Part shown: piece after piece, positions 1 through 64,000 of the stretch
Layout: each line of letters starts with the position of its first letter
Position numbering within the stretch: position 1 is the stretch's first letter
Source: Candidatus Gastranaerophilales bacterium
Lineage (GTDB): Bacteria; Cyanobacteriota; Vampirovibrionia; Gastranaerophilales; Gastranaerophilaceae
Direction of reading: 5' to 3'
NCBI GenBank assembly: GCA_944323155.1
Contig: CALURL010000001.1
Location: forward strand, 124,001 to 188,000
Length of the DNA: 64,000 bases
Made by a program: the position numbers and the translations under genes
The notes under the pieces: model-generated
The model's database searches: none
The model's input: the letters and a program-made list of their open reading frames with translations, nothing else
What the model was told of the DNA's origin: nothing

Positions 1-30
1 TAAAAAAGCACAAGAAAATGCTTAATAATA

Positions 31-56
31 AAAAAACTCCCTTCGGGGAGTTTTTT
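31..56 (+). terminator. Intrinsic terminator with UUCG loop
   Basis: A run of A is followed by CTCCC-TTCG-GGGAG and six T. The stem can be extended by A-T pairs. It lies just before rpiB and probably ends an upstream gene whose last codons may occupy bases 2-25 (reading KKAQENA then stop), too little to identify. Confidence 0.9.
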
Positions 57-90
57 AGTATATAATATTTTTAAAAAGGAGTAAAGGTTA

Positions 91-525
91 ATGCAAAATA
101 CAAAAGTTGTAATAGGTTCTGATCATGGCGGTTTTGAGTACAAAGAAGAGATAAAAAAATTTTTATTGGAAAAAGGATATAAAATTATAGATGTTGGAAC
201 GAATTCAAAAGAGTCATGCGATTATCCGGTCTTTGCAAAAGAAGCAGTGCAAAAAATTATAAATGGTGAAGCTGACAGAGGAATTTTGATTTGCGGAACA
301 GGAATTGGCATGTCAATTACGGCAAACAAATTTAAAGGAATAAGAGCCGCTTTATGTGGAGATACATTTTCTGCACGTGCTACAAGGGCTCATAACAATT
401 CAAACATTTTGTGCCTCGGGGAGCGTGTTATAGGACTTGGACTTGCCATAGATATAGTAAACATATGGCTTAATACTGAATATGAAGGCGGAAGACATCA
501 AAAACGCATTGATATGATTGAATAA
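91..525 (+). CDS. rpiB: Ribose-5-phosphate isomerase B (RpiB/LacAB family)
   Basis: Interconverts ribose 5-phosphate and ribulose 5-phosphate in the cytoplasmic pentose phosphate pathway. The 144-aa length is normal for RpiB. The N-terminal SDHGG motif (about residues 10-14) and the ICGTGIGMSI segment with the presumed catalytic Cys68 are the family signatures, followed by a typical TRAHNNSN stretch. A good ribosome-binding site (AAAGGAG) precedes the ATG. The gene starts right after a terminator and is followed at close range by rsfS, so it may head a short housekeeping run. Confidence 0.95.
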   Translation: MQNTKVVIGSDHGGFEYKEEIKKFLLEKGYKIIDVGTNSKESCDYPVFAKEAVQKIINGEADRGILICGTGIGMSITANKFKGIRAALCGDTFSARATRAHNNSNILCLGERVIGLGLAIDIVNIWLNTEYEGGRHQKRIDMIE

Positions 526-571
526 TCTTGTGTTATAATAACTTTAGTATTAGAAAATATAAAGGGAAATT

Positions 572-970
572 ATGACAGAAGAATTAGATTCAAAAAAACT
601 GGCATGCGTCATTGCAGGAACTCTTGATGACAAACTCGGTAAAGATATTACTATTTTAAATATAAGCAATGTGTCTTCACTTGCGGATTATTTTGTAATC
701 GTTACAGGTGATTCTACACCGCAGGTAAAAGCTTTGATGGAAAACACAAAAGACAGAATAAAAAAATTATTCGGACGTTCTCCGCTTCGTATGGAAAATG
801 ATACAAAAAATCGCTGGAACTTGCTTGATTATGGCGATGTAGTTGTTCATATCTTACACAGAGACGAAAGAGAAACTTATGCGATAGAAAAGTTCTGGAG
901 CAATGCTTTCAGCGTATCAGAAGACGAATGGAGAGAAATTTCTAAAGAATATTCAGAATTCAACAGTTAA
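572..970 (+). CDS. rsfS: Ribosomal silencing factor RsfS (Iojap family)
   Basis: Binds ribosomal protein uL14 on the large subunit and blocks subunit joining when nutrients are low (family knowledge). The 132-aa protein carries the Iojap core: ADYFVIVTGDS near residues 47-57, RMENDTKNRWNLLDYGDVVV, and a final HRDERETYAIEKFW. The start is supported by AAAGGGAAATTATG. It lies 46 bp after rpiB and just before the TPR gene. Confidence 0.95.
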   Translation: MTEELDSKKLACVIAGTLDDKLGKDITILNISNVSSLADYFVIVTGDSTPQVKALMENTKDRIKKLFGRSPLRMENDTKNRWNLLDYGDVVVHILHRDERETYAIEKFWSNAFSVSEDEWREISKEYSEFNS

Positions 971-985
971 TATTTCTAAATACAG

Positions 986-1013
986 TTGCAATATTTGTGA
1001 AAATATGTAAAAT
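986..1013 (+). promoter_or_regulatory. Sigma70-like promoter, possibly leaderless
   Basis: TTGCAA at 986-991, a 16-nt spacer and TAAAAT at 1008-1013. The ATG at 1021 lies 7 nt after the -10 box and has no ribosome-binding site, so the transcript could begin at or next to the start codon. Confidence 0.45.
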
Positions 1014-1020
1014 AAAAGTT

Positions 1021-2097
1021 ATGGAAAATATGAGCAGAGAAGAATTAGATAAACAAATTAATGAAGCCATCATGGCAATGGCTAAAGAACCGCAAAATGC
1101 AGAGCATTATCATAAATTAGCAGAGCTTTATTTAAACAAGCAGAACTATGACAAGGTAATGTCTGTTTTAGAAAGCTTGCTTGCAATTCATCCTAATGAT
1201 GTTCAAGCACTTGTTGGTATGGGTACTATGTGGTTTTATGAAAAGGATTTCAGAAAATCACTTTCTTATTACAATAGAGCGCTTGAAATTAATCCAAAAA
1301 ATTTCCTTATATACTACAATATGGGAAATGTTTTTGCGGAATGGAAAAATTTTCCGAAAGCTTTATTTTACTACAACAGAGCTATTGATTTGAACTCTAC
1401 TAATCCAGAAATTTATAACGCAATTGCTTTGCTGTATCAAGATTTTGAAGATTATGTTGAAGCAAGAGCTTATTATGAAAAAGCACTTTCGCTTGATCCT
1501 GAAAATATTACTGCACTCGTAGACATGGGTAATGTTTGTTTTAAAATCTTTGATTACGAAACTGCTTTGGAATTGTACAAAAAAGTTTTTGTTCTTAATC
1601 CTGACAACAAAATTGTAGCTGTTTGTATAGGTAATACGCTTACTCTTATGAAGCAAAGAGAACAAGCTTACAGTTATTTTGAGAAAGCACTTACTATGGA
1701 AGGCGACAATTACAAAGCGTATATATGCTATGCAATTTCCCTTTCAGAATTTGGTGAATACGATATGGCTGTTGAAATGTATAAAAAAGCCATTGATATT
1801 TGCCCAAAAGAAATTAATGCACAAATTCTACTTGCCAACTTGTATACAAACTTTAACCGTATAGATCTGGCAATGGATTTGTATAAATCTACATTAAAAT
1901 TGAAGCCAAACAATGCAGAAACTTACATGCTTCTTGGAAATGCGCATTATCTAGATAATGATATTGAACAAGCTATAGCTTCTTATAGAGCTTCAATTAA
2001 TATTGAACCTGATAATGATGAGTACAGACTTATTTATACTCAAATTCTAGATGAGTATATTGACAAAAAACGAAATGGAGAAATGGAGCAGGCATAA
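1021..2097 (+). CDS. TPR repeat protein
   Basis: A soluble protein made almost wholly of tetratricopeptide repeats: roughly nine 34-residue units with the usual W-LG-Y-A-P spacing, such as YYNRALEINPKN and YYEKALSLDPEN. No signal peptide or membrane segment is visible. TPR arrays are protein-protein scaffolds, and no specific partner can be named. I chose the ATG at 1021 because a promoter-like -10 box lies 7 nt upstream; an in-frame GTG at 997 and ATG at 1030 are alternatives. Its stop codon overlaps the start of the next gene by one base (TAATG), so the two are probably translationally coupled. Confidence 0.85.
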   Translation: MENMSREELDKQINEAIMAMAKEPQNAEHYHKLAELYLNKQNYDKVMSVLESLLAIHPNDVQALVGMGTMWFYEKDFRKSLSYYNRALEINPKNFLIYYNMGNVFAEWKNFPKALFYYNRAIDLNSTNPEIYNAIALLYQDFEDYVEARAYYEKALSLDPENITALVDMGNVCFKIFDYETALELYKKVFVLNPDNKIVAVCIGNTLTLMKQREQAYSYFEKALTMEGDNYKAYICYAISLSEFGEYDMAVEMYKKAIDICPKEINAQILLANLYTNFNRIDLAMDLYKSTLKLKPNNAETYMLLGNAHYLDNDIEQAIASYRASINIEPDNDEYRLIYTQILDEYIDKKRNGEMEQA

Positions 2098-2510
2098 TGT
2101 ATAGAAACAATTCAGAACCATTTTTGATAGAAAGAATTGTTGCCGCTCTTAGTTACCTTACAATGGGATTTGCAGGTTTCATATGGCTTATTCTCGGACT
2201 TTTTACAAAAGCTAATTTAAGGCATTTTATGCAATACCATATTTTTCAATCAATTTTTATATCAATAGCTTTTGTTCTGCTTTCTTATATTATAAGCTTT
2301 TTGAGCAATATATTGAGTGTGATTCCTTTTATAAACAAAATTGTTGCACAATTAACTTTTTTGTTAAATATGCCTGTTCTTTATGATTTTTCAATAATAC
2401 AAGTAATTATTTACATGTTCTTAATTTATCTTGCAGCAACTTCTTTTATGGGAAAATATTCTTACGTACCGTACGTTTCAGAAATTATTGACCAAAATGT
2501 TAGAAGATAA
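2097..2510 (+). CDS. Tic20-like small membrane protein
   Basis: The 137-aa protein has about four hydrophobic segments (about residues 15-37, 50-70, 78-95, 102-122). The opening RIVAALSYLTMGFAGFIW and a following FMQYHIFQSIF resemble the cyanobacterial Tic20/YCF60 family, in which an FxRFNxMQ-type motif follows the first helices. In plastids Tic20 is a protein-import channel component; the role of bacterial homologues is not settled. It is coupled to the preceding TPR gene by a one-base stop/start overlap. The family call rests on pattern only and could be wrong; a generic DUF4870-like membrane protein is the alternative. Confidence 0.55.
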   Translation: MYRNNSEPFLIERIVAALSYLTMGFAGFIWLILGLFTKANLRHFMQYHIFQSIFISIAFVLLSYIISFLSNILSVIPFINKIVAQLTFLLNMPVLYDFSIIQVIIYMFLIYLAATSFMGKYSYVPYVSEIIDQNVRR

Positions 2511-2570
2511 GTAGCAAAAAATTTTTTGTTTGCGTTTTTGCATGTACATGGGGAATTAACTGAGGTATTT

Positions 2571-3695
2571 ATGGCGATTGAAAAAGTAAATCTGCAAAAA
2601 TTTTATTTACCTGTGCAAAGCACAAATGCACAGGTACAAGTTGCAGAAAACAACAAAAATAATGACAAGCATTTAAGCACTTCCGCAAAATACATGATTG
2701 GTGCAACCTGCCTGGCAGCTGTAGTTGTGGGAATAATAGGTCATAGTAATAACTGGTGGAGAAAAGCGGCTGTAGCGGCTAAACAAGGACTCGAAAATGG
2801 TCATCCGCCTGAAGAGCCTAACAACATTTTGTCTATAATAAATAAATCTATAAAAAGTAGAAAAACTAAACACGGAAAAATTAAATTTTACACCGAAGAA
2901 TATGAAAATGGAAATAAACTTGAAATTGTCAAGGAAACTTATAACTCTGCTGATAAAGATACAGGAATGCATTCCATCACAACTTACAGACTTAGAGATA
3001 ATAACAACAATGTTATTTATAAAATAGGATACCGAAAACAACAAGGTAAACATTACGAAACTATTCTTGACCTAAACACAAATACACAATATATAAGACA
3101 AAAAACAGATTTCTTTCCATATCATGAAGATATAGCCAAAATAAAACTAGAAAAAACTTCTGGTGGTAAATTACAAAAAGCTGATAATCCTGTACAATCC
3201 TGTACACAAGAAGAATTTGATAATGTAAAAAATGAGCTTCTACAAAATAGCATGCCAAAACAACGAAATTCTTTAATTGAAAGATTTATGAACCGGTTAA
3301 GAATCAAGGTTGTTTCAGGAACAGAAACAGTTATGAAAGATCCTGACGGAAGACAAATTTCTATCCGTGATTTTGGAGATAATAAAGAATTTTATAAACA
3401 AGAATTACCCGACGGCAGCTTTCATCTGCATCTCGGCATAAAAAATTTAGCTAAAAAGGTGTACACACATAGAACTGAAAAATTAGGAGAAAATTTCTTT
3501 GAACATGAAGAAGTTTTTACTCAGAATGGTATTTACTACAGAAAAATGATATTTTTTGATGATGGTAATAGATGTGTAAGATATGATAAAGATCAATATG
3601 GCAAATTAGTTGGAGTTTCGGAAGACGAATTTGAAAAAAACAAGCAGCATGCAATATCACAATTTCTGCCAGACGGAACTGACTTAAAGTTATAA
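2571..3695 (+). CDS. Unknown protein with N-terminal membrane anchor
   Basis: I do not recognise this 374-aa protein. One hydrophobic stretch (about residues 39-56, ATCLAAVVVGIIG) may anchor it. The rest is polar, rich in K/N/E, and contains beta-type repeats of the form 'GKxKFYTEEYENGNKLE'. The ATG at 2571 was chosen because GAGG lies 5 nt upstream; an in-frame TTG at 2526 has no such site. A bidirectional terminator follows it. Confidence 0.7.
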   Translation: MAIEKVNLQKFYLPVQSTNAQVQVAENNKNNDKHLSTSAKYMIGATCLAAVVVGIIGHSNNWWRKAAVAAKQGLENGHPPEEPNNILSIINKSIKSRKTKHGKIKFYTEEYENGNKLEIVKETYNSADKDTGMHSITTYRLRDNNNNVIYKIGYRKQQGKHYETILDLNTNTQYIRQKTDFFPYHEDIAKIKLEKTSGGKLQKADNPVQSCTQEEFDNVKNELLQNSMPKQRNSLIERFMNRLRIKVVSGTETVMKDPDGRQISIRDFGDNKEFYKQELPDGSFHLHLGIKNLAKKVYTHRTEKLGENFFEHEEVFTQNGIYYRKMIFFDDGNRCVRYDKDQYGKLVGVSEDEFEKNKQHAISQFLPDGTDLKL

Positions 3696-3702
3696 ATAAA
3701 AG

Positions 3703-3731
3703 AAAGCCCCTGATTATATCAGGGGTTGTTT
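3703..3731. terminator. Bidirectional intrinsic terminator
   Basis: CCCCTGAT-TAT-ATCAGGGG hairpin between convergent genes, flanked by a T-rich stretch on each strand. Confidence 0.85.
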
Positions 3732-3752
3732 CATGCTGAAAAGATCTATGAC

Positions 3753-5027
3753 TTAAGATTGTGAGGTTTTTGACAAAATTATTGCATTAGAAAGCGGAAT
3801 TCCACCTCTTGCTTGCGGCTTGTTAACGACTTGCCCATTGACATACATAACAGTTGAACCGCCGCCGTCAAGGTTCATTGCATTAACACAGCCAATTGAT
3901 TTCATAAAATTTGCTAATTCCATTAAGGTCATACCAATAGAGCTTCCTTCACGACCGTCAACTGCAACAAGTATAAAATTATTATCTGCAGTGTACCCAA
4001 TTGCGCTTCTGGGATTTCTACCGCCTATTGAACCTAGTTTCTGCGCAGTCATATCCACAAATACTTCACCGTTTTTAACTAAATATGGCCCGCCGCTTAT
4101 TATATGTTTTACCCCTTTCCATTCAGGAGTTGTTTTTATATCCAATTTAACTTTTTTCTTTTCTAAAAGTTGATACAATTGTTTTTTAGGTCCTGAAATT
4201 ACATAGCCGTTATCAGGAATTTGAATAGGATTTGCAGATGCTTTTACAATTTTATCATCAACCACAAGTAGTCCAACACCATATTTAGGGGCATATGGAG
4301 AATATTTTCCCCACTCCGGCGTGTAAACTATTACATGAGTTGAAAGCATTCTTGGCTGATTTATGTTATTAACATTAATTGTATGTCCGCTGCCTTTTAC
4401 TGTACTTGTGAATTGAACTCTTGCGATATCGAATCCATCATCAAAAATTCCCATGGCAACTCTATCATAAATCGGGCCTGTATACATTTTTTCATCAATC
4501 ATTAAAGTTCCTAATGGAACGCCAGTCTGAGGTTTGAAGTATGTACCATTCAAGGCAACTATTGCGTTATTGTTTTTTGCAATTGTTGTAATTGTTCTTC
4601 TGCTTTTCAAATTTTGTGATGAAGATAAAGCTGGAGTCAATTCCAAATCTTTTGCCAGATTAAAATCAACTTCAACAACATTAATTCTTACAGGTCTTCC
4701 ACTGTAATATTTTGTCAATTTAATGTGTTTTACCCCGTCAGTAACATCATTTACTATAGCTTTAGGGAATTTTTGCTTAATCATAAGATCAAAATTCTTC
4801 TGTCTTGTTTCAGGCGAAATTTCATTAAGAATTTTTTCTTTAATTTGACTCGAATTCTTATCCTGAATAGGTACAGAAGTTTGCGCAAGTTTTATATCAT
4901 TTGCTGATATTGGAAAAAGCATTTGCGACAACACCAAAACCCCGATAATAGAAACATTTACTAAATGCACAATTAGTTTGTAATCGCATTTGTACTCAAA
5001 ATTTTTGCAGAACAACAACGTATCCAT
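3753..5027 (-). CDS. Phosphodiester glycosidase family protein (NAGPA-like)
   Basis: The C-terminal 280 residues match the phosphodiester glycosidase family (NAGPA domain), which removes GlcNAc from phosphodiester-linked sugars; bacterial members are thought to act on envelope glycans. Visible landmarks are ALNGTYF, ISGGPYLVKNGEVF, NPRSAIGYT, LVAVDGR and the late NLDGGGSTVMYVNG motif. A hydrophobic segment at about residues 19-43 suggests a signal anchor with export of the enzyme. The start has a strong site (TTGAGGTGACATTATG). The gene has its own promoter and a roughly 147-nt leader. Confidence 0.88.
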   Translation of the reverse strand: MDTLLFCKNFEYKCDYKLIVHLVNVSIIGVLVLSQMLFPISANDIKLAQTSVPIQDKNSSQIKEKILNEISPETRQKNFDLMIKQKFPKAIVNDVTDGVKHIKLTKYYSGRPVRINVVEVDFNLAKDLELTPALSSSQNLKSRRTITTIAKNNNAIVALNGTYFKPQTGVPLGTLMIDEKMYTGPIYDRVAMGIFDDGFDIARVQFTSTVKGSGHTINVNNINQPRMLSTHVIVYTPEWGKYSPYAPKYGVGLLVVDDKIVKASANPIQIPDNGYVISGPKKQLYQLLEKKKVKLDIKTTPEWKGVKHIISGGPYLVKNGEVFVDMTAQKLGSIGGRNPRSAIGYTADNNFILVAVDGREGSSIGMTLMELANFMKSIGCVNAMNLDGGGSTVMYVNGQVVNKPQARGGIPLSNAIILSKTSQS

Positions 5028-5209
5028 AATGTCACCTCAAGTTAAAAAAGTAACAGGATACCTTTTTTATTTTTGAGTGGGTTGGGGAATAACACTCAGA
5101 GAAGGACTAATTTTTGCTGTTCAGGGGCTATTTTCTTTTTCTTACGTGACGCCCCTAAATAGGAACGCCCCTCTACTACTATTGTAACATAAATTTACAA
5201 TTTCCGCAA
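5028..5209 (-). promoter_or_regulatory. Promoter and structured leader of the glycosidase gene
   Basis: On the minus strand TTGCGG (5204-5209), a 17-nt spacer and TACAAT (5181-5186) precede a leader of about 147 nt. In the RNA sense, AGGGGC occurs twice (5167-5172 and 5151-5156) and GCCCCT once (5123-5128), so the single downstream arm could pair with either upstream arm. I recognise no known riboswitch class. The rest of the 248-bp gap holds nothing else I can identify. Confidence 0.45.
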
Positions 5210-5275
5210 GGGGGCGCAAAACTCTTTATATCAAAGATTTTACAAAACTAAATAGTGTAAAATTCACAATATAAG

Positions 5276-5695
5276 CTATTTTAAATCTGATAAATAGGTT
5301 GTAACCATTTTTTCAGCTTCTTTTACAGGCATAGAACCATCTGCTGAAGTTATTTTAGCATTTTTACCTGCAGTTTTTTCAATTACAAAATTCATAAATG
5401 ATCTACCGCCTTGAAAAATACCGTTAGATAGAGTTAACTCTGCCTGTTTACCGAATTTTGTCTCTCTTAAAAAGATATCAGCATTTTTTGTTGTAGTCAT
5501 GTATGTACCAAGATTATTTTTAAATCTGTTCTGAGAAAGTTTTGTAAAAGCGTTTTGAACTGCTGAATTTACAGGTTCAGAATTTAATATTTTTGTAAGC
5601 TTTTTTGTACTGCCAAATGAATTAGCGTTTGTTCCTGCATTATTTCTGTTTTGCGCAGGAAAAATTTGCGGGGTAAAAGTAATTTTTGAAATCAT
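5276..5695 (-). CDS. Small unknown protein
   Basis: I do not recognise this 139-aa protein. It has no clear signal peptide. It begins with ISKITFTPQIF, then an N/A/G-rich linker, then a compact region (about residues 65-139) with alternating hydrophobic residues that could be a small alpha/beta fold. AAGGA lies about 9 nt before the ATG, and a good promoter sits immediately upstream, so it is expressed on its own between the glycosidase and pilin-like gene 1. Confidence 0.65.
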   Translation of the reverse strand: MISKITFTPQIFPAQNRNNAGTNANSFGSTKKLTKILNSEPVNSAVQNAFTKLSQNRFKNNLGTYMTTTKNADIFLRETKFGKQAELTLSNGIFQGGRSFMNFVIEKTAGKNAKITSADGSMPVKEAEKMVTTYLSDLK

Positions 5696-5738
5696 AATTT
5701 TTGTCCTTCACAAATAATAAATGTATCTAACACACTTT

Positions 5739-5767
5739 ATTTAACTGCAAAAGATTTTTCTTGTCAA
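5739..5767 (-). promoter_or_regulatory. Sigma70-like promoter
   Basis: Minus strand TTGACA at 5762-5767, a 17-nt spacer and TTAAAT at 5739-5744, upstream of the small unknown gene that starts at 5695. The -35 box abuts the stop of pilin-like gene 1. Confidence 0.6.
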
Positions 5768-5769
5768 AT

Positions 5770-6497
5770 TTAAATTATATCATCAACATCTTCTTCTTTT
5801 TCTTTAAAACATGGATAACCTTCAGGGATTTTCCAATTGTTTAGCTGCAATATTTTAGTTGCATTCACGCAATCATCACCCAATCCCTCGTCAGTTCCAT
5901 CCCATTCAGTTCCAACATATGGTTCAACTGCGCCATTGCAGAAATTCTTTGCTCTGAGATTGTTTTCACACCAACCTGGATAAAAACCAAATAAAAAAGT
6001 ATCAAGGCCTGTTACAACTTTATCAAGACTTGCTTTTTTGGCGTCAGGGAAAAATAAAATGTCATGACCGTAATAGGTAAATCTAGCAGCCGAACCATCT
6101 GCAAAATAAACGAACAATTTTCCATCTTTTTCTTCAGTTTTAGTAGCTTTAAGATAATTTTTAAAATATTTGTTATAAATTGCTAAATTGCATGCATAAC
6201 CATCTTCAGAGCCCTCTGAATCGCACGCACCAGTTAATTTCCAATCAGTACGCATACCATTGTCTATTTCTGAAAGCGTAACTGCCTGCCCCATCATAGA
6301 ATAAAATTTTTCTAATCTGGTTTCTATAACTTTTTTCTGATTACTTTGTATAAGAACGGGCATTGTCATTGATGAAACAACACCAATTATTCCAAGAGTA
6401 ACTAAAATTTCAGCTAAAGTAAAGGCCTTAAAAGTGGTGTAAAAGAAGACTAGGCCTATGCCCCCCCCCCCGTGAACTCTTCTAATTTGTTTTTCAT
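5770..6497 (-). CDS. Pilin-like gene 1, phase-variable candidate (OFF as sequenced)
   Basis: Type IV pilin/pseudopilin-like gene. From the ATG at 6497 (AAGGAG 8 nt upstream) the reading is MKNKLEEFT, a run of Gly codons, then a stop (13 codons). The pilin helix FTLAEILVTLGIIGVV lies in the frame obtained if the 11-G run had 12 (or 9) residues. With 12 it would encode 242 aa. The body (about residues 65-242) has several Cys and an acidic tail EEDVDD. It lacks the DxNGxxxPN motif seen in its paralogues. An ATG inside the helix (6369) would give a 199-aa protein without the leader and is unlikely to be used. A real frameshift and a homopolymer miscall cannot be told apart here. Confidence 0.85.
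6461..6471 (-). repeat. G11 homopolymer in pilin-like gene 1
   Basis: Eleven C on the plus strand, i.e. eleven G in the coding sense, starting at coding nucleotide 27. In-frame lengths are multiples of three, so this copy is one G short. The tract is followed by CATAGGCCTAGTCTTC, close to the tag at genes 2 and 3. Confidence 0.95.
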
Positions 6498-6525
6498 AAT
6501 AAATCTCCTTTTTTTATACCTTAAC

Positions 6526-6555
6526 ATTATAAAGTATCACATCAATCTATGTCAA
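6526..6555 (-). promoter_or_regulatory. Promoter of pilin-like gene 1
   Basis: Minus strand TTGACA (6550-6555), an 18-nt spacer and TATAAT (6526-6531), both perfect hexamers. The -35 box lies in the 3' end of the helicase gene. Confidence 0.8.
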
Positions 6556-8827
6556 CTGGTTCACGAAGGATTTTTTCTATTGCTTCGCGAGCTGTGAACA
6601 CTAGAGATTCAGGAACATTATCAATTGTCGTAAACTGTCTTAACACATCAACAACACGCTTAAATGAGCGGACAATATCACCTTCCCCCATATCAATCTG
6701 CTCTGTAATAGTCTCCCACTCAGCACCTTCAACCCAGAGTTCAATTAGTGAACTAAAATACGGATTAATATACATAGGCGCCTCTACAGAATATCTATTT
6801 TGAACTTTTTCAAGCTTACGCCTAATATTTCTAATCAAATTCAAAGTTTTTCTGACAGTTTCCGAAATAGGAAGGTACGGGATATCAATACGTAAATCCT
6901 CGGTTGTAATTGCGCAAATAACAGCAGCAAGCTGCGCCGGAGTCAATCCGTCTAACACATTTGAAAAAATAATTTGTGCGATAAAAAGTTCATTTTCAGA
7001 GCGGATTTGTGCAGTTGTGATTCCATACTCCGTCGGATAATCATCGCGCAAATATCCGAAATCAGTTAAAACACTTCTATGAGCTAAAAATTTATTCCAG
7101 AAAATATCACGCTGTCTCTCTATTTCTTTATTAAGCTTCTGCTGACGCTGCTCAAGACGTGCAATTACTTCTATATTTTTAGAATGCTTTCTGTACAATT
7201 TGCAAGTATCACACTGAAAACTATGCATTTTACTAAGCATTGCTTTTGTTTCTGCACCAAACTGCAAAGCTTCCGGAGAAAGCGGTCTGTTTTTTGCCTT
7301 TTCTTGCTTACAAATTTTCTTATAAGTCTGGCGATTTTGAACGTAAATATGTCTTAATTTATCATATTCATAAAGCTCTTTATCAGAAAGTTTGTATGGG
7401 CACACAAAATTTCTTGAAGCAATTTCCTTTTCATTCATTTCATAAGCTTTTAAGAGCGGCTTGAGTCTTGAACCAGAAGAAAAATACCCAAAACTTTTCA
7501 AAATAAGTTCTTTAGCCTCATCAAGACTAAATCTTTGCAACAAGTTCAAAACCATTGAATAAGATGGAGAAAAACGGCTTTCCAAAGGATTAGCATCGCT
7601 CAAAACAAGTTCTGCAACCTCTTCCGGAGACTGGAACTGCGTGCCGACAATAACAACATATCCGACTTCATCCATTCCGCGTCGTCCTGCACGGCCTGAC
7701 ATCTGCAAAAACTCACTTGCCGTAAGCATTCTATGGCCTGAATCTGTTCTTTTGCTGGTTGAACTTATGACTGTTGAACGAGCCGGCATATTTATTCCTG
7801 CAGCAAGTGTTTCTGTTGCGAATACAACTTTTATTAAACCTTTTTGAAAAAGTTTTTCGACAAGATTTTTCCACGCCGGCAAAAGCCCGGCATGGTGAGA
7901 AGCTACGCCTTGATATAAATATTCTAAATGCTTATTATTATACAAATGAGGGTTTTCTGCGATATACTCATCGACAAATTGCTTAATTTGAGCTTTTTCA
8001 GCCTTTGTTATAAGTTCTAAAGACGCGCATTTTTCCATTTGTTCATCGCATTTTCTACGCGAAAATGTAAAATATATCGCAGGAAGCATGTCATTTTGCT
8101 GTAAATTTCTAACTACATTTCTCACATAAGATTTTTTATTTTGAAGTTTACGTCCGAAAACTCTTTTTTCCGGCTTAATTTTCTTATTAAGCTGGCCGCT
8201 TGGGGTTAAAAGCGGCAACAATTTATCCGGCTGAGAGCTGTCAAAGTAATAAAATCTCAACGGAACAGGTCTGAAATCTGTATCAACAAGTTCGGTTTTA
8301 GAATGAACAGTATTAATCCATGCTGTAAGTTCATCAGCATTTGCAACAGTTGCAGAAAGCGCTATTATCTGAACATTTGTCGGGCAGTAAATTATACTTT
8401 CTTCCCAAACAGTTCCGCGCTGCTCATCGTTCATATAATGAACTTCATCAAGAACAACATATTTAACATCTTTCAAATTATCTGTTACAGAGCCAAAATT
8501 TGTGCCATAAAGCATATTTCTGAACACTTCCGTTGTCATAACAACGATTTGTGCATTACGGTTAATCGAAGTATCGCCGGTAAGAAGTCCCACCTTGTCA
8601 TTGCCGTATTTTTCACCAAAGTCATAATATTTTTGATTAGACAGAGCTTTTAAAGGTGTTGTATAAAAAATTCTAGTTCCGTTCTCAATAGCATTATGTA
8701 TTGCATGCTGGGCAATAACAGTTTTACCTGCACCTGTTGGCGCGCATACGACTACACTTTTACCTTCATCAATAAGCTTGCAGGCATCTTTTTGAAAATC
8801 ATCTAGTTCAAACGGGAATTCGTTCAT
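6542..8827 (-). CDS. Ski2-like DEAD/DEAH-box RNA helicase (HelY/Mtr4 type)
   Basis: A 761-aa superfamily 2 helicase. Walker A is APTGAGKT (residues 29-36), motif II is DEVH, motif III is SAT, and motif VI is QMSGRAGRRG. The C-terminal half has the long DSHCT-type region of Ski2/Mtr4/HelY proteins. A small Cys pair (CDTC, about residue 540) lies before a coiled stretch. The family unwinds RNA with 3'-to-5' polarity, and eukaryotic members feed the exosome; cyanobacterial HelY homologues are less well studied. AAGGAT precedes the ATG by 5 nt. The gene ends where the promoter of pilin-like gene 1 begins. Confidence 0.9.
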   Translation of the reverse strand: MNEFPFELDDFQKDACKLIDEGKSVVVCAPTGAGKTVIAQHAIHNAIENGTRIFYTTPLKALSNQKYYDFGEKYGNDKVGLLTGDTSINRNAQIVVMTTEVFRNMLYGTNFGSVTDNLKDVKYVVLDEVHYMNDEQRGTVWEESIIYCPTNVQIIALSATVANADELTAWINTVHSKTELVDTDFRPVPLRFYYFDSSQPDKLLPLLTPSGQLNKKIKPEKRVFGRKLQNKKSYVRNVVRNLQQNDMLPAIYFTFSRRKCDEQMEKCASLELITKAEKAQIKQFVDEYIAENPHLYNNKHLEYLYQGVASHHAGLLPAWKNLVEKLFQKGLIKVVFATETLAAGINMPARSTVISSTSKRTDSGHRMLTASEFLQMSGRAGRRGMDEVGYVVIVGTQFQSPEEVAELVLSDANPLESRFSPSYSMVLNLLQRFSLDEAKELILKSFGYFSSGSRLKPLLKAYEMNEKEIASRNFVCPYKLSDKELYEYDKLRHIYVQNRQTYKKICKQEKAKNRPLSPEALQFGAETKAMLSKMHSFQCDTCKLYRKHSKNIEVIARLEQRQQKLNKEIERQRDIFWNKFLAHRSVLTDFGYLRDDYPTEYGITTAQIRSENELFIAQIIFSNVLDGLTPAQLAAVICAITTEDLRIDIPYLPISETVRKTLNLIRNIRRKLEKVQNRYSVEAPMYINPYFSSLIELWVEGAEWETITEQIDMGEGDIVRSFKRVVDVLRQFTTIDNVPESLVFTAREAIEKILREPVDID

Positions 8828-8911
8828 CTTAATCCTTAAAAAAGCTATTTCTTATAATTATTATGCCCTAAAAATGCCAATTTGTAAAACTTTATTAATA
8901 TATAATATTAA

Positions 8912-9202
8912 ATTATAAATCGTGCAAGCAAAAAAACATTAGCTAAACTTGAAGAACTAATTAAAAGTGAAGAAAATAAACCTGATATTCTCTTATCAAG
9001 AGAGCCTAATCTAGGTATATCAGGTCCTGGAGAGGTTAGTACATATGGTTATTACTGGGAGGCTAAATTAATGGAAAACGAAAATATATCTGCTTCTTGT
9101 AGTTGGTTTAATGCACCAATTCGAGCAATTAAAAAAGTTATTAAAAGAAGGGATTTTGTTGGGAAGTATATAAACACTATAAAAGATTCAACAATTAAAT
9201 AA
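8912..9202 (+). pseudogene. Decayed or start-less ORF in a 435-bp gap
   Basis: An open frame of 96 codons follows a stop at 8909-8911 but has no ATG/GTG/TTG until an ATG at 9071 (43 codons). The translation reads KLEELIKSEENKPDILLSRE and later SGPGEVSTYGYYWEAKLMEN, which looks like genuine protein. I do not recognise the family. There is no ribosome-binding site. It ends in a terminator shared with serS. I interpret it as the 3' remnant of a gene whose 5' part was lost. The rest of the gap (8828-8908, 9203-9262) shows only the terminator. Confidence 0.5.
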
Positions 9203-9209
9203 AAAATAA

Positions 9210-9232
9210 AACCGCTCTTAATTAGAGCGGTT
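9210..9232. terminator. Bidirectional intrinsic terminator
   Basis: AACCGCTCT-TAATT-AGAGCGGTT hairpin followed by TTATTTTA on the plus strand and by a matching T-rich stretch on the minus strand. It serves the remnant ORF and serS. Confidence 0.88.
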
Positions 9233-9262
9233 TTATTTTACCAAAATTGAAACTCTAAAATT

Positions 9263-10528
9263 TTAAATTTTATCAAATCCTGTGTATTTTCTAAGCACTT
9301 CAGGAATTATAATTGTTCCATCTTCCTGCTGGTAATTTTCAACAATTGCTGCGAAAGTTCTTCCAACAGCAAGCCCTGAACCATTAATTGTATGCACAAA
9401 TCTAGTTTTTCCTGTTGCTTTTTCACGATATCTTATATTAGCACGTCTTGCCTGGTAATCACCAAAATTTGAACAGCTTGAGATTTCTTTATAAGTACCG
9501 TAAGACGGCATCCAAACTTCTAAATCCCAGCATTTATTGGCAGAAAATCCAATATCTCCGGTTGATAAAGCTTCCCGTCTATACGGAAGTTCAAGCAACT
9601 GAAGCATTTTTTCAGCATCTTCAGTTAATTTTTCATGTTCATCTTTGCTTGTATCAGGAGTGCAGAGTTTTACAAGCTCAACTTTATTAAACTGGTGAAC
9701 TCTGATAAGCCCTCTGGTATCTTTTCCGGCAGAACCTGATTCACGTCTAAAACAAGGAGTATATGCTGTCATATATTTTGGCAAGTCTTCTTCTGAAAGA
9801 ATTTCGCCAGAATAAATATTTGTCACGGGAACTTCAGCAGTCGGAATAAGGTACAAATCCTCATCTACACATTTATACATATCTTCTTTAAATTTTGGAA
9901 GCTGCCCAGTTCCTGTCATTGTAGCAGCATTTGCCATAAACGGCGGAAGAATTTCTTCATAACCCTGTTCTTGAGTATGATAGTCGAGGAAAAAATTTAT
10001 AATAGCACGCTCTAGTTTTGCACCTTTACCTCTATAAAGAATAAAACGGCTTTGAGAAATTTTCACACCGCGTTCAAAATCCACAAGCCCTTTTTCTTCA
10101 CACAAATCCCAGTGTGCTTTGAATTCAAAATCGAATTTTCTGGGTTCACCCCACTTGTAAACTTCAACATTGTCGTCTTCTGAAAGACCTATTGGAGTAC
10201 TTTCATCAGGAATATTAGGAGTATGAAGCAAAATATCTTTTTGCTTTGCATCTAATTCATTTTGTTTATCTTCTAATGCTTTAATATCGTCACCGAGTTT
10301 GCGAACTTCTTCTTGTACAGCATCAGTATTTTCGCCATTTTTTTTCATCAAACCGATTTTTTGAGAATCAGCTTTTCTTTTAGCACGTAATTCATCAGCC
10401 TGCGTCTGAATTTTTCGTCTTTCTTCATCAATTTTTAAAACTTCATCAATAGAAAGTTCCGGATTTCGTCTTTTCAAAAGTTCATTAACCTTATCAGGAC
10501 ACTCTCTAATCATTTTGATATCAAGCAT
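9263..10528 (-). CDS. serS: Seryl-tRNA synthetase
   Basis: Charges tRNA-Ser (and tRNA-Sec where present) with serine. The 421-aa class II synthetase has the N-terminal coiled-coil arm (about residues 28-105) that recognises the tRNA long variable arm. Class II motifs are visible: TGTGQLPKF, motif 2 [21 protein letters not shown] (shown in part as [14 protein letters not shown]), and motif 3 in the [17 protein letters not shown] segment. GAGGTG precedes the ATG. It appears to be transcribed alone. Confidence 0.97.
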
Positions 10529-10637
10529 TATACACCTCTTTCGTCTTATAAAAAATCTCTGGCATTATTCTAGTTCAAATAAAAGTTATAATCAAGGCTG
10601 TAATATTCTTTACGAAATATTAAGAATTATGGATTTT

Positions 10638-10664
10638 TTGACAATATATAATATAATTTATAAG
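10638..10664 (+). promoter_or_regulatory. Probable promoter
   Basis: TTGACA at 10638-10643 and TATAAG at 10659-10664 with a rather short 15-nt spacer. The region between is all A/T, so the exact -10 box is uncertain. Confidence 0.4.
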
Positions 10665-10683
10665 TAAAAGAGGGATTTGTGTC

Positions 10684-11001
10684 ATGTTCAAAAAATTAGC
10701 ACAAAAATTATGTACAAAGAAAAAATTTTCTACAACTATCAACCCGCTTGAAGTTGACTTTGACCACAGAAAAAACGTTTTTTTAGACAAACTTTCTGAA
10801 AACGCGGTGAAATTATACGAAAAAGAATGTGACATTAAAAACTTTTCAAAACTTGTTCTATCAAATCCTGAAAACGATTCTCACAACAAAATTATGGATG
10901 AACTGTTTTCAAAAGGTGTTGTTGATGTTACAGACGATGAAAAACTTGCAGAATTATCTGACAACAAAAGATTTTTAAGAGATTTGGGACTTTTAGATTA
11001 A
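10684..11001 (+). CDS. Small unknown cytoplasmic protein
   Basis: I do not recognise this 105-aa protein. It is charged, with a basic N-terminus (KKLAQKLCTKKK) and a helical acidic remainder ending RFLRDLGLLD. There is no signal peptide or membrane segment. GAGGG precedes the ATG by about 10 nt. It lies 32 bp before the TMEM43-family gene and probably shares its transcript. Confidence 0.6.
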   Translation: MFKKLAQKLCTKKKFSTTINPLEVDFDHRKNVFLDKLSENAVKLYEKECDIKNFSKLVLSNPENDSHNKIMDELFSKGVVDVTDDEKLAELSDNKRFLRDLGLLD

Positions 11002-11033
11002 AACTTAGTAGTACAAAAAACAAGAGGTGGTTA

Positions 11034-12149
11034 ATGGAAGAATATTATGGAGAAGAAAGAAGATCAAGTTTAAGCAGCATATTGTTTGGAATATTATTAT
11101 TTTTAGGATCTTTTGTTCTTTTATTTTGGAATGAAGGCAATTATGCAAGTAACATTACTAAAGCAAAATTTATTGAAAAAAATGTTATTAGCGTCAACTC
11201 TTTGCAGCCTGAAAATAACGGAAAACTTGTGCATTACACGGCAAAAGCCAGTACTGATGAGTTTGTAGGTGATTCTATTCTAAAAGCACGAGTTCTTGTA
11301 CTCGACAGAGACGCAGAAATGTATCAATGGAAAAAGAAAAGAAAAAAAACAGGCAGCCGCAGGTATACTTACTATACAAAAGACTGGGATTCTTCCTTGC
11401 AGCACAATAGCAGAAATCCGGATACTATGCCGGTTAAATCACAGCGTTTTTATCCGCAAAATGTTACAATGGGTGACTTTACTCTAAGTAATGGTGTTAT
11501 TAGTAAATTAAGAGCAAATGTGAGTTATTCCAACTTGCCTAAAATTGATAACGGCTATAACATCAGTGGGAATTACTACTACAGCGGGATGAATTTAAAT
11601 AATCCTGAAATAGGTGATATAAGAATTTCCTATAAATATCTGCCTATTAATTCAACCATTTCTGTAATTGCCCGCCAGTTAGGTAATTCACTTCAAGTAC
11701 AGATGACAAACTCTGGAGACATAGCATTAGTTGAAAATGGAGATTCTTCTGCAGCCCAGATGATTGAACATTTCAAAACGTATAATTCAACTTTTGTGCT
11801 GATGCTGCGTCTACTAGGTTTTATCATGATGTTTGGCGGAATTATGACTGCGCTTGAACCGATATCAAATATTTTGTCATACATTGGGCTTGGATGGCTC
11901 TTTGATCTTGTTTCAGGAGTAGCAGCATTTATTATATCAGTAGTGCTCTCTGGAATTACAATTGCAATTGCCTGGGTTTTCTACAGACCTGCTGTCTCAA
12001 TTTCGATAGTTGCGGTGGTAACTATTATCATGTTGCTTGCTCGTAAAAAATCAAACAAAAAAATTGCGACACGTGAATACACTCAACCAGCAGCACAACC
12101 AGGGCCAAAAGACCAACTAGAAAAAGAACTAAATGATTTGATGAAATAA
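11034..12149 (+). CDS. TMEM43 (LUMA) family membrane protein
   Basis: A 371-aa membrane protein. The first membrane helix (about residues 15-32, FGILLFLGSFVLLFWNEG) ends in the WNEG sequence typical of bacterial and eukaryotic TMEM43 proteins. A large soluble domain follows with motifs such as RVLVLDRDAEMYQW and a 'NPDTMPVKSQRFYP' stretch. A C-terminal cluster of about four helices (residues 250-335) precedes a basic/Gln-rich tail. Function in bacteria is not established. GAGGTGGTTAATG supports the start. Confidence 0.85.
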   Translation: MEEYYGEERRSSLSSILFGILLFLGSFVLLFWNEGNYASNITKAKFIEKNVISVNSLQPENNGKLVHYTAKASTDEFVGDSILKARVLVLDRDAEMYQWKKKRKKTGSRRYTYYTKDWDSSLQHNSRNPDTMPVKSQRFYPQNVTMGDFTLSNGVISKLRANVSYSNLPKIDNGYNISGNYYYSGMNLNNPEIGDIRISYKYLPINSTISVIARQLGNSLQVQMTNSGDIALVENGDSSAAQMIEHFKTYNSTFVLMLRLLGFIMMFGGIMTALEPISNILSYIGLGWLFDLVSGVAAFIISVVLSGITIAIAWVFYRPAVSISIVAVVTIIMLLARKKSNKKIATREYTQPAAQPGPKDQLEKELNDLMK

Positions 12150-12231
12150 GGATTAACAAAATACAATAAAACACAAAAAGCTACTACTTCTTAGAATACA
12201 AATATCCAGTTCATGAATCAAAGATAGTAGG

Positions 12232-13224
12232 TTACAAATTTTGAATTACAGCATTCGTAAACTCACTTGTGGAAGCAGTGCCTCCCAAATCTGCCGTACA
12301 AATACCGGATTTTAAAGTTTTAAATAAGGCTGATTCAATTTTTTCTGCATAAGAATTTTCATCAATATATCTAAGCATTTCAATCGCAGAAAGCAAAAGA
12401 GCAGTCGGATTAGCCTTATTTTGACCTTTAATATCAGGTGCTGAACCGTGAACAGGCTCAAATACTGCGCAATCCTCTCCGATATTTGCCCCCTGAGCAA
12501 CGCCAAGTCCGCCAATTAAGCCTGCGCATAAATCTGATACAATATCACCATACAAATTCGGCAGCACTAAAACATCAAACTGAGAAGGATTTTGAACTAA
12601 TTGCATACATAAATTATCAACAAGTATTTCTCTTGTTTTAATTTGCGGGAAAGATTCAGAAATTTTTCTATAGCTTTCAAGAAATAAACCGTCAGAAAGC
12701 TTCATAATATTTGCCTTTGTAACAACACAAACCTCTTTGCGATTGTTTTTTACAGCATAATCAAATGCAAATTTCACAATTCTTTCAGATGCACCGCGTG
12801 TAATTAATTTAATACTTTCTGCAGTATCATCATCAATTTTACGTTCAATTCCTGCATACAGATCCTCAGTATTTTCTCTGACAACAACAATATCAACATT
12901 ATCAAATTTTGTTTTTATATTAGGAAGATTTTTGCAAGGACGCAGGTTAGCATACAAATCCAACTCTTTTCTAAGCTGAACATTGACTGAGCGAAAGCCT
13001 TTGCCAATAGGGGTTGTAACAGGAGCCTTGAGAGCAACTTTATTCTTTTTTATTGAATTCAAAACCCTTTCAGGTAAAGGAACACCTTCCTTTTCAATAA
13101 CATCAGCACCGGCAGTCTGAACATCCCAATCTATTTTTAATCCGCTTGCATCAATAATTTTAACTACAGCTTCAGATATTTCCGGGCCTATTCCATCCCC
13201 GTTTATTAAAGTAATCGTTCTCAT
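12232..13224 (-). CDS. NAD-type isocitrate dehydrogenase-like enzyme
   Basis: A beta-decarboxylating dehydrogenase of the isocitrate/isopropylmalate family, 330 aa. Family motifs are LINGDGIGPEI at the N-terminus, VRENTEDLYAGIE, and LPNLYGDIVSDLCAGLIGG, a metal- and NAD-binding region. The substrate-specificity segment TPIGKGFRSVNVQLRK resembles NAD-dependent isocitrate (or homoisocitrate) dehydrogenase rather than LeuB. The second ATG (13224) is preferred because GGGG lies 8 nt upstream; an in-frame ATG at 13236 has no such site. No other TCA-cycle genes are nearby. Confidence 0.85.
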   Translation of the reverse strand: MRTITLINGDGIGPEISEAVVKIIDASGLKIDWDVQTAGADVIEKEGVPLPERVLNSIKKNKVALKAPVTTPIGKGFRSVNVQLRKELDLYANLRPCKNLPNIKTKFDNVDIVVVRENTEDLYAGIERKIDDDTAESIKLITRGASERIVKFAFDYAVKNNRKEVCVVTKANIMKLSDGLFLESYRKISESFPQIKTREILVDNLCMQLVQNPSQFDVLVLPNLYGDIVSDLCAGLIGGLGVAQGANIGEDCAVFEPVHGSAPDIKGQNKANPTALLLSAIEMLRYIDENSYAEKIESALFKTLKSGICTADLGGTASTSEFTNAVIQNL

Positions 13225-13369
13225 ATTTAGCCCCATATTGATTGTTTACAGATAAATAAATTATACGACTTAGAAATTTTAATGCAATAAATTTACAATA
13301 TATTAAGAAATATTACAAAAAAATTCTATAAAAGCAATTTTAACAGAATAAAAAACTTTTTATATATAA

Positions 13370-13396
13370 GGTAGGTTAATTTAAACAGGTAGGTTA
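13370..13396 (+). repeat. Direct repeat GGTAGGTTA upstream of a glycine-zipper gene
   Basis: GGTAGGTTA occurs at 13370-13378 and again at 13388-13396, 18 nt apart start to start. The second copy overlaps the ribosome-binding region of the gene starting at 13400. It may be a duplicated translation signal or chance. Confidence 0.5.
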
Positions 13397-13399
13397 GTT

Positions 13400-14245
13400 A
13401 TGACTGGTGTAAGTTCAGTAGGTTTAAATAATACTTGGAACTATGTTAAACGTGCAGCACGTATATACCCTGACGTTGTTTTTGGGACAGGCGGCGATGC
13501 AATAACTTCTACATTAAGAGATTCTTTTTATGGAATAAAAGGTGCTGACGGGAAAAGAACCGGCGGGAAATATTTTAAAGGTTTTTGGGGACAACTCAAA
13601 GAAGCTTTTAAAGCTGGTGAAGTTCACAATGATAAATTAATAAAAGAAAGCGGCGGATTTTGGAAAGCTCAATGGGAATCAATAAAAAGTACCCCAAAAG
13701 TTGTAAAAGAGGGCTGGATAGAAGGCGGTAAAGTTGCAGAAGCAGCAGGAAAAAACAAAATTTGGGGTAAAACAAAAGGTCTATTTAAAGGACTTGGAAA
13801 AAGACTCCCGATTATTGGCAGTTTAATAATTGCAGTCACTGAGTTACCGAACATTATTCGCGCAACAAAGGATGAAGGTATAGTATCAGGCGGAGCAGAA
13901 GTCGTAAAAGCAGGTGCAAGACTTGGCGGAAGCATGTTATTTGCCACACTTGGTGCAGCACTTGGGGGGCCTGTAGGAATGATTGCAGGCGGTATTATTG
14001 GTGATTGGCTTGTAGGCAAAATCGTTGGAAAAACTTATTCACAAAGATTAGCAGAAAAAGAAGAAAATATGTGGAAAAACATTGACTCACAGCCAACATT
14101 CCGCGGTTATCCAAATTATGATTCCAAACCTGCTTTAAAAACAACATTTAATCCTCCAGGGGCATCAATGACGCCTGAACAGTTAATGGCACTTCAGCAA
14201 GCTCTGGCAGGAGGCGCAGGATTAAACTTTAATACATATGCTTAA
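13400..14245 (+). CDS. Glycine-zipper protein, unknown function
   Basis: I do not recognise the 281-aa protein. A basic, W/G-rich first half (SGGFWKAQWESIKS) is followed by a hydrophobic helix (LPIIGSLIIAVTELP, about residues 136-150) and a glycine-zipper hairpin (about residues 172-210, with LGAALGGPVGMIAGGIIG). The tail is Pro/Gln rich. Glycine zippers insert in or cross membranes in many toxins and envelope proteins, but no toxin family motif is seen. The next gene has the same layout, so the two appear to be diverged tandem paralogues. No signal peptide is visible. Confidence 0.65.
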   Translation: MTGVSSVGLNNTWNYVKRAARIYPDVVFGTGGDAITSTLRDSFYGIKGADGKRTGGKYFKGFWGQLKEAFKAGEVHNDKLIKESGGFWKAQWESIKSTPKVVKEGWIEGGKVAEAAGKNKIWGKTKGLFKGLGKRLPIIGSLIIAVTELPNIIRATKDEGIVSGGAEVVKAGARLGGSMLFATLGAALGGPVGMIAGGIIGDWLVGKIVGKTYSQRLAEKEENMWKNIDSQPTFRGYPNYDSKPALKTTFNPPGASMTPEQLMALQQALAGGAGLNFNTYA

Positions 14246-14287
14246 AAATACAACCATACAATACATAGTCCCTTAGTGTGGAAGTGG

Positions 14288-14320
14288 TCAGACATTTTTT
14301 TTCAAAATGTCTGATTTTTT
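14288..14320 (+). terminator. Intrinsic terminator
   Basis: TCAGACATTTT and AAAATGTCTGA form an 11-bp stem followed by six T, between the two glycine-zipper genes. Confidence 0.85.
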
Positions 14321-14424
14321 AATAAAACTTAATAAATTCAGTTTTAAAGTCAATAACAAAAAATAAATCTTTTTTATATATATACGGGGAAATAAAGTCA
14401 ATTTTTAATTGAGGAAAGGGAAAA

Positions 14425-15690
14425 ATGGGAGTAGTTTCATACAATCCCAGATTAAAAGATTACAAAATATTATCCAACTATGCGCTTGGAGCAGGAGTAG
14501 TTCCGGCATATAATATATTGGAAAATATTTCAGGCGGTGCCCTTTTCACAGTTGGCTTAACCGGCTTACAGCAAGCATACAAAGGTGGTAATTGGCTTAT
14601 TAAAAATAAGGGAAAATATTCTTCTGCATGGCAAGACATCATCCAAGCTAGAAATTTAAGAACAGCAGAAGAACAAGCACTTAAAGGAAATAACTTATTT
14701 GAAACAGTTAGAAACAGAATGGGCAATAATTCCTTAAAGGCACTTGAGATGAAATTAGCCGAATATAAGCTTCCGCCGGCAAATGAGTTTAATACACTTA
14801 CTCCTAAACAACAGCTAAAACTTAAAAATAAAGCGATAAAATCAGATTATTACAAAGAAGTAAGAGAATTAATCGCAAAAGCTAAAGGCAAAAAAGGAGC
14901 AGAACTAAAATCATATCTTAGACAAATTGATGATGCCATGGCAAAGGCAGAATTAAATATTCATAGGGCAAAAGTATCAGGGGAAATAGTACCAGCAACA
15001 CGACGTGGAAAAGCATTAGCCGCAGCAAAAAAATATAGCGGATACAATAAACTCGCAGGCAAAGTCGCAGAAAAAGCAGTAACATCACAAGGTGCAAGAA
15101 CACTTGCAAAAGGCATAAAAGGAGTAAAGGGTAATGCATTATTTACTCTTGCGGCAACTGCTGTAGAAGTTCCAGAATTAATACAAACATTCAATGAATG
15201 CGGAAGTAAAAGAGGCTGGAAACAAGTTGGAAAAACCGCAGCAGTTGTTGCAGCAGAAACCGCAGGGTATGCTGCAGGAGCTGCTGGAGGTGCGGCAATT
15301 GGAGCAGCAATTGGAACTGCAGCTTGTCCGGTAGTAGGAACTATTATAGGCGCAGTATGCGGTATTGCAGTAAGCTGTCTTACAGGCTGGCTTGCGAGAA
15401 AAGCTGTAGGAAAATCTGAACTTGAAAAGAAAAAAGAGGAAGATGCTAAAAAATTAACTCAGTTATCTAAAGAAGATCCTGAGATAAAAAAAGCCCTTCT
15501 TATAGAATCAGCAAAAAGACTAAATAATGCTGAGTCAACTGATAAAGAAGCACAAGAAGCACTAAAAGCTTATGAAAACCTTTTAACACAGGCAGAACAA
15601 GAAGAACTTAAAATTCAAGAAAATAATGAGGAAAAAATAGAAGTTCTTGGAATGCTTGAAAATTTTCAAAACTTCTGTAAAACTGCTTAA
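14425..15690 (+). CDS. Second glycine-zipper protein, unknown function
   Basis: A 421-aa protein with the plan of its upstream neighbour. After a basic, helical region comes a helix LFTLAATAVEVPELIQTF (about residues 235-252), then a long glycine/alanine zipper (about residues 270-325, including GAAGGAAIGAAIGT and VVGTIIGAVCGIA), then a charged coiled tail rich in K and E. GAGGAAAGGG precedes the ATG. The helix-PEL(I)-zipper order matches the first protein (ITELP... in its case), supporting common origin. I do not assign a function; lineage-specific envelope or secreted proteins are possible. Confidence 0.65.
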   Translation: MGVVSYNPRLKDYKILSNYALGAGVVPAYNILENISGGALFTVGLTGLQQAYKGGNWLIKNKGKYSSAWQDIIQARNLRTAEEQALKGNNLFETVRNRMGNNSLKALEMKLAEYKLPPANEFNTLTPKQQLKLKNKAIKSDYYKEVRELIAKAKGKKGAELKSYLRQIDDAMAKAELNIHRAKVSGEIVPATRRGKALAAAKKYSGYNKLAGKVAEKAVTSQGARTLAKGIKGVKGNALFTLAATAVEVPELIQTFNECGSKRGWKQVGKTAAVVAAETAGYAAGAAGGAAIGAAIGTAACPVVGTIIGAVCGIAVSCLTGWLARKAVGKSELEKKKEEDAKKLTQLSKEDPEIKKALLIESAKRLNNAESTDKEAQEALKAYENLLTQAEQEELKIQENNEEKIEVLGMLENFQNFCKTA

Positions 15691-15710
15691 ATTTATCTTA
15701 TATTAAACAC

Positions 15711-15738
15711 AAAGACCGCCTATTAAAGCGGTCTTTTT
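15711..15738. terminator. Intrinsic terminator
   Basis: AAAGACCGC-CTATTAAA-GCGGTCTTT hairpin with a T run, shared by the convergent small gene on the minus strand. Confidence 0.9.
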
Positions 15739-15755
15739 AATATGGAAATTAAATT

Positions 15756-15929
15756 TTACATAGTCGAAACATTATAATCTCTTTCAGCCAAGTTTGCAGT
15801 GCAGCCAAGCACTTTTGAAAGAAATTTTTCAATACTTGCTTCCATAGAGCTAATTTCCTGCTTCAAGGCAACATAGCTTTCTTCTTTAACTTCTTTTAAT
15901 GCGTTTTCAAAAATTTCATCATGATACAT
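15756..15929 (-). CDS. Small acidic helical protein (57 aa)
   Basis: An unknown small protein starting MYHDEIFENALKEV and continuing as a likely coiled helix (VALKQEISSMEASIEKFL) with one Cys. The start at 15929 is chosen because GAGGAG lies 8 nt upstream. The in-frame ATG at 15935 would be too close to that site, and a third one further upstream (15971) lacks a site. Confidence 0.6.
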   Translation of the reverse strand: MYHDEIFENALKEVKEESYVALKQEISSMEASIEKFLSKVLGCTANLAERDYNVSTM

Positions 15930-16090
15930 AAACATACTCCTCTTTTTCTTTACATATTCCCATATCGGCAAAAATTATGTAAATCTTTAAAGATTTTAAA
16001 AATATTGTTACAAAATTTAGTAATGCAGGAAAATATTTTAACTTTAAAGTAAAATATTTATTATAGATTTTTAAAGGGGATTACGGAAGT

Positions 16091-16927
16091 ATGATAACAG
16101 ATTACGGACTCACAAATTACGATTTCTATTCAAGCAGACGGGATATGGAAATTATCTCAAATATCGTTGAGTCTTTAAAAAAAATTCTTGATGAAGATAA
16201 AAAAGCAGAACAGCCGCTTTTTTTGAAAATTTCCGATAATCTTATTTTGAATATTGCAAGAAAAGTTGTTCAGGAAAAGAAAAAAACTTTTTTAATCGGT
16301 ATTACCGGCGAAAGCGCATCTGGTAAAACAGTATTCGTAGACAATACAATTAAGGCCTGCGTTAAGAAAAAAACTGAAGGAATTTATACAGTAATAAGAT
16401 GTGACGATTATTACAAAGACACATCAAAAGAACTTCAAGAAGCAGGAAGCTATGAAGAACTTTTTAAAACAGGTTTCAGCTTTGATACACCGGATGTAAT
16501 TGACCTTGACTTAATGAAACAGCATCTTATTAAACTTAAACAAGGCAAAGAAATTACATCCCCCAGATATGATTTTGTAACCTGTGTTTCAGACCCTAAC
16601 GGGGATTTAAAAAAGCCGGCAAAAGTTGTTTTAACAGAAGGGCTTTATGTTCTAAACGAAGGCGTAAGAGATATTATGGATGTAAAGGTTTATGTTTACA
16701 CACCGCTTGAAGTTATAAAAGACAGATGGTATAAAAGGGCTGCGCTAAGAGGCAAAACTGGTACTGCAGCAGACTTGCAGTTTCAAGATGTAAATAAAAC
16801 AGCACAACAATATATAAGACCTACTTACCAGATTTCAGATGCTGTGATTAACGGAATGGTCAGTCAGGAATACATACAACAAATTACAGATAAAATTTTC
16901 CAAACATTAAAAAATATTGAGTTTTAA
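16091..16927 (+). CDS. Uridine kinase-like P-loop protein
   Basis: A 278-aa member of the uridine kinase/phosphoribulokinase P-loop family. An N-terminal extension of about 65 residues precedes the Walker A motif GESASGKT (residues 73-80). Downstream are CDDYYKD, FDTPDVIDLDLM, SPRYDF and LTEGLYVL, the usual landmarks of the uridine kinase core, then YVYTPLEVIKDRWYKRA. It probably phosphorylates a nucleoside or similar substrate; true uridine kinase activity is likely but not proven. It is followed by a terminator and appears monocistronic. Confidence 0.85.
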   Translation: MITDYGLTNYDFYSSRRDMEIISNIVESLKKILDEDKKAEQPLFLKISDNLILNIARKVVQEKKKTFLIGITGESASGKTVFVDNTIKACVKKKTEGIYTVIRCDDYYKDTSKELQEAGSYEELFKTGFSFDTPDVIDLDLMKQHLIKLKQGKEITSPRYDFVTCVSDPNGDLKKPAKVVLTEGLYVLNEGVRDIMDVKVYVYTPLEVIKDRWYKRAALRGKTGTAADLQFQDVNKTAQQYIRPTYQISDAVINGMVSQEYIQQITDKIFQTLKNIEF

Positions 16928-16954
16928 AAATAGCCCTCATAAAGAGGGCTATTT
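16928..16954. terminator. Intrinsic terminator
   Basis: AAATAGCCCTC-ATAAA-GAGGGCTATTT hairpin between convergent genes. Confidence 0.88.
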
Positions 16955-16963
16955 GAATATTAA

Positions 16964-17338
16964 CTAGTATCTTTTAATCATACAAGGGCACTGTGGCTCT
17001 TGAACATAAATTCTCTGCTGTGGAATCATAATTCTTGAACAAGTATCACACGGTTTATCCGGAAATGCCTTTACACATGTTGGACAAATAGGGGCTGCTG
17101 CACCTGTGACACATGGGGCACACTTATTAACCTTGCATTTATTGCAATTTTTAAAGCCAGTAAATGGATTAAGGCTGAAATTTGTTTTATTTTCTCCGAT
17201 ACCAAAGTAAGGTAAAGGATTAAGATAAGACAGATAAGGCACCGGATTTAGTGACTGAATACCGTCCCAGGCAAATGCACTTTGAGCAGGAACTGCAATA
17301 GCACCAATTAAAGCTAGTGAAATAAAAAGTTTTTTCAT
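16964..17338 (-). CDS. Secreted cysteine-rich small protein
   Basis: A 124-aa protein with a clear Sec signal peptide (MKKLFISLALIGAIAVPAQ, cleavage probably after SAFA). The mature part begins with a P/Y/L/N-rich stretch (NPVPYLSYLNPLPYFG) and then carries Cys pairs of the types CNKC, CAPC, CPTC, CDTC and CPC, which could bind metal or form disulphides. I do not recognise a family. The start at 17338 was chosen for the signal peptide and the GGGAGT site 7 nt upstream. Confidence 0.75.
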   Translation of the reverse strand: MKKLFISLALIGAIAVPAQSAFAWDGIQSLNPVPYLSYLNPLPYFGIGENKTNFSLNPFTGFKNCNKCKVNKCAPCVTGAAAPICPTCVKAFPDKPCDTCSRIMIPQQRIYVQEPQCPCMIKRY

Positions 17339-17434
17339 AAAAATACTCCCATCTTTAAAATAAAAAATCGAATAGCAAAATGATTTACACATACATTTTA
17401 AACTTAAGAGAATATTTTACTATACCTAAAAAGC

Positions 17435-17465
17435 TAAGGGCACTAGCCCGAAAGCAGTGCCCTTA
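17435..17465 (-). terminator. Terminator of the SLH gene
   Basis: TAAGGGCACT and AGTGCCCTTA form a 10-bp stem. On the minus strand it is followed by GCTTTTTAGG. Confidence 0.75.
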
Positions 17466-17492
17466 TTTGCTTAAAATAATTTGTAAATTAAA

Positions 17493-18785
17493 TTATAATG
17501 ATTGTTGAACTTTACCCATACCAGCATCATCAAGAAGAATTACATTAATTTCTTCACCTTTTTTAGCATTGTATTTTAAGCCTGGAGTAACAAGCCCTAA
17601 TACAAAACCTACGCCGGCACCTATCGGAGTACCAATTGCAATACCAGTACCAATTTCAGCAGGATTTGGAATAAACGCAAAACCAACACCGGCACCAGTA
17701 CCAACAGCACCTAAGCCAACAGTCCACAAAGCAACCTTACCAGCAGTCATCCAAGGACCTTCTTTTAATGCATATTCTTTATAGAAAGGTTTAGCATTGA
17801 AAGAGTATTCCTGACCTGAAGGGAAAGTAACTTTTTCTAATTGAACATATACTCTGCCGTTTTTGTTGAACCATTTTGGATCCTGAATATTCAAAACCTT
17901 ACCAGAGAATTTTGAATTAGCAGGGATTAAAACAGTACCTTCAACAGTAGCAATGTTTTCAGGTGTTACAAAATATACAGCATCACCTGCTTGATGAAGT
18001 TTTTGTTTAAATTTTTCATCAAAAGCAACAACAATAACATTGTCTTTAGTAATTATATTTTGAGTTTTTGTGATATTAACAACATCATTAGTGACTTTTC
18101 TGTTAACTTTAGGTAAGTGTTCAACAGCAATAACTGCTCCAGGACCTACATATTCTGATTTAACCAAGCTTAACTTTTCAGAAAGTTTAGCAAGAAGAAC
18201 AGCAGCTTCTGCTCTTGTCAAATTGTTGTTTGGTCTCAATTCTCTTGAATCAGGATAGTTTACATATACTCCATAAGAAATTGTTTTAGCATAAACATGT
18301 TTTGCCCAGGAAGGGATAGAAGCGCTGTCTTTAAACTGAGACAATGAAGAAGTATCAGTAACCTTTTCTTTTGTAATGTGGCTGATTACTGATTGAGCTT
18401 CTGATCTCAACATAACTTTATTAGGTTGAAAAGTTTTGTCAGGATAACCATAAACCAAACCTAATTGTTGTGAACGTAAGATGTTCTCATAATTTGGATT
18501 ACTTTGAGAAACATCTTTAAACTGATTGCTGATGTTAACGTTTAAGTTATCATTAGATAACAATTTCAGTAACGCATTAACAAAATCAACACGAGTCATG
18601 GCCTTATCTGGAGAAAAGCGGTTTTGAGAATCAACAGTCATGATGTTGTTTTCTACAACACTTTCAATCTCTTTTCTAGCCCAGTAACCCTCATTGACAT
18701 CAGCGAAATCAACCGCTGCAAGTGCAGGAATAGTATTCAGCGACATAATACTAAACACCATTAATCCAGCTAAAAGTTTTTTCAT
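17493..18785 (-). CDS. SLH-domain envelope protein with glycine-zipper tail
   Basis: A 430-aa exported protein. A signal peptide (MKKLLAGLMVFSIMSLNTIP) is followed by three S-layer homology units (about residues 27-80, 85-140 and 145-205, with PDKAMTRVDF, PNKVMLRSEA and PNNNLTRAEA). SLH domains bind cell-wall glycan. A beta-rich middle (residues 230-340) precedes a glycine-zipper pair (residues 350-410). It lacks the porin barrel of cyanobacterial SLH-porins. AAGGAG precedes the ATG at 18785, and the signal peptide confirms that start over a GTG 8 codons upstream. Confidence 0.88.
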   Translation of the reverse strand: MKKLLAGLMVFSIMSLNTIPALAAVDFADVNEGYWARKEIESVVENNIMTVDSQNRFSPDKAMTRVDFVNALLKLLSNDNLNVNISNQFKDVSQSNPNYENILRSQQLGLVYGYPDKTFQPNKVMLRSEAQSVISHITKEKVTDTSSLSQFKDSASIPSWAKHVYAKTISYGVYVNYPDSRELRPNNNLTRAEAAVLLAKLSEKLSLVKSEYVGPGAVIAVEHLPKVNRKVTNDVVNITKTQNIITKDNVIVVAFDEKFKQKLHQAGDAVYFVTPENIATVEGTVLIPANSKFSGKVLNIQDPKWFNKNGRVYVQLEKVTFPSGQEYSFNAKPFYKEYALKEGPWMTAGKVALWTVGLGAVGTGAGVGFAFIPNPAEIGTGIAIGTPIGAGVGFVLGLVTPGLKYNAKKGEEINVILLDDAGMGKVQQSL

Positions 18786-18842
18786 AATTAACTCCTTTTT
18801 TAAGTTCACTTAAAAATTATTTACTATAAAATCCTTTTCGTG

Positions 18843-18855
18843 TTATAGTATAACG
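18843..18855. promoter_or_regulatory. Small dyad GTTATAGTATAAC between divergent genes
   Basis: Six-base arms around a central G, in the 135-bp gap between the SLH gene and pyk. It may overlap a -10 region on either strand. It could be an operator or simply an A/T-rich promoter. Confidence 0.25.
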
Positions 18856-18920
18856 TATAAGTTAGAATTTGTAAACATGTGGAAAAAAAATTAAGTTTAC
18901 CCACTAAAGAAAGGATAAGT

Positions 18921-20360
18921 ATGGATAACTATACTATGACTAAGATTGTTGCAACACTAGGACCAGCAAGTTGCACAAAAGAAAAAATTAAAGAGCTTTT
19001 TCAAGCTGGTGTAACCATGTTCAGATTAAATTCTTCACATGGTGATGTAGCTATGCATGAACAAAATTTAAATTACATTAGAGAAATTGAAAAAGAAGAA
19101 AAAACACTAATACCTGTACTTTTAGACCTTCAAGGTCCAAAAATCAGAATTGGTAATTTGCCTGAATCAATTGAAATAAAAAAAGGCCAAATTCTAAAAT
19201 TCCGCCACCAGACAGAAATTACAGGTGAAATTCTGCCAGTAGACTACAAAGGTATTGCACAGGATGTTAAACCTGGTGAAATGATAATGGTTGATGACGG
19301 AAAAATTCAACTTGAAGTTCAAGGAGTTGAAGGAGATGTTGTTGTAACAAAAGTTCTTACTGACGGACTGCTTAAACAAAGAAAAGGGATTAATATTCCT
19401 GGTTCTCAAGGAAGTCTTGAAGTTTTAACTGAACGTGATAAAAAATTCGTAGAATTTGCAGCTCACCATGACATTGATTACCTTGGACTTTCATTTGTAA
19501 GAGAAGCGTCTGATATTGTTGAATTAAGAGCATTATTAAAACAGCACGGTAATGAAACTGCTAAAATTATTTCTAAAATTGAAAAACCTCAAGCTGTAAA
19601 CAATATTGACAGTATTATTGACGTTTCAGACGGTATTATGGTAGCAAGAGGCGATCTCGGTATTGAAATTTCTAACGAAAAAGTACCTATTGTACAAAAA
19701 ACGATTATCAGAAAAGCAAATACAAAAAGAAAAGTTGTTATCGTTGCTACACAAATGCTTGACAGCATGATTGAAAATCCTATTCCAACACGTGCAGAAA
19801 CTTCTGACGTTGCAAACGCAATTTTGGACGGAACTGATGCTATTATGTTGTCAGGAGAAACTGCTGCAGGTGCTTACCCTGTTGAAGCAGTAAAAATGAT
19901 GAAAAGAATTGCTGATACTGTTGAATCAAGCTCATTTATGCGTAAAAATAAATTCCCTCGCAAAATGATTGAAGAAGAAAAAGATAGTCAGGCAATGGCA
20001 ATTGGTATGTCAATCGCTGATATGTCTAAAAAAATGAATATCAAAGCAGTTGTTGCATTAACAGGAAGCGGATTTACAGCAGCATTCCTTGCAGAAGGCA
20101 AATTAAGTGTTCCAATTTTTGCCTGCTGTCCTAAAAAATGCACTTGCAGACATATTAAACTATATAGAGGTGTTTATCCGACTGTATTCGACTTTGAAGG
20201 CAAAATCGACAGAGAAAGCTTACAAAGAATTGATGAATACTTGATATCACACATGAATTTAGCAGAAGGTAATAAAGTTCTTATAACAGGTTCAGTTCCT
20301 GAATTGTTAGTTGGCGGAACAAACTTTATCAAAATTCACGAAATTGGTGCTAACAAATAA
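18921..20360 (+). CDS. pyk: Pyruvate kinase
   Basis: Converts phosphoenolpyruvate and ADP to pyruvate and ATP in glycolysis. The 479-aa protein shows MFRLNSSHGD near the N-terminus, KIISKIEKPQAV with the catalytic Lys, IMVARGDLG, and TRAETSDVANAILDGTDA. The usual C-terminal allosteric domain is present, but there is no extra PEP-utiliser domain. The ATG at 18921 is preferred (AAAGGA 6 nt upstream and the typical TKIVATLGP start) over an in-frame start 14 codons earlier. Confidence 0.97.
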   Translation: MDNYTMTKIVATLGPASCTKEKIKELFQAGVTMFRLNSSHGDVAMHEQNLNYIREIEKEEKTLIPVLLDLQGPKIRIGNLPESIEIKKGQILKFRHQTEITGEILPVDYKGIAQDVKPGEMIMVDDGKIQLEVQGVEGDVVVTKVLTDGLLKQRKGINIPGSQGSLEVLTERDKKFVEFAAHHDIDYLGLSFVREASDIVELRALLKQHGNETAKIISKIEKPQAVNNIDSIIDVSDGIMVARGDLGIEISNEKVPIVQKTIIRKANTKRKVVIVATQMLDSMIENPIPTRAETSDVANAILDGTDAIMLSGETAAGAYPVEAVKMMKRIADTVESSSFMRKNKFPRKMIEEEKDSQAMAIGMSIADMSKKMNIKAVVALTGSGFTAAFLAEGKLSVPIFACCPKKCTCRHIKLYRGVYPTVFDFEGKIDRESLQRIDEYLISHMNLAEGNKVLITGSVPELLVGGTNFIKIHEIGANK

Positions 20361-20380
20361 TCATCACATCATAACAATAA

Positions 20381-20411
20381 AACAAAAGACCGCACTTAGC
20401 GGTCTTTTGTT
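20381..20411. terminator. Bidirectional terminator
   Basis: AACAAAAGACCGC-ACTTA-GCGGTCTTTTGTT, a 13-bp stem between pyk and pilin-like gene 2, overlapping the pilin stop codon. Confidence 0.92.
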
Positions 20412-21183
20412 ATTTATATTCTGCTCCAATTTCGTAATTCTGCGCCCTTATCTTTCCTGTAGATAAAATATTTACAATATCACCAACATTACCATCAACC
20501 GGTTTTATTGAATCCGGGTATATACCTAATTGATGTATGTCCGCACCATATTGATTTGGACCATTTTTCCCATTAGCATCAAGGGTTACAATAGCACATC
20601 TATAATCTTTATATGCCGGCTGCATTTGCGGCTTCCCATCAGGACCTAATATATAGTTCCCATCAGCATCAACATCAGGAGCCTGTCTGTCATTTTCACA
20701 AGATTCAAATTGGTTAACTTTTATAGAGCTTCCATCAGCAAGCGAAATTCTTGAACCAGCCCATTTATATGCTGCATTAGTCCCATAGCCATCATTTTGT
20801 GGTTTAAAATATTTTACATTGTATTCACCACCACAACCTTTATGGTCGCTAGAATGACATATACTTACTACATTAAAATATTTTGATAAAATATCTAAAA
20901 CCTCATCGGAAGTCTTTGTGGTATCAAATATTTGTAAATTATCAAATGCACCTGTTCGACCTTTTGCAAGTTCAATTCCTTGCATAAATGCACTATATGA
21001 TTTCTTTACCTGATTTACAATAACAATTTCCCTATAATTTGCGAGCAGAGCAGGGAGTGTTAAAGCAGCAACAACACCAATTACCCCAAGTGTAATTAGG
21101 ACTTCTGCCAGAGTAAAGGCGCTGGAAAAGGAGACTAGGCCTGTGCCCCCCCCCCCGTAAGCATCTTTTAATAATTTTTTCAT
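20410..21183 (-). CDS. Pilin-like gene 2, phase-variable candidate (ON as sequenced)
   Basis: A 257-aa type IV pilin/pseudopilin-like protein and the only in-frame member of the G-tract set. It begins MKKLLKDAY, then GGGGTGLVSFSS encoded by the G run and tag, then the prepilin helix FTLAEVLITLGVIGVVAALT with Glu at +5. Ala rather than Gly precedes the Phe. The globular part contains CHSSDHKGCGGEYN and the lineage-type motif DANGKNGPNQYGAD. GGAG precedes the ATG, and a good promoter is close by. Likely role: a surface or pseudopilus subunit processed by a prepilin peptidase not present in the window. Confidence 0.9.
   Translation of the reverse strand: MKKLLKDAYGGGGTGLVSFSSAFTLAEVLITLGVIGVVAALTLPALLANYREIVIVNQVKKSYSAFMQGIELAKGRTGAFDNLQIFDTTKTSDEVLDILSKYFNVVSICHSSDHKGCGGEYNVKYFKPQNDGYGTNAAYKWAGSRISLADGSSIKVNQFESCENDRQAPDVDADGNYILGPDGKPQMQPAYKDYRCAIVTLDANGKNGPNQYGADIHQLGIYPDSIKPVDGNVGDIVNILSTGKIRAQNYEIGAEYK
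21146..21156 (-). repeat. G11 homopolymer in pilin-like gene 2
   Basis: Eleven G in the coding sense at coding nucleotides 28-38. Here 11 (or 8, or 14) keeps the frame. The tag CACAGGCCTAGTCTCC follows directly. Confidence 0.95.
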
Positions 21184-21216
21184 GAATAATCTCCTTATAT
21201 AAATATTACATTTTTG

Positions 21217-21245
21217 ATTATAAAAGATTTTTCACATCTTTACAA
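21217..21245 (-). promoter_or_regulatory. Promoter of pilin-like gene 2
   Basis: Minus strand TTGTAA (21240-21245), a 17-nt spacer and TATAAT (21217-21222), giving a leader of about 27 nt. Confidence 0.75.
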
Positions 21246-21256
21246 CAATATTTAGT

Positions 21257-21290
21257 AAAAAAAATCCCCGATTACAGGGGATAAAATTTT
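21257..21290 (-). terminator. Terminator hairpin in a divergent gap
   Basis: On the minus strand ATCCCC... forms a stem with GGGGAT around GATTACA-type loop bases, followed by eight T. It sits upstream of the pilin 2 promoter, so it probably stops read-through from the MFS gene. The rest of the 333-bp gap (21184-21516) holds the two divergent promoters and A/T-rich DNA with nothing else I can support. Confidence 0.6.
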
Positions 21291-21453
21291 TTAGGAAGGT
21301 AGGAATAGGAATATTTGTCTCTTTCTTATAAAAACGGAATTTAAAATTTACTCTCTTAATATCTCTCGTGTTTATTTAATGTATACATATATATAAAATA
21401 TATAATTAATATTGAATTTCAAAAATTATCCAATTCGTTACAAAAATTAATAC

Positions 21454-21482
21454 TTGTCAAAAAATATTCTGCGTTGTATAAT
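21454..21482 (+). promoter_or_regulatory. Sigma70-like promoter
   Basis: TTGTCA (21454-21459), a 17-nt spacer and TATAAT (21477-21482) upstream of the gene starting at 21517. Confidence 0.75.
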
Positions 21483-21516
21483 AATTTTGTAGGAGATTTT
21501 AGCAGGAGTTAGTGAG

Positions 21517-21801
21517 ATGTTAGTTTCTTCAATTGCTCGTTTTAACGCAATAAATACAATGAATAAAGCAGGTTTCGGGGTGATGCAGACAGCATCGCAA
21601 ATGAATAATTTGATGAATTCAAGTGCATTTGGCGGAGAGCATGACTTAAGCTTACTTAACCAGATGGATAAAAAATTAAGTCTTGATTTGGAATCTAACA
21701 AATTATTGTGTAAAATTTCTTATATGCAGGAAAAAATGGCTGCTAAACACCAAGATTTAAATAATAATAACAATAAAAAATCTCTAAATATATTAGCATA
21801 A
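21517..21801 (+). CDS. Small unknown protein (94 aa)
   Basis: I do not recognise the family. The protein starts MLVSSIARFNAINTMNKAGF, has a Met/Asn/Gln-rich helix (about residues 24-40) and a second helix up to a poly-Asn/Lys stretch near the C-terminus. There is no signal peptide. A well-formed promoter (21454-21482) and a GGAG site directly upstream support real expression. It lies between divergent pilin-like gene 2 and the convergent MFS gene. Confidence 0.65.
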   Translation: MLVSSIARFNAINTMNKAGFGVMQTASQMNNLMNSSAFGGEHDLSLLNQMDKKLSLDLESNKLLCKISYMQEKMAAKHQDLNNNNNKKSLNILA

Positions 21802-21825
21802 TAAATTAAATTTCCGTTTTCTTTT

Positions 21826-22998
21826 TTATTTTTTGTATAACTCTTTTACTAACAATGAGCACAGAGCTGGAATAATTGAAACAGCAAATAAAACATTTGT
21901 TATGCCATAATGTTCTGCAATAAAGCCTAAAAAAGACATTAATATTGCAACTATACCTACAGAAAATCCATTTATAAATCCGGATATAATACTTTTATAT
22001 TGAGGTAAAACAGCTTGTGCCATAAGCATTACAACAGGTGTTGCCATCATTGTAACAAAACCCATAATAATAAAAATAATCAAAGATACCAGCGGATGTT
22101 CTTTATAAGTCATAATAAACAATACCATTAGAGGTAAAGTTGCAATCATTGAAATATAAAAAACATTAGCAGAACCAATTTTCTTTTCAATACTGCTGCT
22201 CAACAATGAACCAATTCCGCCTGCAAATATAAATGCAAATAATGCCATACCTATATAAAAAGGAGTATGCCCAACCCCCTTCCACAAAAAAGGCAGCAAA
22301 ATAAAACAAGACGTCATTATCATTGTTTTAAGCATTGCAATAATATTTAAGATATTCAATTTTCTGTTAGAAAGAATATCATAAAAGGCTGTTTTAAATT
22401 TAATTTTATTAATAACAGGTTCACATAAAGAAAGTTTTGGAACAAATTTAAACATAAGAATAGCCCAAATAATTCCAATAACAGTCATTAATGGCATTTT
22501 TTCCATACCTAAGAATTGGGTTATAGAAGAAGAAATAATCGGGCCGCAGGAATATCCGAGAGTTCCCATAGAAATAAAAACAGCCATAGCTTTTGCTTTA
22601 TCTATATTATCAGATTGTGCAAAGCGAGAAGCAAAGCCAAGTGCCTGCGGATGAAATAAACTTGAGCCTATACTTCCTAATATTATAAATAAGATTAAAA
22701 TAACCAGATTATTAGCATTTGGCGCGAGCGGAATAAATATAGAAGAAAGAATTAATCCCCAAAATATAAAAGAACGTTTTACAATATTATCAGCAAAAAA
22801 GCCAAATAATGGCTGCAAAAGAGATGAAAATATATGTGAAATTGTTAATACAATTGTTGCAACTGCCATTGATATGCCTATTTTTGCAGCAACAAATGGC
22901 ATAATAGGATTCAACACGCCGGTATAAACATCGTTTATAAAATGGGCACCGGAAAGCCATATAAGGGGTAATTTTTCTTTTTTATCATCCATATCCAT
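21826..22998 (-). CDS. MFS transporter, fosmidomycin-resistance (Fsr) type
   Basis: A 390-aa inner-membrane exporter with about 12 hydrophobic segments. The N-terminal GAHFINDVYTGVLNPIMPF and the LFHPQALGFAS segment are typical of Fsr-like major facilitator proteins, which export fosmidomycin and other small molecules. The natural substrate is unknown. There is no clear ribosome-binding site; a TATAAT box 10 nt before the ATG suggests a very short leader. It is transcribed toward pilin-like gene 2 across the small plus-strand gene. Confidence 0.85.
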   Translation of the reverse strand: MDMDDKKEKLPLIWLSGAHFINDVYTGVLNPIMPFVAAKIGISMAVATIVLTISHIFSSLLQPLFGFFADNIVKRSFIFWGLILSSIFIPLAPNANNLVILILFIILGSIGSSLFHPQALGFASRFAQSDNIDKAKAMAVFISMGTLGYSCGPIISSSITQFLGMEKMPLMTVIGIIWAILMFKFVPKLSLCEPVINKIKFKTAFYDILSNRKLNILNIIAMLKTMIMTSCFILLPFLWKGVGHTPFYIGMALFAFIFAGGIGSLLSSSIEKKIGSANVFYISMIATLPLMVLFIMTYKEHPLVSLIIFIIMGFVTMMATPVVMLMAQAVLPQYKSIISGFINGFSVGIVAILMSFLGFIAEHYGITNVLFAVSIIPALCSLLVKELYKK

Positions 22999-23034
22999 AA
23001 CAAAATATATTATATAAACAAAAATACTATAAAA

Positions 23035-23841
23035 TCAATTACGCATGTATTTTGCAATCAATAGGCCTGCTCCAACAATTCCCGTAAACATTAAAAGTAT
23101 AGAAGCCATCTGTGCAACAGGAATTCCATCAATACTTAATACACTATCAATTCTTAACTGTTCAACAAAAATCCTCACTAAAGAGTACAGAATTAAATAA
23201 AAACAGGCTGTTAGACCGGGTTTATCAGAGAACTTTTTTAAGACATATAAAAGTATTATAAAAACACAAAAATCTAATATACTTTCATATAAAAAAGTCG
23301 GATGAAAATACTCGTAATTAATGTAATGAAAAGGTCTATTATCAGGAGGAATATATAATTTCCACGGGAGATTTGTCGGATAGCCAAAGGCCTCTGAATT
23401 AAAAAAATTCCCCCATCTTCCTATACTCTGACCAAGCGCAGTTCCACACATAAAAACATCAAAAAGTTTCAGAAAAGATATTCTATATACTCTGGAAAAT
23501 ATCCACAAACAAAGCACACCAATGATAATCATACCATGTATAGATAATCCGCCCTGCCTTATATCAAAAATCTCTATCGGCTTCAACGAGTAATAAGAGA
23601 GATTAACAAGGCAATAATACATTCTGGCTCCAAGAATGCCAAGAATAATTAAATATGGAGAAAAATCTATTATCAATTCAGCCTCTTTACGGCTATAAAA
23701 TTTCTTATAAAAAAGATAAGCTGTATACACTCCAGCAAAAATAGCCAGAGCCATTGTTATTCCGTAAAAATATACAGGAAATCCAAAAATTGAAAAAGCA
23801 ATATCGCCAGGTGATTGAAACATAATATTTTTAATCAACAT
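23035..23841 (-). CDS. lgt: Prolipoprotein diacylglyceryl transferase
   Basis: Transfers diacylglycerol to the lipobox Cys of prolipoproteins in the inner membrane. The 268-aa protein has about seven hydrophobic segments and the Lgt signature GQSIGRWGNFFNSEAFG (near residues 138-154), as well as YEFHPTFLYE-like residues downstream. Its start overlaps the end of the upstream TPR lipoprotein gene by 11 bp, so the two are coupled, a neat match of enzyme and substrate type. Confidence 0.95.
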   Translation of the reverse strand: MLIKNIMFQSPGDIAFSIFGFPVYFYGITMALAIFAGVYTAYLFYKKFYSRKEAELIIDFSPYLIILGILGARMYYCLVNLSYYSLKPIEIFDIRQGGLSIHGMIIIGVLCLWIFSRVYRISFLKLFDVFMCGTALGQSIGRWGNFFNSEAFGYPTNLPWKLYIPPDNRPFHYINYEYFHPTFLYESILDFCVFIILLYVLKKFSDKPGLTACFYLILYSLVRIFVEQLRIDSVLSIDGIPVAQMASILLMFTGIVGAGLLIAKYMRN

Positions 23842-24454
23842 TTTTTGTTGGCTGCAAAGAAATATATTTTTTTATCATTTCCTCAAGTTCTTCAATTTTT
23901 GCAGCCACTTCATCTTTATCTTCAGCTTGAGACGCCTTATCAAGATATATTTTATAATCAGAAATAGAATTAGTAAGCAAAGTAGAAACTAATTTTAATT
24001 CGCTACCTGACAACTTATCATTATCATCATTCATATTAGCTTCTTCAGGCTCACTATTTTCTGCTGGCTCATTAGCTTTTGCGATTGAGCCGTCCTCTTT
24101 TACGTTAATATTTCCGCTTATTATATCTTTAGCTAAGTTTTCTTCGCAAACCGCCAGAGAATAATAAGAATCCGCGAAATCAGGATTTAATTTAATAACT
24201 TCATTATAAGCATCAATTGCATTCACATAATCTTCAGCCTTAGTATAAGCCACTGCTAAATTATATCTTGTTTCAAAAACAGTACCGTCTAAATCAACAC
24301 TTGATTTAAGTCTTTCAATTGCAGATTTATAATCCCCTTTATCCATGAAAGTCTTTGCATTATTATTTAATTCCTGCACTGCAAAGTTGTTAATACATGC
24401 AGTAGATATAACAGAAATAAACAGTATACTCACTAGCAAAAGTGCTTTTTTCAT
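23831..24454 (-). CDS. TPR lipoprotein
   Basis: A 207-aa exported protein with a lipoprotein signal (MKKALLLVSILFISVISTAC; the Cys would be lipidated). Two to three TPR units follow (KGDYKSAIERLKSSVDLDG, YVNAIDAYNEVIKLNPDF), then an acidic, low-complexity stretch (about residues 118-145), then a helical tail. It is probably tethered to a membrane and scaffolds an unknown envelope complex. GAGGATG precedes the ATG. It overlaps lgt. Confidence 0.85.
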   Translation of the reverse strand: MKKALLLVSILFISVISTACINNFAVQELNNNAKTFMDKGDYKSAIERLKSSVDLDGTVFETRYNLAVAYTKAEDYVNAIDAYNEVIKLNPDFADSYYSLAVCEENLAKDIISGNINVKEDGSIAKANEPAENSEPEEANMNDDNDKLSGSELKLVSTLLTNSISDYKIYLDKASQAEDKDEVAAKIEELEEMIKKYISLQPTKNVD

Positions 24455-24573
24455 GATATAATCATCCTCACATAATATGTTGTAAATGTAATTATAAAAT
24501 AAGCAAAAATATTTGGCAAATTTTATAAATTTAAGTTACAATATAATAGCATAACAAAGTAAGGAGACTTAAA

Positions 24574-24849
24574 ATGTCTGATAAAGTAGTAAAACTAGGG
24601 GATAAAAGAGAACATAAAGATAATACAAAAGAAAATAAACATTCTCAGCAAGAAAACAATGACGAATTAGTTTATTGCAGCTTTTGTCACAGACCCAATA
24701 CTCAGGTGTTGAAAATGGTACAGGGGCCTGGAGTTAATATATGTTCAGAATGCGCAATGATTGCGGTTCAATATTTGATACTTAATGATAGAATGCCTTC
24801 TGCAGAAGCACAGCAAATTTTAGATGCTTTTTGGGGTAAAGCAAGATGA
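24574..24849 (+). CDS. Stand-alone ClpX-type zinc-finger protein
   Basis: A 91-aa protein consisting of a polar N-terminal tail and one ClpX-type C4 zinc finger: C35, C38, C57 and C60 in YCSFCHRP...ICSEC. In ClpX this domain dimerises and binds substrates and adaptors; here there is no AAA+ ATPase. AAGGAG precedes the ATG. The stop overlaps the next start (ATGA), so it is translationally coupled to the 527-aa unknown protein. A role as adaptor or anti-adaptor is inference. Confidence 0.85.
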   Translation: MSDKVVKLGDKREHKDNTKENKHSQQENNDELVYCSFCHRPNTQVLKMVQGPGVNICSECAMIAVQYLILNDRMPSAEAQQILDAFWGKAR

Positions 24850-26429
24850 CACAAAATAATTTTCAAAGTCCAAAACAATTGAACCCCTTTGAATTAAAAG
24901 CGGAGATTACAAAACTGCTCGAAAAGTTAAAAGGGATTAATGATCTTGAAAATTATGAAATCCACTACAGAACACTTGATGCACAGAGTGATAAAAAAAT
25001 TATTGTAAAGCTATTGTTTAAGGAAATTGCGAACCTTAAAGACGACGGAAAAATAATAAAATTTTTGCTAAAACGATATGCTGATAGAAATGAATTGACA
25101 GAACGACTCTGGGCTATGGTAAAAAGTAATATAGCTTCCAATATGTCAAAAATTTTTGCTCTCGATTTATTGAGGGATATTGATTCCGGATGGAGCTATG
25201 ACACTTGTGACGCATACCTTGATAATCCGGAGGAATTTGTTGATGAAGATACAAAAAAGCTGCTTGCCACAGCGATTCTAAACCCGGAAGTACAAATAGA
25301 TTTTTTGGATTTTCTCAATTCACTTACCGCAGAAGACAAAGTCATTCTTCTGAAATCTTTAGGCCAAGATTACGAAAAAGACGAACTTGCCAATATATTA
25401 ATTCCTGTATTTTTGTCTCAGCCAGACAGCGAAGCAGGTAAAACTGCCATTGAAATACTAGGAAACAGCAAATCACAACTGGCATACCACGCATTAAATA
25501 CAGCTATGGACTATGTTCCTGAAAACCTAAAACCCACTGTAAAAAAGAATATATCAACACTCAAACTTTCAGGCATCAGAGAAGATAATTCTATTGAATT
25601 TTATAAAAAAATTCTTGAAAACTCAAAGCCGTATAAGTGCTGCATAACTTACCCTGACGGACATGGAAATATTGCCGTAATAATTTCCAGAATAAATAAA
25701 TCCGGAAAAGTTCAGTTTGTAGCAATAGTCATTGATGATTATCGAGGAATTAGAGACTGCTTTGGATTTAACGAAATTACTAAATTTGAATGCAATACGA
25801 TTATTGAAAGATTTTATAGGGAAGAAAAAGAAATTTACCTACAGCCGGAAGTAATTAAAACATTACTTCATCAGGCCGAAATAATTTCTCATAAATCAAA
25901 TAACTGGCTTATTCCATACGAATATGTCTGCTGGAAAAATCTTCTTGCAGATGTTGAAGAAGCTGACAACAATATAAAATCGGTTTTGGATAATGAATTT
26001 TCTGCACAAAAAATATCAAAAGAAGAACTTCAAGAAATAACTGTATCAGACTTTATGCTTCACTGGTTTTTAGATTCTGACTACAGTGACGAGTTTCAAG
26101 AATTTTTACAAATAATCAATAATGCGCAACCAGAGGATTTTGATAAAATTATAGATAATTATGTTCTAAAAGTATTCTATAAAGAAGAATTTGATGTATG
26201 GTCTGAAAGACTTTTAACTGTTGCTTACATAAAACTTAAAGAAGGCTTGAATGAAGAAGCTCATAAAATTTATAATCTATATTATGATATGAATATGAAA
26301 ATAGAATTTTTCAAAAATATAATGAGAATAAGTGTTTACCAGTACTATTTCAAACAACAAAACGAAAATATACCAAATGCGTCTGAAATTGTTTCAAAAA
26401 TAGAAAGAATGTGGGTAGCAAATGTATAA
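24846..26429 (+). CDS. Unknown HEAT-like repeat protein
   Basis: A 527-aa soluble, acidic protein with many amphipathic helix pairs in the first 230 residues (FALDLLRDIDSGW, AIEILGNSKSQLAYHALNTA), resembling HEAT or ARM repeats. The middle (about residues 255-330) looks alpha/beta, and the C-terminus is helical again. I do not recognise a named family. It overlaps both neighbours (ClpX-type zinc finger upstream by 4 bp, ruvX downstream by 8 bp), so it belongs to the same operon. Confidence 0.75.
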   Translation: MTQNNFQSPKQLNPFELKAEITKLLEKLKGINDLENYEIHYRTLDAQSDKKIIVKLLFKEIANLKDDGKIIKFLLKRYADRNELTERLWAMVKSNIASNMSKIFALDLLRDIDSGWSYDTCDAYLDNPEEFVDEDTKKLLATAILNPEVQIDFLDFLNSLTAEDKVILLKSLGQDYEKDELANILIPVFLSQPDSEAGKTAIEILGNSKSQLAYHALNTAMDYVPENLKPTVKKNISTLKLSGIREDNSIEFYKKILENSKPYKCCITYPDGHGNIAVIISRINKSGKVQFVAIVIDDYRGIRDCFGFNEITKFECNTIIERFYREEKEIYLQPEVIKTLLHQAEIISHKSNNWLIPYEYVCWKNLLADVEEADNNIKSVLDNEFSAQKISKEELQEITVSDFMLHWFLDSDYSDEFQEFLQIINNAQPEDFDKIIDNYVLKVFYKEEFDVWSERLLTVAYIKLKEGLNEEAHKIYNLYYDMNMKIEFFKNIMRISVYQYYFKQQNENIPNASEIVSKIERMWVANV

Positions 26430-26826
26430 AGTTATGGCTCTTGACATAGGTACAAAACGAATAGGAGTAGCGTTAAGCGACTTTTTATTAATGCTTGCAA
26501 ACGGACATTCTTGTCTTGACAGACAACCGGAGGATAAAGCATTAGAAAATATTCAAAGTATTGCAAAAGACAACCACGTTCAAAAAATAGTAGTCGGCAT
26601 TCCGTATAATATGGACGGAACTCAAGGTGAACAGGCTGAAGATTGTAAAAATTTTGCGTCAAAAATAAAAAATTATGAGATAATATTTGAAGACGAAAGA
26701 TTGACTTCTGAACAGGCAGAAGAAAATCTAAGAGCAAAAAAAATTGATTTCAGAAAAAATAAAGGACTGGTTGATATTGAAAGTGCTTGTATTATACTGG
26801 AACAATACCTGAGTAGAAATAATTAA
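26422..26826 (+). CDS. ruvX: Putative pre-16S rRNA nuclease / Holliday junction resolvase RuvX (YqgF)
   Basis: A 134-aa RNase H-like protein. The N-terminal ALDIGTKRIGVALSD carries the first catalytic Asp; VVGIPYNMDG, FEDERLTS and the late DIESACIILEQYL complete the YqgF pattern. In E. coli YqgF completes 5' maturation of 16S rRNA. It is the third gene of an overlapping run and is followed by a DUF1292 gene, a common neighbour in Firmicutes as well. Confidence 0.93.
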   Translation: MYKVMALDIGTKRIGVALSDFLLMLANGHSCLDRQPEDKALENIQSIAKDNHVQKIVVGIPYNMDGTQGEQAEDCKNFASKIKNYEIIFEDERLTSEQAEENLRAKKIDFRKNKGLVDIESACIILEQYLSRNN

Positions 26827-26847
26827 AAATAAAAAGGAGACATTATT

Positions 26848-27117
26848 ATGGCAGATGAAGAACAAATAATTGAGACAGTTGACGAAAACGGCAACATTAT
26901 CAAATTTGAATTATACGACATAGTTGAAGTTGACGAACAGGAATATGCACTGCTTTTACCAGTAGAAGCAGAAGCCGGCGAAGAAGATGAATTAGTTTTA
27001 ATGAGATTAACAAAAGACGGCGAAGACTACTTGTTTGAAACAATTGACGATGATGCAGAATTCGATAAAGTTGCAGAATACGTAGAAAACTTGGAAGACG
27101 AAGAAGAGGAAGAATAA
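26848..27117 (+). CDS. DUF1292 family protein
   Basis: An 89-aa very acidic protein. The pattern ETVDENGNIIKFELYDIVEVD...YALLLPVE...VLMRLTKDGED is that of DUF1292 proteins, commonly next to ruvX. Function unknown. AAAGGAGAC precedes the ATG. The stop is one base before the TTG start of the Clp_N protein. Confidence 0.88.
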   Translation: MADEEQIIETVDENGNIIKFELYDIVEVDEQEYALLLPVEAEAGEEDELVLMRLTKDGEDYLFETIDDDAEFDKVAEYVENLEDEEEEE

Positions 27118-27118
27118 C

Positions 27119-28480
27119 TTGTTTGAAAAATTTACTGAAAAAGCAATTAATGTAGTGAGTCAATCACAATTGATAGCTAAAGAAATAGGCGCGGCAAAAG
27201 TTAAGCCGGAACACCTTTTGCTAGCACTTGTAAAAGAAGCAAAAGGAATTTCTTTAAAGATTTTTAAATCATATAATATTAATTACGAAAGTCTTAAAGA
27301 AGAAGTTCTAAAAATAGAAAACTCAACGAATTTTTCTATGCAGCAGCAAACATTGCCGTTTGACAATGAGTATAAAGAAATTCTAAAAAATACACTTGAT
27401 CTTGCAAACAAATCAGGTAATCCGACCATACTTTATGAACACCTATTTCTTGCAGTAATTAGCGACAAAAAGTCAAACAATGTTAAAATTCTTGAGAATA
27501 TGGGCTTTGATATCTACAAATCAAAGACTTTACTAGAAAAACTTGTTCAAAAGAAAACAAAAAAGATGTATCATCCAGAAATAGATGATGCAAAAGATAA
27601 TGAAAGCAGCCGTTCACAGGCAACAGATAACATTTTTGACAGCAAAGAATCTGCAGAAGTGTTTGAAAGAGCGGTTGCAAAATTATCTGCTTCAAATTAC
27701 GAAATTCTAGGAACAGAACAAATTATATCCTCTATATTGGAAGATAAAAATTCCGAATTATCCCATATTCTAGCGCAATATGGGATAACAGAAGAAAAAT
27801 TTGACGAAAAACTAAAAAATATTCAATCCCGCCAATCTGAATACGAAGGCCGTCAAATCATATTTACGCCAAACGCATTTACAACAATGAATCTTGCTCT
27901 TCAAACAGCAAAAGAACTTGGCTCATCTGTAGTTTTACCTGAACACATTGTGCTTGGATTGTTAAAAACAAAACGCGGTGTCGCTTACGACATATTTAAA
28001 GAACTAAAAGTTCCTGATGACGACCTAGCCCACAGCATTATTAAACCAATTGAAAAACAAATGCCTGAGACTTTAACTATCTTACGCCTTGCAAAAGAAG
28101 AAGCACGCAGACTTGGCAGAAATATTGTAGGGACAGAAATGTTTTTGCTTGGTATTATTGGAGAAGCAACAGGTGTAGGTGCTCAGGTTTTAAATGAGCT
28201 TGAAATTAATATAAAAGATGCAAGAGCTGTTGTTGAAAGCTTAATTGGCTTTGGAAATGAATATTTTGACAAAGAAATAGTTTTTACAAAACGCGCAAAA
28301 CGAGTTCTTGAAACGGCCTGGGAACTTGCGAAAAAAGAAAATAAGACTAGGATTGAATCGTCACATATGCTTCTTGCGCTGACAACAGAGCCAGACAGCC
28401 TTGCAATGAAAGCATTAGAGCAGCTTGGAGTTGATGCTGTTGAAATAAAAGAAGGTGTAAAAAAATTTACATCACTTTAA
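27119..28480 (+). CDS. Six-repeat ClpC N-domain protein without ATPase
   Basis: A 453-aa protein made entirely of Clp_N-type units. The TTG start is supported by the conserved opening MFEKFTEKAINVV. I count six repeats with the A...EHLLLAL...iL pattern at about residues 4-63, 80-140, 170-230, 245-305, 318-380 and 385-450. ClpA/B/C carry two such repeats in front of AAA+ domains, where they bind substrates and adaptors. No Walker motif exists here. It may buffer, recruit or compete for Clp substrates; cyanobacterial/plastid ClpT is a partial analogy. Confidence 0.85.
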   Translation: MFEKFTEKAINVVSQSQLIAKEIGAAKVKPEHLLLALVKEAKGISLKIFKSYNINYESLKEEVLKIENSTNFSMQQQTLPFDNEYKEILKNTLDLANKSGNPTILYEHLFLAVISDKKSNNVKILENMGFDIYKSKTLLEKLVQKKTKKMYHPEIDDAKDNESSRSQATDNIFDSKESAEVFERAVAKLSASNYEILGTEQIISSILEDKNSELSHILAQYGITEEKFDEKLKNIQSRQSEYEGRQIIFTPNAFTTMNLALQTAKELGSSVVLPEHIVLGLLKTKRGVAYDIFKELKVPDDDLAHSIIKPIEKQMPETLTILRLAKEEARRLGRNIVGTEMFLLGIIGEATGVGAQVLNELEINIKDARAVVESLIGFGNEYFDKEIVFTKRAKRVLETAWELAKKENKTRIESSHMLLALTTEPDSLAMKALEQLGVDAVEIKEGVKKFTSL

Positions 28481-28507
28481 AATATTTACAAAACCGCCGG
28501 TATTAAT

Positions 28508-29839
28508 ATGAATGTTACAGAAAAAGTTGAACAGTTTTTATTGAAATATGACTTAATCCAAAAAGAAAATACTGTAATTACGGCTTTTTCAGGCGGCTAC
28601 GATTCAATGTGCCTTCTTGATACTGTAATAAAACTTTCTCATAAATATAACTTTACTCCTGTTGCAATTCATTTAAACCACAACTGGCGCGGGGACGAAA
28701 GCAGAAGAGAAGAAGAAAAATGCAAAGAATTCTGTCAGAAAAAAAATATTGAATTCTATTCAGAAACACTTTCGAAAAATCTTCACTGCACAGAAACATC
28801 TGCAAGAGAAGCTCGTTACGAATTTTTTGAAAAGTGTGCAAAAAAATTTAATTCAAAATGTATTTTGACAGCTCACAATGCCGATGATAATGCTGAAACA
28901 GTTTTATATAGAATCATAAAAGGCACCGGAATATCAGGTCTTGAAGGGATTAAAGAAAAACGTGATATTTTTTATAGACCGCTTTTGAAAATGTACCGCA
29001 AAGATATTGAACTCTATTGCTTTAACAACAACTTAACACCAAACAACGACAGTTCAAATTCAAATACAAAATACAAAAGAAATTTGATAAGACATGAAAT
29101 TTTTCCGCTTTTTGAAAAAATTAATCCAAATTTTAAAGAGTCAATTAATTCTCTGTCTGAACTGACAAGGGATGAAAATACTTATTTTGAAAGTATTATC
29201 AGCCTTTTAGGAAATAACCATTCCTTAAATACATCAGATTACAAAAAGCTTCCAAAAGCTGTTAAAACACGCTTCATTCACGATTTATACAAAAATTTAA
29301 ACCTTGATTATGACAGAGAAAAAATTGAGTATATTTTTGAATTTATTGAAAGTAATATAACTTCCAAGTCAGGAAAAACTTGCTCTATAACAAGCGATTT
29401 ATGGTTGTACGTCAGTGACAAAATAATTTCACCGGTAACAAAAGCAGAAAATCATTTTGAAGAAATAAAAATCGACCATTGCGGAGAATATGTCATACAA
29501 AATCATAAGTTTACAATACAAGAAACGACTAGTTTTGACAAATTTCCGAATGATTCTGAAAACACTGCAATTGTCGATTTAAGTAAATTCAATCTCAATT
29601 TTATTTTACGAAATAGAAAAGACGGTGATATAATTCAACCGCTGGGTGTTTCAGGAACTCAAAAATTAAAAAAATACTTAAATAACAAAAAAATTCCCAA
29701 CTATAAAAAAGATACTCTGCTATTTTTATGTTTAAATAACGAAGTTCTCTGGGCGCCATCAATAGGTATAAGCGATAAAATTAAAGTTATAAATAACCCT
29801 ACACATATACTAAAGTTAGAAAAAATTAATAAGGATTAA
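28508..29839 (+). CDS. tilS: tRNA(Ile)-lysidine synthetase
   Basis: Converts C34 of the CAU-anticodon tRNA-Ile to lysidine, allowing AUA decoding. The 443-aa protein has the PP-loop SGGYDS (residues 28-33), a HLNHNWRG segment, the ILTAHNADDNAETVL motif, and C-terminal TilS domains with GDIIQPLGVSGTQKLKKYL. It is an essential function in most bacteria and is relevant here because AUA is common and may even start infC. It lies 27 bp after the Clp_N gene and 5 bp before hpt. Confidence 0.95.
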   Translation: MNVTEKVEQFLLKYDLIQKENTVITAFSGGYDSMCLLDTVIKLSHKYNFTPVAIHLNHNWRGDESRREEEKCKEFCQKKNIEFYSETLSKNLHCTETSAREARYEFFEKCAKKFNSKCILTAHNADDNAETVLYRIIKGTGISGLEGIKEKRDIFYRPLLKMYRKDIELYCFNNNLTPNNDSSNSNTKYKRNLIRHEIFPLFEKINPNFKESINSLSELTRDENTYFESIISLLGNNHSLNTSDYKKLPKAVKTRFIHDLYKNLNLDYDREKIEYIFEFIESNITSKSGKTCSITSDLWLYVSDKIISPVTKAENHFEEIKIDHCGEYVIQNHKFTIQETTSFDKFPNDSENTAIVDLSKFNLNFILRNRKDGDIIQPLGVSGTQKLKKYLNNKKIPNYKKDTLLFLCLNNEVLWAPSIGISDKIKVINNPTHILKLEKINKD

Positions 29840-29844
29840 AGATT

Positions 29845-30390
29845 ATGAAATTAAAAGAAGAAGAGATAAAAATATTGTTTAGCGAAGAACAAATTCAAAA
29901 TAAAATAAAAGAACTTGCACAAACAATGAACAATTTCTACAAAGGCGAAGAAGTTGTCGCGATTTGTGTACTGAAAGGTGCTGTTATGTTTGCAGTTGAC
30001 CTTGTAAAACACCTTAATATGCCTTTACAGATGGAATTTATAAGATTATCCAGCTATCACGGAACAACACAAACGACAGGAAAAGTCAGAGCTGTTGATA
30101 TAACATTACCTGATTTAAATAACAAAAATGTTCTTATTATTGAGGATATTATTGATAAGGGCTATACAGCAAAGTTCCTAATCGATTTTATTAAATGCAA
30201 TTTTCACGCTAAGACTATAAAATTCTGTTCACTTCTCGATAAAAAAGTCGCAAGAATAATTGATATAGATGCTGATTTTTACGGTTTTGAAGTGCAAGAT
30301 CAATTTGTAGTTGGCTACGGGCTTGATTTTGATGAATACTACAGAAATTTACGCTATATAGGATACATTGACAAAAACATTCTGGGGTAA
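29845..30390 (+). CDS. hpt: Hypoxanthine phosphoribosyltransferase
   Basis: Salvages hypoxanthine/guanine to IMP/GMP using PRPP. The 181-aa protein has the PRTase loop VLIIEDIIDKGYTAKFL and the terminal DQFVVGYGLDFDEYYRNL typical of HPRT. AAGGATTAAAGATT precedes the ATG. The tilS-hpt order is a widely conserved bacterial pairing. Confidence 0.95.
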   Translation: MKLKEEEIKILFSEEQIQNKIKELAQTMNNFYKGEEVVAICVLKGAVMFAVDLVKHLNMPLQMEFIRLSSYHGTTQTTGKVRAVDITLPDLNNKNVLIIEDIIDKGYTAKFLIDFIKCNFHAKTIKFCSLLDKKVARIIDIDADFYGFEVQDQFVVGYGLDFDEYYRNLRYIGYIDKNILG

Positions 30391-30392
30391 TT

Positions 30393-31586
30393 TTGGCTGA
30401 AAATAATATTTATAAAAATACACTAAAAATTATTAACGAATTCTTTTCAATTAATCCAAACAATGAAGATTTTGAAAAGACTATTTTTTCAATCCTAAAA
30501 AAAATTATAAACTTTAATTCAGCCTACATATTTTTTATCAACCCAGAGCAGATAAGATTAGAATATTCACAAAATTCAAAACTTACAAAAAATGAATACA
30601 ATATTCCATTATCACTTTCAGACAAACTCTTTAAAGGAAAGTTTTGCAAAGATGCTGCAGATATTTTGAATATTGATGAGCCTTATCTTGCAGAGCCGCT
30701 GAGCCTTAAAGAAAATATTTACGGTTACATAGTTATTACAGTCAATGAATTTGACGACGATATAGAAGAGGTTTTCAAATCTTGCGCAGTCATAATCTCT
30801 AATCTGATTAAAGATATCGAAATGTCAAAAATTATCTCAATGCAGGTAGAAGCTTTGCAAGAAGGAATAAGTGATGTAACTCACAAAAATAAAAAAATCA
30901 TTGAAGCAGACAAGCTAAAAACAAATTTTCTAGCAAACGTAACACATGAGCTTAGAACCCCGCTAAATTCTATAATTGGATTTTCAGAACTTTTATGCAA
31001 CGAGCTTGTCGGGAAGTTAAATGAAAAACAAAAAGAATATTTAAAAGATATACAAGTTTCCGGTCTGCATCTTCTTGGAATGATTAACGAAATTTTAGAC
31101 TTATCAAAAATTGAAGCAAAAGCAATGAAATTAAATAAGACTGAATTTAATATACAGCAGGCTGTAAATGAAGTTTGTAATATTGTACGACCTCTTGCCC
31201 AGAAAAAAAATATTGGAATTTTAACGGAAGTCGAAGATTTTACAATAAACGCTGATTATCAAAAAATTCAACAGATTTTGTTTAACCTTATAAGCAATTC
31301 TATTAAATTCACACAAAACAATGGAGAAATAATAATTTCCGCAATAGAAGACAAGAAAAATATAATAATTAAGGTCAAAGATAACGGTATAGGCATTGAA
31401 AAAAAATTTCTAAAAAAAATATTTGACAAATTTGAACAAATTCATAACAATTCAATAAAAAACGAAAGTTCTACAGGACTGGGCTTAACAATAACAAAAG
31501 AACTCGTAAAATTACACAAAGGCAAAATAAAAATAGATAGTATTCCTAAAATAGGAACTACATTCACAATAATACTACCTATTTAA
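30393..31586 (+). CDS. Soluble sensor histidine kinase
   Basis: A 397-aa kinase with no membrane segment. An N-terminal GAF-like region (about residues 1-145) leads into a helix, a HisKA domain with the phospho-acceptor H185 in NVTHELRTPLNS, and a HATPase domain with N-box NLISNSIKFT, G1 DNGIGI, an F-box-like KIFDKFEQ and G2 TGLGLTITKEL. There is no response regulator next to it, so its partner is encoded elsewhere. A TTG start is used, with GGGG 5 nt upstream, 3 bp after hpt. Confidence 0.92.
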   Translation: MAENNIYKNTLKIINEFFSINPNNEDFEKTIFSILKKIINFNSAYIFFINPEQIRLEYSQNSKLTKNEYNIPLSLSDKLFKGKFCKDAADILNIDEPYLAEPLSLKENIYGYIVITVNEFDDDIEEVFKSCAVIISNLIKDIEMSKIISMQVEALQEGISDVTHKNKKIIEADKLKTNFLANVTHELRTPLNSIIGFSELLCNELVGKLNEKQKEYLKDIQVSGLHLLGMINEILDLSKIEAKAMKLNKTEFNIQQAVNEVCNIVRPLAQKKNIGILTEVEDFTINADYQKIQQILFNLISNSIKFTQNNGEIIISAIEDKKNIIIKVKDNGIGIEKKFLKKIFDKFEQIHNNSIKNESSTGLGLTITKELVKLHKGKIKIDSIPKIGTTFTIILPI

Positions 31587-31596
31587 GAATAGGCAC

Positions 31597-31625
31597 TTGT
31601 TTTTTATTTAAATATATGTTATAAT
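31597..31625 (+). promoter_or_regulatory. Sigma70-like promoter
   Basis: TTGTTT (31597-31602), a 17-nt spacer and TATAAT (31620-31625) before the membrane protein gene at 31679. Confidence 0.6.
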
Positions 31626-31678
31626 TAAAGAAAATATTTAAAGTGGCATATCACATAATGACATAATGAGGAGTTGCT

Positions 31679-32395
31679 ATGGCATCAATAAAAGACGCTT
31701 TTGAAGAAGCACTACAGGACAATCTAGCTGCATTAAAATATATTATTTATGCAGCACCACTATTTTATTGTACCTATCTATACACAACTGCTGACAAAGA
31801 CTATACAGGTTTTTGGTGGATGGCATCTATAACATTCTTACTTCTTTTTGGCTTTATGTTGAAATGCACCTCTAATGTAAGGAAAGGTTTGGATCATGTA
31901 TTGCCATCATTTAACATTTTTGGGCTATTTTGGGATGGTATAAAAGGGCTGGTAGCACTGGGACCTTCTATTGCAATTAACTGTTGGCTTGCCTCTCTTA
32001 TAATAGGACAGGTTAACATCTATATACCGGATCCTAATGTAAATCTTGTTTTTAAAATTATAGTATGGTCTGTATTTGGTGCAATTATGCTTACCGGATA
32101 TATGCTTTATGCTAAAAACTTTAAAATTAGTGATGCGTATAATTTAAAAGTTATATCAGAATCATCAATGGATATTCTTGTAAGAATTATATTTATGGTA
32201 CCAGGATTAGCAGTTATTGATGGTTTGATAGTCGGCGCAGTAACTTATGTTATCTGGGTATTTGTAGGTTTGCCTAATATGTTCTGTACATACTTCTGGT
32301 GTGTTGCAGTAATATTCAACCTTGCAATTATTGGAAATTATATTGCGCAGGTTGATTATGAATCTATTGAAATTAAGAATGAAAAAGACTTCTAA
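31679..32395 (+). CDS. Unknown multi-pass membrane protein
   Basis: A 238-aa protein with about six hydrophobic segments (near residues 20-36, 45-60, 85-108, 120-142, 165-195, 200-222). It begins with a polar amphipathic helix. I do not recognise the family. AGGAGTTGCT precedes the ATG, and it has its own promoter and terminator, so it is a separate unit from the histidine kinase upstream. Confidence 0.7.
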   Translation: MASIKDAFEEALQDNLAALKYIIYAAPLFYCTYLYTTADKDYTGFWWMASITFLLLFGFMLKCTSNVRKGLDHVLPSFNIFGLFWDGIKGLVALGPSIAINCWLASLIIGQVNIYIPDPNVNLVFKIIVWSVFGAIMLTGYMLYAKNFKISDAYNLKVISESSMDILVRIIFMVPGLAVIDGLIVGAVTYVIWVFVGLPNMFCTYFWCVAVIFNLAIIGNYIAQVDYESIEIKNEKDF

Positions 32396-32427
32396 AGAAA
32401 TGCTTTAAATTCATAAAATTGATTAAG

Positions 32428-32462
32428 AAAACTAAGAGGTAACCATTTCTCTTAGTTTTTTT
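32428..32462. terminator. Bidirectional terminator
   Basis: AAAACTAAGAG and CTCTTAGTTTT form an 11-bp stem with a T run. It overlaps the last codons of uvrB. Confidence 0.88.
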
Positions 32463-34420
32463 AATTTGTCACGAATTTCCGCCGCACGCTCAAAGTCGAG
32501 AATTTTTGCGGCTTTATGCATATCTTTTTCAAGCTTGTCAATAAGTTTAGGCAAATCTTTTTTCTCTATATTTAATTCAACCATTTCTTCAGCGACAATA
32601 TCTTCAAGATCTCTATAACTCGCAACAAGCGAAAGAAGGTTATTTTCAATCGGTTTCTTAATTGTTTGCGGAATAATACCATATTTTTGATTATATTCAA
32701 TTTGGATTTTACGGCGGCGCTCTGTTTCGTTAATTGCTTTTTCCATAGATTCGGTTATTCTGTCAGCATACATAATAACTTCACCGCAAGCATTACGGGC
32801 AGCACGTCCAATTGTTTGAATTAAACTTGTTTCTGAACGCAAAAATCCTTCTTTATCCGCATCCATAATCGCAACAAGGGAAACTTCTGGAATATCAAGC
32901 CCTTCTCTCAAGAGATTTACACCGATTAAAACGTCAAATTCTCCAAGGCGCAAATCTCTTAGAATTTCAACACGCTCAAGTGATTGAATTTCACTATGCA
33001 AATATCTTACTCTTATTCCTTCTTGAACGAAAAAGTCTGTCAAATCCTCAGCCATCTTTTTGGTAAGAGTAGTAATTAAAACACGCTCATTTTTATCAGT
33101 ACGTTTTTTAATCTCTTCCTTAAGGTCATTAATCTGGCTTTCAATTGGTCTTACAGAAATCTTAGGATCAACAAGTCCTGTCGGCCTAATAATCTGTTCA
33201 ACAAGCTGCTGAGAAGTTTTGCGTTCAAAATCTCCAGGAGTTGCTGAAATATAAATTTTTTGATGAACTTTATTAAAAAATTCTTCATTTTTCAACGGTC
33301 TATTGTCTTTTGCGCAAGGAAGCCTGAAGCCATATTGAATTAATGTATCTTTTCGGGCAGCGTCACCTCTGTACATACCTTTAAGCTGAGGCAAAGTAAC
33401 ATGGGACTCATCAATCACTGTAAGAAAATCACCTCTGAAATAATCTAACAGTGTAGCAGGGGCAGATCCAGGGGAACGGCGTTCTATTATTCGCGAATAA
33501 TTTTCAATCCCGGAACAATATCCCATTTCCTTAATCATTTCCATATCGTACTTAACACGCTGTTCAAGTCTTTGGGCTTCTACAAGCTTATTTTCATTAT
33601 TAAGTTCTACAAGCCTATGCTGCAGTTCTTCTCTAATAAGACCCAATGTCTCATCAATATTATCATCATAAGAAAGATAATGCACAGCCGGATAAATCAC
33701 AACGCTTTCCGGAGTTTCAAGAATTTCACCTGTAACATTATCAATTCTGACAATTTTTTCAATTTCGTCTCCGAAAAAGTAAATTCTTGTAATAACTTTT
33801 TCATAAGCAGGCATAATCTCAACAATATCGCCTCTTGCACGAAAATTTGAACGCTCAAGCACAAGATCATTCCTTGTATATTGAACGCTGACAAGATGTT
33901 TTAACAAATCATCCCTTGCAACCTCATCGCCGACTTTTAGTTCTACAGAACCCCTAAAATAATTTTCAGGTAATCCTAAACCATAAATACAGCTTACAGA
34001 TGCAACTATTATAACATCATTTCTTTCATACAAACTTCTTGTAGTATTATGCCGAAGTCTATCAATTTCTTCATTAATAGATGCTGATTTTTCAATATAA
34101 GTATCAGTCCGCGGGATATAAGCCTCCGGCTGATAGTAATCATAATAACTTATAAAGTATTCAACTGCATTTTCAGGAAAAAGTTCTTTAAATTCATTGT
34201 ATAACTGTGCCGCAAGAGTTTTATTGTGCGCAATAATAAGTGTAGGCTTCTGAATTTTTTCTATAACATTTGCAATAGTAAATGTTTTCCCTGAGCCTGT
34301 AATACCAAGAAGTGTTTGAGCATCATCTCCGCAATTCAAACCTTCAACAAGCTTTTCGATTGCTTTTGGCTGATCTCCAGAGGGTTTATATTTTGAATGT
34401 ATTTTAAATTTCTTTTCCAC
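32432..34420 (-). CDS. uvrB: Excinuclease ABC subunit B
   Basis: DNA damage-recognition helicase-like subunit of nucleotide excision repair. The 662-aa protein has Walker A GITGSGKT (39-46), the beta-hairpin [12 protein letters not shown], the UvrB box DEVARDDLL region, QTIGRAARN (motif VI) and a C-terminal UVR motif ([17 protein letters not shown]) that contacts UvrC. A GTG start is used. No usable ribosome-binding site is present at normal spacing, but a TATAAT box lies 7 nt upstream, pointing to a leaderless transcript. uvrA and uvrC are not in the window. Confidence 0.97.
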
Positions 34421-34427
34421 AATATAA

Positions 34428-34456
34428 ATTATACTCCACTTAAATTAATTTTACAA
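34428..34456 (-). promoter_or_regulatory. uvrB promoter, probably leaderless
   Basis: Minus strand TTGTAA (34451-34456), a 17-nt spacer and TATAAT (34428-34433), then 7 nt to the GTG start. Confidence 0.6.
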
Positions 34457-34527
34457 AGGTAAATGGCAAAAAAAAATATTTACAGGTATTATATCAAAGG
34501 TTAACTTTATTAATAAGGTTTCAAGAG

Positions 34528-35532
34528 TTGATAAAAAACATAAATAGTAGTACTACAACTAATATTAATAATAAAACATCATCGGACATAATAAATTCTC
34601 CACCAAAATACAATGACCCGCTTAACAATTGGGTATTAAGGGGAATGTCATATTCGAGCGATATCGGTGTTGCAATTAGTGAAATTGCGCCAAAATTTGG
34701 TGCTGCTCTGTGGGCACCAACATTTATGTACCTTGGAGCTGATATATATGACAAGTACAAAACAGATAAAAACAAATTTGACCCAAGCGCCAAAAGAGCA
34801 TTTAAACGTGCTGTATTTCAAGCACTTATGTCATTAATAGTAATGCCGGCAGTTATTTTTACTTCACAAAAACTAATATCGCCGCTATCTAAATTAACTA
34901 AGTCTAAGCTTTCAACCAATGCAAAAGATGCAGTAATTAAACACACTAAAGATATATTAAGCCAGACAGATAAAGAAAATTTTGACGACTTTGAAAAGTT
35001 CAAAAAAATTCTGGTTTCAACTTTAAAGAACAGGCTTGAAGCACAAAAAAATGAAAAACGCAGCACAAACATAGTAAAAAGGTTATACAATCTTGTCACA
35101 GGGAAATATTCAATACTCAAAGCCGATAAGGATAAGTTAGTTGAATTTGCAGAAGAAAATGCAAAAAAACTTTTTGAAATCAAAGATGCAATTTTAAATA
35201 AAAACAAAAAGAATATTCCGTATAATGTTCAAAAAAAATATAACAAAGTTCTTCCACAAATAGTTGAATTATATGGAAGAGATTACTCATACAGCGCCTT
35301 GAGAAGTGCTCTTAAAGAATATCAGAAATCTTTAATTTTTAAAAATAAACTGCTGAAAACAGCAGTTGGTTTTGCAGCAATGATAGCATTCACATCACCG
35401 GTGACAAGCTTTGTAGATAAAAATATCATGAAAAAATATATTTATCCTGAAATTGATATTATGTCAAAAGAGCTTGTAGCACGCTCCAGACTCAAAGAAG
35501 TATTTAACGAAATGATTAAAAGGAAAAATTAA
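34528..35532 (+). CDS. Unknown membrane-associated protein
   Basis: A 334-aa Lys-rich protein that I do not recognise. Two hydrophobic stretches (about residues 92-112, ALMSLIVMPAVIFTS, and 278-292, TAVGFAAMIAFTS) flank a long charged helical middle. The first 30 residues are Ser/Asn/Thr rich. The start is a TTG with only a weak AAGG upstream; an ATG at 34645 is an alternative. Its stop overlaps the stop of the convergent CpaF-like gene. Confidence 0.55.
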   Translation: MIKNINSSTTTNINNKTSSDIINSPPKYNDPLNNWVLRGMSYSSDIGVAISEIAPKFGAALWAPTFMYLGADIYDKYKTDKNKFDPSAKRAFKRAVFQALMSLIVMPAVIFTSQKLISPLSKLTKSKLSTNAKDAVIKHTKDILSQTDKENFDDFEKFKKILVSTLKNRLEAQKNEKRSTNIVKRLYNLVTGKYSILKADKDKLVEFAEENAKKLFEIKDAILNKNKKNIPYNVQKKYNKVLPQIVELYGRDYSYSALRSALKEYQKSLIFKNKLLKTAVGFAAMIAFTSPVTSFVDKNIMKKYIYPEIDIMSKELVARSRLKEVFNEMIKRKN

Positions 35533-36881
35533 TTTGATTCTCTATAGAAACGAGACTTCTTGACAGCAACATTCTCCGGTAATAATGAATGCGCTTTGAT
35601 AGATGTATAAGGCTGAGGAATGTCTATTATATATGAATTATTTTCCCATTTTGCTATGTTTTTCATAGACAAAGCCATTGTTCTTGCAGGTGAAAGTTCT
35701 GTTATAGAGGTAATTCTTCTTATCCCGTCTGAACATTTATTTATCTGAACAATATAATCAAATGTTGATAGGAATTTAAATTTTGCATATTTTTCAGTAC
35801 ATTTTTCTTCTGCCATATATGCACCAGCAATTTTTGATATTACATTTTCGACATTGCCGGCACGCAAGCTTAGAATATTACAAAAATTATGTTCAATAGC
35901 AGCGACAGAAGGATTGAAATAGAATGGATTATTAGAATCTACAACCATAAAATCAGGCGATATTTTAGTTAAGTTTGAAAATAGCTGCCTAAATTCATAA
36001 TCGGATTTTATTGAAGAGAAATCAAATTTCATTAATGTATCAGAATCCGCCTGAATTTGAGGGAATTCTTCTAATATAACACCTCTTTTGTTTGAAAGAG
36101 CAAGTTTGGCTAAAGCGTCGATAAACAAAGTTTTTCCTGAGCCAGAATCCCCTGAAACAATTACATTTTTTCCGGAATTAACAACAGAAACAAGAAATTC
36201 AAATAAATCTTCTGTAACAAAACCGGAATTTATAAATGTACTAAGTTCTAACAATTCAGGCCTTAGCTTTCGAATAACAATATTCACACCACTTTGAGAA
36301 ATTGGAGGTAGAATTACTGATATTATGAAATTCTCATATTTAATGTTTCTGACATATTCATTTGACTCAAAAGATTTATCAGAAAATGAAAAAATATTTT
36401 TTAAAATTAGATCTAATTGATTTTGTGTTAATTTAATTTCAGTATTCAATATTTTAGACGAAATTTCAATATGAACAGCATTTAGCCCATTAACATAAAC
36501 AACATCAACATTGTCTTGTTTTATAAGATAGTTTAGAGGACCAAAACCTGTGACAAAATTACACAACTTATCAATAAGAATAGATTTTTCCTGCTCAGAA
36601 ATATTGTGTTCATCTGAATTTAGTTTTGAGGTTACAAAAGTAGCAATTAATTCTTTTTGTTTTTCTAAAGAATAATCGTTCCAAACAGGAATTGATTCTA
36701 TTTTTTTTATAAGCTGGTTTTTATAAGTTTCTTCTAAGTCACTTGCAGAGACCAAAGCCAGCTCGACATTTTCCTTTGGAACTTGAATGTTTTCATTTAT
36801 CTGTACCGGTGTTTCTGGTACAATTACCTTTTGTTCTTGTTTTTTCTTAAATCTATTACTTAATCTGCTGCTCTGTAACAC
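35529..36881 (-). CDS. Degenerate CpaF/TadA-like secretion ATPase
   Basis: A 450-aa protein of the type II/IV secretion ATPase family, closest in layout to Tad-pilus CpaF. The N-terminal domain keeps GFGPLNYLI and VVYVNG (near residues 112-132). Walker A GDSGSGKT (244-251) is intact. The Walker B segment, normally RIIVGEVRG, reads FMVVDSNNP, and the His box normally ending in HAN reads LSLRAGN, so the catalytic Glu and a His appear lost. It may bind ATP without turnover or have a structural role. A GTG start with AAAGG upstream. It is co-transcribed with the CpaE-like gene 11 bp upstream. Confidence 0.82.
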   Translation of the reverse strand: MLQSSRLSNRFKKKQEQKVIVPETPVQINENIQVPKENVELALVSASDLEETYKNQLIKKIESIPVWNDYSLEKQKELIATFVTSKLNSDEHNISEQEKSILIDKLCNFVTGFGPLNYLIKQDNVDVVYVNGLNAVHIEISSKILNTEIKLTQNQLDLILKNIFSFSDKSFESNEYVRNIKYENFIISVILPPISQSGVNIVIRKLRPELLELSTFINSGFVTEDLFEFLVSVVNSGKNVIVSGDSGSGKTLFIDALAKLALSNKRGVILEEFPQIQADSDTLMKFDFSSIKSDYEFRQLFSNLTKISPDFMVVDSNNPFYFNPSVAAIEHNFCNILSLRAGNVENVISKIAGAYMAEEKCTEKYAKFKFLSTFDYIVQINKCSDGIRRITSITELSPARTMALSMKNIAKWENNSYIIDIPQPYTSIKAHSLLPENVAVKKSRFYRESN

Positions 36882-36892
36882 TATTTACCTTT

Positions 36893-38089
36893 CTAAAAAA
36901 TTCTTTCCATAACTTCATTAGCAGGAGATGAAAATTTCTTAATCAAATTTTGCTTGTACACACTGTCTGATACCATTAAAGCTAAATCCTTATAACTTCT
37001 GGCAACATTAGAATCCTGATTAATCTCGGCAACAGGAACACCTTTATTAATAGCTGACATCATGGTGAAGTAATTGTTAGGCACTTTCCAGAATATTTTC
37101 TTGCCCAAAACTTCTTCTACATCTTCTTTTTTTATTTCATCATTTTCCATATATCTATTAATTAATATTTGGATTTTTGAGTTATCAAATCCAAGCTTAT
37201 TGAATAATTCAAGGCATCTTTGTGAACTCCGCAAAGCAGGTAAGTTTGCAGTAGTTACAAGAAAAATTAAGTCTGAAAACTCCAAAGCTTTCATTGTTTT
37301 AGCATCAAATCCTGCTGATGTATCAACAACAATGTATGAAAAAGTATCTTTCAAAATTTCAAACAATTTTGATATTTGGATTGGAGAAATATTATCAGCC
37401 TGCTTAAAATAAGGTGGATCAGCAAGCACATACAAACTTGTATCCTTATATTTTTCAAGGGTGCTTAAAAGAAAATCCTCATTTATCTTATCGAGATTTT
37501 GAAGCATATAAGATATATTAAAAGATGGTTTTAAATCAAGAACAGTAGTTATATCACCCAATTGAAAATTTAAATCAATAAGTGCTACATTTTCTTTTGT
37601 AATTTTTGCAAGTTCTACTGCTAAATTTGAAGCAATAGAAGTTTTTCCAATGCCGCCTTTGTTAGAAAAAACTGTTAAAATACGGCATTTTGTTTTCTTT
37701 TTTTGTTGTCCGCAAAACTCACTTAAAATATCAGAAAGAATTGTGAAAAAATCATTCTTTATTAATGGAAGAGAAAGAAAATTTTTAACACCAGTTCTCA
37801 TAACTTTAACTATCAAATCAACATTTGGCCTGTCTGAGAGCGCAAGTATTTTACAATTTTCGAATTCCTGGGATATTTTAGCCATAAAGTTCAAGCCAGG
37901 GTCTGGATAATCAGAAATATCAATTATTATAAGTGATTTTGAAAGCTCTTTAACTGCTTCATAAGCCTTTGAAAAGTCGTCAGTAGCAGCCAAAAAATTG
38001 AATTCTCCGAATTCTTCCAGATAAAGTTTAATTAATTCCTGAGTATGTTTATCCTCAGAAATTACAATTGTAGAAATTTTCTGTCCCAT
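36893..38089 (-). CDS. CpaE/TadZ-like ParA-type ATPase
   Basis: A 398-aa protein. A response-regulator-like N-terminal domain (about residues 1-120, with IIIDISDYPDP and TGVKNFLSLPL) is fused to a MinD/ParA ATPase with deviant Walker A NKGGIGKT (about 143-150), a LIDLNFQLGD segment and YIVVDTSAG. TadZ/CpaE proteins place Tad pilus machinery at the cell pole. The start at MGQK (38089) is preferred because a promoter -10 box lies 6 nt upstream. It precedes the CpaF-like gene in one unit; pilin-like gene 3 lies just upstream but has its own terminator. Confidence 0.85.
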   Translation of the reverse strand: MGQKISTIVISEDKHTQELIKLYLEEFGEFNFLAATDDFSKAYEAVKELSKSLIIIDISDYPDPGLNFMAKISQEFENCKILALSDRPNVDLIVKVMRTGVKNFLSLPLIKNDFFTILSDILSEFCGQQKKKTKCRILTVFSNKGGIGKTSIASNLAVELAKITKENVALIDLNFQLGDITTVLDLKPSFNISYMLQNLDKINEDFLLSTLEKYKDTSLYVLADPPYFKQADNISPIQISKLFEILKDTFSYIVVDTSAGFDAKTMKALEFSDLIFLVTTANLPALRSSQRCLELFNKLGFDNSKIQILINRYMENDEIKKEDVEEVLGKKIFWKVPNNYFTMMSAINKGVPVAEINQDSNVARSYKDLALMVSDSVYKQNLIKKFSSPANEVMERIF

Positions 38090-38095
38090 ACTGCA

Positions 38096-38124
38096 ATAGT
38101 AGCACATTTAAGAAAAAGAGGCAA
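38096..38124 (-). promoter_or_regulatory. cpaE-like promoter, probably leaderless
   Basis: Minus strand TTGCCT (38119-38124), a 17-nt spacer and TACTAT (38096-38101), then 6 nt to the ATG. The -35 box lies in the stem of the pilin 3 terminator. Confidence 0.5.
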
Positions 38125-38142
38125 TAAAAAATTACCTCTTTT
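38114..38142 (-). terminator. Terminator of pilin-like gene 3
   Basis: AAAAGAGG and CCTCTTTT form an 8-bp stem with a T-rich tail on the minus strand. Confidence 0.75.
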
Positions 38143-38155
38143 AAATATAATATAA

Positions 38156-38946
38156 CTAATACTTTCCTGTCTGATAGTTTTCAGTTTCTATTAGTCTATC
38201 ATTTGCAAGTACATAGTCAATATTTCCCCAACCACTACTAGCATATCCTAAAGAATCGGTTCTAAAAGGTATTTCAAAGACATCGACACCAATTTGATTT
38301 GGACCTTTTAAGCCATTTGTATCAAATGCGATTCTTCCACAATTATCAGAAGATACCTCTTTCCCTTTAAATCCAGTTGGACTAGATGGATCAGGAATAA
38401 AATTACCATGTTCATCTTGTTCATTCGCCCAAGAAGTTTTTTTACAAGAACCATTAACAATATCAGAATGTATGGCTATAAATGAACCGTCAGTCATAAC
38501 TATTCTACTGAAATTAGATATCCAATCCTCACTAACTGTTTCACCAGAACCGTTATTCATTTTTTTATATTGCCTTATATTATAATAGCCTCCACAACGC
38601 TCGTTATCAGAGCCTAAGCAAATTTCAGCATGGTTTAATTCTTTAGCAAATTCTAATGTTAAATCTTCATCATTAGACTTGGAAAACCAAAACGCAGAAT
38701 AATCACCAGGTGTTTCATTTTTCGCAAGCCAGCTGTTCATTGCATTCATTATTGTTGAATAAGATTTCTTTGCGGACGCTACAAAAACTTTTTCTTTATA
38801 ATTAGCTATTAAATTAGGCAAAGTTAATGCAGCAACAACACCTATAACTACAAGAGTAATTAAAACCTCAGCAAGGGTAAACGCGCTAGAAAAGGAGACT
38901 AGGCCTGTGCCCCCCCCCCGCGAAGCTCACTAAATAAATTTTTCAT
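38156..38946 (-). CDS. Pilin-like gene 3, phase-variable candidate (OFF as sequenced)
   Basis: From the ATG at 38946 the frame reads MKNLFSELR, three Gly, then a stop inside the tag (15 codons). With 11 G instead of 10, it would encode 263 aa: GGGGTGLVSFSS, the helix FTLAEVLITLVVIGVVAALT, and a globular part with CLGSDNERCGGYYN and DTNGLKGPNQIGVD, closely parallel to gene 2. AAGGAAGAG precedes the ATG. A promoter lies about 215 nt upstream, separated by a GC-rich element. Ends in a terminator before the CpaE-like gene. A true shift and a homopolymer miscall cannot be told apart here. Confidence 0.85.
38910..38919 (-). repeat. G10 homopolymer in pilin-like gene 3
   Basis: Ten G in the coding sense from coding nucleotide 28, one short of the in-frame length of 11. 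The tag CACAGGCCTAGTCTCC follows, as in gene 2. Confidence 0.95.
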
Positions 38947-38959
38947 AATCAATCTCTTC

Positions 38960-39160
38960 CTTTCACTTAGCTATTTAACCTAAAAAGAAACTCTGCACAG
39001 ACGCGATTTTGTTACCTGCTTGTTCTCGCAGGTGGGTGAACGCCTCGGAAAATCCGTTTCCCGCTGGCGATTTTTCAATCGGCGGGTATACTTCATATCC
39101 TGTCAGAGTCAATTCTCCCTTTATAGTTAATGTAGGAACAAAATTAACATCCGCACAGAG
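38960..39160 (-). repeat. GC-rich hairpin element in the pilin 3 leader
   Basis: The segment is visibly richer in G+C than its surroundings. It contains an ACCTGC/GCAGGT hairpin (39014-39033) and a CCCGC...GCGGG hairpin with inner CGATT/AATCG (39060-39086). On the minus strand it is open for about 73 codons (38975-39196; e.g. GELTLTGYEVYPP) but the only start is a TTG inside the -35 box, so I do not call it a gene. It looks like an inserted repeat or remnant lying between the promoter and pilin start. Confidence 0.45.
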
Positions 39161-39167
39161 CAATTTT

Positions 39168-39196
39168 ATTATAACATATATTAGCTGAATTCTCAA
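39168..39196 (-). promoter_or_regulatory. Promoter upstream of pilin-like gene 3
   Basis: Minus strand TTGAGA (39191-39196), a 17-nt spacer and TATAAT (39168-39173). The predicted leader to the pilin ATG is about 215 nt, unlike the short leaders of genes 2 and 4. Confidence 0.65.
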
Positions 39197-39228
39197 TATA
39201 AGACAATTGGATTATATTAGAGAAAATA

Positions 39229-41475
39229 TTAATGCATTTTCAAAACTTCCATAGCATTCTTTTCAGCAGCATCTGCACGCATCATTGCCTGATTTGCTGC
39301 AGTAGGATCTTCTGTATCAGGTTTTATCGGTGCTGCAGAAGGAGATGGCACGTATGAACGCTGCGGCTCAGTTGAAGCGATTTTAACTCCTTCCGGTGAA
39401 GGAATATATCGTCTTACAGGTTCTTGAGTTTTAGTAGATACTTTTGGGGTCGTATTCATGCCTGGCTTCAAAGAATTAGATACTGGTTGCTGTGGAATTT
39501 GCGTCTTATATTTATTCAACAAATTGCTGTCACTTGGGTACGAGTTTACCTTTCCGACAGGAAGGGGCTGTTTATAAATATTCGGCTGGTACATTTCACC
39601 AGGTATCGGCTGAGGTTGTTTTGTAGTATCTTCTTCCTTATCCAACAAAGAATGCTGTGGACGTCCAAATAATTTATGAATTCCTTTTACACCTAAATTA
39701 TTCAAGAAAGGCATTAACATAAACATTATCGGAATAATTCTCATTGGATAACCAGCACCTTGTTTCAACCAGTATTTAGGATGCCTGAATATTTCTTTGA
39801 GTTTTCCAACAAACCCTTTTTCCACTGCTGTCTTTGTATAAGGTCGGATTTGTTCAAGACCGACTGTTCCAATTCTTGCAAATTTCTTAAGTAATTTAGT
39901 AAATGGATTTTTTGTATCGCCGCGTAAAAGATATCTTAAACCTTTAACACCGCCTTTATGTTCAGCCTTAGACCAGCCTGCACGCAATGAACGTTCGTTA
40001 AAGTCTTTTAATACTTTACGATATGCTTCATGCGGCTTCATACCGGATTTGCATGCATCTTGAAACTCCTGCACAAGCTTTTTAGCGGCATTAAATTCCG
40101 CATCTGATTTAAAGTTTTTACGTTTCAAATTATTCATTGCATTTTTTACAAAATTTTCGGACATGCCTGCATACTGAATACCACCGAAACTATGCCACAA
40201 CTTAATTGCTACAGGTGTAAAGATAAAAAATCCAAGCATTTCTGTAAATCTTTCTGCAAATGTTTTAATTTTTTCGCTTACTCCTTCTGCCTGTGCAGTC
40301 TTAATCAAACACTCTGCAAGGAAATATGCCTGCATAGCAGCAATAAACTTACCGCCTGCTATTCTGTTTGTTGAAGCTTCCAAAAATATGTTGCTGAACT
40401 TAGGAAGCATTTTGCCTAACCAGGTTTTGTGATTAGAATTTTGCAATCCTAAAGAAGCGGTTAATTTATTTGCAAATTCAGACGCGTAAACTTTTCTTCC
40501 AAACAAATGTCCCTGAACTTTTCCGACAACGTTATTATCATGAGCCCATATTTTGGAAAACATATTTTTCTTAGCTTTTTTAGAAGCTGCTATAACATCG
40601 TCTATATGATTATGAATATCCTTTGTAACTTTTTCAAAATGAGCAAAATCATCATAACCAAATGCCTGAGCTTTTAATTCCTTCAACGCATTTGCCCTGC
40701 CTTCAGTATTTAAAGCTTTAAATGCTCTTATAGCATCATCACTTTTATCCGGACTAAGCAACTCAAACTGAGCTCTTTCTAATATTTCATCACGCATTTT
40801 AGCTGATGTTGCCCTGGACATTTCATCTTTAATCTTTCTGATAAAATTCTTATCAGCTCCATAGCAATCTAAATCATCAGCATATTTTAAAGGTTTCAAA
40901 AAGTTTTCTGCTACCTGCGGATAATCAAAAGCAAGTGCACCTTTATCAAACGTTGCCTGCCCCCTTACCATATCATGATATGGAACTGTTGGTGTTTGGG
41001 TAAATGAACGTAATATTGCGGATTTTTGTATAATATTGTTTTTAAACCATCTGTTAAGTCCGCGCATTTTTGTATTCAATCCGCGAGCAAAAGAGGATTG
41101 CCCAACACTCGTATTATTTACAGTATTAACTAATTCATCGCCCAAATTCCCAATTTTATTATAAACAGTATCTTTATAATTTCCCCTGCAGGCTTTTGCA
41201 AAATAATCCATTGATTGTGATAATCCATACCAGATAGGAACAGCAAGAGCATACTGCTTTAGCATATCATCAGGATTTTCACCGCTCATTTGCGCTAATC
41301 TATTAACAGTATAATTATCTTCAACTCTCTGGTCCACGCGCTGTTTAACCTGTTCAGGATCAATACCCTGCATAGCAGCCTGCTGCTGCGACGCCTGAAC
41401 TGCAGCTCGAATTTGATCAGGTGTCAGTGCCTGCATCGGTATTTGATATCCATAGTTAATACTGTTATCGAGCAT
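39229..41475 (-). CDS. Large unknown protein (748 aa)
   Basis: I do not recognise this protein. It starts MLDNSINYGYQIP and a Gln/Ala-rich stretch, then has a mostly helical, Lys-rich body with two or three hydrophobic stretches (around residues 370-390, 410-425 and 596-612, IIPIMFMLMPFLNN). A Pro/Gln/Ser-rich low-complexity tail follows (about residues 630-748), with repeated YVPSP/YIPSP-type motifs. No signal peptide is seen. It lies alone between pilin 3 and a small divergent gene. The style (basic helical body, few hydrophobic hairpins) recalls the glycine-zipper genes at 13-15 kb. Confidence 0.65.
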   Translation of the reverse strand: MLDNSINYGYQIPMQALTPDQIRAAVQASQQQAAMQGIDPEQVKQRVDQRVEDNYTVNRLAQMSGENPDDMLKQYALAVPIWYGLSQSMDYFAKACRGNYKDTVYNKIGNLGDELVNTVNNTSVGQSSFARGLNTKMRGLNRWFKNNIIQKSAILRSFTQTPTVPYHDMVRGQATFDKGALAFDYPQVAENFLKPLKYADDLDCYGADKNFIRKIKDEMSRATSAKMRDEILERAQFELLSPDKSDDAIRAFKALNTEGRANALKELKAQAFGYDDFAHFEKVTKDIHNHIDDVIAASKKAKKNMFSKIWAHDNNVVGKVQGHLFGRKVYASEFANKLTASLGLQNSNHKTWLGKMLPKFSNIFLEASTNRIAGGKFIAAMQAYFLAECLIKTAQAEGVSEKIKTFAERFTEMLGFFIFTPVAIKLWHSFGGIQYAGMSENFVKNAMNNLKRKNFKSDAEFNAAKKLVQEFQDACKSGMKPHEAYRKVLKDFNERSLRAGWSKAEHKGGVKGLRYLLRGDTKNPFTKLLKKFARIGTVGLEQIRPYTKTAVEKGFVGKLKEIFRHPKYWLKQGAGYPMRIIPIMFMLMPFLNNLGVKGIHKLFGRPQHSLLDKEEDTTKQPQPIPGEMYQPNIYKQPLPVGKVNSYPSDSNLLNKYKTQIPQQPVSNSLKPGMNTTPKVSTKTQEPVRRYIPSPEGVKIASTEPQRSYVPSPSAAPIKPDTEDPTAANQAMMRADAAEKNAMEVLKMH

Positions 41476-41655
41476 AGTTATTCCAATTTTTCCCTATATT
41501 TTATATAAAAACAATTTTTTATCGAAAATTGACTTAATAAGGAAATATTTATCTTATTGTAACGAAATGTAACAAGTTTAATGTTTTGTGAAATTCGAAA
41601 AAATTTATATACTTTATATATACATAAGAGATAATTAAAAAAGAGAGGCTTTAAA

Positions 41656-41820
41656 ATGGCAGTAGCAAATTTAAAAAAGATTGATAATAAATTAAAAGAA
41701 ATTTATGAAAATCAAGTGACTGTTAACAATAATCAGCCCTTTGAAGATAGATCCGAAATCTTATTTGCGCAAATGAATTTCATTGCAATTGCAAATAAAC
41801 AAGCTTTACACTTAATTTAA
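41656..41820 (+). CDS. Small unknown protein (54 aa)
   Basis: An open frame starting MAVANLKKIDNKLKEIYENQ and ending ANKQALHLI, with GAGAGG 7 nt before the ATG and a terminator downstream. It is probably a real small gene. It is mostly helical and polar with no signal peptide. No family recognised. Confidence 0.6.
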   Translation: MAVANLKKIDNKLKEIYENQVTVNNNQPFEDRSEILFAQMNFIAIANKQALHLI

Positions 41821-41859
41821 ATTTTTAACTCCAATTAATTTTTCCCCTACAAATTTTGT

Positions 41860-41891
41860 ACCTGGCTTCTTCCCGATGTCAGGTTTTTTTT
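41860..41891 (+). terminator. Intrinsic terminator
   Basis: ACCTGGC and GTCAGGT (with one G-T pair) form the stem, followed by eight T, between the 54-aa gene and nadD. Confidence 0.85.
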
Positions 41892-41904
41892 ATGAAATTT
41901 ATAG

Positions 41905-41910
41905 TATAAT
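41905..41910 (+). promoter_or_regulatory. nadD -10 box, probably leaderless
   Basis: TATAAT followed by 6 nt and the nadD ATG. No ribosome-binding site is present. A -35 box is not clear; the region is occupied by the terminator's T run. Confidence 0.5.
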
Positions 41911-41916
41911 TTTTGT

Positions 41917-42507
41917 ATGAAATTATGCGTTTTTCAGGGAACATTTAATCCGATACACAAAGCCCACCTTCAGATGGCAGAATATGTATTAAAAAATTAC
42001 GGTTTTGACAAAATAGTTTTTATTCCTGCATATAAGCCACCGCATAAAGATTATAAATCAGATATGTGCCTTCACAGGCTCAATATGGTTAAACTTGCAA
42101 CAGCATACAATCCGCATTTTGAAGTTTCTGATATTGAATTCAAGAATGAAGGAAAATCTTATTCATATCTTACAGCGCTTGAATTATATAAACAATACAA
42201 TATAGACGGCAAAATAAAATTCATAATAGGAACAGACGCTTTTGAAAAAATTGAAAACTGGTATGAAACTGATAAATTTAAACAACTTGTTGATTTTATT
42301 GTTTTTGTGCGGGAAAATAAGCTGGAAAAAGAAAAGTTTGAACACCTAAAAGCAAAAGGATACAACTTCGAATTTACAAACATGAACTTTATTGATATAT
42401 CGTCAACTGAACTAAGAGAAAAAATTCGGAATAATTTGCCGGTAGATGATATAATTACAGAAGAAGTGAAAGGATATATTCAAAAAAATGGATTATACAA
42501 AAGTTAG
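41917..42507 (+). CDS. nadD: Nicotinate-nucleotide adenylyltransferase
   Basis: Makes deamido-NAD from nicotinate mononucleotide and ATP. The 196-aa nucleotidyltransferase begins FQGTFNPIHKAHL (the usual G[GS]xFNPxHxGH motif, here with Gln in place of the first Gly), followed by FIIGTDAFEKIENWYE and the late ISSTELREKI. The start is set by the conserved N-terminus and the -10 box 6 nt upstream. It overlaps yqeK by 20 bp, the common nadD-yqeK arrangement. Confidence 0.95.
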   Translation: MKLCVFQGTFNPIHKAHLQMAEYVLKNYGFDKIVFIPAYKPPHKDYKSDMCLHRLNMVKLATAYNPHFEVSDIEFKNEGKSYSYLTALELYKQYNIDGKIKFIIGTDAFEKIENWYETDKFKQLVDFIVFVRENKLEKEKFEHLKAKGYNFEFTNMNFIDISSTELREKIRNNLPVDDIITEEVKGYIQKNGLYKS

Positions 42508-43078
42508 CATTGATGAAATTTTAAAATGGTTAAAAAATAATTTATCAGAAGAAAGATATGTTCACACACTGGGTACAGCAGAATGTGCAAGAGAACTTGC
42601 AAAAAATTATAATCTTAATGAAGAAAAAGCTTATGCTGCAGGATTATTACACGACTGTGCAAAGTGCTTTACAACAGAAAAACTTCTAGAAATAATCCAT
42701 GAAAATCTTGATGTTGAAGAAAGTGAAATGCTTAATTACAAGACACTTCACGCACCTGTAAGCGCATATATTGCAGAAAAAGAATTCGGTGTAACAGATA
42801 AAGAAATTCTCTCTGCAATCCGCTGGCATACGCTTGGGAAAATGAATATGACTGATTTTGAAAAAATTATATTTATTGCAGATAAGATTGAACCAAATAC
42901 ACGTGATAAAGAACATTCAGAAGAGATAAAAAAACTACTTAAAGAAGATAATGGATTAAACAAAGCTCTACTAAAATTATACAAAAGCACACTAAAAAGC
43001 CTTGTAAAGCGCGATTTGAAGATTTGTGTTCTAACTGTTGAAATATACAACCACCTTCAAGATTTGGTAAATGTATAA
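42488..43078 (+). CDS. yqeK: HD-domain diadenosine tetraphosphatase YqeK
   Basis: A 196-aa HD hydrolase of the YqeK family, which splits Ap4A symmetrically to ADP. Metal-binding motifs are RYVHTLGTAECA, GLLHDCAKCF, HAPVSAYIAEKEFGV, RWHTLG and FIADKIEPNTRD. Translational overlap with nadD. The C-terminal third is helical as in the family. Confidence 0.93.
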   Translation: MDYTKVSIDEILKWLKNNLSEERYVHTLGTAECARELAKNYNLNEEKAYAAGLLHDCAKCFTTEKLLEIIHENLDVEESEMLNYKTLHAPVSAYIAEKEFGVTDKEILSAIRWHTLGKMNMTDFEKIIFIADKIEPNTRDKEHSEEIKKLLKEDNGLNKALLKLYKSTLKSLVKRDLKICVLTVEIYNHLQDLVNV

Positions 43079-43150
43079 AAACTTAAATATTTTGCAGTAA
43101 AAAAGGCATGTTCATGATAAAATAATTTCATAATAATTGAGGAGTTATTA

Positions 43151-45469
43151 ATGAGAGTATTGGAAGTCAAGAATAATTTAGTAAAAATAGCCTATGATGT
43201 AAAAGACAATGTTGTCCTATCAGGCTTTGTAATAATAGAAGATGAAAATACACCGTATGTTGCACAGGTTATGAATTTAAAAGCTGACGTGACCTCAAAT
43301 TTTGCAATTGTAAAACTTCTTTTTACATTTAATGAAGAAGGGATTCTGAAAAACTATGACGGATCAATACCATCTGTAAAAGCATCTGTGTCAGTACTTC
43401 CAGCAAATGAACTTCTTGATATACTTCCCGTAGAAAACCCAATAACTTTAGGAACACTTGCTCAGCAGCAGTTTAGCCTTAAAGTTGATGAAAGCATTTT
43501 CAAAAAAAATCTTGTTGTGTGCTCTAATAACCAGGAAAATACAAATATCTTGATTGATAACTTCTTAAGACAAATTAGCGATACTGAACAAAAAATCGTA
43601 ATATTTGACATTAAAGGCGAGTTTGGCTGGGAGAAAAAAATTCATTTTGGAACTGATTTTAAATTACCATTGAATTACAACACAATAAATTATATATATG
43701 ATCACGACCTTGATGACATTGACGCCACTAGCAGAGCAATTATTCAGGATATTTTTATTGAACTGCAAGAATATACAAAAACTCTGCCAGAAGGTTTCTT
43801 ACCATTTGATACCTTCTTTACAGTAGTTGACCAGCAATATAAAGAAACAGGTATTACTCAGTTAGTACTATTAAAAAATAAACTTTTAAAATACAAAGAA
43901 GCAGAAGTATTTGCTCAAAACTTAAAAGACGTCCTTAACCTTTCTATTGCAATAGAAAAAAGTAATACAATTGTAATTGATATATCTCCTCTATCACCAA
44001 AATTACAAAATGAAACAATTAAATATGTTTATGATGTAATGGCCAAAATTGATGCACCTATATATTCTTTTGTAAAGGCTGAAAATGGCAATATTACAAA
44101 AAAATTAATCAACAGAATTATACATGATAAAAACAATATTTATACAACAATTATCTGCGGGCATGAATTCAAATATTTACCGGAATTAAAGCAGTATGCA
44201 GAAAATATGATTCTTTTTGCTCCACAAACACTTCAACATGATTTTGCATCATACAATACTTTCCTAAACAAGCTAAATCCGGATGAATTCATAGCATACG
44301 GCAATTTAACACAAAATATTCCATTAATAGTAAAGCTTGACAGGCTTGATCTTGAAGATAATGAAGAGGAAGAAGATACTTCTGAGGAAGATGGCGAGGC
44401 AGAAGACGCTCTGAGAGAAAATCATAATACAGAAACAGTGCCAATGCCGCAAATAATTTCACAAGAAAATTCCAAGCCAGAAGTAATCAGCCCTGAAAAA
44501 AATGTTAATGAAAATAGTTCTGATGAAATTATATTACAGGATGAACCAGAACTTGAAATAGATGAAAATATTCAAGAAAACATCATACTAGAACAGCCTG
44601 TAGAGGAAACTACCGTCCCAAAGTCTGATAACATTGAGGTTTCAGAAGTTGTAGAGCCTCCTAAAATGCACGATGAAGAACAAGTAGTAAATATTCCTGA
44701 AACAGCTACAGGTGAGTTGGAAACTTCTCAAATACCTGAACAAGAAGTTCCGCAACAGATTCAGGAAGATGATATAATTATTCAAAACAACAATTTAGAA
44801 CCTGATTTGTCAATATCTGTTGAGCCATTAATTGATGAAACGCCAGTAATTGAAGAAGAAATTATTGACAATGAACCGGTTATTGAAACTATCGACGAGC
44901 CTCAAATAGTTGAAGAAGAAGTAATAACTCCATCCGCTGCTGAATCACAAATTGAAATATTAGAAGAAGTTCCGGAAATAGAAGAACCGGAAAGTATAAC
45001 TTTACCGGAAGAAGCAGAAAATACAACCTTTGAAGAACTTGTCATGCCTGAAAATGATGAATTAACTGAAGATGATTTAAATTTTTTAGATGGCATATCA
45101 CAAGAAAATCAACTTGATGAAAATATATCAACAGAAGAAATACTCAATGCAGTTGATGAAGTATCACAAAATTTTGAAACAGAAACAAATCAAAACTATA
45201 ATGACTCCAAAAGCCTTCCAGAACCTGAATTTATTCAGGAAGAGGAACAAGTACCGGTAGTTCCAATTTATCCTTCAGACGATTTGGAAGATTCACAAGA
45301 ACTAAAATTTGAAGCAGGCGACGAAGTAACTCATCCTAAATACGGAAGAGGAGTTGTCGAAAAAATGATTAAATATGGCAATAAAACCTTGTATTCTGTA
45401 AGTTTCCATGCCTCAGGCATTGGCAGAAGACTTCTTGACCCTATGATGACAGAATTAAGAAAAATTTAG
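43151..45469 (+). CDS. Degenerate HerA-like protein with acidic linker and PcrA/UvrD-type Tudor domain
   Basis: A 772-aa protein. Residues 1-100 form a HerA-type beta-barrel (VSVLPANELLDILP), and residues 100-400 resemble the HerA ATPase core but the P-loop position reads VVCSNNQENTN, without GKS/T. Residues about 400-710 are low-complexity, rich in E, D, P, I and S. The last 55 residues (AGDEVTHPKYGRGVVEKM ... GIGRRLLDP) resemble the C-terminal Tudor of UvrD/PcrA, which contacts RNA polymerase in that family. GAGGAG precedes the ATG. It is transcribed alone. No ATPase activity is expected. Confidence 0.75.
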   Translation: MRVLEVKNNLVKIAYDVKDNVVLSGFVIIEDENTPYVAQVMNLKADVTSNFAIVKLLFTFNEEGILKNYDGSIPSVKASVSVLPANELLDILPVENPITLGTLAQQQFSLKVDESIFKKNLVVCSNNQENTNILIDNFLRQISDTEQKIVIFDIKGEFGWEKKIHFGTDFKLPLNYNTINYIYDHDLDDIDATSRAIIQDIFIELQEYTKTLPEGFLPFDTFFTVVDQQYKETGITQLVLLKNKLLKYKEAEVFAQNLKDVLNLSIAIEKSNTIVIDISPLSPKLQNETIKYVYDVMAKIDAPIYSFVKAENGNITKKLINRIIHDKNNIYTTIICGHEFKYLPELKQYAENMILFAPQTLQHDFASYNTFLNKLNPDEFIAYGNLTQNIPLIVKLDRLDLEDNEEEEDTSEEDGEAEDALRENHNTETVPMPQIISQENSKPEVISPEKNVNENSSDEIILQDEPELEIDENIQENIILEQPVEETTVPKSDNIEVSEVVEPPKMHDEEQVVNIPETATGELETSQIPEQEVPQQIQEDDIIIQNNNLEPDLSISVEPLIDETPVIEEEIIDNEPVIETIDEPQIVEEEVITPSAAESQIEILEEVPEIEEPESITLPEEAENTTFEELVMPENDELTEDDLNFLDGISQENQLDENISTEEILNAVDEVSQNFETETNQNYNDSKSLPEPEFIQEEEQVPVVPIYPSDDLEDSQELKFEAGDEVTHPKYGRGVVEKMIKYGNKTLYSVSFHASGIGRRLLDPMMTELRKI

Positions 45470-45471
45470 AA

Positions 45472-45819
45472 TTATCTTAAGTTAGATGCACCTTTGAGAT
45501 AAACAAATTCAGGCTTAAACGAGTCATCACAGTTCACTACAACAAGCAGCCTTAAGCACATCTTAAGCCCTTCAGGAACATCAAGTTCATGGAAACACAT
45601 CATTGCAACATCTTTCCAGCCAAAATCTAAACGTGCAAATTTCGCGGGGAAAGCTGCATTTAAATCATTTGTCAATGTAAAAATAGCATGCGATATTTTG
45701 TCAGAGCTAATATTATTTAATTCAACAATTTTTGTAAGTAATTCCAGAGTCGCAGATTTAATCGCCTCTTCTGAATTATTCTCAACAGTAATAGCACCGC
45801 GAATGCCTTTTGTAACCAT
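45472..45819 (-). CDS. aroH: Chorismate mutase, AroH type
   Basis: Converts chorismate to prephenate for Phe/Tyr synthesis. The 115-aa protein begins MVTKGIRGAITVENNSEEAI, the AroH-family pattern, with TNDLNAAFPAKFAR and the closing 'FVYLKGASNLR'. The ATG at 45819 is chosen (AAGGTG upstream); a GTG two codons earlier is possible. It lies 7 bp after fmt in the same direction. Confidence 0.92.
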   Translation of the reverse strand: MVTKGIRGAITVENNSEEAIKSATLELLTKIVELNNISSDKISHAIFTLTNDLNAAFPAKFARLDFGWKDVAMMCFHELDVPEGLKMCLRLLVVVNCDDSFKPEFVYLKGASNLR

Positions 45820-45826
45820 ACTCACC

Positions 45827-46738
45827 TTATTTTTTCAATCCATTATACCAATCACGAGCAAACATTTCTCCCTTGCCTTCAGGCTTTATTTTAACAAGCA
45901 GAAGACAATCTTTGCCGCAGCCAACTTCTATACCATCTTTTGTAACCTGAACAAATTCCCCGATTTTAGCCTGCTTTTCCAAAACCTTTGTTTGTAAAAC
46001 TTTGATAATTTTATCATTATAAATAAAGTATGCAGAAGGGAACTTATAAATTCCTCTTACAAGATTATGAATTTCAATTGCAGGTTTAGACCAGTCAATT
46101 TTTGTTTCTTCTTTTGTTAGTTTGTTTGCCATGCACACACCCTCTTCACATTGAGGTTGCGGTGTAATAGATTTATCTACAAGTCCTAATAAAGTTTTTT
46201 CAAGCAATTGTGGAGATTTTTCACTAATTACTTCAAACAAATCTACGCAAGTCATATCATCAGGAATTGCAATTTTCTCTTTCAAACATACATCACCACA
46301 GTCAAGACCTAGTTCAGTAATCATTGTACAAATACCTGTTTCTTTATCTCCATTAATTATAGCACGCTGTATTGGATTAGCACCTCTATATTTTGGTAAA
46401 AGAGAAGCATGGAGATTAATAGTTGCATATTTTGGAATATCAAGAACTTCCTGAGATAAAATTTGTCCAAAAGCAAAGGTTACAAAGAAATCTGGATTTA
46501 ATTTTTGCAATTCTTCCTGAATATCAAATTCTTTACGGATAGATTTCGGCTGAAACACAGGCAAGTTATTTTTCATGGCAAACTCTTTTAATGGGGACAT
46601 ACAAAGCTTATGTCCGCGTCCTGCCGGCTTATCAGGCTGAGTAACCACAGCAAGAACATTAATTTTGTCAGAATTGTAAAGATATTCCAAAGATTTTAAA
46701 GCAATAGCAGGGGTTCCAAAAAATACAATATTAATCAT
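45827..46738 (-). CDS. fmt: Methionyl-tRNA formyltransferase
   Basis: Formylates Met on initiator tRNA. The 303-aa protein has FFGTPAIALKSLE, QPDKPAGRG, HASLLPKYRGANPIQRAI (with the catalytic region), and the C-terminal OB-like domain. It overlaps the end of def by 8 bp, the usual def-fmt pairing. Confidence 0.96.
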   Translation of the reverse strand: MINIVFFGTPAIALKSLEYLYNSDKINVLAVVTQPDKPAGRGHKLCMSPLKEFAMKNNLPVFQPKSIRKEFDIQEELQKLNPDFFVTFAFGQILSQEVLDIPKYATINLHASLLPKYRGANPIQRAIINGDKETGICTMITELGLDCGDVCLKEKIAIPDDMTCVDLFEVISEKSPQLLEKTLLGLVDKSITPQPQCEEGVCMANKLTKEETKIDWSKPAIEIHNLVRGIYKFPSAYFIYNDKIIKVLQTKVLEKQAKIGEFVQVTKDGIEVGCGKDCLLLVKIKPEGKGEMFARDWYNGLKK

Positions 46739-47297
46739 TCTTACCTAATTCCTCATCTAAATATGGTTCTTCAAGAAGCCTGTCTTCTTCAACAGGCGGA
46801 AGATTATGTTTTGCTAAAACATCGTTTGTATCAAATCTATTAACACAGTGATCAATAAACAGAATTCCGTCTAAATGATCGTTTTCATGCTGAATAGCAC
46901 GTGCTAATAATGAACCATCTTTTGCCTCAAGCACAAAAGATTTTCCATGAACATCAAGTGCCTTTACCATAACATTTTTATATCGTTTAACATCTGTATA
47001 GGCCTCAGGGAAACTAATACAACCTTCCTGAGCAATTATTGCGCCTGATTTTTTAATAATTTTAGGATTAATAAACACCAAAGGATTTAAAGGTTCTTTG
47101 TCAGTTGAAACATCAATAACAAAAACCCTGTAATTAACTCCAATTTGGGGTGCAGCAAGGCCAACACCATTCTTGGCATACATTGTTTCCAACAAATCAT
47201 GAACAAGATCCACGATTTTTTTTGAAACTTTATTAACTTCCTTTGAAGGTTCTCTTAAACTTTTTTCACCGTATTGCAAAACTTTTTTTACAGCCAT
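46731..47297 (-). CDS. def: Peptide deformylase
   Basis: Removes formyl from nascent proteins. The 188-aa metalloenzyme has GVGLAAPQIGV, EGCISFPE (metal ligand Cys93) and QHENDHLDG (HExxH, residues 137-141). GAGAGG precedes the ATG. Forms an operon with fmt and aroH. Confidence 0.96.
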   Translation of the reverse strand: MAVKKVLQYGEKSLREPSKEVNKVSKKIVDLVHDLLETMYAKNGVGLAAPQIGVNYRVFVIDVSTDKEPLNPLVFINPKIIKKSGAIIAQEGCISFPEAYTDVKRYKNVMVKALDVHGKSFVLEAKDGSLLARAIQHENDHLDGILFIDHCVNRFDTNDVLAKHNLPPVEEDRLLEEPYLDEELGKND

Positions 47298-47359
47298 TTT
47301 TATTTCCTCTCTTTGGGAATATTATAGTCTAAAATATTAAGATTTGCAAACAAGTGCTA

Positions 47360-48046
47360 TTATTGAACATCTAAAAATTTATGAACTTGAGGAATTAAGC
47401 GGACTTTTGAATATTCTTTTAAAAATTTGTCTAAAATTTCTGCTGCAAAAATTGAATCCACAGCCATAGAATTTCCCGACATTTCAGGCTGAAGTATTAA
47501 TTCAATACCGAACTTATTCCCGAGATCTGCACAAGCTTCAATTTCTGAATCTGTAATATTTTTATTAAAAACGATTTTTGCGAAAGTTTCAATTCCTCTG
47601 CAATTTTCAAAAAATTTTTCATGGAATTTATAAGAATCTTTTATCCCTGTTGCACTCTCAAGTTTGATATCTGCAGATACAATATCAACAAATGGCTTAA
47701 TTTCAAGAAACTTATCAGCTAAAGTTGCATTAGTCTCAAGATAAATTTTATTTTCTGTAATTAATGGTAAAAAATCCTTTAAAAATTCTGTAGATAACAG
47801 AGGCTCACCGCCGGTTAGAGATATTGAATGAATTGTAGATAAATCAAACTTTTTCAGTTCATCCGCAAGCGTATATGGAGAATATTCTACAAAATCAGAA
47901 TTCGAAGAAAATTCAGTATCACAGTAATTACATTTCAAATTACAATTACAAAACCTTATAAACAGCTGTTTATAACCGACATAAGGCCCTTCACCTTGAA
48001 TAGATTCAAATATTTCTTTAATCTTTACTAAACAATTTTTATTCAT
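47360..48046 (-). CDS. queE: 7-carboxy-7-deazaguanine synthase (radical SAM)
   Basis: Acts in queuosine/deazapurine synthesis, converting CPH4 to CDG. The 228-aa protein has the radical SAM Cys motif C35-x3-C39-x2-C42, followed by SLTGGEPLL. The SIQGEGPYVGYKQLFIRF start is typical of QueE. Overlaps the upstream DnaJ-like gene by 8 bp. Other queuosine genes are not in the window. Confidence 0.92.
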   Translation of the reverse strand: MNKNCLVKIKEIFESIQGEGPYVGYKQLFIRFCNCNLKCNYCDTEFSSNSDFVEYSPYTLADELKKFDLSTIHSISLTGGEPLLSTEFLKDFLPLITENKIYLETNATLADKFLEIKPFVDIVSADIKLESATGIKDSYKFHEKFFENCRGIETFAKIVFNKNITDSEIEACADLGNKFGIELILQPEMSGNSMAVDSIFAAEILDKFLKEYSKVRLIPQVHKFLDVQ

Positions 48047-49079
48047 TAAACAAATTCTCTCTAATATTATTTTGTGATAATTTTCTTAGTTTTTCATATA
48101 GTTTAACTTCATCATCCGACAAAGAACAAGGAATTTCAATATGCACAGTTACAATCAAGTCACCGATTTTTCCATTTTGCACTAGTCCTTGGCCGGCAAG
48201 TCTAAATTTCTGTCCGGAATTTGTATATGCAGGAAGCTTTATTGATACATTACCTTCAAATGTCGGAACTGAAATATTTCCTCCAAGAGCAGCCTCATAG
48301 GGGGTTATTGGAATATTGTATAAAATATTTAAACCATCATATTTTATTTTAGAATTATTTTTTATTTTAACATTAATGTATAAATCTCCGTTTTTTCCGC
48401 CAAATTTTCCCTGATTGCCTTCACCTTGCAATCTTAATTTAGCCCCATCTTTAATATTTTTAGGAATTTTTACAGTTATTTTCTTATAATCTGACACTTC
48501 GCCTTTACCGCTGCAAACAGAACATTTTGCACCGTTAATAAACTTTCTTCCTTTGCATAAAGGACAATGAGATGTATGCATTATATTAATTGTTCTTGAT
48601 GTACCATTTACAGCTTCTGAAAGAGTTATTGAGACATCTGCATAAACATTTTCGCCATTTACTGGCTTTAGCTTTTCGTGTTTTGAAGAATTCTTTTTAA
48701 AATCTTTAAAAATTTCACTAAATTTTGACGAAAAGTTTTTATTATAGCTTTTATTTTTAGAATTTAAATTTTTATTTTTAAAATTGTGCTGAGTTTGGGA
48801 ATTATTATTTTTAGGACGATATTCTTCTTCGGCTTTTTGGCTTGATGTTGTTGTTTTTTCTGATTTAAAAAATCCATTTAAAGTGTCATATTTATTTCTT
48901 TGGGAATTGTTGGAAAGTATTTCATAAGCTTCGGTAATATCTTTAAAGCGTTCTGCAGAATCTGGATTAACATCAGGATGATATTTGCGCGCGAGTTTTC
49001 TATAAGCAGCTTTTATCTCTGCAGTACTAGAATCCGGTGTAACGCCTAAAATTTCATAATAATTTTTACGCTTAATCAT
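48039..49079 (-). CDS. DnaJ-like co-chaperone with a half zinc finger
   Basis: A 346-aa J-protein. The J domain has HPD (34-36). A low-complexity N/K/S stretch (residues 70-140) replaces the usual G/F linker. Only two Cys motifs are present (CPLCKGRK at 172-179, CSVCSGKG at 186-193) where DnaJ has four, so one zinc site instead of two. The C-terminal substrate domains are typical (RLQGEGNQGKFGGKNGDLYI). No ribosome-binding site, but a -10 box lies 7 nt upstream. Coupled to queE by overlap. Could be a CbpA/DnaJ intermediate form. Confidence 0.85.
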   Translation of the reverse strand: MIKRKNYYEILGVTPDSSTAEIKAAYRKLARKYHPDVNPDSAERFKDITEAYEILSNNSQRNKYDTLNGFFKSEKTTTSSQKAEEEYRPKNNNSQTQHNFKNKNLNSKNKSYNKNFSSKFSEIFKDFKKNSSKHEKLKPVNGENVYADVSITLSEAVNGTSRTINIMHTSHCPLCKGRKFINGAKCSVCSGKGEVSDYKKITVKIPKNIKDGAKLRLQGEGNQGKFGGKNGDLYINVKIKNNSKIKYDGLNILYNIPITPYEAALGGNISVPTFEGNVSIKLPAYTNSGQKFRLAGQGLVQNGKIGDLIVTVHIEIPCSLSDDEVKLYEKLRKLSQNNIRENLFNE

Positions 49080-49086
49080 ATTTTTA

Positions 49087-49114
49087 TTTATAACAATGAA
49101 AATAAAAATATCAA
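49087..49114 (-). promoter_or_regulatory. Promoter of the DnaJ-like gene, probably leaderless
   Basis: Minus strand TTGATA (49109-49114), a 16-nt spacer and TATAAA (49087-49092), then 7 nt to the ATG at 49079. Confidence 0.5.
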
Positions 49115-49123
49115 CTGCATAAT

Positions 49124-50383
49124 TTACTTAACTATCGGACAAATATCAGAACGGAATTTTTTACCTTCAAAATTTATCAAATCAATATCTTCATATAGAT
49201 TTAAACGTGCTCTAGAAAGAGTTCTTGAGGTTTTTGTGACAACAAGTGCTTTACCGCTGGGAGTTTCATATTCCATATAGTGATTTTTGCGTGTTGCAAA
49301 ATGTGAAATATCATCTGGATTATCTAAAGTCTCTATTCCTGAAATAACTTTACCAGCCTGCCTTGAATACAATACACAAGAAACAGAAGCAGCATCGAAC
49401 AAATTAATTCCCTCATAATCATCTCCAAATGAGCCTACAGCACATGCCTCAAATAAATTATATAAATTATCATCAACTAAATTCAGTACTGCCTGACAAT
49501 CATGGTCAGATAAAAATGGACGAAACTCTAATACAGAAATGCTGCCATCATTTTTAAGAACACAATCAATACCTAAAATACCTAAATATGGCGTTTCTTT
49601 CACCTGCAAAGAAGAAATAACATTCAACACTACATTTTGCATTATATAAGCTTCAATATCACTAGAAATTTTATAGTCAGGAGCAAAAGCGCCAACGCCG
49701 GAAGTTAATAAACCTCCTTCCCCTTCCTCCATAAATTTATAGTTTGCAACAGCACACAAAGGTAATACAGTATAACCGTCAGTCATCACATAAAAAGTAA
49801 ATTCATGACCGTATACATAATCTTCGATCAACACTTTCTGCTCACCTTTTACAAACAAATCACTTATAAAAATTTTAGCAATATTCAGAGATGAAGCAAC
49901 AATTCTATCTCTTCCTTCAAGTTCTTCATCCATTCTTATAACTACAGGCATATTAGAATTTTTTATATAATCCTGTGCAGGCTGCTCTTTTTCAAATACT
50001 CCAAATTTTGGGGTTGGAATATGCAATTTATATAAGAATTTTTTCCCAAATGATTTACTTAAAGCACAATTTGCACTCTGCGCAGTTGGCGCAAAAATTA
50101 ATTGAGAATTAGCTTGAAAAAAGGATGAAATATCAGCTTTTATAGCCTTTTGAGAAGTTGCAATGGTTAAATTGATATTCTTTTCAAGAACAAATTTTAA
50201 TAAATCATGTACATTATCTTCTCTAATATCAACGCAAGAACAAAATTCAGCCATCGCAGAATTTCCTGGAGCGACAAAAACTTCCTCAACATTATCTAAA
50301 GATAACATCTTTTTTGCCAGAGAATATTCTTTAGCAGAAGAGCCTACAATTAATATTTTCTTTTTTGAAGTTTTATTCATCAT
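49124..50383 (-). CDS. Divergent PurD-like ATP-grasp protein
   Basis: A 419-aa homologue of phosphoribosylamine-glycine ligase by layout: N-terminal ILIVGSSAKEYSLA, EVFVAPGN, then an ATP-grasp core with LIEDYVYGHEFTFYV and TSGVGAFAPD. Several PurD hallmarks differ: GREHAL reads AKEYSL, KADGLAAGKGV reads RMDEELEGRDR, and RFGDPETQ reads PFLSDHDCQ. It may have another substrate or be catalytically impaired. There is no strong ribosome-binding site; TATAAT lies 9 nt before the first ATG. Transcribed toward the DnaJ-like gene with a gap of 44 bp. Confidence 0.75.
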   Translation of the reverse strand: MMNKTSKKKILIVGSSAKEYSLAKKMLSLDNVEEVFVAPGNSAMAEFCSCVDIREDNVHDLLKFVLEKNINLTIATSQKAIKADISSFFQANSQLIFAPTAQSANCALSKSFGKKFLYKLHIPTPKFGVFEKEQPAQDYIKNSNMPVVIRMDEELEGRDRIVASSLNIAKIFISDLFVKGEQKVLIEDYVYGHEFTFYVMTDGYTVLPLCAVANYKFMEEGEGGLLTSGVGAFAPDYKISSDIEAYIMQNVVLNVISSLQVKETPYLGILGIDCVLKNDGSISVLEFRPFLSDHDCQAVLNLVDDNLYNLFEACAVGSFGDDYEGINLFDAASVSCVLYSRQAGKVISGIETLDNPDDISHFATRKNHYMEYETPSGKALVVTKTSRTLSRARLNLYEDIDLINFEGKKFRSDICPIVK

Positions 50384-50450
50384 AACAGTTTAATTATACT
50401 ACATAAAAAGAATGATTTTGTTAAGAAAAATTAAAAAATTAACAATTCTT

Positions 50451-50460
50451 GTGCTATAAT
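50451..50460 (+). promoter_or_regulatory. Extended -10 promoter
   Basis: TGCTATAAT (TGnTATAAT form) upstream of the small gene at 50516. No good -35 box is seen, as often with extended -10 promoters. Confidence 0.5.
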
Positions 50461-50515
50461 AATGACAAAGCAGATTGGATAATTAAACATTTAGAAGAAG
50501 TGAGGTTATAGTAGA

Positions 50516-50749
50516 ATGGCAAGTTTAGTAAGTTTATTATCACAAGTATTTGCACCGTCAACAACGCAAGTTGCGGCACCTGTAAGAAGTATTTCTTCAA
50601 ATCCTTACAGTAACAACCCGTTTGTAAATTACAAAGGGAATAATCTGAATAATTATGCAAAAAATAATCCAGTCCGAGGCGGATATTTTGCGGGCTATTA
50701 CAATGGCAAACAAAATATTGTTGGTCAAAGATTATTTATAGAAGTATAA
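50516..50749 (+). CDS. Small Asn/Tyr/Gly-rich protein (77 aa)
   Basis: I do not recognise this protein. After MASLVSLLSQVFAPSTTQ it is rich in N, Y, G and P (NPYSNNPFVNYKGNNLNNY, YFAGYYNGKQNIVGQRLF). No classical signal peptide. GAGG lies about 11 nt before the ATG, and an extended -10 box is upstream. It precedes two pilin-like genes, but those have their own promoter. Confidence 0.55.
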   Translation: MASLVSLLSQVFAPSTTQVAAPVRSISSNPYSNNPFVNYKGNNLNNYAKNNPVRGGYFAGYYNGKQNIVGQRLFIEV

Positions 50750-50774
50750 AACTCCCGCTATAACCGCTTTACAA

Positions 50775-50803
50775 TTGACAATCTGCTGAAAAAAGGTTAT
50801 AAT
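50775..50803 (+). promoter_or_regulatory. Promoter of pilin-like genes 5 and 6
   Basis: TTGACA (50775-50780), a 17-nt spacer and TATAAT (50798-50803), a full-consensus pair. Confidence 0.85.
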
Positions 50804-50819
50804 ATAGTACGGAGTGGTT

Positions 50820-51488
50820 ATGAAATTAAAAAAAATATTTGGCTTTTCATTAGCAGAAATGTTGGTTGCAATAGCAATTATAGGAATTGTTGCAGCTCTT
50901 ACTATTCCTGTTGTTTACAGTAATCATCAAAAGAAAGCTTATTTGCTTTCACTAGAAAAGAATTATAGTGACATAAATCAGGTTATGTCATTATTTATTG
51001 TTACGGAACTTGTTCAAAATATATCAAGATCATATCTTGCAGTAAAAAAAAGCGAAGCTGACGAGACAGATATCACAAACAGTTCAGGACGCTTTCTAAA
51101 GAAATATTTTGACGTGTCAAATGACTGTGGAACAACTTTAACCCCTTGTTTTGCAGATACATATAGTAATATAAACGGCAATAAATCAGCTGCACTTGAT
51201 TGCAGTGGTTATTCAGTAACTTTAAAGAACGGGGCGGCAATTTGTTTGGAACCGCCATTAAGTAACGGAGCAAACTTTACTCCCGGTCAACTTTTTATTG
51301 ATATTAACGGGCAAGATGATCCCAATATCGGCGGACGTGACATGTTTAGATTTGAAATATTTAACGATGCTACTATAACTTCTGCTTATGACACAAATAC
51401 AGATTATACAACAACATGCAAGGATTCTGTTGATGGCGATCAATGTTTAGAAGCAATTATTAAAAATAAATGGGCTATGGATTATTAA
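50820..51488 (+). CDS. Pilin-like gene 5 (no G tract)
   Basis: A 222-aa type IV pilin/pseudopilin-like protein. A short basic leader MKLKKIFG precedes FSLAEMLVAIAIIGIVAALT; here Gly lies before Phe, the canonical cleavage site. The body has NDCGTTLTPCFADTY, an internal CLEPP and the motif DINGQDDPNIGGRD. There is no homopolymer, and the frame is intact. The ATG at 50820 is preferred over a GTG two codons earlier (GGAG site). Followed by paralogue 6 in the same transcript. Confidence 0.9.
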   Translation: MKLKKIFGFSLAEMLVAIAIIGIVAALTIPVVYSNHQKKAYLLSLEKNYSDINQVMSLFIVTELVQNISRSYLAVKKSEADETDITNSSGRFLKKYFDVSNDCGTTLTPCFADTYSNINGNKSAALDCSGYSVTLKNGAAICLEPPLSNGANFTPGQLFIDINGQDDPNIGGRDMFRFEIFNDATITSAYDTNTDYTTTCKDSVDGDQCLEAIIKNKWAMDY

Positions 51489-51504
51489 TGAAAGGATTTT
51501 AAAT

Positions 51505-52170
51505 ATGAATAATTTGGTGAAAAAACAATTTGCATTTACTCTTTCTGAAGTTCTTGTAACTCTTGCAATTATAGGAGTTGTATCAGCGCTTACCGTACCA
51601 ACACTGGTAACAGGCTATCAAAGAAAAGCCTATATTGCCCAGTTGAGGAAAGCAACACTTGAAGTCGGACAGGCTGCTGATTTGTTATTAACTGATGAAG
51701 GAAAAACAACATTGGCTGCTACCTCTTTAAAAACAAATGTAAGTACATTTTTAAAAAATTATTTAAGAATTACTCAGGATTGCGGTACTACAATGACACC
51801 GTGTTTTGCCGCATCTTATGCTACAACAAGCGGTTCTGCAGCGACTGTAAAATGTGAAAACGGCTATTCTGTAACAACAAATGCAGGCTATTCTATTTGC
51901 GCAATTCCAGGTAACCCTGTTACAATAGTGGCTGACGTTAACGGACCAGATGATCCTAATATTGCAGGCCGTGACCTGTTTACTTTTTCAATTTATGAAG
52001 ATGCCTCAGTTGATGAAGGAATTTCACCATCTGACAAACAGTCAAAAGGTTCTGATGATTTAAAAACTTTAAGAAGTACAAATGCCGCAAAATGTGGAGC
52101 TGCCGACACATCGAATGGTGAAGGCTGCTTCTCTAAAATAGTTCAAGATAATTGGCAAATGACATATTAA
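51505..52170 (+). CDS. Pilin-like gene 6 (no G tract)
   Basis: A 221-aa paralogue of gene 5. Leader MNNLVKKQFA, helix FTLSEVLVTLAIIGVVSALT, then QDCGTTMTPCFAASY and DVNGPDDPNIAGRD matching its neighbour. Both end in a K(N)W(A/Q)M(D/T)Y-type C-terminus (KNKWAMDY, QDNWQMTY). AAAGGAT precedes the ATG. Likely a tandem duplication. Ends in a strong terminator. Confidence 0.9.
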   Translation: MNNLVKKQFAFTLSEVLVTLAIIGVVSALTVPTLVTGYQRKAYIAQLRKATLEVGQAADLLLTDEGKTTLAATSLKTNVSTFLKNYLRITQDCGTTMTPCFAASYATTSGSAATVKCENGYSVTTNAGYSICAIPGNPVTIVADVNGPDDPNIAGRDLFTFSIYEDASVDEGISPSDKQSKGSDDLKTLRSTNAAKCGAADTSNGEGCFSKIVQDNWQMTY

Positions 52171-52193
52171 TCATTATTTAAATTGACTTACAC

Positions 52194-52232
52194 AAAAGGG
52201 AATATTCATTTGAATTGAATATTCCTTTTTTA
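52194..52232 (+). terminator. Intrinsic terminator
   Basis: GGAATATTCA and TGAATATTCC form a 10-bp stem followed by six T, after pilin-like gene 6. Confidence 0.9.
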
Positions 52233-52254
52233 TTTTAAAATTTTGAATACAGAA

Positions 52255-52274
52255 TTACCCACAAATTACCCACA
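52255..52274 (+). repeat. Phased pair of TTACCCACA
   Basis: TTACCCACA at 52255-52263 and 52266-52274, 11 bp apart, each one mismatch from a DnaA box (TTATCCACA). They lie in a 386-bp gap (52171-52556) that otherwise holds a terminator and tRNA-Phe. Confidence 0.4.
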
Positions 52275-52344
52275 TTGGAAAAATCTAATAAATACAAAAT
52301 AACACATAACCGCAGAAAAGCTTGCTATATAAGGCAAAACAAAA

Positions 52345-52417
52345 TGCCGCGTCTCGGAATCGAACCAAGGACACAGGGATTTTCAGTCCCTTGCTCTACC
52401 AACTGAGCTAACGCGGC
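52345..52417 (-). tRNA. tRNA-Phe (GAA)
   Basis: A 73-nt cloverleaf: acceptor GCCGCGT pairs with ACGCGGC plus discriminator A, D-arm GCTCAGTTGGTAGAGC, anticodon stem-loop GGGACTGAAAATCCC with GAA, and T-arm GGTTCGATTCC. CCA is not encoded. Confidence 0.97.
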
Positions 52418-52556
52418 ATTTATTGTTATTTATTAAATTATCAAATTGTTCTTTGAAATGACAATTAAAATATTCCTTGGGATAAATGGTCTTAAATATC
52501 TAATTGCCACGTCTTTTATTGTACTTGCTAAAAGTTTTAAGTCAAGAAAAACTTTT

Positions 52557-53096
52557 CTATGATTGTGGAGCCAGATATAATGTAACATTACGTCCTTCAA
52601 GCTGCGGTTTCTTTTCAACAGTTACAGGCATGCTTTCTACGTCTGCTAAAAATCTGTTTGCCAGTTCAAATGCTAAATCTGAATGCTGCATTTCACGACC
52701 GCGGAGCATTATAACAATTTTTACCTTATTTCCTTGAGAAATAAATTTTTGAATGCTCTTTATTCTTACTTGATAATCATGGGTATCTATTTTATAACGA
52801 ATTTTAATTTCTTTAACTTCTACAGTATGTTGTTTTTTCTTTGCTTCTTTTGCGCGTTTTTCTTGTTCATATTTAAACTTACCATAGTTAAGGATTTTAG
52901 CTACAGGTGGTGTTTGGTTTGGATTTATCAAAACCAGATCTAAATCTGCATCATATGCTAGCTGCAAAGCTTTTGATGTTTCAACTATTCCGTGATTTTC
53001 ACCATTTTGATCTATCAATCTTACTTCTTTTGAACGAATTCTCTCGTTTATAATTGCTTGATCTTTACCTTTGTTGTTTCTATTATCGTTAGCTAT
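52557..53096 (-). CDS. infC: Translation initiation factor IF-3, apparent AUA start
   Basis: IF-3 monitors start-codon choice on the 30S subunit. Family sequence begins well upstream of any ATG/GTG/TTG near the conserved N-terminus: INERIRSKEVRLIDQNGEN must be included. The only well-placed start is ATA at 53094-53096, 8 nt after AGGAG, giving 179 aa, the usual length. AUU or other rare starts are known for infC and let IF-3 repress its own synthesis. The TTG at 53018 would remove the start of the N-domain. C-domain motifs KIRYKIDTHDY and MLRGREMQH are intact. Confidence 0.85.
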   Translation of the reverse strand: MANDNRNNKGKDQAIINERIRSKEVRLIDQNGENHGIVETSKALQLAYDADLDLVLINPNQTPPVAKILNYGKFKYEQEKRAKEAKKKQHTVEVKEIKIRYKIDTHDYQVRIKSIQKFISQGNKVKIVIMLRGREMQHSDLAFELANRFLADVESMPVTVEKKPQLEGRNVTLYLAPQS

Positions 53097-53288
53097 TGTC
53101 TTATCTCCTATACTATGTCTACATTTACAAGTTTATATTAACATAAAAGTTATTTTTTGGCATATATTTGAGGTTAATTTTTTGTAACATTATGTAAAAT
53201 TGATTAAAGATTTTACCAAGCCAATCCGATAAGAATAATGTTGGTAATAAGAAACAAAATTTGAACAGATAATTAAAAGGAGTATTCT

Positions 53289-53438
53289 ATGGGACAAACA
53301 ACAGCAAATGATTTCACAGAAAGAGAAGTAATTGTAGATTTGCAAAATGGGGAGTATTTACAATTTGATATGACATTACCTTTGCAAATGCTATTTGATG
53401 ATGTTATGAATTTTGTATCAAAAACTGATTTGGAGTAG
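53289..53438 (+). CDS. Small unknown protein (49 aa)
   Basis: MGQTTANDFTEREVIVDLQN and then a LQFDMTLPLQML segment, acidic overall. AAAAGGAGT lies 5 nt before the ATG and a terminator follows, so it is probably real. No family recognised. Confidence 0.65.
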   Translation: MGQTTANDFTEREVIVDLQNGEYLQFDMTLPLQMLFDDVMNFVSKTDLE

Positions 53439-53470
53439 TAAAGATTTAAAATTAGCATTAAAATTTTAAT

Positions 53471-53502
53471 AAGCGGTTAGCATAATATGTTAACCGCTTT
53501 TA
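53471..53502 (+). terminator. Intrinsic terminator
   Basis: AAGCGGTTA and TAACCGCTT form a 9-bp stem with a short T run after the 49-aa gene. Confidence 0.85.
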
Positions 53503-53607
53503 GTATTAAAAATATAACTTAATTGTAATAAAATATAGTAAAATAGAGATTTTCATGCAACAATGCTTTATATAAAAATAGATTGTGAGAAGAAGAGGGA
53601 TAATGTT

Positions 53608-55752
53608 ATGAGAAAATCAAATATTATTTTAGGGGCATTAATAGTAAGTTTATTTATTACAAACCCGGCCAACGCGGATTTCAAAGAACATTTTGATCTG
53701 GGGCAGCAATATCTCTCAAACTTCCAGTACTCAGGTGCAATTGCGGAATTTAAAAATGCAATGAGAATAAATTATCTTGACAACTCGGCGAGAATTGGAT
53801 TAATAAATGCATATTGCGCAAGAGCACAATATTACGCTGATAAGGAACAAAATTATAAAAAGGCCGCTGATGATTTTAGAAGTGCTTTATTTTATTTAGT
53901 ATACTATCCAAATGCGAATGCCGTAAAAAATTCTAGCAGTGCAATAGTACAAGTTACGGCGAATCTTAATAGCTGCCTTAGCGCAATTAATTTTGACACA
54001 TCACCTTCAAACCGTTTTAATACAGCTAAGCAGCTTAGAGCTGATGGAGAATTTGCAGCTGCTGCGTATGAATTTAATCAATCTCTTGGGGATAAAAATT
54101 ATATTAAAGACAGCTTTGAACAGACAGGCGATATAATGAAACTTTTAGGTAACGATCAAAAAGCCGCTGAATACTACAGAAAAGCAGTTGCAGTTGCACC
54201 AGATGATATTGATTTGAGAATGTCATATGCAAAAATTCTTGATAAACTTGGAGCTTCTGACACTGCGGTTGAAGAATATAATTATGTCCTTGCAAGAACA
54301 ACCGATAACAAAGACATTTTATATTCTCTTGAAAGAATCTATAAAAAGAAACTAGAAGAATCCCCTAACGATGCCACTGTAACATCTAATCTCGGCGCAA
54401 TTATGCAAAAACAGGGTAATTTTGATGAAGCACTAAGATACTATTCAAAAGCAGAATATCTGGATCCTTCAAATGTAAATACAAGAATTAATGTTGGAAC
54501 TTTATACCAGCAAAAAGGTGATTATAAAACTGCAATAACAGCATATGACTCTGTGCTGGTACTTTATCCTGACAACACTCAGGCACTTGTTAATAAAGCA
54601 CAGTCTCTTGCGTCCTTAGGTGATAAACAACAGGCACTAAAGATTTATAAAAAAGTGATTGCTTTAGAACCGGACAACAGGCTTGCCCAAGCTCAGATGA
54701 TGGATATTGTACGAGAAACAATGACTCCACAACAATTTGTAGAATACATTAAGAAAAATAATTCTGGAGGCAGCGCATTCGATATTCTTTATAATTATGC
54801 CCTGGAACTACATAGGCAAAACAAACTTGACGATTCAATTGCAATTTACAATGAAGTATTGAATATAAATAATAATAATCCTGAAGTGTATGTAAACCTT
54901 GCAATTGCGCAGGGGCAGCAACAAAAATATAACGAAGCCATTACGACTTTAAATTCTGCGAATTCTAAATTTCCAAATAATCCGCAGGTAAAAGATGCAT
55001 TAAAAAATCTTACAGCAGAAGCGACTAACAAAAAGCTAGAAACTGCTGCGAATTTTTATAACAACAAGGATTATCAAAACGCAATTAACGAGTATTTAAA
55101 AATTCAGCCGCCGACAGCTGATGTAATGCTCGGTATAGCATCAAGCTACCAAAATCTTAATGACAATTCTAAGGCTATAGAATATTACAAAAAAGCTTTG
55201 CAGTTGAAGCCAAATGATTCAGACATTGCATACTATATTGCAGCACTCGCAGCGGATTCTCAAAATTGGAATGAGGCAAAAACGTACAATGATAAAGCAT
55301 TAGCACTAAATAGCAACAACCAGCAGGCGTTAGAATTAAATAAGGCTATCCAGCAGCAAAATATTGCAAATTCTTTAGAAAAAGCAATCTCGATGTTTGA
55401 AGCCCAAGACTATACAAACAGCTTAAATATTTTAAATCAAATTATTTCATCTGATGCGCAAAATTCCTATGCACTGTACTATAGAGGAATGATTTATGAT
55501 GCACAGAAAAAATATAAAGAAGCTATCAATGATTACCAGAAAGCATTGACTGCCAATCCGGAATTAACAATAGTTAATTATCTCATAGGTATTGACTATG
55601 ATTCACTGGAACAATATAAAAATGCACTAAATTATTATCAAACATTCATTTCACAGTACCAGGAAGATGATGATTATAAAAAATATGCTCAGACAAGAAT
55701 AAGTGAATTAAGTAAATATGCACAACAGAGTTCAACACCTAATACAAAGTAA
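53608..55752 (+). CDS. Exported TPR-repeat protein
   Basis: A 714-aa protein. A Sec signal peptide (RKSNIILGALIVSLFITNP, cleavage near ANA) precedes about 15 TPR or TPR-like units with YYRKAVAVAPDD, YYSKAEYLDPSN, YYKKALQLKPND and similar. It should be a periplasmic or outer-membrane scaffold. The start at 53608 is chosen for the signal peptide and GAGGG upstream. Its 3' end overlaps the next gene by 35 bp, which may mean the next gene starts a little later. Confidence 0.88.
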   Translation: MRKSNIILGALIVSLFITNPANADFKEHFDLGQQYLSNFQYSGAIAEFKNAMRINYLDNSARIGLINAYCARAQYYADKEQNYKKAADDFRSALFYLVYYPNANAVKNSSSAIVQVTANLNSCLSAINFDTSPSNRFNTAKQLRADGEFAAAAYEFNQSLGDKNYIKDSFEQTGDIMKLLGNDQKAAEYYRKAVAVAPDDIDLRMSYAKILDKLGASDTAVEEYNYVLARTTDNKDILYSLERIYKKKLEESPNDATVTSNLGAIMQKQGNFDEALRYYSKAEYLDPSNVNTRINVGTLYQQKGDYKTAITAYDSVLVLYPDNTQALVNKAQSLASLGDKQQALKIYKKVIALEPDNRLAQAQMMDIVRETMTPQQFVEYIKKNNSGGSAFDILYNYALELHRQNKLDDSIAIYNEVLNINNNNPEVYVNLAIAQGQQQKYNEAITTLNSANSKFPNNPQVKDALKNLTAEATNKKLETAANFYNNKDYQNAINEYLKIQPPTADVMLGIASSYQNLNDNSKAIEYYKKALQLKPNDSDIAYYIAALAADSQNWNEAKTYNDKALALNSNNQQALELNKAIQQQNIANSLEKAISMFEAQDYTNSLNILNQIISSDAQNSYALYYRGMIYDAQKKYKEAINDYQKALTANPELTIVNYLIGIDYDSLEQYKNALNYYQTFISQYQEDDDYKKYAQTRISELSKYAQQSSTPNTK

Positions 55753-56698
55753 AGTTTCACTAGCTCCTATGGCAGGAATAACGGATTATGTTTTGAGAAG
55801 TTTAATCCGTAGATATTCTAAAACCTGTCTTCTTGAAACTGAAATGATAAGTTCGGAGTATCTCGCACAAACGCTTAACGGAAGAAGTGGAACAGAAATT
55901 TTTAAACGAGATGCAGACCACTCGCCGATATCTTATCAAATAAGCGGCCATAAGCCAGAAATGATGAAAAAAGCTGCAGAGTTCTTAACAAATTATGCAG
56001 ATATGGTAGACATTAATATGGGCTGTCCGGTTAACAAAGTTGTAAAAGGACAGGATGGAGCAGCATTAATGAGAAATCCATCACTTGCGGCTGATTTGGT
56101 AAAAGCAGTAAAAGCCGGGACAGATAAACCCGTAAGTGTCAAATTTCGTTTGGGATATACAGTTGATGAAATGAATTATGTTGAGTTCGGTCAAAAAATG
56201 CAGGAAGCAGGTGCTGAATTTATTACTATACACGCCCGCACGCGTTCTCAAATGTATTCAGGAAAAGCGGATTGGGGAAAGATTAAAAAACTTAAAGAGA
56301 ATGTTGATATTCCGGTGTTTGCAAATGGAGATGTTGTATCAGTAGAAACAGCAATTCAGTGTTTGGATGAAAGCAGCGCTGACGGCATTGCAATAGGGCG
56401 CGCAGCAATGGGGGATCCTACGCTAATTCATAGGATAGAACACTATTTGCGAACAGGTGAAAAACTTCAAGAGCCAACTTTAGAAGAAAAAGTTGAAATG
56501 ATAAAATTACACATTAATGAAGAAATTAAACTGCGTGGTGAAAATGTCGGGATTAAATTTGTCAGAAAATTTTATCCATATTATATTTCAGGTTTAAAAA
56601 ACGCGGCGAAAGTTCGCCAGGCCTTAGTAACTGAAGATGATTACAATAAAATAATGACAATTCTAGATGAATTGCCATTATTATGTAAGTCTGTATAA
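55718..56698 (+). CDS. tRNA-dihydrouridine synthase (DusB-like)
   Basis: Reduces uridines in tRNA D-loops using FMN and NADPH. The 326-aa protein has LAPMAGITDYVLRSL, INMGCPVNKVVKGQDG with the catalytic Cys, FRLGYTVDEMN, TIHARTRSQMYSGKADW and DGIAIGRAAMGDP. The start shown gives a 12-residue tail before the conserved region and overlaps the TPR gene. DusB is the closest of the bacterial subtypes by pattern. Confidence 0.94.
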   Translation: MHNRVQHLIQSKVSLAPMAGITDYVLRSLIRRYSKTCLLETEMISSEYLAQTLNGRSGTEIFKRDADHSPISYQISGHKPEMMKKAAEFLTNYADMVDINMGCPVNKVVKGQDGAALMRNPSLAADLVKAVKAGTDKPVSVKFRLGYTVDEMNYVEFGQKMQEAGAEFITIHARTRSQMYSGKADWGKIKKLKENVDIPVFANGDVVSVETAIQCLDESSADGIAIGRAAMGDPTLIHRIEHYLRTGEKLQEPTLEEKVEMIKLHINEEIKLRGENVGIKFVRKFYPYYISGLKNAAKVRQALVTEDDYNKIMTILDELPLLCKSV

Positions 56699-56724
56699 GA
56701 TTTATAAATTTTCGAAGAATCTGT

Positions 56725-58086
56725 TTATTTACCTGCAAGCACAACAGTGTAATCAGTATCAGCACAATAATAGTTTGTTGGATCGTAAATAAACTGCATA
56801 CCTTCTAACTGTGGTGTTTTCTTCTTTAACCAGTTAAAATACTCATTAGTAGCCTTATCAGAGTGCGCAGTAAAATGTGAATGAGTTCTTGAAACATTTC
56901 CTGTACATTTAATTGTAACACCGCCTGCTTTTAATTGTTCCATTAAAGCCTCTGCTTCAGCCTGTTTATCTGATGAATACAAAACACTTGCAGTGTATAG
57001 TGTAGTTTCATCGAAATGATACTTATCTCTGTATATAACTCTATTAACAACTTCTTGAGTTTTTTCAGGGTCAAGAATCCAGTAGCTTATATAGCCGTGC
57101 TGATTAGGCGCTCCAGGAAGCATTGCAACCTCAATTTTATCCATATCAATATGCTTTGCTAAAGCCGCATACTGTGACATTTCATATAAAGACATGTCTG
57201 TTTTAACGTATTTTTTTGCAACAGCAATAATATCAGGAATTTTAGCAATAGTCTGCGGACTCTTTAATTGATTTAACAAACTTCTCAAAAACCATTGCTG
57301 TCTTTGAGTTCTGCCGATATCACCGAGGGCATCATGTCTGAATCTCAAATATTCAACAGCTTCCTGACCGGACAGGTGATGAAGGCCCTTAGAAAAGTTG
57401 ATATGCAGTTTACCTGAATAATCATTGTAGTGCATTGGCTTTTCTACATAAATATCAACACCGCCCATAGCATCAACAATTTCTTTTACAGCACTATCAT
57501 GAACCATTATATACTTATCTATTTTAACACCTAATGTATCCTCTACAGTACGTTTAGTCATTTCAATGCCGCCGATTGCATGTGCTGCATTAATTTTATT
57601 CACCCCATTGTCATCAGGAAGATAAACTTTACTATCTCTTGGAATAGATAAAGCATTAATCGATTTTGTTTTAGGGTCAATATTAACTAAAATCATAGTG
57701 TCAGTTCTTGTTCCTGACCACAAATCAGAAGGAGATCCGCTTGCATCAACCCCCAAAAACAAGATATTTTGGCGTCTTAAACCAAATGGAAGTGAAAAAT
57801 CAGCATGTTCTTTACGTTCTTTGGTTTGCGCAAGTTTCATAAAGAGTTCAGTTATAGGTGAATCCTTTCCAAAATGTTTTTCCAAAAAATTTTCATTATC
57901 AGCAAGAATAAAAATACTTAAAATCACCGCAATAAAAATTATAGTCATTATAGACAAAACTCTAATAAAAGAATTTTGCTCCTCAACTTTTTTTCTTGCA
58001 TGTCTTAGATAAGGAGTATTTTCATTTTGTACTCTTCTATCTTCCGGATATCTTTGTCTTCTTCCTCGTTGTGTATTATTTGTCAT
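56725..58086 (-). CDS. LytR-CpsA-Psr (LCP) family protein with LytR_C domain
   Basis: LCP enzymes attach phosphate-linked glycopolymers to the cell wall or envelope. The 453-aa protein has a basic cytoplasmic tail, one membrane helix (about residues 42-60), the LCP core with NILFLGVDAS, RTDTMILVNIDP, ALSIPRDSKVY and YLRFRHDALGDIGRTQRQQ, and a C-terminal LytR_C-like domain (about residues 355-453). AAAGGTAATTATAATG supports the start. Convergent with dus. Confidence 0.93.
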   Translation of the reverse strand: MTNNTQRGRRQRYPEDRRVQNENTPYLRHARKKVEEQNSFIRVLSIMTIIFIAVILSIFILADNENFLEKHFGKDSPITELFMKLAQTKERKEHADFSLPFGLRRQNILFLGVDASGSPSDLWSGTRTDTMILVNIDPKTKSINALSIPRDSKVYLPDDNGVNKINAAHAIGGIEMTKRTVEDTLGVKIDKYIMVHDSAVKEIVDAMGGVDIYVEKPMHYNDYSGKLHINFSKGLHHLSGQEAVEYLRFRHDALGDIGRTQRQQWFLRSLLNQLKSPQTIAKIPDIIAVAKKYVKTDMSLYEMSQYAALAKHIDMDKIEVAMLPGAPNQHGYISYWILDPEKTQEVVNRVIYRDKYHFDETTLYTASVLYSSDKQAEAEALMEQLKAGGVTIKCTGNVSRTHSHFTAHSDKATNEYFNWLKKKTPQLEGMQFIYDPTNYYCADTDYTVVLAGK

Positions 58087-58170
58087 TATAATTACCTTTT
58101 ATTCATTTACTCTAATTAAGTTATAATAAATAATTTAAAATTAGTATCCAATATTTTAATGATTTTATTT

Positions 58171-59538
58171 CTACAAAACTTTGACAAGAAAAGTAGAAAC
58201 AAGGGAAAAATATATTGCAAGTCCCAGCACATCAATAGTAGTTGCAATAACAGGACCTGAAGCCACAGCCGGATCAACCTTGATTGATTTCAGTGCAAAA
58301 GGAGTAAAAGTTCCGATAACCGTAGCCATAGTCATATTAATAGCCATAGCAACACCAACAATAACACCTAATTCCACATTGTGCTGCCAGCCCCAGGTTA
58401 CTAAAGTAACCAAAAGGCCAAAAAATCCGCCAATACAAAAGCCAACAAACATTTCACGCATCATATGATGAAACGCCGAACTTAAAGTTATTTGTCCGGT
58501 TGACAAGCCGCGAACCATAAGTGTAATACTTTGTGTTCCGATATTTCCGCCCAAGCCAGCAAGCAAAGGCATAAAAATAGCGACGATAGGCAAAGCCTCA
58601 AGCGTATGGTCAAAATAATGAGCGACATTTACAGCAACAAATTCACCAAGAAGAGTTATAAACAACCATGGTGTACGCGCTCTTATTGCATTGAATATAT
58701 TACCCGAAATAATTTCATCTTCGTCAACCACTTCAGTAGAAATACCGGAAGATTGATAAATTTCTTCAGTTGTTTCTTCTTCAAACAAATCATGAACATC
58801 ATCCCACGTAATCATACCTTTGAGCCTATTATATAAATCAACAACCGGCAAAGCATTATATTGATATTTCATAAATTCATCAATTATATAGTCGCTGTAA
58901 TCATCCACATGTAGCTTTACGATATCTGAAATCATAATGTCTTCTACTTTTTGATTAATAGGAGAAGTCAAAAGTTTTCTCAAAGAAACAACTCCAAGCA
59001 GGTGATTTTGTTTATCAACAACATAAACATAATAAAGTTCCATATTATCCTGCTCTGCCTTAATCCTAATATGATTTAAGACATCTTGCACACTCATATC
59101 TGAATTAACAGTCAGGACAATAGGGTTCATAATACCGCCAGCCGTGTCTTCATTGTAAGTAAGTAATTCTCTAACTTCTTCTGAGAATTTGTGCGGGAGT
59201 TTATCTAGATAAGTTTCACTCTCATCATCTTCCATATCACCCAAAACATCAGCAGCAGCGTCATGAGGCATTTTGGTAAGAATACGGGAAGCAATATCTT
59301 CATCTATTTCACCAAGCAGTTCAACTTGAATTTGAGCGGGCAAATATTCAATTAAATCTGCGGCTTTTTCCAAATCAAGAAGTTTAAAGCACTGCAATCT
59401 TTCTTCAGGCTTCAACTCTTGAAAAATATCAGCCAAATCAGCTTCATGATAACTATTTAACTCATCTTTCAACTGATCAAGCGTTTCATCTTCCATAATT
59501 TCGCGTATTCTGTCAACTATGTTTGAGATGTTTAGCAT
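58171..59538 (-). CDS. mgtE: Magnesium transporter MgtE
   Basis: Mg2+ channel of the inner membrane, gated by its cytoplasmic domain. The 455-aa protein has the N-domain (LKPEERLQCFKLL), two CBS domains (about residues 130-255) and five membrane helices (about 285-450) with the VRGLSTGQITL-type pore segment. The ATG at 59538 lacks a ribosome-binding site; a TATAAT box is 6 nt upstream, so the mRNA is probably leaderless and no M-box riboswitch is possible between promoter and start. Confidence 0.94.
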   Translation of the reverse strand: MLNISNIVDRIREIMEDETLDQLKDELNSYHEADLADIFQELKPEERLQCFKLLDLEKAADLIEYLPAQIQVELLGEIDEDIASRILTKMPHDAAADVLGDMEDDESETYLDKLPHKFSEEVRELLTYNEDTAGGIMNPIVLTVNSDMSVQDVLNHIRIKAEQDNMELYYVYVVDKQNHLLGVVSLRKLLTSPINQKVEDIMISDIVKLHVDDYSDYIIDEFMKYQYNALPVVDLYNRLKGMITWDDVHDLFEEETTEEIYQSSGISTEVVDEDEIISGNIFNAIRARTPWLFITLLGEFVAVNVAHYFDHTLEALPIVAIFMPLLAGLGGNIGTQSITLMVRGLSTGQITLSSAFHHMMREMFVGFCIGGFFGLLVTLVTWGWQHNVELGVIVGVAMAINMTMATVIGTFTPFALKSIKVDPAVASGPVIATTIDVLGLAIYFSLVSTFLVKVL

Positions 59539-59544
59539 ATCAGT

Positions 59545-59573
59545 ATTATAGTACAAACATTTTTATAAGAAAA
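59545..59573 (-). promoter_or_regulatory. mgtE promoter, probably leaderless
   Basis: Minus strand TTTTCT (59568-59573, weak), a 17-nt spacer and TATAAT (59545-59550), then 6 nt to the ATG. Confidence 0.5.
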
Positions 59574-59621
59574 TTATTTTTATAGTATAATTTTTACATA
59601 AGATTTATACGGAGAGAAATT

Positions 59622-61364
59622 ATGATAAAAGATTATTTTATAGAAAAAATAGAAGCGGCAATTGAAAAAGCAATAAGCAATAATAAATTAGGAGAAATGA
59701 AAGAGTATCAAAAAGGGACTCTTGCTATTGAAAGACCTAAAAATCCTGATTTTGGAGATTTTGCAGTAAATGTATCATCACTGGCAAGATTTGCAAAAAT
59801 TGCACCTCCTCAGATTGCAAACACTATTCTTGAATTTATTGATAAAGAAGACAATGACTATACTGTTATAGGCGGCTTTATTAACTTTAAATCAGGAAAT
59901 ACACTTTTAATAAACCTTGTTGATGAAATTTTCGAAAAGAATAAAAATTTTGGCAAGCCTGAGAATATTGAAAAAGAAAAAATTATATTGGAATACGTTT
60001 CAGCAAATCCGACAGGGCCTTTCCATATCGGACACGGCCGCTGGGCTGCAATGGGAAGTGCACTGGCTAATCTTTTAAAATTCTATGGACATGAAGTTTA
60101 TCAAGAATTCTATATCAATGATGCAGGAAGCCAAATTCAAAAACTAGGCAACTCTCTTGCAATCAGGATTAGACAAGAATTAGGTGAAAATATAGATTTT
60201 CCTCAAGACGAAATTGAAAGAAAAAATTATTACCCTGGAGATTATCTAATTCCTGTTGCAAAAAAATATCTTGAAATATATCCGGAAACGAATCTTTCTA
60301 CATTCCAACCGCTATCTTCTTCCACTTTGAATAAACTTTGCGATTTTGCAAAGGATTACGAAGAAAAAGTTCAACGTGACCTGCTTGACAAATTCAGAGT
60401 GCATTTTGATAACTTTTATTCAGAACTAACACTTCACAAATCAGGCAAAGTTGATGAATGCGTAAACAAATTAAAAGCAAGCGGAAAAATCTACCAAAAA
60501 GATGGCGCAGATTGGTTTAAGTCATCAGATTACGGCGACGATCAGGATAGAGTTATAAAAAAAGCTGACGGTTCTAATACATACTTAACAGCAGATATTG
60601 CATACCACATTGATAAACTAGAACGCGGCTTTGATAGAATGATTAATATCTGGGGAGCCGACCATCACGGTTACGTTGCAAGAGTAAAAGCCTCAATTGA
60701 AGCACTCGGCTACAACCCTGATAAGCTGGAAGTTCTTCTCGGTCAGCTTGTTAACCTTGTTGTAAACGGCAATGAAGTCCGTATGGGTAAACGTAAAAAT
60801 ATGGTAACTCTAGAAGATTTAATTGACGAAGTAGGCGTTGATGCAACAAGATTTTGGATGTCTATGAGAAATATTGACACAACTTTAGATTTTGATATTG
60901 AATTAGCTAAGACAAATTCTGATGAAAATCCTGTGTTCTATGTTCAATATGCCCATGCAAGAGCGTGTTCAATTCTTAGAAACGTAATTTCTGAAAAAAT
61001 TAATACAGAAACCGGAGAAAAAACACCGGCTCCATTAACTGAACAAGAATTAAAAGAAATTACGGAAAACTACAATAAAGAGTTGATTTTCCCAACGCTT
61101 GATACTGCAAGAAAACTTATATTAAAATTGGAAGAATATAAATCTGTTATAAAGAATTCCGCAGAACAAAGACAAGTTTACACGATTTGCAGATATGTTC
61201 AGGAATTAGCATCAGAATTTCATTCTTTCTACAATGCAAACCGTGTAATTTGTGATGACAAATCATTAATGAAGTCACGAATAGCTCTTGTTTACAGCGT
61301 TAAAACAGTTCTTTGCAACGCACTTGAAGATATTCTCGGTGTTACTGCACCAGAAAGGATGTAA
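59622..61364 (+). CDS. argS: Arginyl-tRNA synthetase
   Basis: Charges tRNA-Arg. A 580-aa class I synthetase: the N-terminal Add-1 domain, SANPTGPFHIGHGRW with HIGH, the ADHHGYVAR segment, MGKRKNM in the KMSKS place, and a DALR anticodon-binding domain at the end. Divergent from mgtE; CGGAGAG precedes the ATG. A tRNA-Arg gene lies about 1.6 kb downstream. Confidence 0.97.
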   Translation: MIKDYFIEKIEAAIEKAISNNKLGEMKEYQKGTLAIERPKNPDFGDFAVNVSSLARFAKIAPPQIANTILEFIDKEDNDYTVIGGFINFKSGNTLLINLVDEIFEKNKNFGKPENIEKEKIILEYVSANPTGPFHIGHGRWAAMGSALANLLKFYGHEVYQEFYINDAGSQIQKLGNSLAIRIRQELGENIDFPQDEIERKNYYPGDYLIPVAKKYLEIYPETNLSTFQPLSSSTLNKLCDFAKDYEEKVQRDLLDKFRVHFDNFYSELTLHKSGKVDECVNKLKASGKIYQKDGADWFKSSDYGDDQDRVIKKADGSNTYLTADIAYHIDKLERGFDRMINIWGADHHGYVARVKASIEALGYNPDKLEVLLGQLVNLVVNGNEVRMGKRKNMVTLEDLIDEVGVDATRFWMSMRNIDTTLDFDIELAKTNSDENPVFYVQYAHARACSILRNVISEKINTETGEKTPAPLTEQELKEITENYNKELIFPTLDTARKLILKLEEYKSVIKNSAEQRQVYTICRYVQELASEFHSFYNANRVICDDKSLMKSRIALVYSVKTVLCNALEDILGVTAPERM

Positions 61365-61386
61365 GTCAAAAATAGAAAATATAACT

Positions 61387-61422
61387 AAAAAGGCGGCAAC
61401 AATATTTGTTACCACCTTTTTT
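61387..61422. terminator. Probable bidirectional terminator
   Basis: AAAAGGCGGCAACA and TGTTACCACCTTTT pair with small mismatches and are followed by T. It overlaps the last codons of pilin-like gene 4 on the minus strand. Confidence 0.65.
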
Positions 61423-62268
61423 GAATTTCTTCGTCGCTTAAATGTAAATAATCCATATTATGATGCTTCAATATCCAATAACCGCATGTTGCACCAGGAA
61501 ACCAGTTATAAGCCCGCCGACACTGATTTTTACCACCCTGCGGAGAATCATCTATATTATTTGACCAGCGCGCTCCTGGAAGAATTTGCTGATAATTTGA
61601 CATTGTATTAAACGATAAAAAATGTGCATCTTCGCCAAACTTATTTGGTCCCTTATTGCCATTTAAATCAACAAAAAAATCAACTACAGTACCAGGAAAA
61701 TCATAAAATACAATAGATTCCCCTGAAATTAACCTTAAAGCAGGGTATTTGTTATAAGCACTATGAGAGTAATCTGTATCATTTTGTGAATTATCCAAAT
61801 TTTTATAATAATCTTGATAAATACATTTTTTATTACTTTTACCAGCAGGACAATCAACACTAATAACTAAATAAGGTTTTAATTTGTTATAAGTGTCAAC
61901 TGCAGATTTTTCCCAAGAGTCAAATGTTCCATGCTCGGGTATTGCAAAAGTATACGCTTGATTAAGAATACTATAAACCCGCAAATACGCAGTGACAAGT
62001 TGTTTTTCTCTATATTTTTGAATGACAGAAGGGAGCGTTAAGGCAGCGACAATGCCGATTACACCGAGAGTAATTAAGACCTCAGCCAGCGTAAAGGCGG
62101 AGTTTCGCTGCAATTGATTAAAGAACCTACGTGAGCAGCATCTCCAAAGAGGGCGAGGGGATAAAAATATAGGTTGGGCTTTCAGCCCAACAAGTTCTAA
62201 TATATTAGCTAAAACACGCTTTACGCGCGTGCCCCCCCCCCGATGAGCTTTCTAAAAGATTTTTTCAT
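61409..62268 (-). CDS. Pilin-like gene 4, phase-variable candidate (OFF as sequenced)
   Basis: From the ATG at 62268 the frame reads MKKSFRKLI, three Gly, ARA and a stop (15 codons). With 11 G it would be 286 aa: GGGGT, a 36-codon extra segment encoded by an inserted element, then SAFTLAEVLITLG and a normal pilin body with CPAGKSNKKC and DLNGNKGPNKFGED. AAGGAGG precedes the ATG. The insertion keeps the frame, and the long leader may or may not be tolerated by a prepilin peptidase. A real frameshift cannot be separated from a homopolymer miscall here. Confidence 0.82.
62104..62231 (-). repeat. Inserted palindrome-rich element in pilin-like gene 4
   Basis: Between the G tract and the helix, gene 4 has 108 nt more than genes 2 and 3. 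It contains a perfect GTTGGGCT/AGCCCAAC hairpin (62173-62191), CTAATATATTAG (62197-62208), and CACGC/GCGTG arms (62215-62231). It looks like a small mobile or REP-like element read in frame. Confidence 0.6.
62232..62241 (-). repeat. G10 homopolymer in pilin-like gene 4
   Basis: Ten G in the coding sense from coding nucleotide 28, one short of frame. The usual tag is replaced by CACGCGCGTAAAGCGTG. Confidence 0.95.
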
Positions 62269-62293
62269 ACTTATCCTCCTTATTTCTTATTTA

Positions 62294-62322
62294 AATATAT
62301 CAAATTAAAAACGAATTTGCAA
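62294..62322 (-). promoter_or_regulatory. Promoter of pilin-like gene 4
   Basis: Minus strand TTGCAA (62317-62322), a 17-nt spacer and TATATT (62294-62299), just upstream of the AAGGAGG site. Confidence 0.65.
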
Positions 62323-62388
62323 GAAGAATTATACGTAATAAACAAAAAATATATATGTGCTAAAATGATAATATCTTGGAAATATACA

Positions 62389-62934
62389 ATGACAGACATA
62401 GAATTTTTTAATAATTTTACGGTAATAGATATTGAAACAACAGGCCTGAACCCTATAAAGGATAATATAATAGAATTATCTGCAATACGGGTACGAGAAA
62501 ACATTGTGGTCTCAACATTTTCCAAGCTTGTAAATCCACAAAAAGAACTTCATCCTTTCATCTCAAAGCTAACAGGAATTAATAACACCATGCTTTCTCA
62601 AGCTAAATTAGTAAATGAAGTGCTTCCAGAGTTTTTAGAATTTGTGGGAGATGATGTAATACTCGGACACAATATAAGGTTTGACATAAGCTTTATTAAT
62701 CAAAAATCTTTAACTATACTAAATCGGCCGTTTATAAATAAAAATACCGATACATTAAAACTATCAAGAAAGTTAAAAATTCAATCGCAAAATCATAAAC
62801 TAAAGACACTTGCGGATTTTTACCGGATAACCCAGGGTAGAATGCACAGAGGGCTAGAAGACTGCCGCATAACGCTCGAAGTTTACAAACATCTGCGTCA
62901 AGAAGCAATTGAAAAAAATCTTAAATTTGTGTAA
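62389..62934 (+). CDS. DnaQ-like 3'-5' exonuclease (DEDDh)
   Basis: A 181-aa exonuclease of the DnaQ/RNase T superfamily. Exo [12 protein letters not shown] (Asp and Glu), Exo [13 protein letters not shown], Exo III with [14 protein letters not shown] (His and Asp). Could act in proofreading, like epsilon, or on RNA. The ATG at 62389 is chosen as it starts the conserved domain; an in-frame upstream ATG at 62317 would add 24 residues but overlaps the promoter of pilin-like gene 4. No good ribosome-binding site. Confidence 0.9.
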
Positions 62935-62950
62935 AATAATCATATAATAT

Positions 62951-63024
62951 GTGCTTGTAGCTCAGCTGGATAGAGTGTTGGTCTCCGAAGCCGAAGGTCA
63001 CGGGTTCAAATCCCGTCAAGCACA
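62951..63024 (+). tRNA. tRNA-Arg (CCG)
   Basis: A 74-nt cloverleaf: acceptor GTGCTTG pairs with CAAGCAC plus discriminator A; D-arm GCTCAGCTGGATAGAGT; anticodon stem-loop TTGGTCTCCGAAGCCGA with CCG; T-arm ACGGGTTCAAATCCCGT. CCA is not encoded. A T run follows. Confidence 0.95.
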
Positions 63025-63064
63025 TTTTTTTCATTTTTAAATTAACATTGCAATAAATAAATTT

Positions 63065-63595
63065 TTAATCAAGATCAAACTTATTCTTTTTAAGCTTTAA
63101 AAAGTGCTCTATGTTTCGATATTTAAAAACTTTAGCTGGATTACCGCCGGCAATAGCATATGGAGGAATTGTACCATGTACCACACCTCCAGCCTGAATA
63201 ATCGCACCTTCTCCGATTTTTGTTCCTGGAAGAATTATCGTTTTAGCACCCAACCATACAAAGTCTCCAATCTCAATTCCATCCTTATCTATAGATGTTC
63301 TATCGTATGGAATATCATTACCTTCGTAATTGTGCGTATCTGAAATAATTTGAGAATCGAAACCTGCCACAAAATAGTTACCCAATGTAACCTTTCCGGC
63401 TCCGCTAATGCGCAATCCATATAATCTTACATGATTTTTTATAACAGTATTTTTATTTACTGTAGAAAACCTTCCGCAATACAAATTTTTACCTATTGAT
63501 TTTGCGGTAAAAATAACTTGAATGCTGTTGCAAATTCTCCTGAACATATCTCTAAGAAATTTGTTTGGAATTAGGCAGGATAAAAGTTTAATCAT
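63065..63595 (-). CDS. Hexapeptide-repeat acyltransferase (LbH family)
   Basis: A 176-aa left-handed beta-helix O-acetyl/acyltransferase. Repeats of the [LIV]GxxxxI type are clear (IEIGDFVWLGAKTIILPGTKIGEGAI), with the usual SDTHNY catalytic His region and GGNPAKVFKYR near the end. Members modify surface sugars such as O-antigen or colanic acid. No ribosome-binding site; a consensus promoter ends 8 nt before the ATG. A dyad overlaps that promoter, and a divergent XRE regulator gene follows. Confidence 0.88.
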   Translation of the reverse strand: MIKLLSCLIPNKFLRDMFRRICNSIQVIFTAKSIGKNLYCGRFSTVNKNTVIKNHVRLYGLRISGAGKVTLGNYFVAGFDSQIISDTHNYEGNDIPYDRTSIDKDGIEIGDFVWLGAKTIILPGTKIGEGAIIQAGGVVHGTIPPYAIAGGNPAKVFKYRNIEHFLKLKKNKFDLD

Positions 63596-63603
63596 ATCTA
63601 TAA

Positions 63604-63641
63604 ATTATATTTTATAAAAAGTAACTTGTCAAGCACTTTTT
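63604..63641 (-). promoter_or_regulatory. Acyltransferase promoter with overlapping dyad
   Basis: Minus strand TTGACA (63627-63632), a 17-nt spacer and TATAAT (63604-63609), both perfect. A dyad AAAAAGT-aa-CTTG-t-CAAG-c-ACTTTTT (63616-63641) covers the -35 box and part of the spacer, a classic place for a repressor. Confidence 0.65.
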
Positions 63642-63711
63642 ATAAAAAAGTTACCTGCTAGAGGTTTTTAAAAAGTACTTTATTGGTTATCCTGTTATAA
63701 AAAGGAGAGTT

Positions 63712-64000
63712 ATGTTTCTTATTGATAAGCAAAATATAGGTTCAGTTATCAAAAAAGCAAGGAAAAAAGCGAAGCTTAAGCAATACCAACTTGCTGAAAT
63801 GGCAGGCTTTACTGACAAACATTTAAGCAGGATAGAAAATGGGAAATATCTTCCCAAATTGGAACATTTTTTAATTCTTTCAGCAATTTTGCACCTTGAA
63901 CTATCAGATTTTGGGATAATTCCAGATACAAAAAAATTTTCTGATGAAAAAAAGTCATTAATAGATAAAATTATTTTATTAGATAGTGAAAAATTAAAGT
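63712..64000 (+). CDS. XRE-family regulator (cut by window end)
   Basis: The first 96 residues contain a Xre/Cro helix-turn-helix: IGSVIKKARKKAKLKQYQLA, then EMAGFTDKHLSRIENGKYLP, a typical five-helix fold. A polar tail follows and runs off the end. AAAAGGAGAG precedes the ATG. It is divergent from the acyltransferase and may bind the dyad in the shared 116-bp gap. Confidence 0.9.
   Translation, partial: MFLIDKQNIGSVIKKARKKAKLKQYQLAEMAGFTDKHLSRIENGKYLPKLEHFLILSAILHLELSDFGIIPDTKKFSDEKKSLIDKIILLDSEKLK

Follow-up and report, generated by a model that had tools for sequence, protein, structure and literature searches.

A short DNA tag that follows a poly-G tract in the leaders of divergent pilin-like genes is probably the control element of a mostly-OFF, phase-variable pilin repertoire: it joins a stop codon of the OFF frame to an anti-Shine-Dalgarno sequence that would act as a lock, and the choice of reading frame would open this lock. 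The genes were found in a window of 64,000 nucleotides from a Candidatus Gastranaerophilales bacterium, referred to below as the source genome. The preliminary description of this DNA had regarded the tag as a sign of gene conversion or of the recent spread of a cassette; the shared tag is, however, probably a small RNA lock and not a wandering cassette.

At 38890, 21126 and 6441 of the window, the sequence CA[CT]AGGCCTAGTCT[CT]CTTTT is found directly 3' of a G10 or G11 tract (Table 1). These three matches, all on the minus strand, compare with 0.03 expected by chance. The order of elements is Shine-Dalgarno sequence, ATG, about nine codons, G-tract, tag, a few codons and the pilin N-terminus FTLAEVLITLG. 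A tag common to genes 2 and 3, and nearly so to gene 1, had been reported before, and it is indeed present in the three genes, each time after G10 or G11. Its placement required adjustment: tract and tag are real, but they belong to the leader and precede the pilin N-terminal helix, and the G10 of gene 3 is out of frame. The prepilin motif of gene 2 exceeds the TIGR02532 cut-off (Table 1) and scores 16.1 bits against Pfam N_methyl, below the cut-off of 21.2; gene 3 without its leader reaches 16.1 bits against TIGR02532, slightly under the cut-off. Immediately downstream of gene 3, two minus-strand reading frames (35529-36881 and 36893-38107) resemble, by eye, CpaF-type and CpaE-type Tad pilus proteins.

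Table 1. Tract, tag and associated elements of four pilin-like genes of the window.
Feature	Position	Strand	Remarks
Gene 3 tag	38890-38909	-	CACAGGCCTAGTCTCCTTTT, after the G10 tract
Gene 3 OFF stop TAG	38899-38901	-	ATG frame when the tract is G10; peptide MKNLFSELRGGGAQA, then stop
Gene 3 anti-Shine-Dalgarno arm	38890-38898	-	TCTCCTTTT
Gene 3 G10 tract	38910-38919	-	OFF (out of frame) as assembled; G11 is ON
Gene 3 Shine-Dalgarno region	38953-38962	-	AAGGAAGAGA; match to the arm imperfect
Gene 3 start codon	38944-38946	-	
Gene 3 pilin-like ORF	38156-38946	-	263 aa if G11; FTLAE at 38867-38881
Gene 2 tag	21126-21145	-	CACAGGCCTAGTCTCCTTTT; TAG at 21135-21137; anti-Shine-Dalgarno TCTCCTTTT at 21126-21134
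Gene 2 G11 tract	21146-21156	-	ON as assembled
Gene 2 Shine-Dalgarno	21190-21196	-	AAGGAGA; complements TCTCCTT of its own tag
Gene 2 pilin-like ORF	20410-21183	-	257 aa; TIGR02532 16.8 bits (cut-off 16.3)
Gene 1 tag	6441-6460	-	CATAGGCCTAGTCTTCTTTT, after the G11 tract
Gene 1 anti-Shine-Dalgarno	6441-6449	-	TCTTCTTTT; pairs with AAAAGGAGA, one G-U included
Gene 1 OFF stop TAG	6456-6458	-	
Gene 1 G11 tract	6461-6471	-	OFF; G12 is ON
Gene 1 Shine-Dalgarno	6504-6515	-	AAAAAAAGGAGA
Gene 1 pilin-like ORF	5770-6497	-	242 aa if G12
Fourth pilin gene, G10 tract	62232-62241	-	ON ORF 61409-62268 at G11
Fourth pilin gene, tag		-	CACGCGCGTAAAGCGTG, without CTCC; OFF stop TAA at 62221-62223

The length of the tract decides what is read. 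When gene 3 carries G10, translation from its ATG ends at the TAG of the tag, while G11 yields MKNLFSELRGGGGTGLVSFSSAFTLAEV and a product of 263 residues. Gene 1 is also one step away from ON: its leader is one base shorter than that of gene 3 and its tract is one base longer, and the shorter leader is the reason why G11 is OFF and G12 is ON in this gene. A single difference in the tag of gene 1, CAT in place of CAC, creates the OFF-frame stop.

The same toggle emerged when frames were computed for 153 genes with a single clear long frame, in which a change of one unit in the tract exchanges the full reading frame for an early stop. As assembled, 134 of the 153 tracts are OFF (78 need +1, and 56 need -1) and 19 are ON; in the source genome, the figures are 5 ON, 52 in need of +1 and 3 in need of -1. 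ON is thus rarer than one in three, with p = 2.5e-9 overall and p = 5.6e-6 in the source genome, values that overstate certainty as they treat genes as independent. One-way undercalling of homopolymers was considered as a source of the OFF bias and rejected, since three other genomes (G142, G051 and G015) need -1 and the source genome +1.

The position of the stop follows the frame in which the genes were assembled. With G10, the codons of the tag are GCA xxx GCN TAG, and TCTCC comes immediately after. In 91/115 CTCC-bearing genes with an OFF tract, the assembled frame runs into its stop before or at CTCC; the other OFF frame does so in 30/115. Two sets depart from this order, namely a class of tags of genome G133, where the stop lies past the arm, and some genes of genome G383.

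Tract and pilin gene go together throughout the source genome, in which more than 70 genes carry the FTLAE motif. There are 75 G9NCA sites, nearly all of them within or beside pilin genes, and 59 of the 61 tract reading frames with a Shine-Dalgarno sequence and a start codon run into a pilin N-terminus in the correct frame. Hence, 59 pilin genes lie behind a tract in 1.8 Mb, with tract lengths of 9 to 12 among paralogues. When tracts were collected regardless of CTCC, this motif was present 3' of the tract in 23/61 genes and in 1/32 control reading frames; the tags of about 38/61 tract genes are devoid of CTCC, and the lock is therefore not universal. About 21 pilin leaders contain TAGTCTCC or a one-base variant, and a search of the genome returned 12/13 tag-like matches with at most one mismatch and 18 tract-plus-tag matches with at most three. 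CTCC was found nearby in none of the only three tract-free pilin genes that have a usable start and Shine-Dalgarno sequence, and a scan of viral contigs for the tag found none.

Various other arrangements were seen around these tracts. A second kind of tag without CTCC, approximately CA[AC][AG]CGCGTAGAGCGYGTTTT, follows G10 in the fourth pilin gene of the window (tract at 62232-62241) and in L028, L033, L040, L052, L058, L060, L066, L093 and L094; its OFF stop lies in the loop of a GC hairpin that is often followed by T-runs and could be attenuator-like. About ten pilin genes have a C10 tract on the coding strand (L036, L047, L048, L070, L088, L099, L105, L107 and L112 are examples), and their flanks, read on the opposite strand as YAC-G10-CANNCGC, are similar to those of genes in the G orientation. 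By eye, C10 is OFF in L036, with a stop close by, and C11 is ON. In L027, L041, L051, L090 and L096, a promoter-like TATAAT and the palindrome TAGTGATRT..TACATCACTA lie between tract and pilin, and the pilin of L027 seems to own a separate Shine-Dalgarno sequence and a TTG start, with the tract reading frame apart and upstream. Repeat DNA (TTGGGCTGAAAGCCCAA, GTGCTACGCAC and translations of the CHSELDSGS type) lengthens the leader from tract to FTLAE in L033, L040, L044, L058 and L086 and in G015 loci L187, L258 and L261, and is in frame in L058, the case that was read through. Finally, at L118 (G000:C8:59921-62921), the N-terminal part of a radical-SAM-like gene (MATESRNKMTFERLKYYKHLGGGALEC...CNCDCDFC) contains a G10 tract, and this gene may be phase-variable without encoding a pilin.

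Tags of this kind are also present in relatives. Searches that required CTCC found them in 107/383 genomes of the order, with tens of copies in single species, and a reversed control pattern was rare. The pattern G9NCANNNGC, which does not require CTCC, was searched in 146 genomes of the family and recovered CAGTAGCTTAACCTCC in genus g38 and CACCCGCAAATAACGCTCC in g14. The tags of other genera differ (CAGTAGCTTAACCTCC, CAACCCGTAAAACAGGCTCC and TAGAAACGCTCTCC), and each of them matches its own Shine-Dalgarno sequence; in genus g38, the Shine-Dalgarno sequence GGAGGTTAA is the exact complement of TTAACCTCC. Tract reading frames assembled from foreign genomes amounted to 119, most of them found with the CTCC-requiring pattern; because such sites were selected on CTCC, the evidence that they provide is confined to the flanking bases.

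Pairing was evaluated for each gene between the 18 bases upstream of the start codon and the 36 bases 3' of the tract. Over 109 genes, the Shine-Dalgarno region pairs with its own tag at -11.7 kcal/mol on average, compared with -9.5 when the tags of other genes were assigned by permutation (p = 5e-5); with one gene per distinct tag (n = 39) the values are -10.8 and -9.05 (p = 5e-5), and control stretches pair more weakly (-3.7 to -6.2 kcal/mol). The arm covaries with the Shine-Dalgarno sequence across species. In 95 distinct arm pairs, the base after GGAG is paired in 82% of cases (41% upon permutation), the second base after GGAG in 57% (37%) and the base before GGAG in 76% (65%), with p = 0.002, the permutation floor, at the three positions. 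The first of these positions is paired as C-G (26), A-U (26), G-C (17) and U-G (7). In the source genome, 22 genes with a TAGTCTNC tag reach -11.5, and controls -5.7 (p = 2e-8); pairing is not gene-specific within this genome (p = 0.20), as expected if all genes share one arm. Pairing between Shine-Dalgarno sequence and tag, with compensatory changes among relatives, is therefore a well supported prediction.

The distribution of identity along the genes bears on the origin of the tag. Past the N-terminal helix, the proteins of genes 1, 2 and 3 share 26-36% of their amino acids, compared with 93% identity of the tag DNA; equal similarity over the whole gene, the mark of a plain recent duplication, is not what is seen. 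Pairwise comparison of genes with TAGTCTNC tags (208 pairs) gave a DNA identity of 80% for the tag; the leader 5' of the tract reached 55% and the 20 bases upstream of the start 44%, and protein identity in the body was 32%. Where the amino acid is the same, 90% of codons agree within the tag, compared with 44% for the N-terminal helix and 53% for the body. Confinement of DNA-level identity to tract and tag across synonymous sites, as claimed in the preliminary description, thus holds. The constant part of the tag is, however, shorter than was then supposed: the invariant core is TAG-T-CTCC(TTT), that is, the OFF-frame stop and the complement of the Shine-Dalgarno sequence AAGGAGA. The bases before TAG vary (ACAGGC, AAGCGC, GGCCGC, CGCTGC and CGCCGC), while TAGTCTCC is constant, with TAGTCTTC in gene 1 alone; amino acids vary accordingly 5' of the core (TG-, KR-, GR- or RR-, followed by LVSF or VVSF). 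Since the core is constant, the 5' bases vary and the tags of other genera match their own Shine-Dalgarno sequences, conservation of the tag points to selection on a nucleic-acid function.

These observations leave gene conversion or cassette spread, in which tract and tag were recently copied between pilin genes and identity reflects common origin rather than function, as an unlikely main cause. Identical tags on divergent bodies and genome-specific tags in dozens of copies are what such copying would produce. An actual case is provided by the adjacent genes L061 and L062 (G000:C5, about 53.9 and 54.8 kb), which are near-identical over a shared 5' end of about 150-200 bp that begins some 60 nt upstream of the start and extends to some 60 nt past the tract; their bodies are 28% identical and their tracts are G12 and G10. 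In addition, the correlation between tag similarity and body similarity is no more than weak (Mantel r = 0.14, p = 0.0002). Copying of 5' ends thus takes place, and may contribute to the likeness of tags within one genome. However, neither the leader DNA 5' of the tract (55%) nor the 5' untranslated region (44%) is homogenised, constancy within the tag is limited to the stop plus CTCC, and copying neither predicts nor explains that the tag of each lineage complements its own Shine-Dalgarno sequence. A mobile cassette or MITE with inverted ends was also considered, and rejected because the DNA between the arms is non-homologous between genes.

An alternative slightly less probable than gene conversion is that the arms are a by-product of events at the DNA level, with no role in translation: the inverted repeat would reflect template-switch correction between its arms, or would favour slippage of a G-tract placed in its loop. 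The arms do form an inverted repeat that flanks the tract and leaves it in the loop, and template switching is known to produce perfect arms. Against this possibility, the 5' arm is the Shine-Dalgarno sequence itself, the arms tolerate G-U pairs (8% at the position following GGAG), and a stop adjoins the arm in the assembled OFF frame.

Folding predictions are mixed. The probability of pairing between Shine-Dalgarno sequence and tag is 0.86 in gene 3, 0.91 in gene 1 and 0.07 in gene 2, with a median of 0.68 in other genomes and variable values in the source genome. Competition from the G-tract for the same arm accounts for this variation; in several genes, the tract is predicted to pair with the anti-Shine-Dalgarno arm and to leave the Shine-Dalgarno sequence free. 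That the tract and CTCCTTTT form a hairpin of their own, a weak terminator or roadblock to which the Shine-Dalgarno match is secondary, seems nevertheless improbable: RNAfold often favours tract:CTCC pairing (P up to 1.00) and some other tags of the source genome look like a GC hairpin with a U-run, but tags of other genera have no U-run (CTCCTGAGAGG and CCTCCTGCGG), a G-run would accept any pyrimidine arm and leaves the flank-specific covariation with the Shine-Dalgarno sequence unexplained, and a terminator scan found no intrinsic terminator at gene 3. Two further candidates were discarded: an Rfam scan of the window returned two tRNAs only, with no known RNA family at the tag, and a reading of the OFF peptide end (GGGAxA, then stop) as a degron is at odds with the tags of other genera, which do not keep it.

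The mechanism that we favour is a frame-sensing lock, which may be envisaged as a two-part leader element: a stop in the prevailing OFF frame, and then an arm that would pair with the gene's own ribosome-binding site some 55-65 nt upstream, in a hairpin whose loop would hold the start codon and the G-tract. Slippage would add or remove one G in the tract. In the OFF frame, the ribosome would make a peptide of about 15 residues and halt just before the arm, so that the hairpin would close and further initiation would be blocked. In the ON frame, the ribosome would cross the arm and melt the hairpin, and the site would stay open during pilin synthesis. The sameness of tags within a genome would reflect the constraint that stop, arm and frame together impose on a short stretch, plus some copying of 5' ends. 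The architecture of the element, its frames, the covariation of the arms between species and the OFF bias of the assembled tracts are seen in the sequences; we infer that the hairpin forms in the cell and lowers initiation, that read-through relieves this effect, and that tract lengths change within living populations.

The components of such a lock have precedents. Occlusion of ribosome-binding sites by RNA pairing is known. In erm and cat translational attenuators, the site of the downstream gene is opened by a ribosome that a drug has stalled on a separate leader peptide. The element described here is similar in that a hairpin would hide the Shine-Dalgarno sequence and would open or stay closed according to where a ribosome stands on a short frame; in contrast, the hidden site would be that of the same reading frame, and the signal would be the length of the tract.

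A parallel for the tract is found in Neisseria, where pilC is phase-variable through a G/C tract inside the reading frame (G 9-20), and poly-G tracts of all kinds number about 15-19 per genome in N. meningitidis, N. gonorrhoeae and N. lactamica (PMC5953494). Both systems have a homopolymer of the same length range in the frame of a pilus-related gene, and the frame sets the ON or OFF state. Unlike in Neisseria, the tracts are located in the genes for the pilin-like subunits themselves and number about 60 per genome; nearly all are OFF by one step as assembled, and a stop and an anti-Shine-Dalgarno arm follow the tract. The genes resemble those of type IV pilins and pseudopilins (TIGR02532, PF07963) in the prepilin-type N-terminus FTLAEVLITLG after the leader, and differ from them in that the leader is extended by G-tract, tag and, sometimes, repeat DNA. 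A termite-gut genome paper mentions type IV pili genes in general terms only (PMC5877343). In the open-access literature, we found nothing on phase variation in Gastranaerophilales, and no paper that joins poly-G phase variation with hiding of the ribosome-binding site.

If the proposed lock is correct, two known devices, homopolymer phase variation and sequestration of the ribosome-binding site, would be united in one short element that recurs throughout a bacterial family, and the presence of conserved sequence right after the stop of an OFF gene would be explained. Frame switching would thereby become a control of initiation, as the OFF transcript would shut off its own initiation. The organism would possess a large phase-variable pilin repertoire. 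At the level of the family, we give about even chances to the broader view that dozens of pilin genes per genome are kept one slip away from ON, each with a frame-sensing RNA lock, and that few pilins would be expressed at a time.
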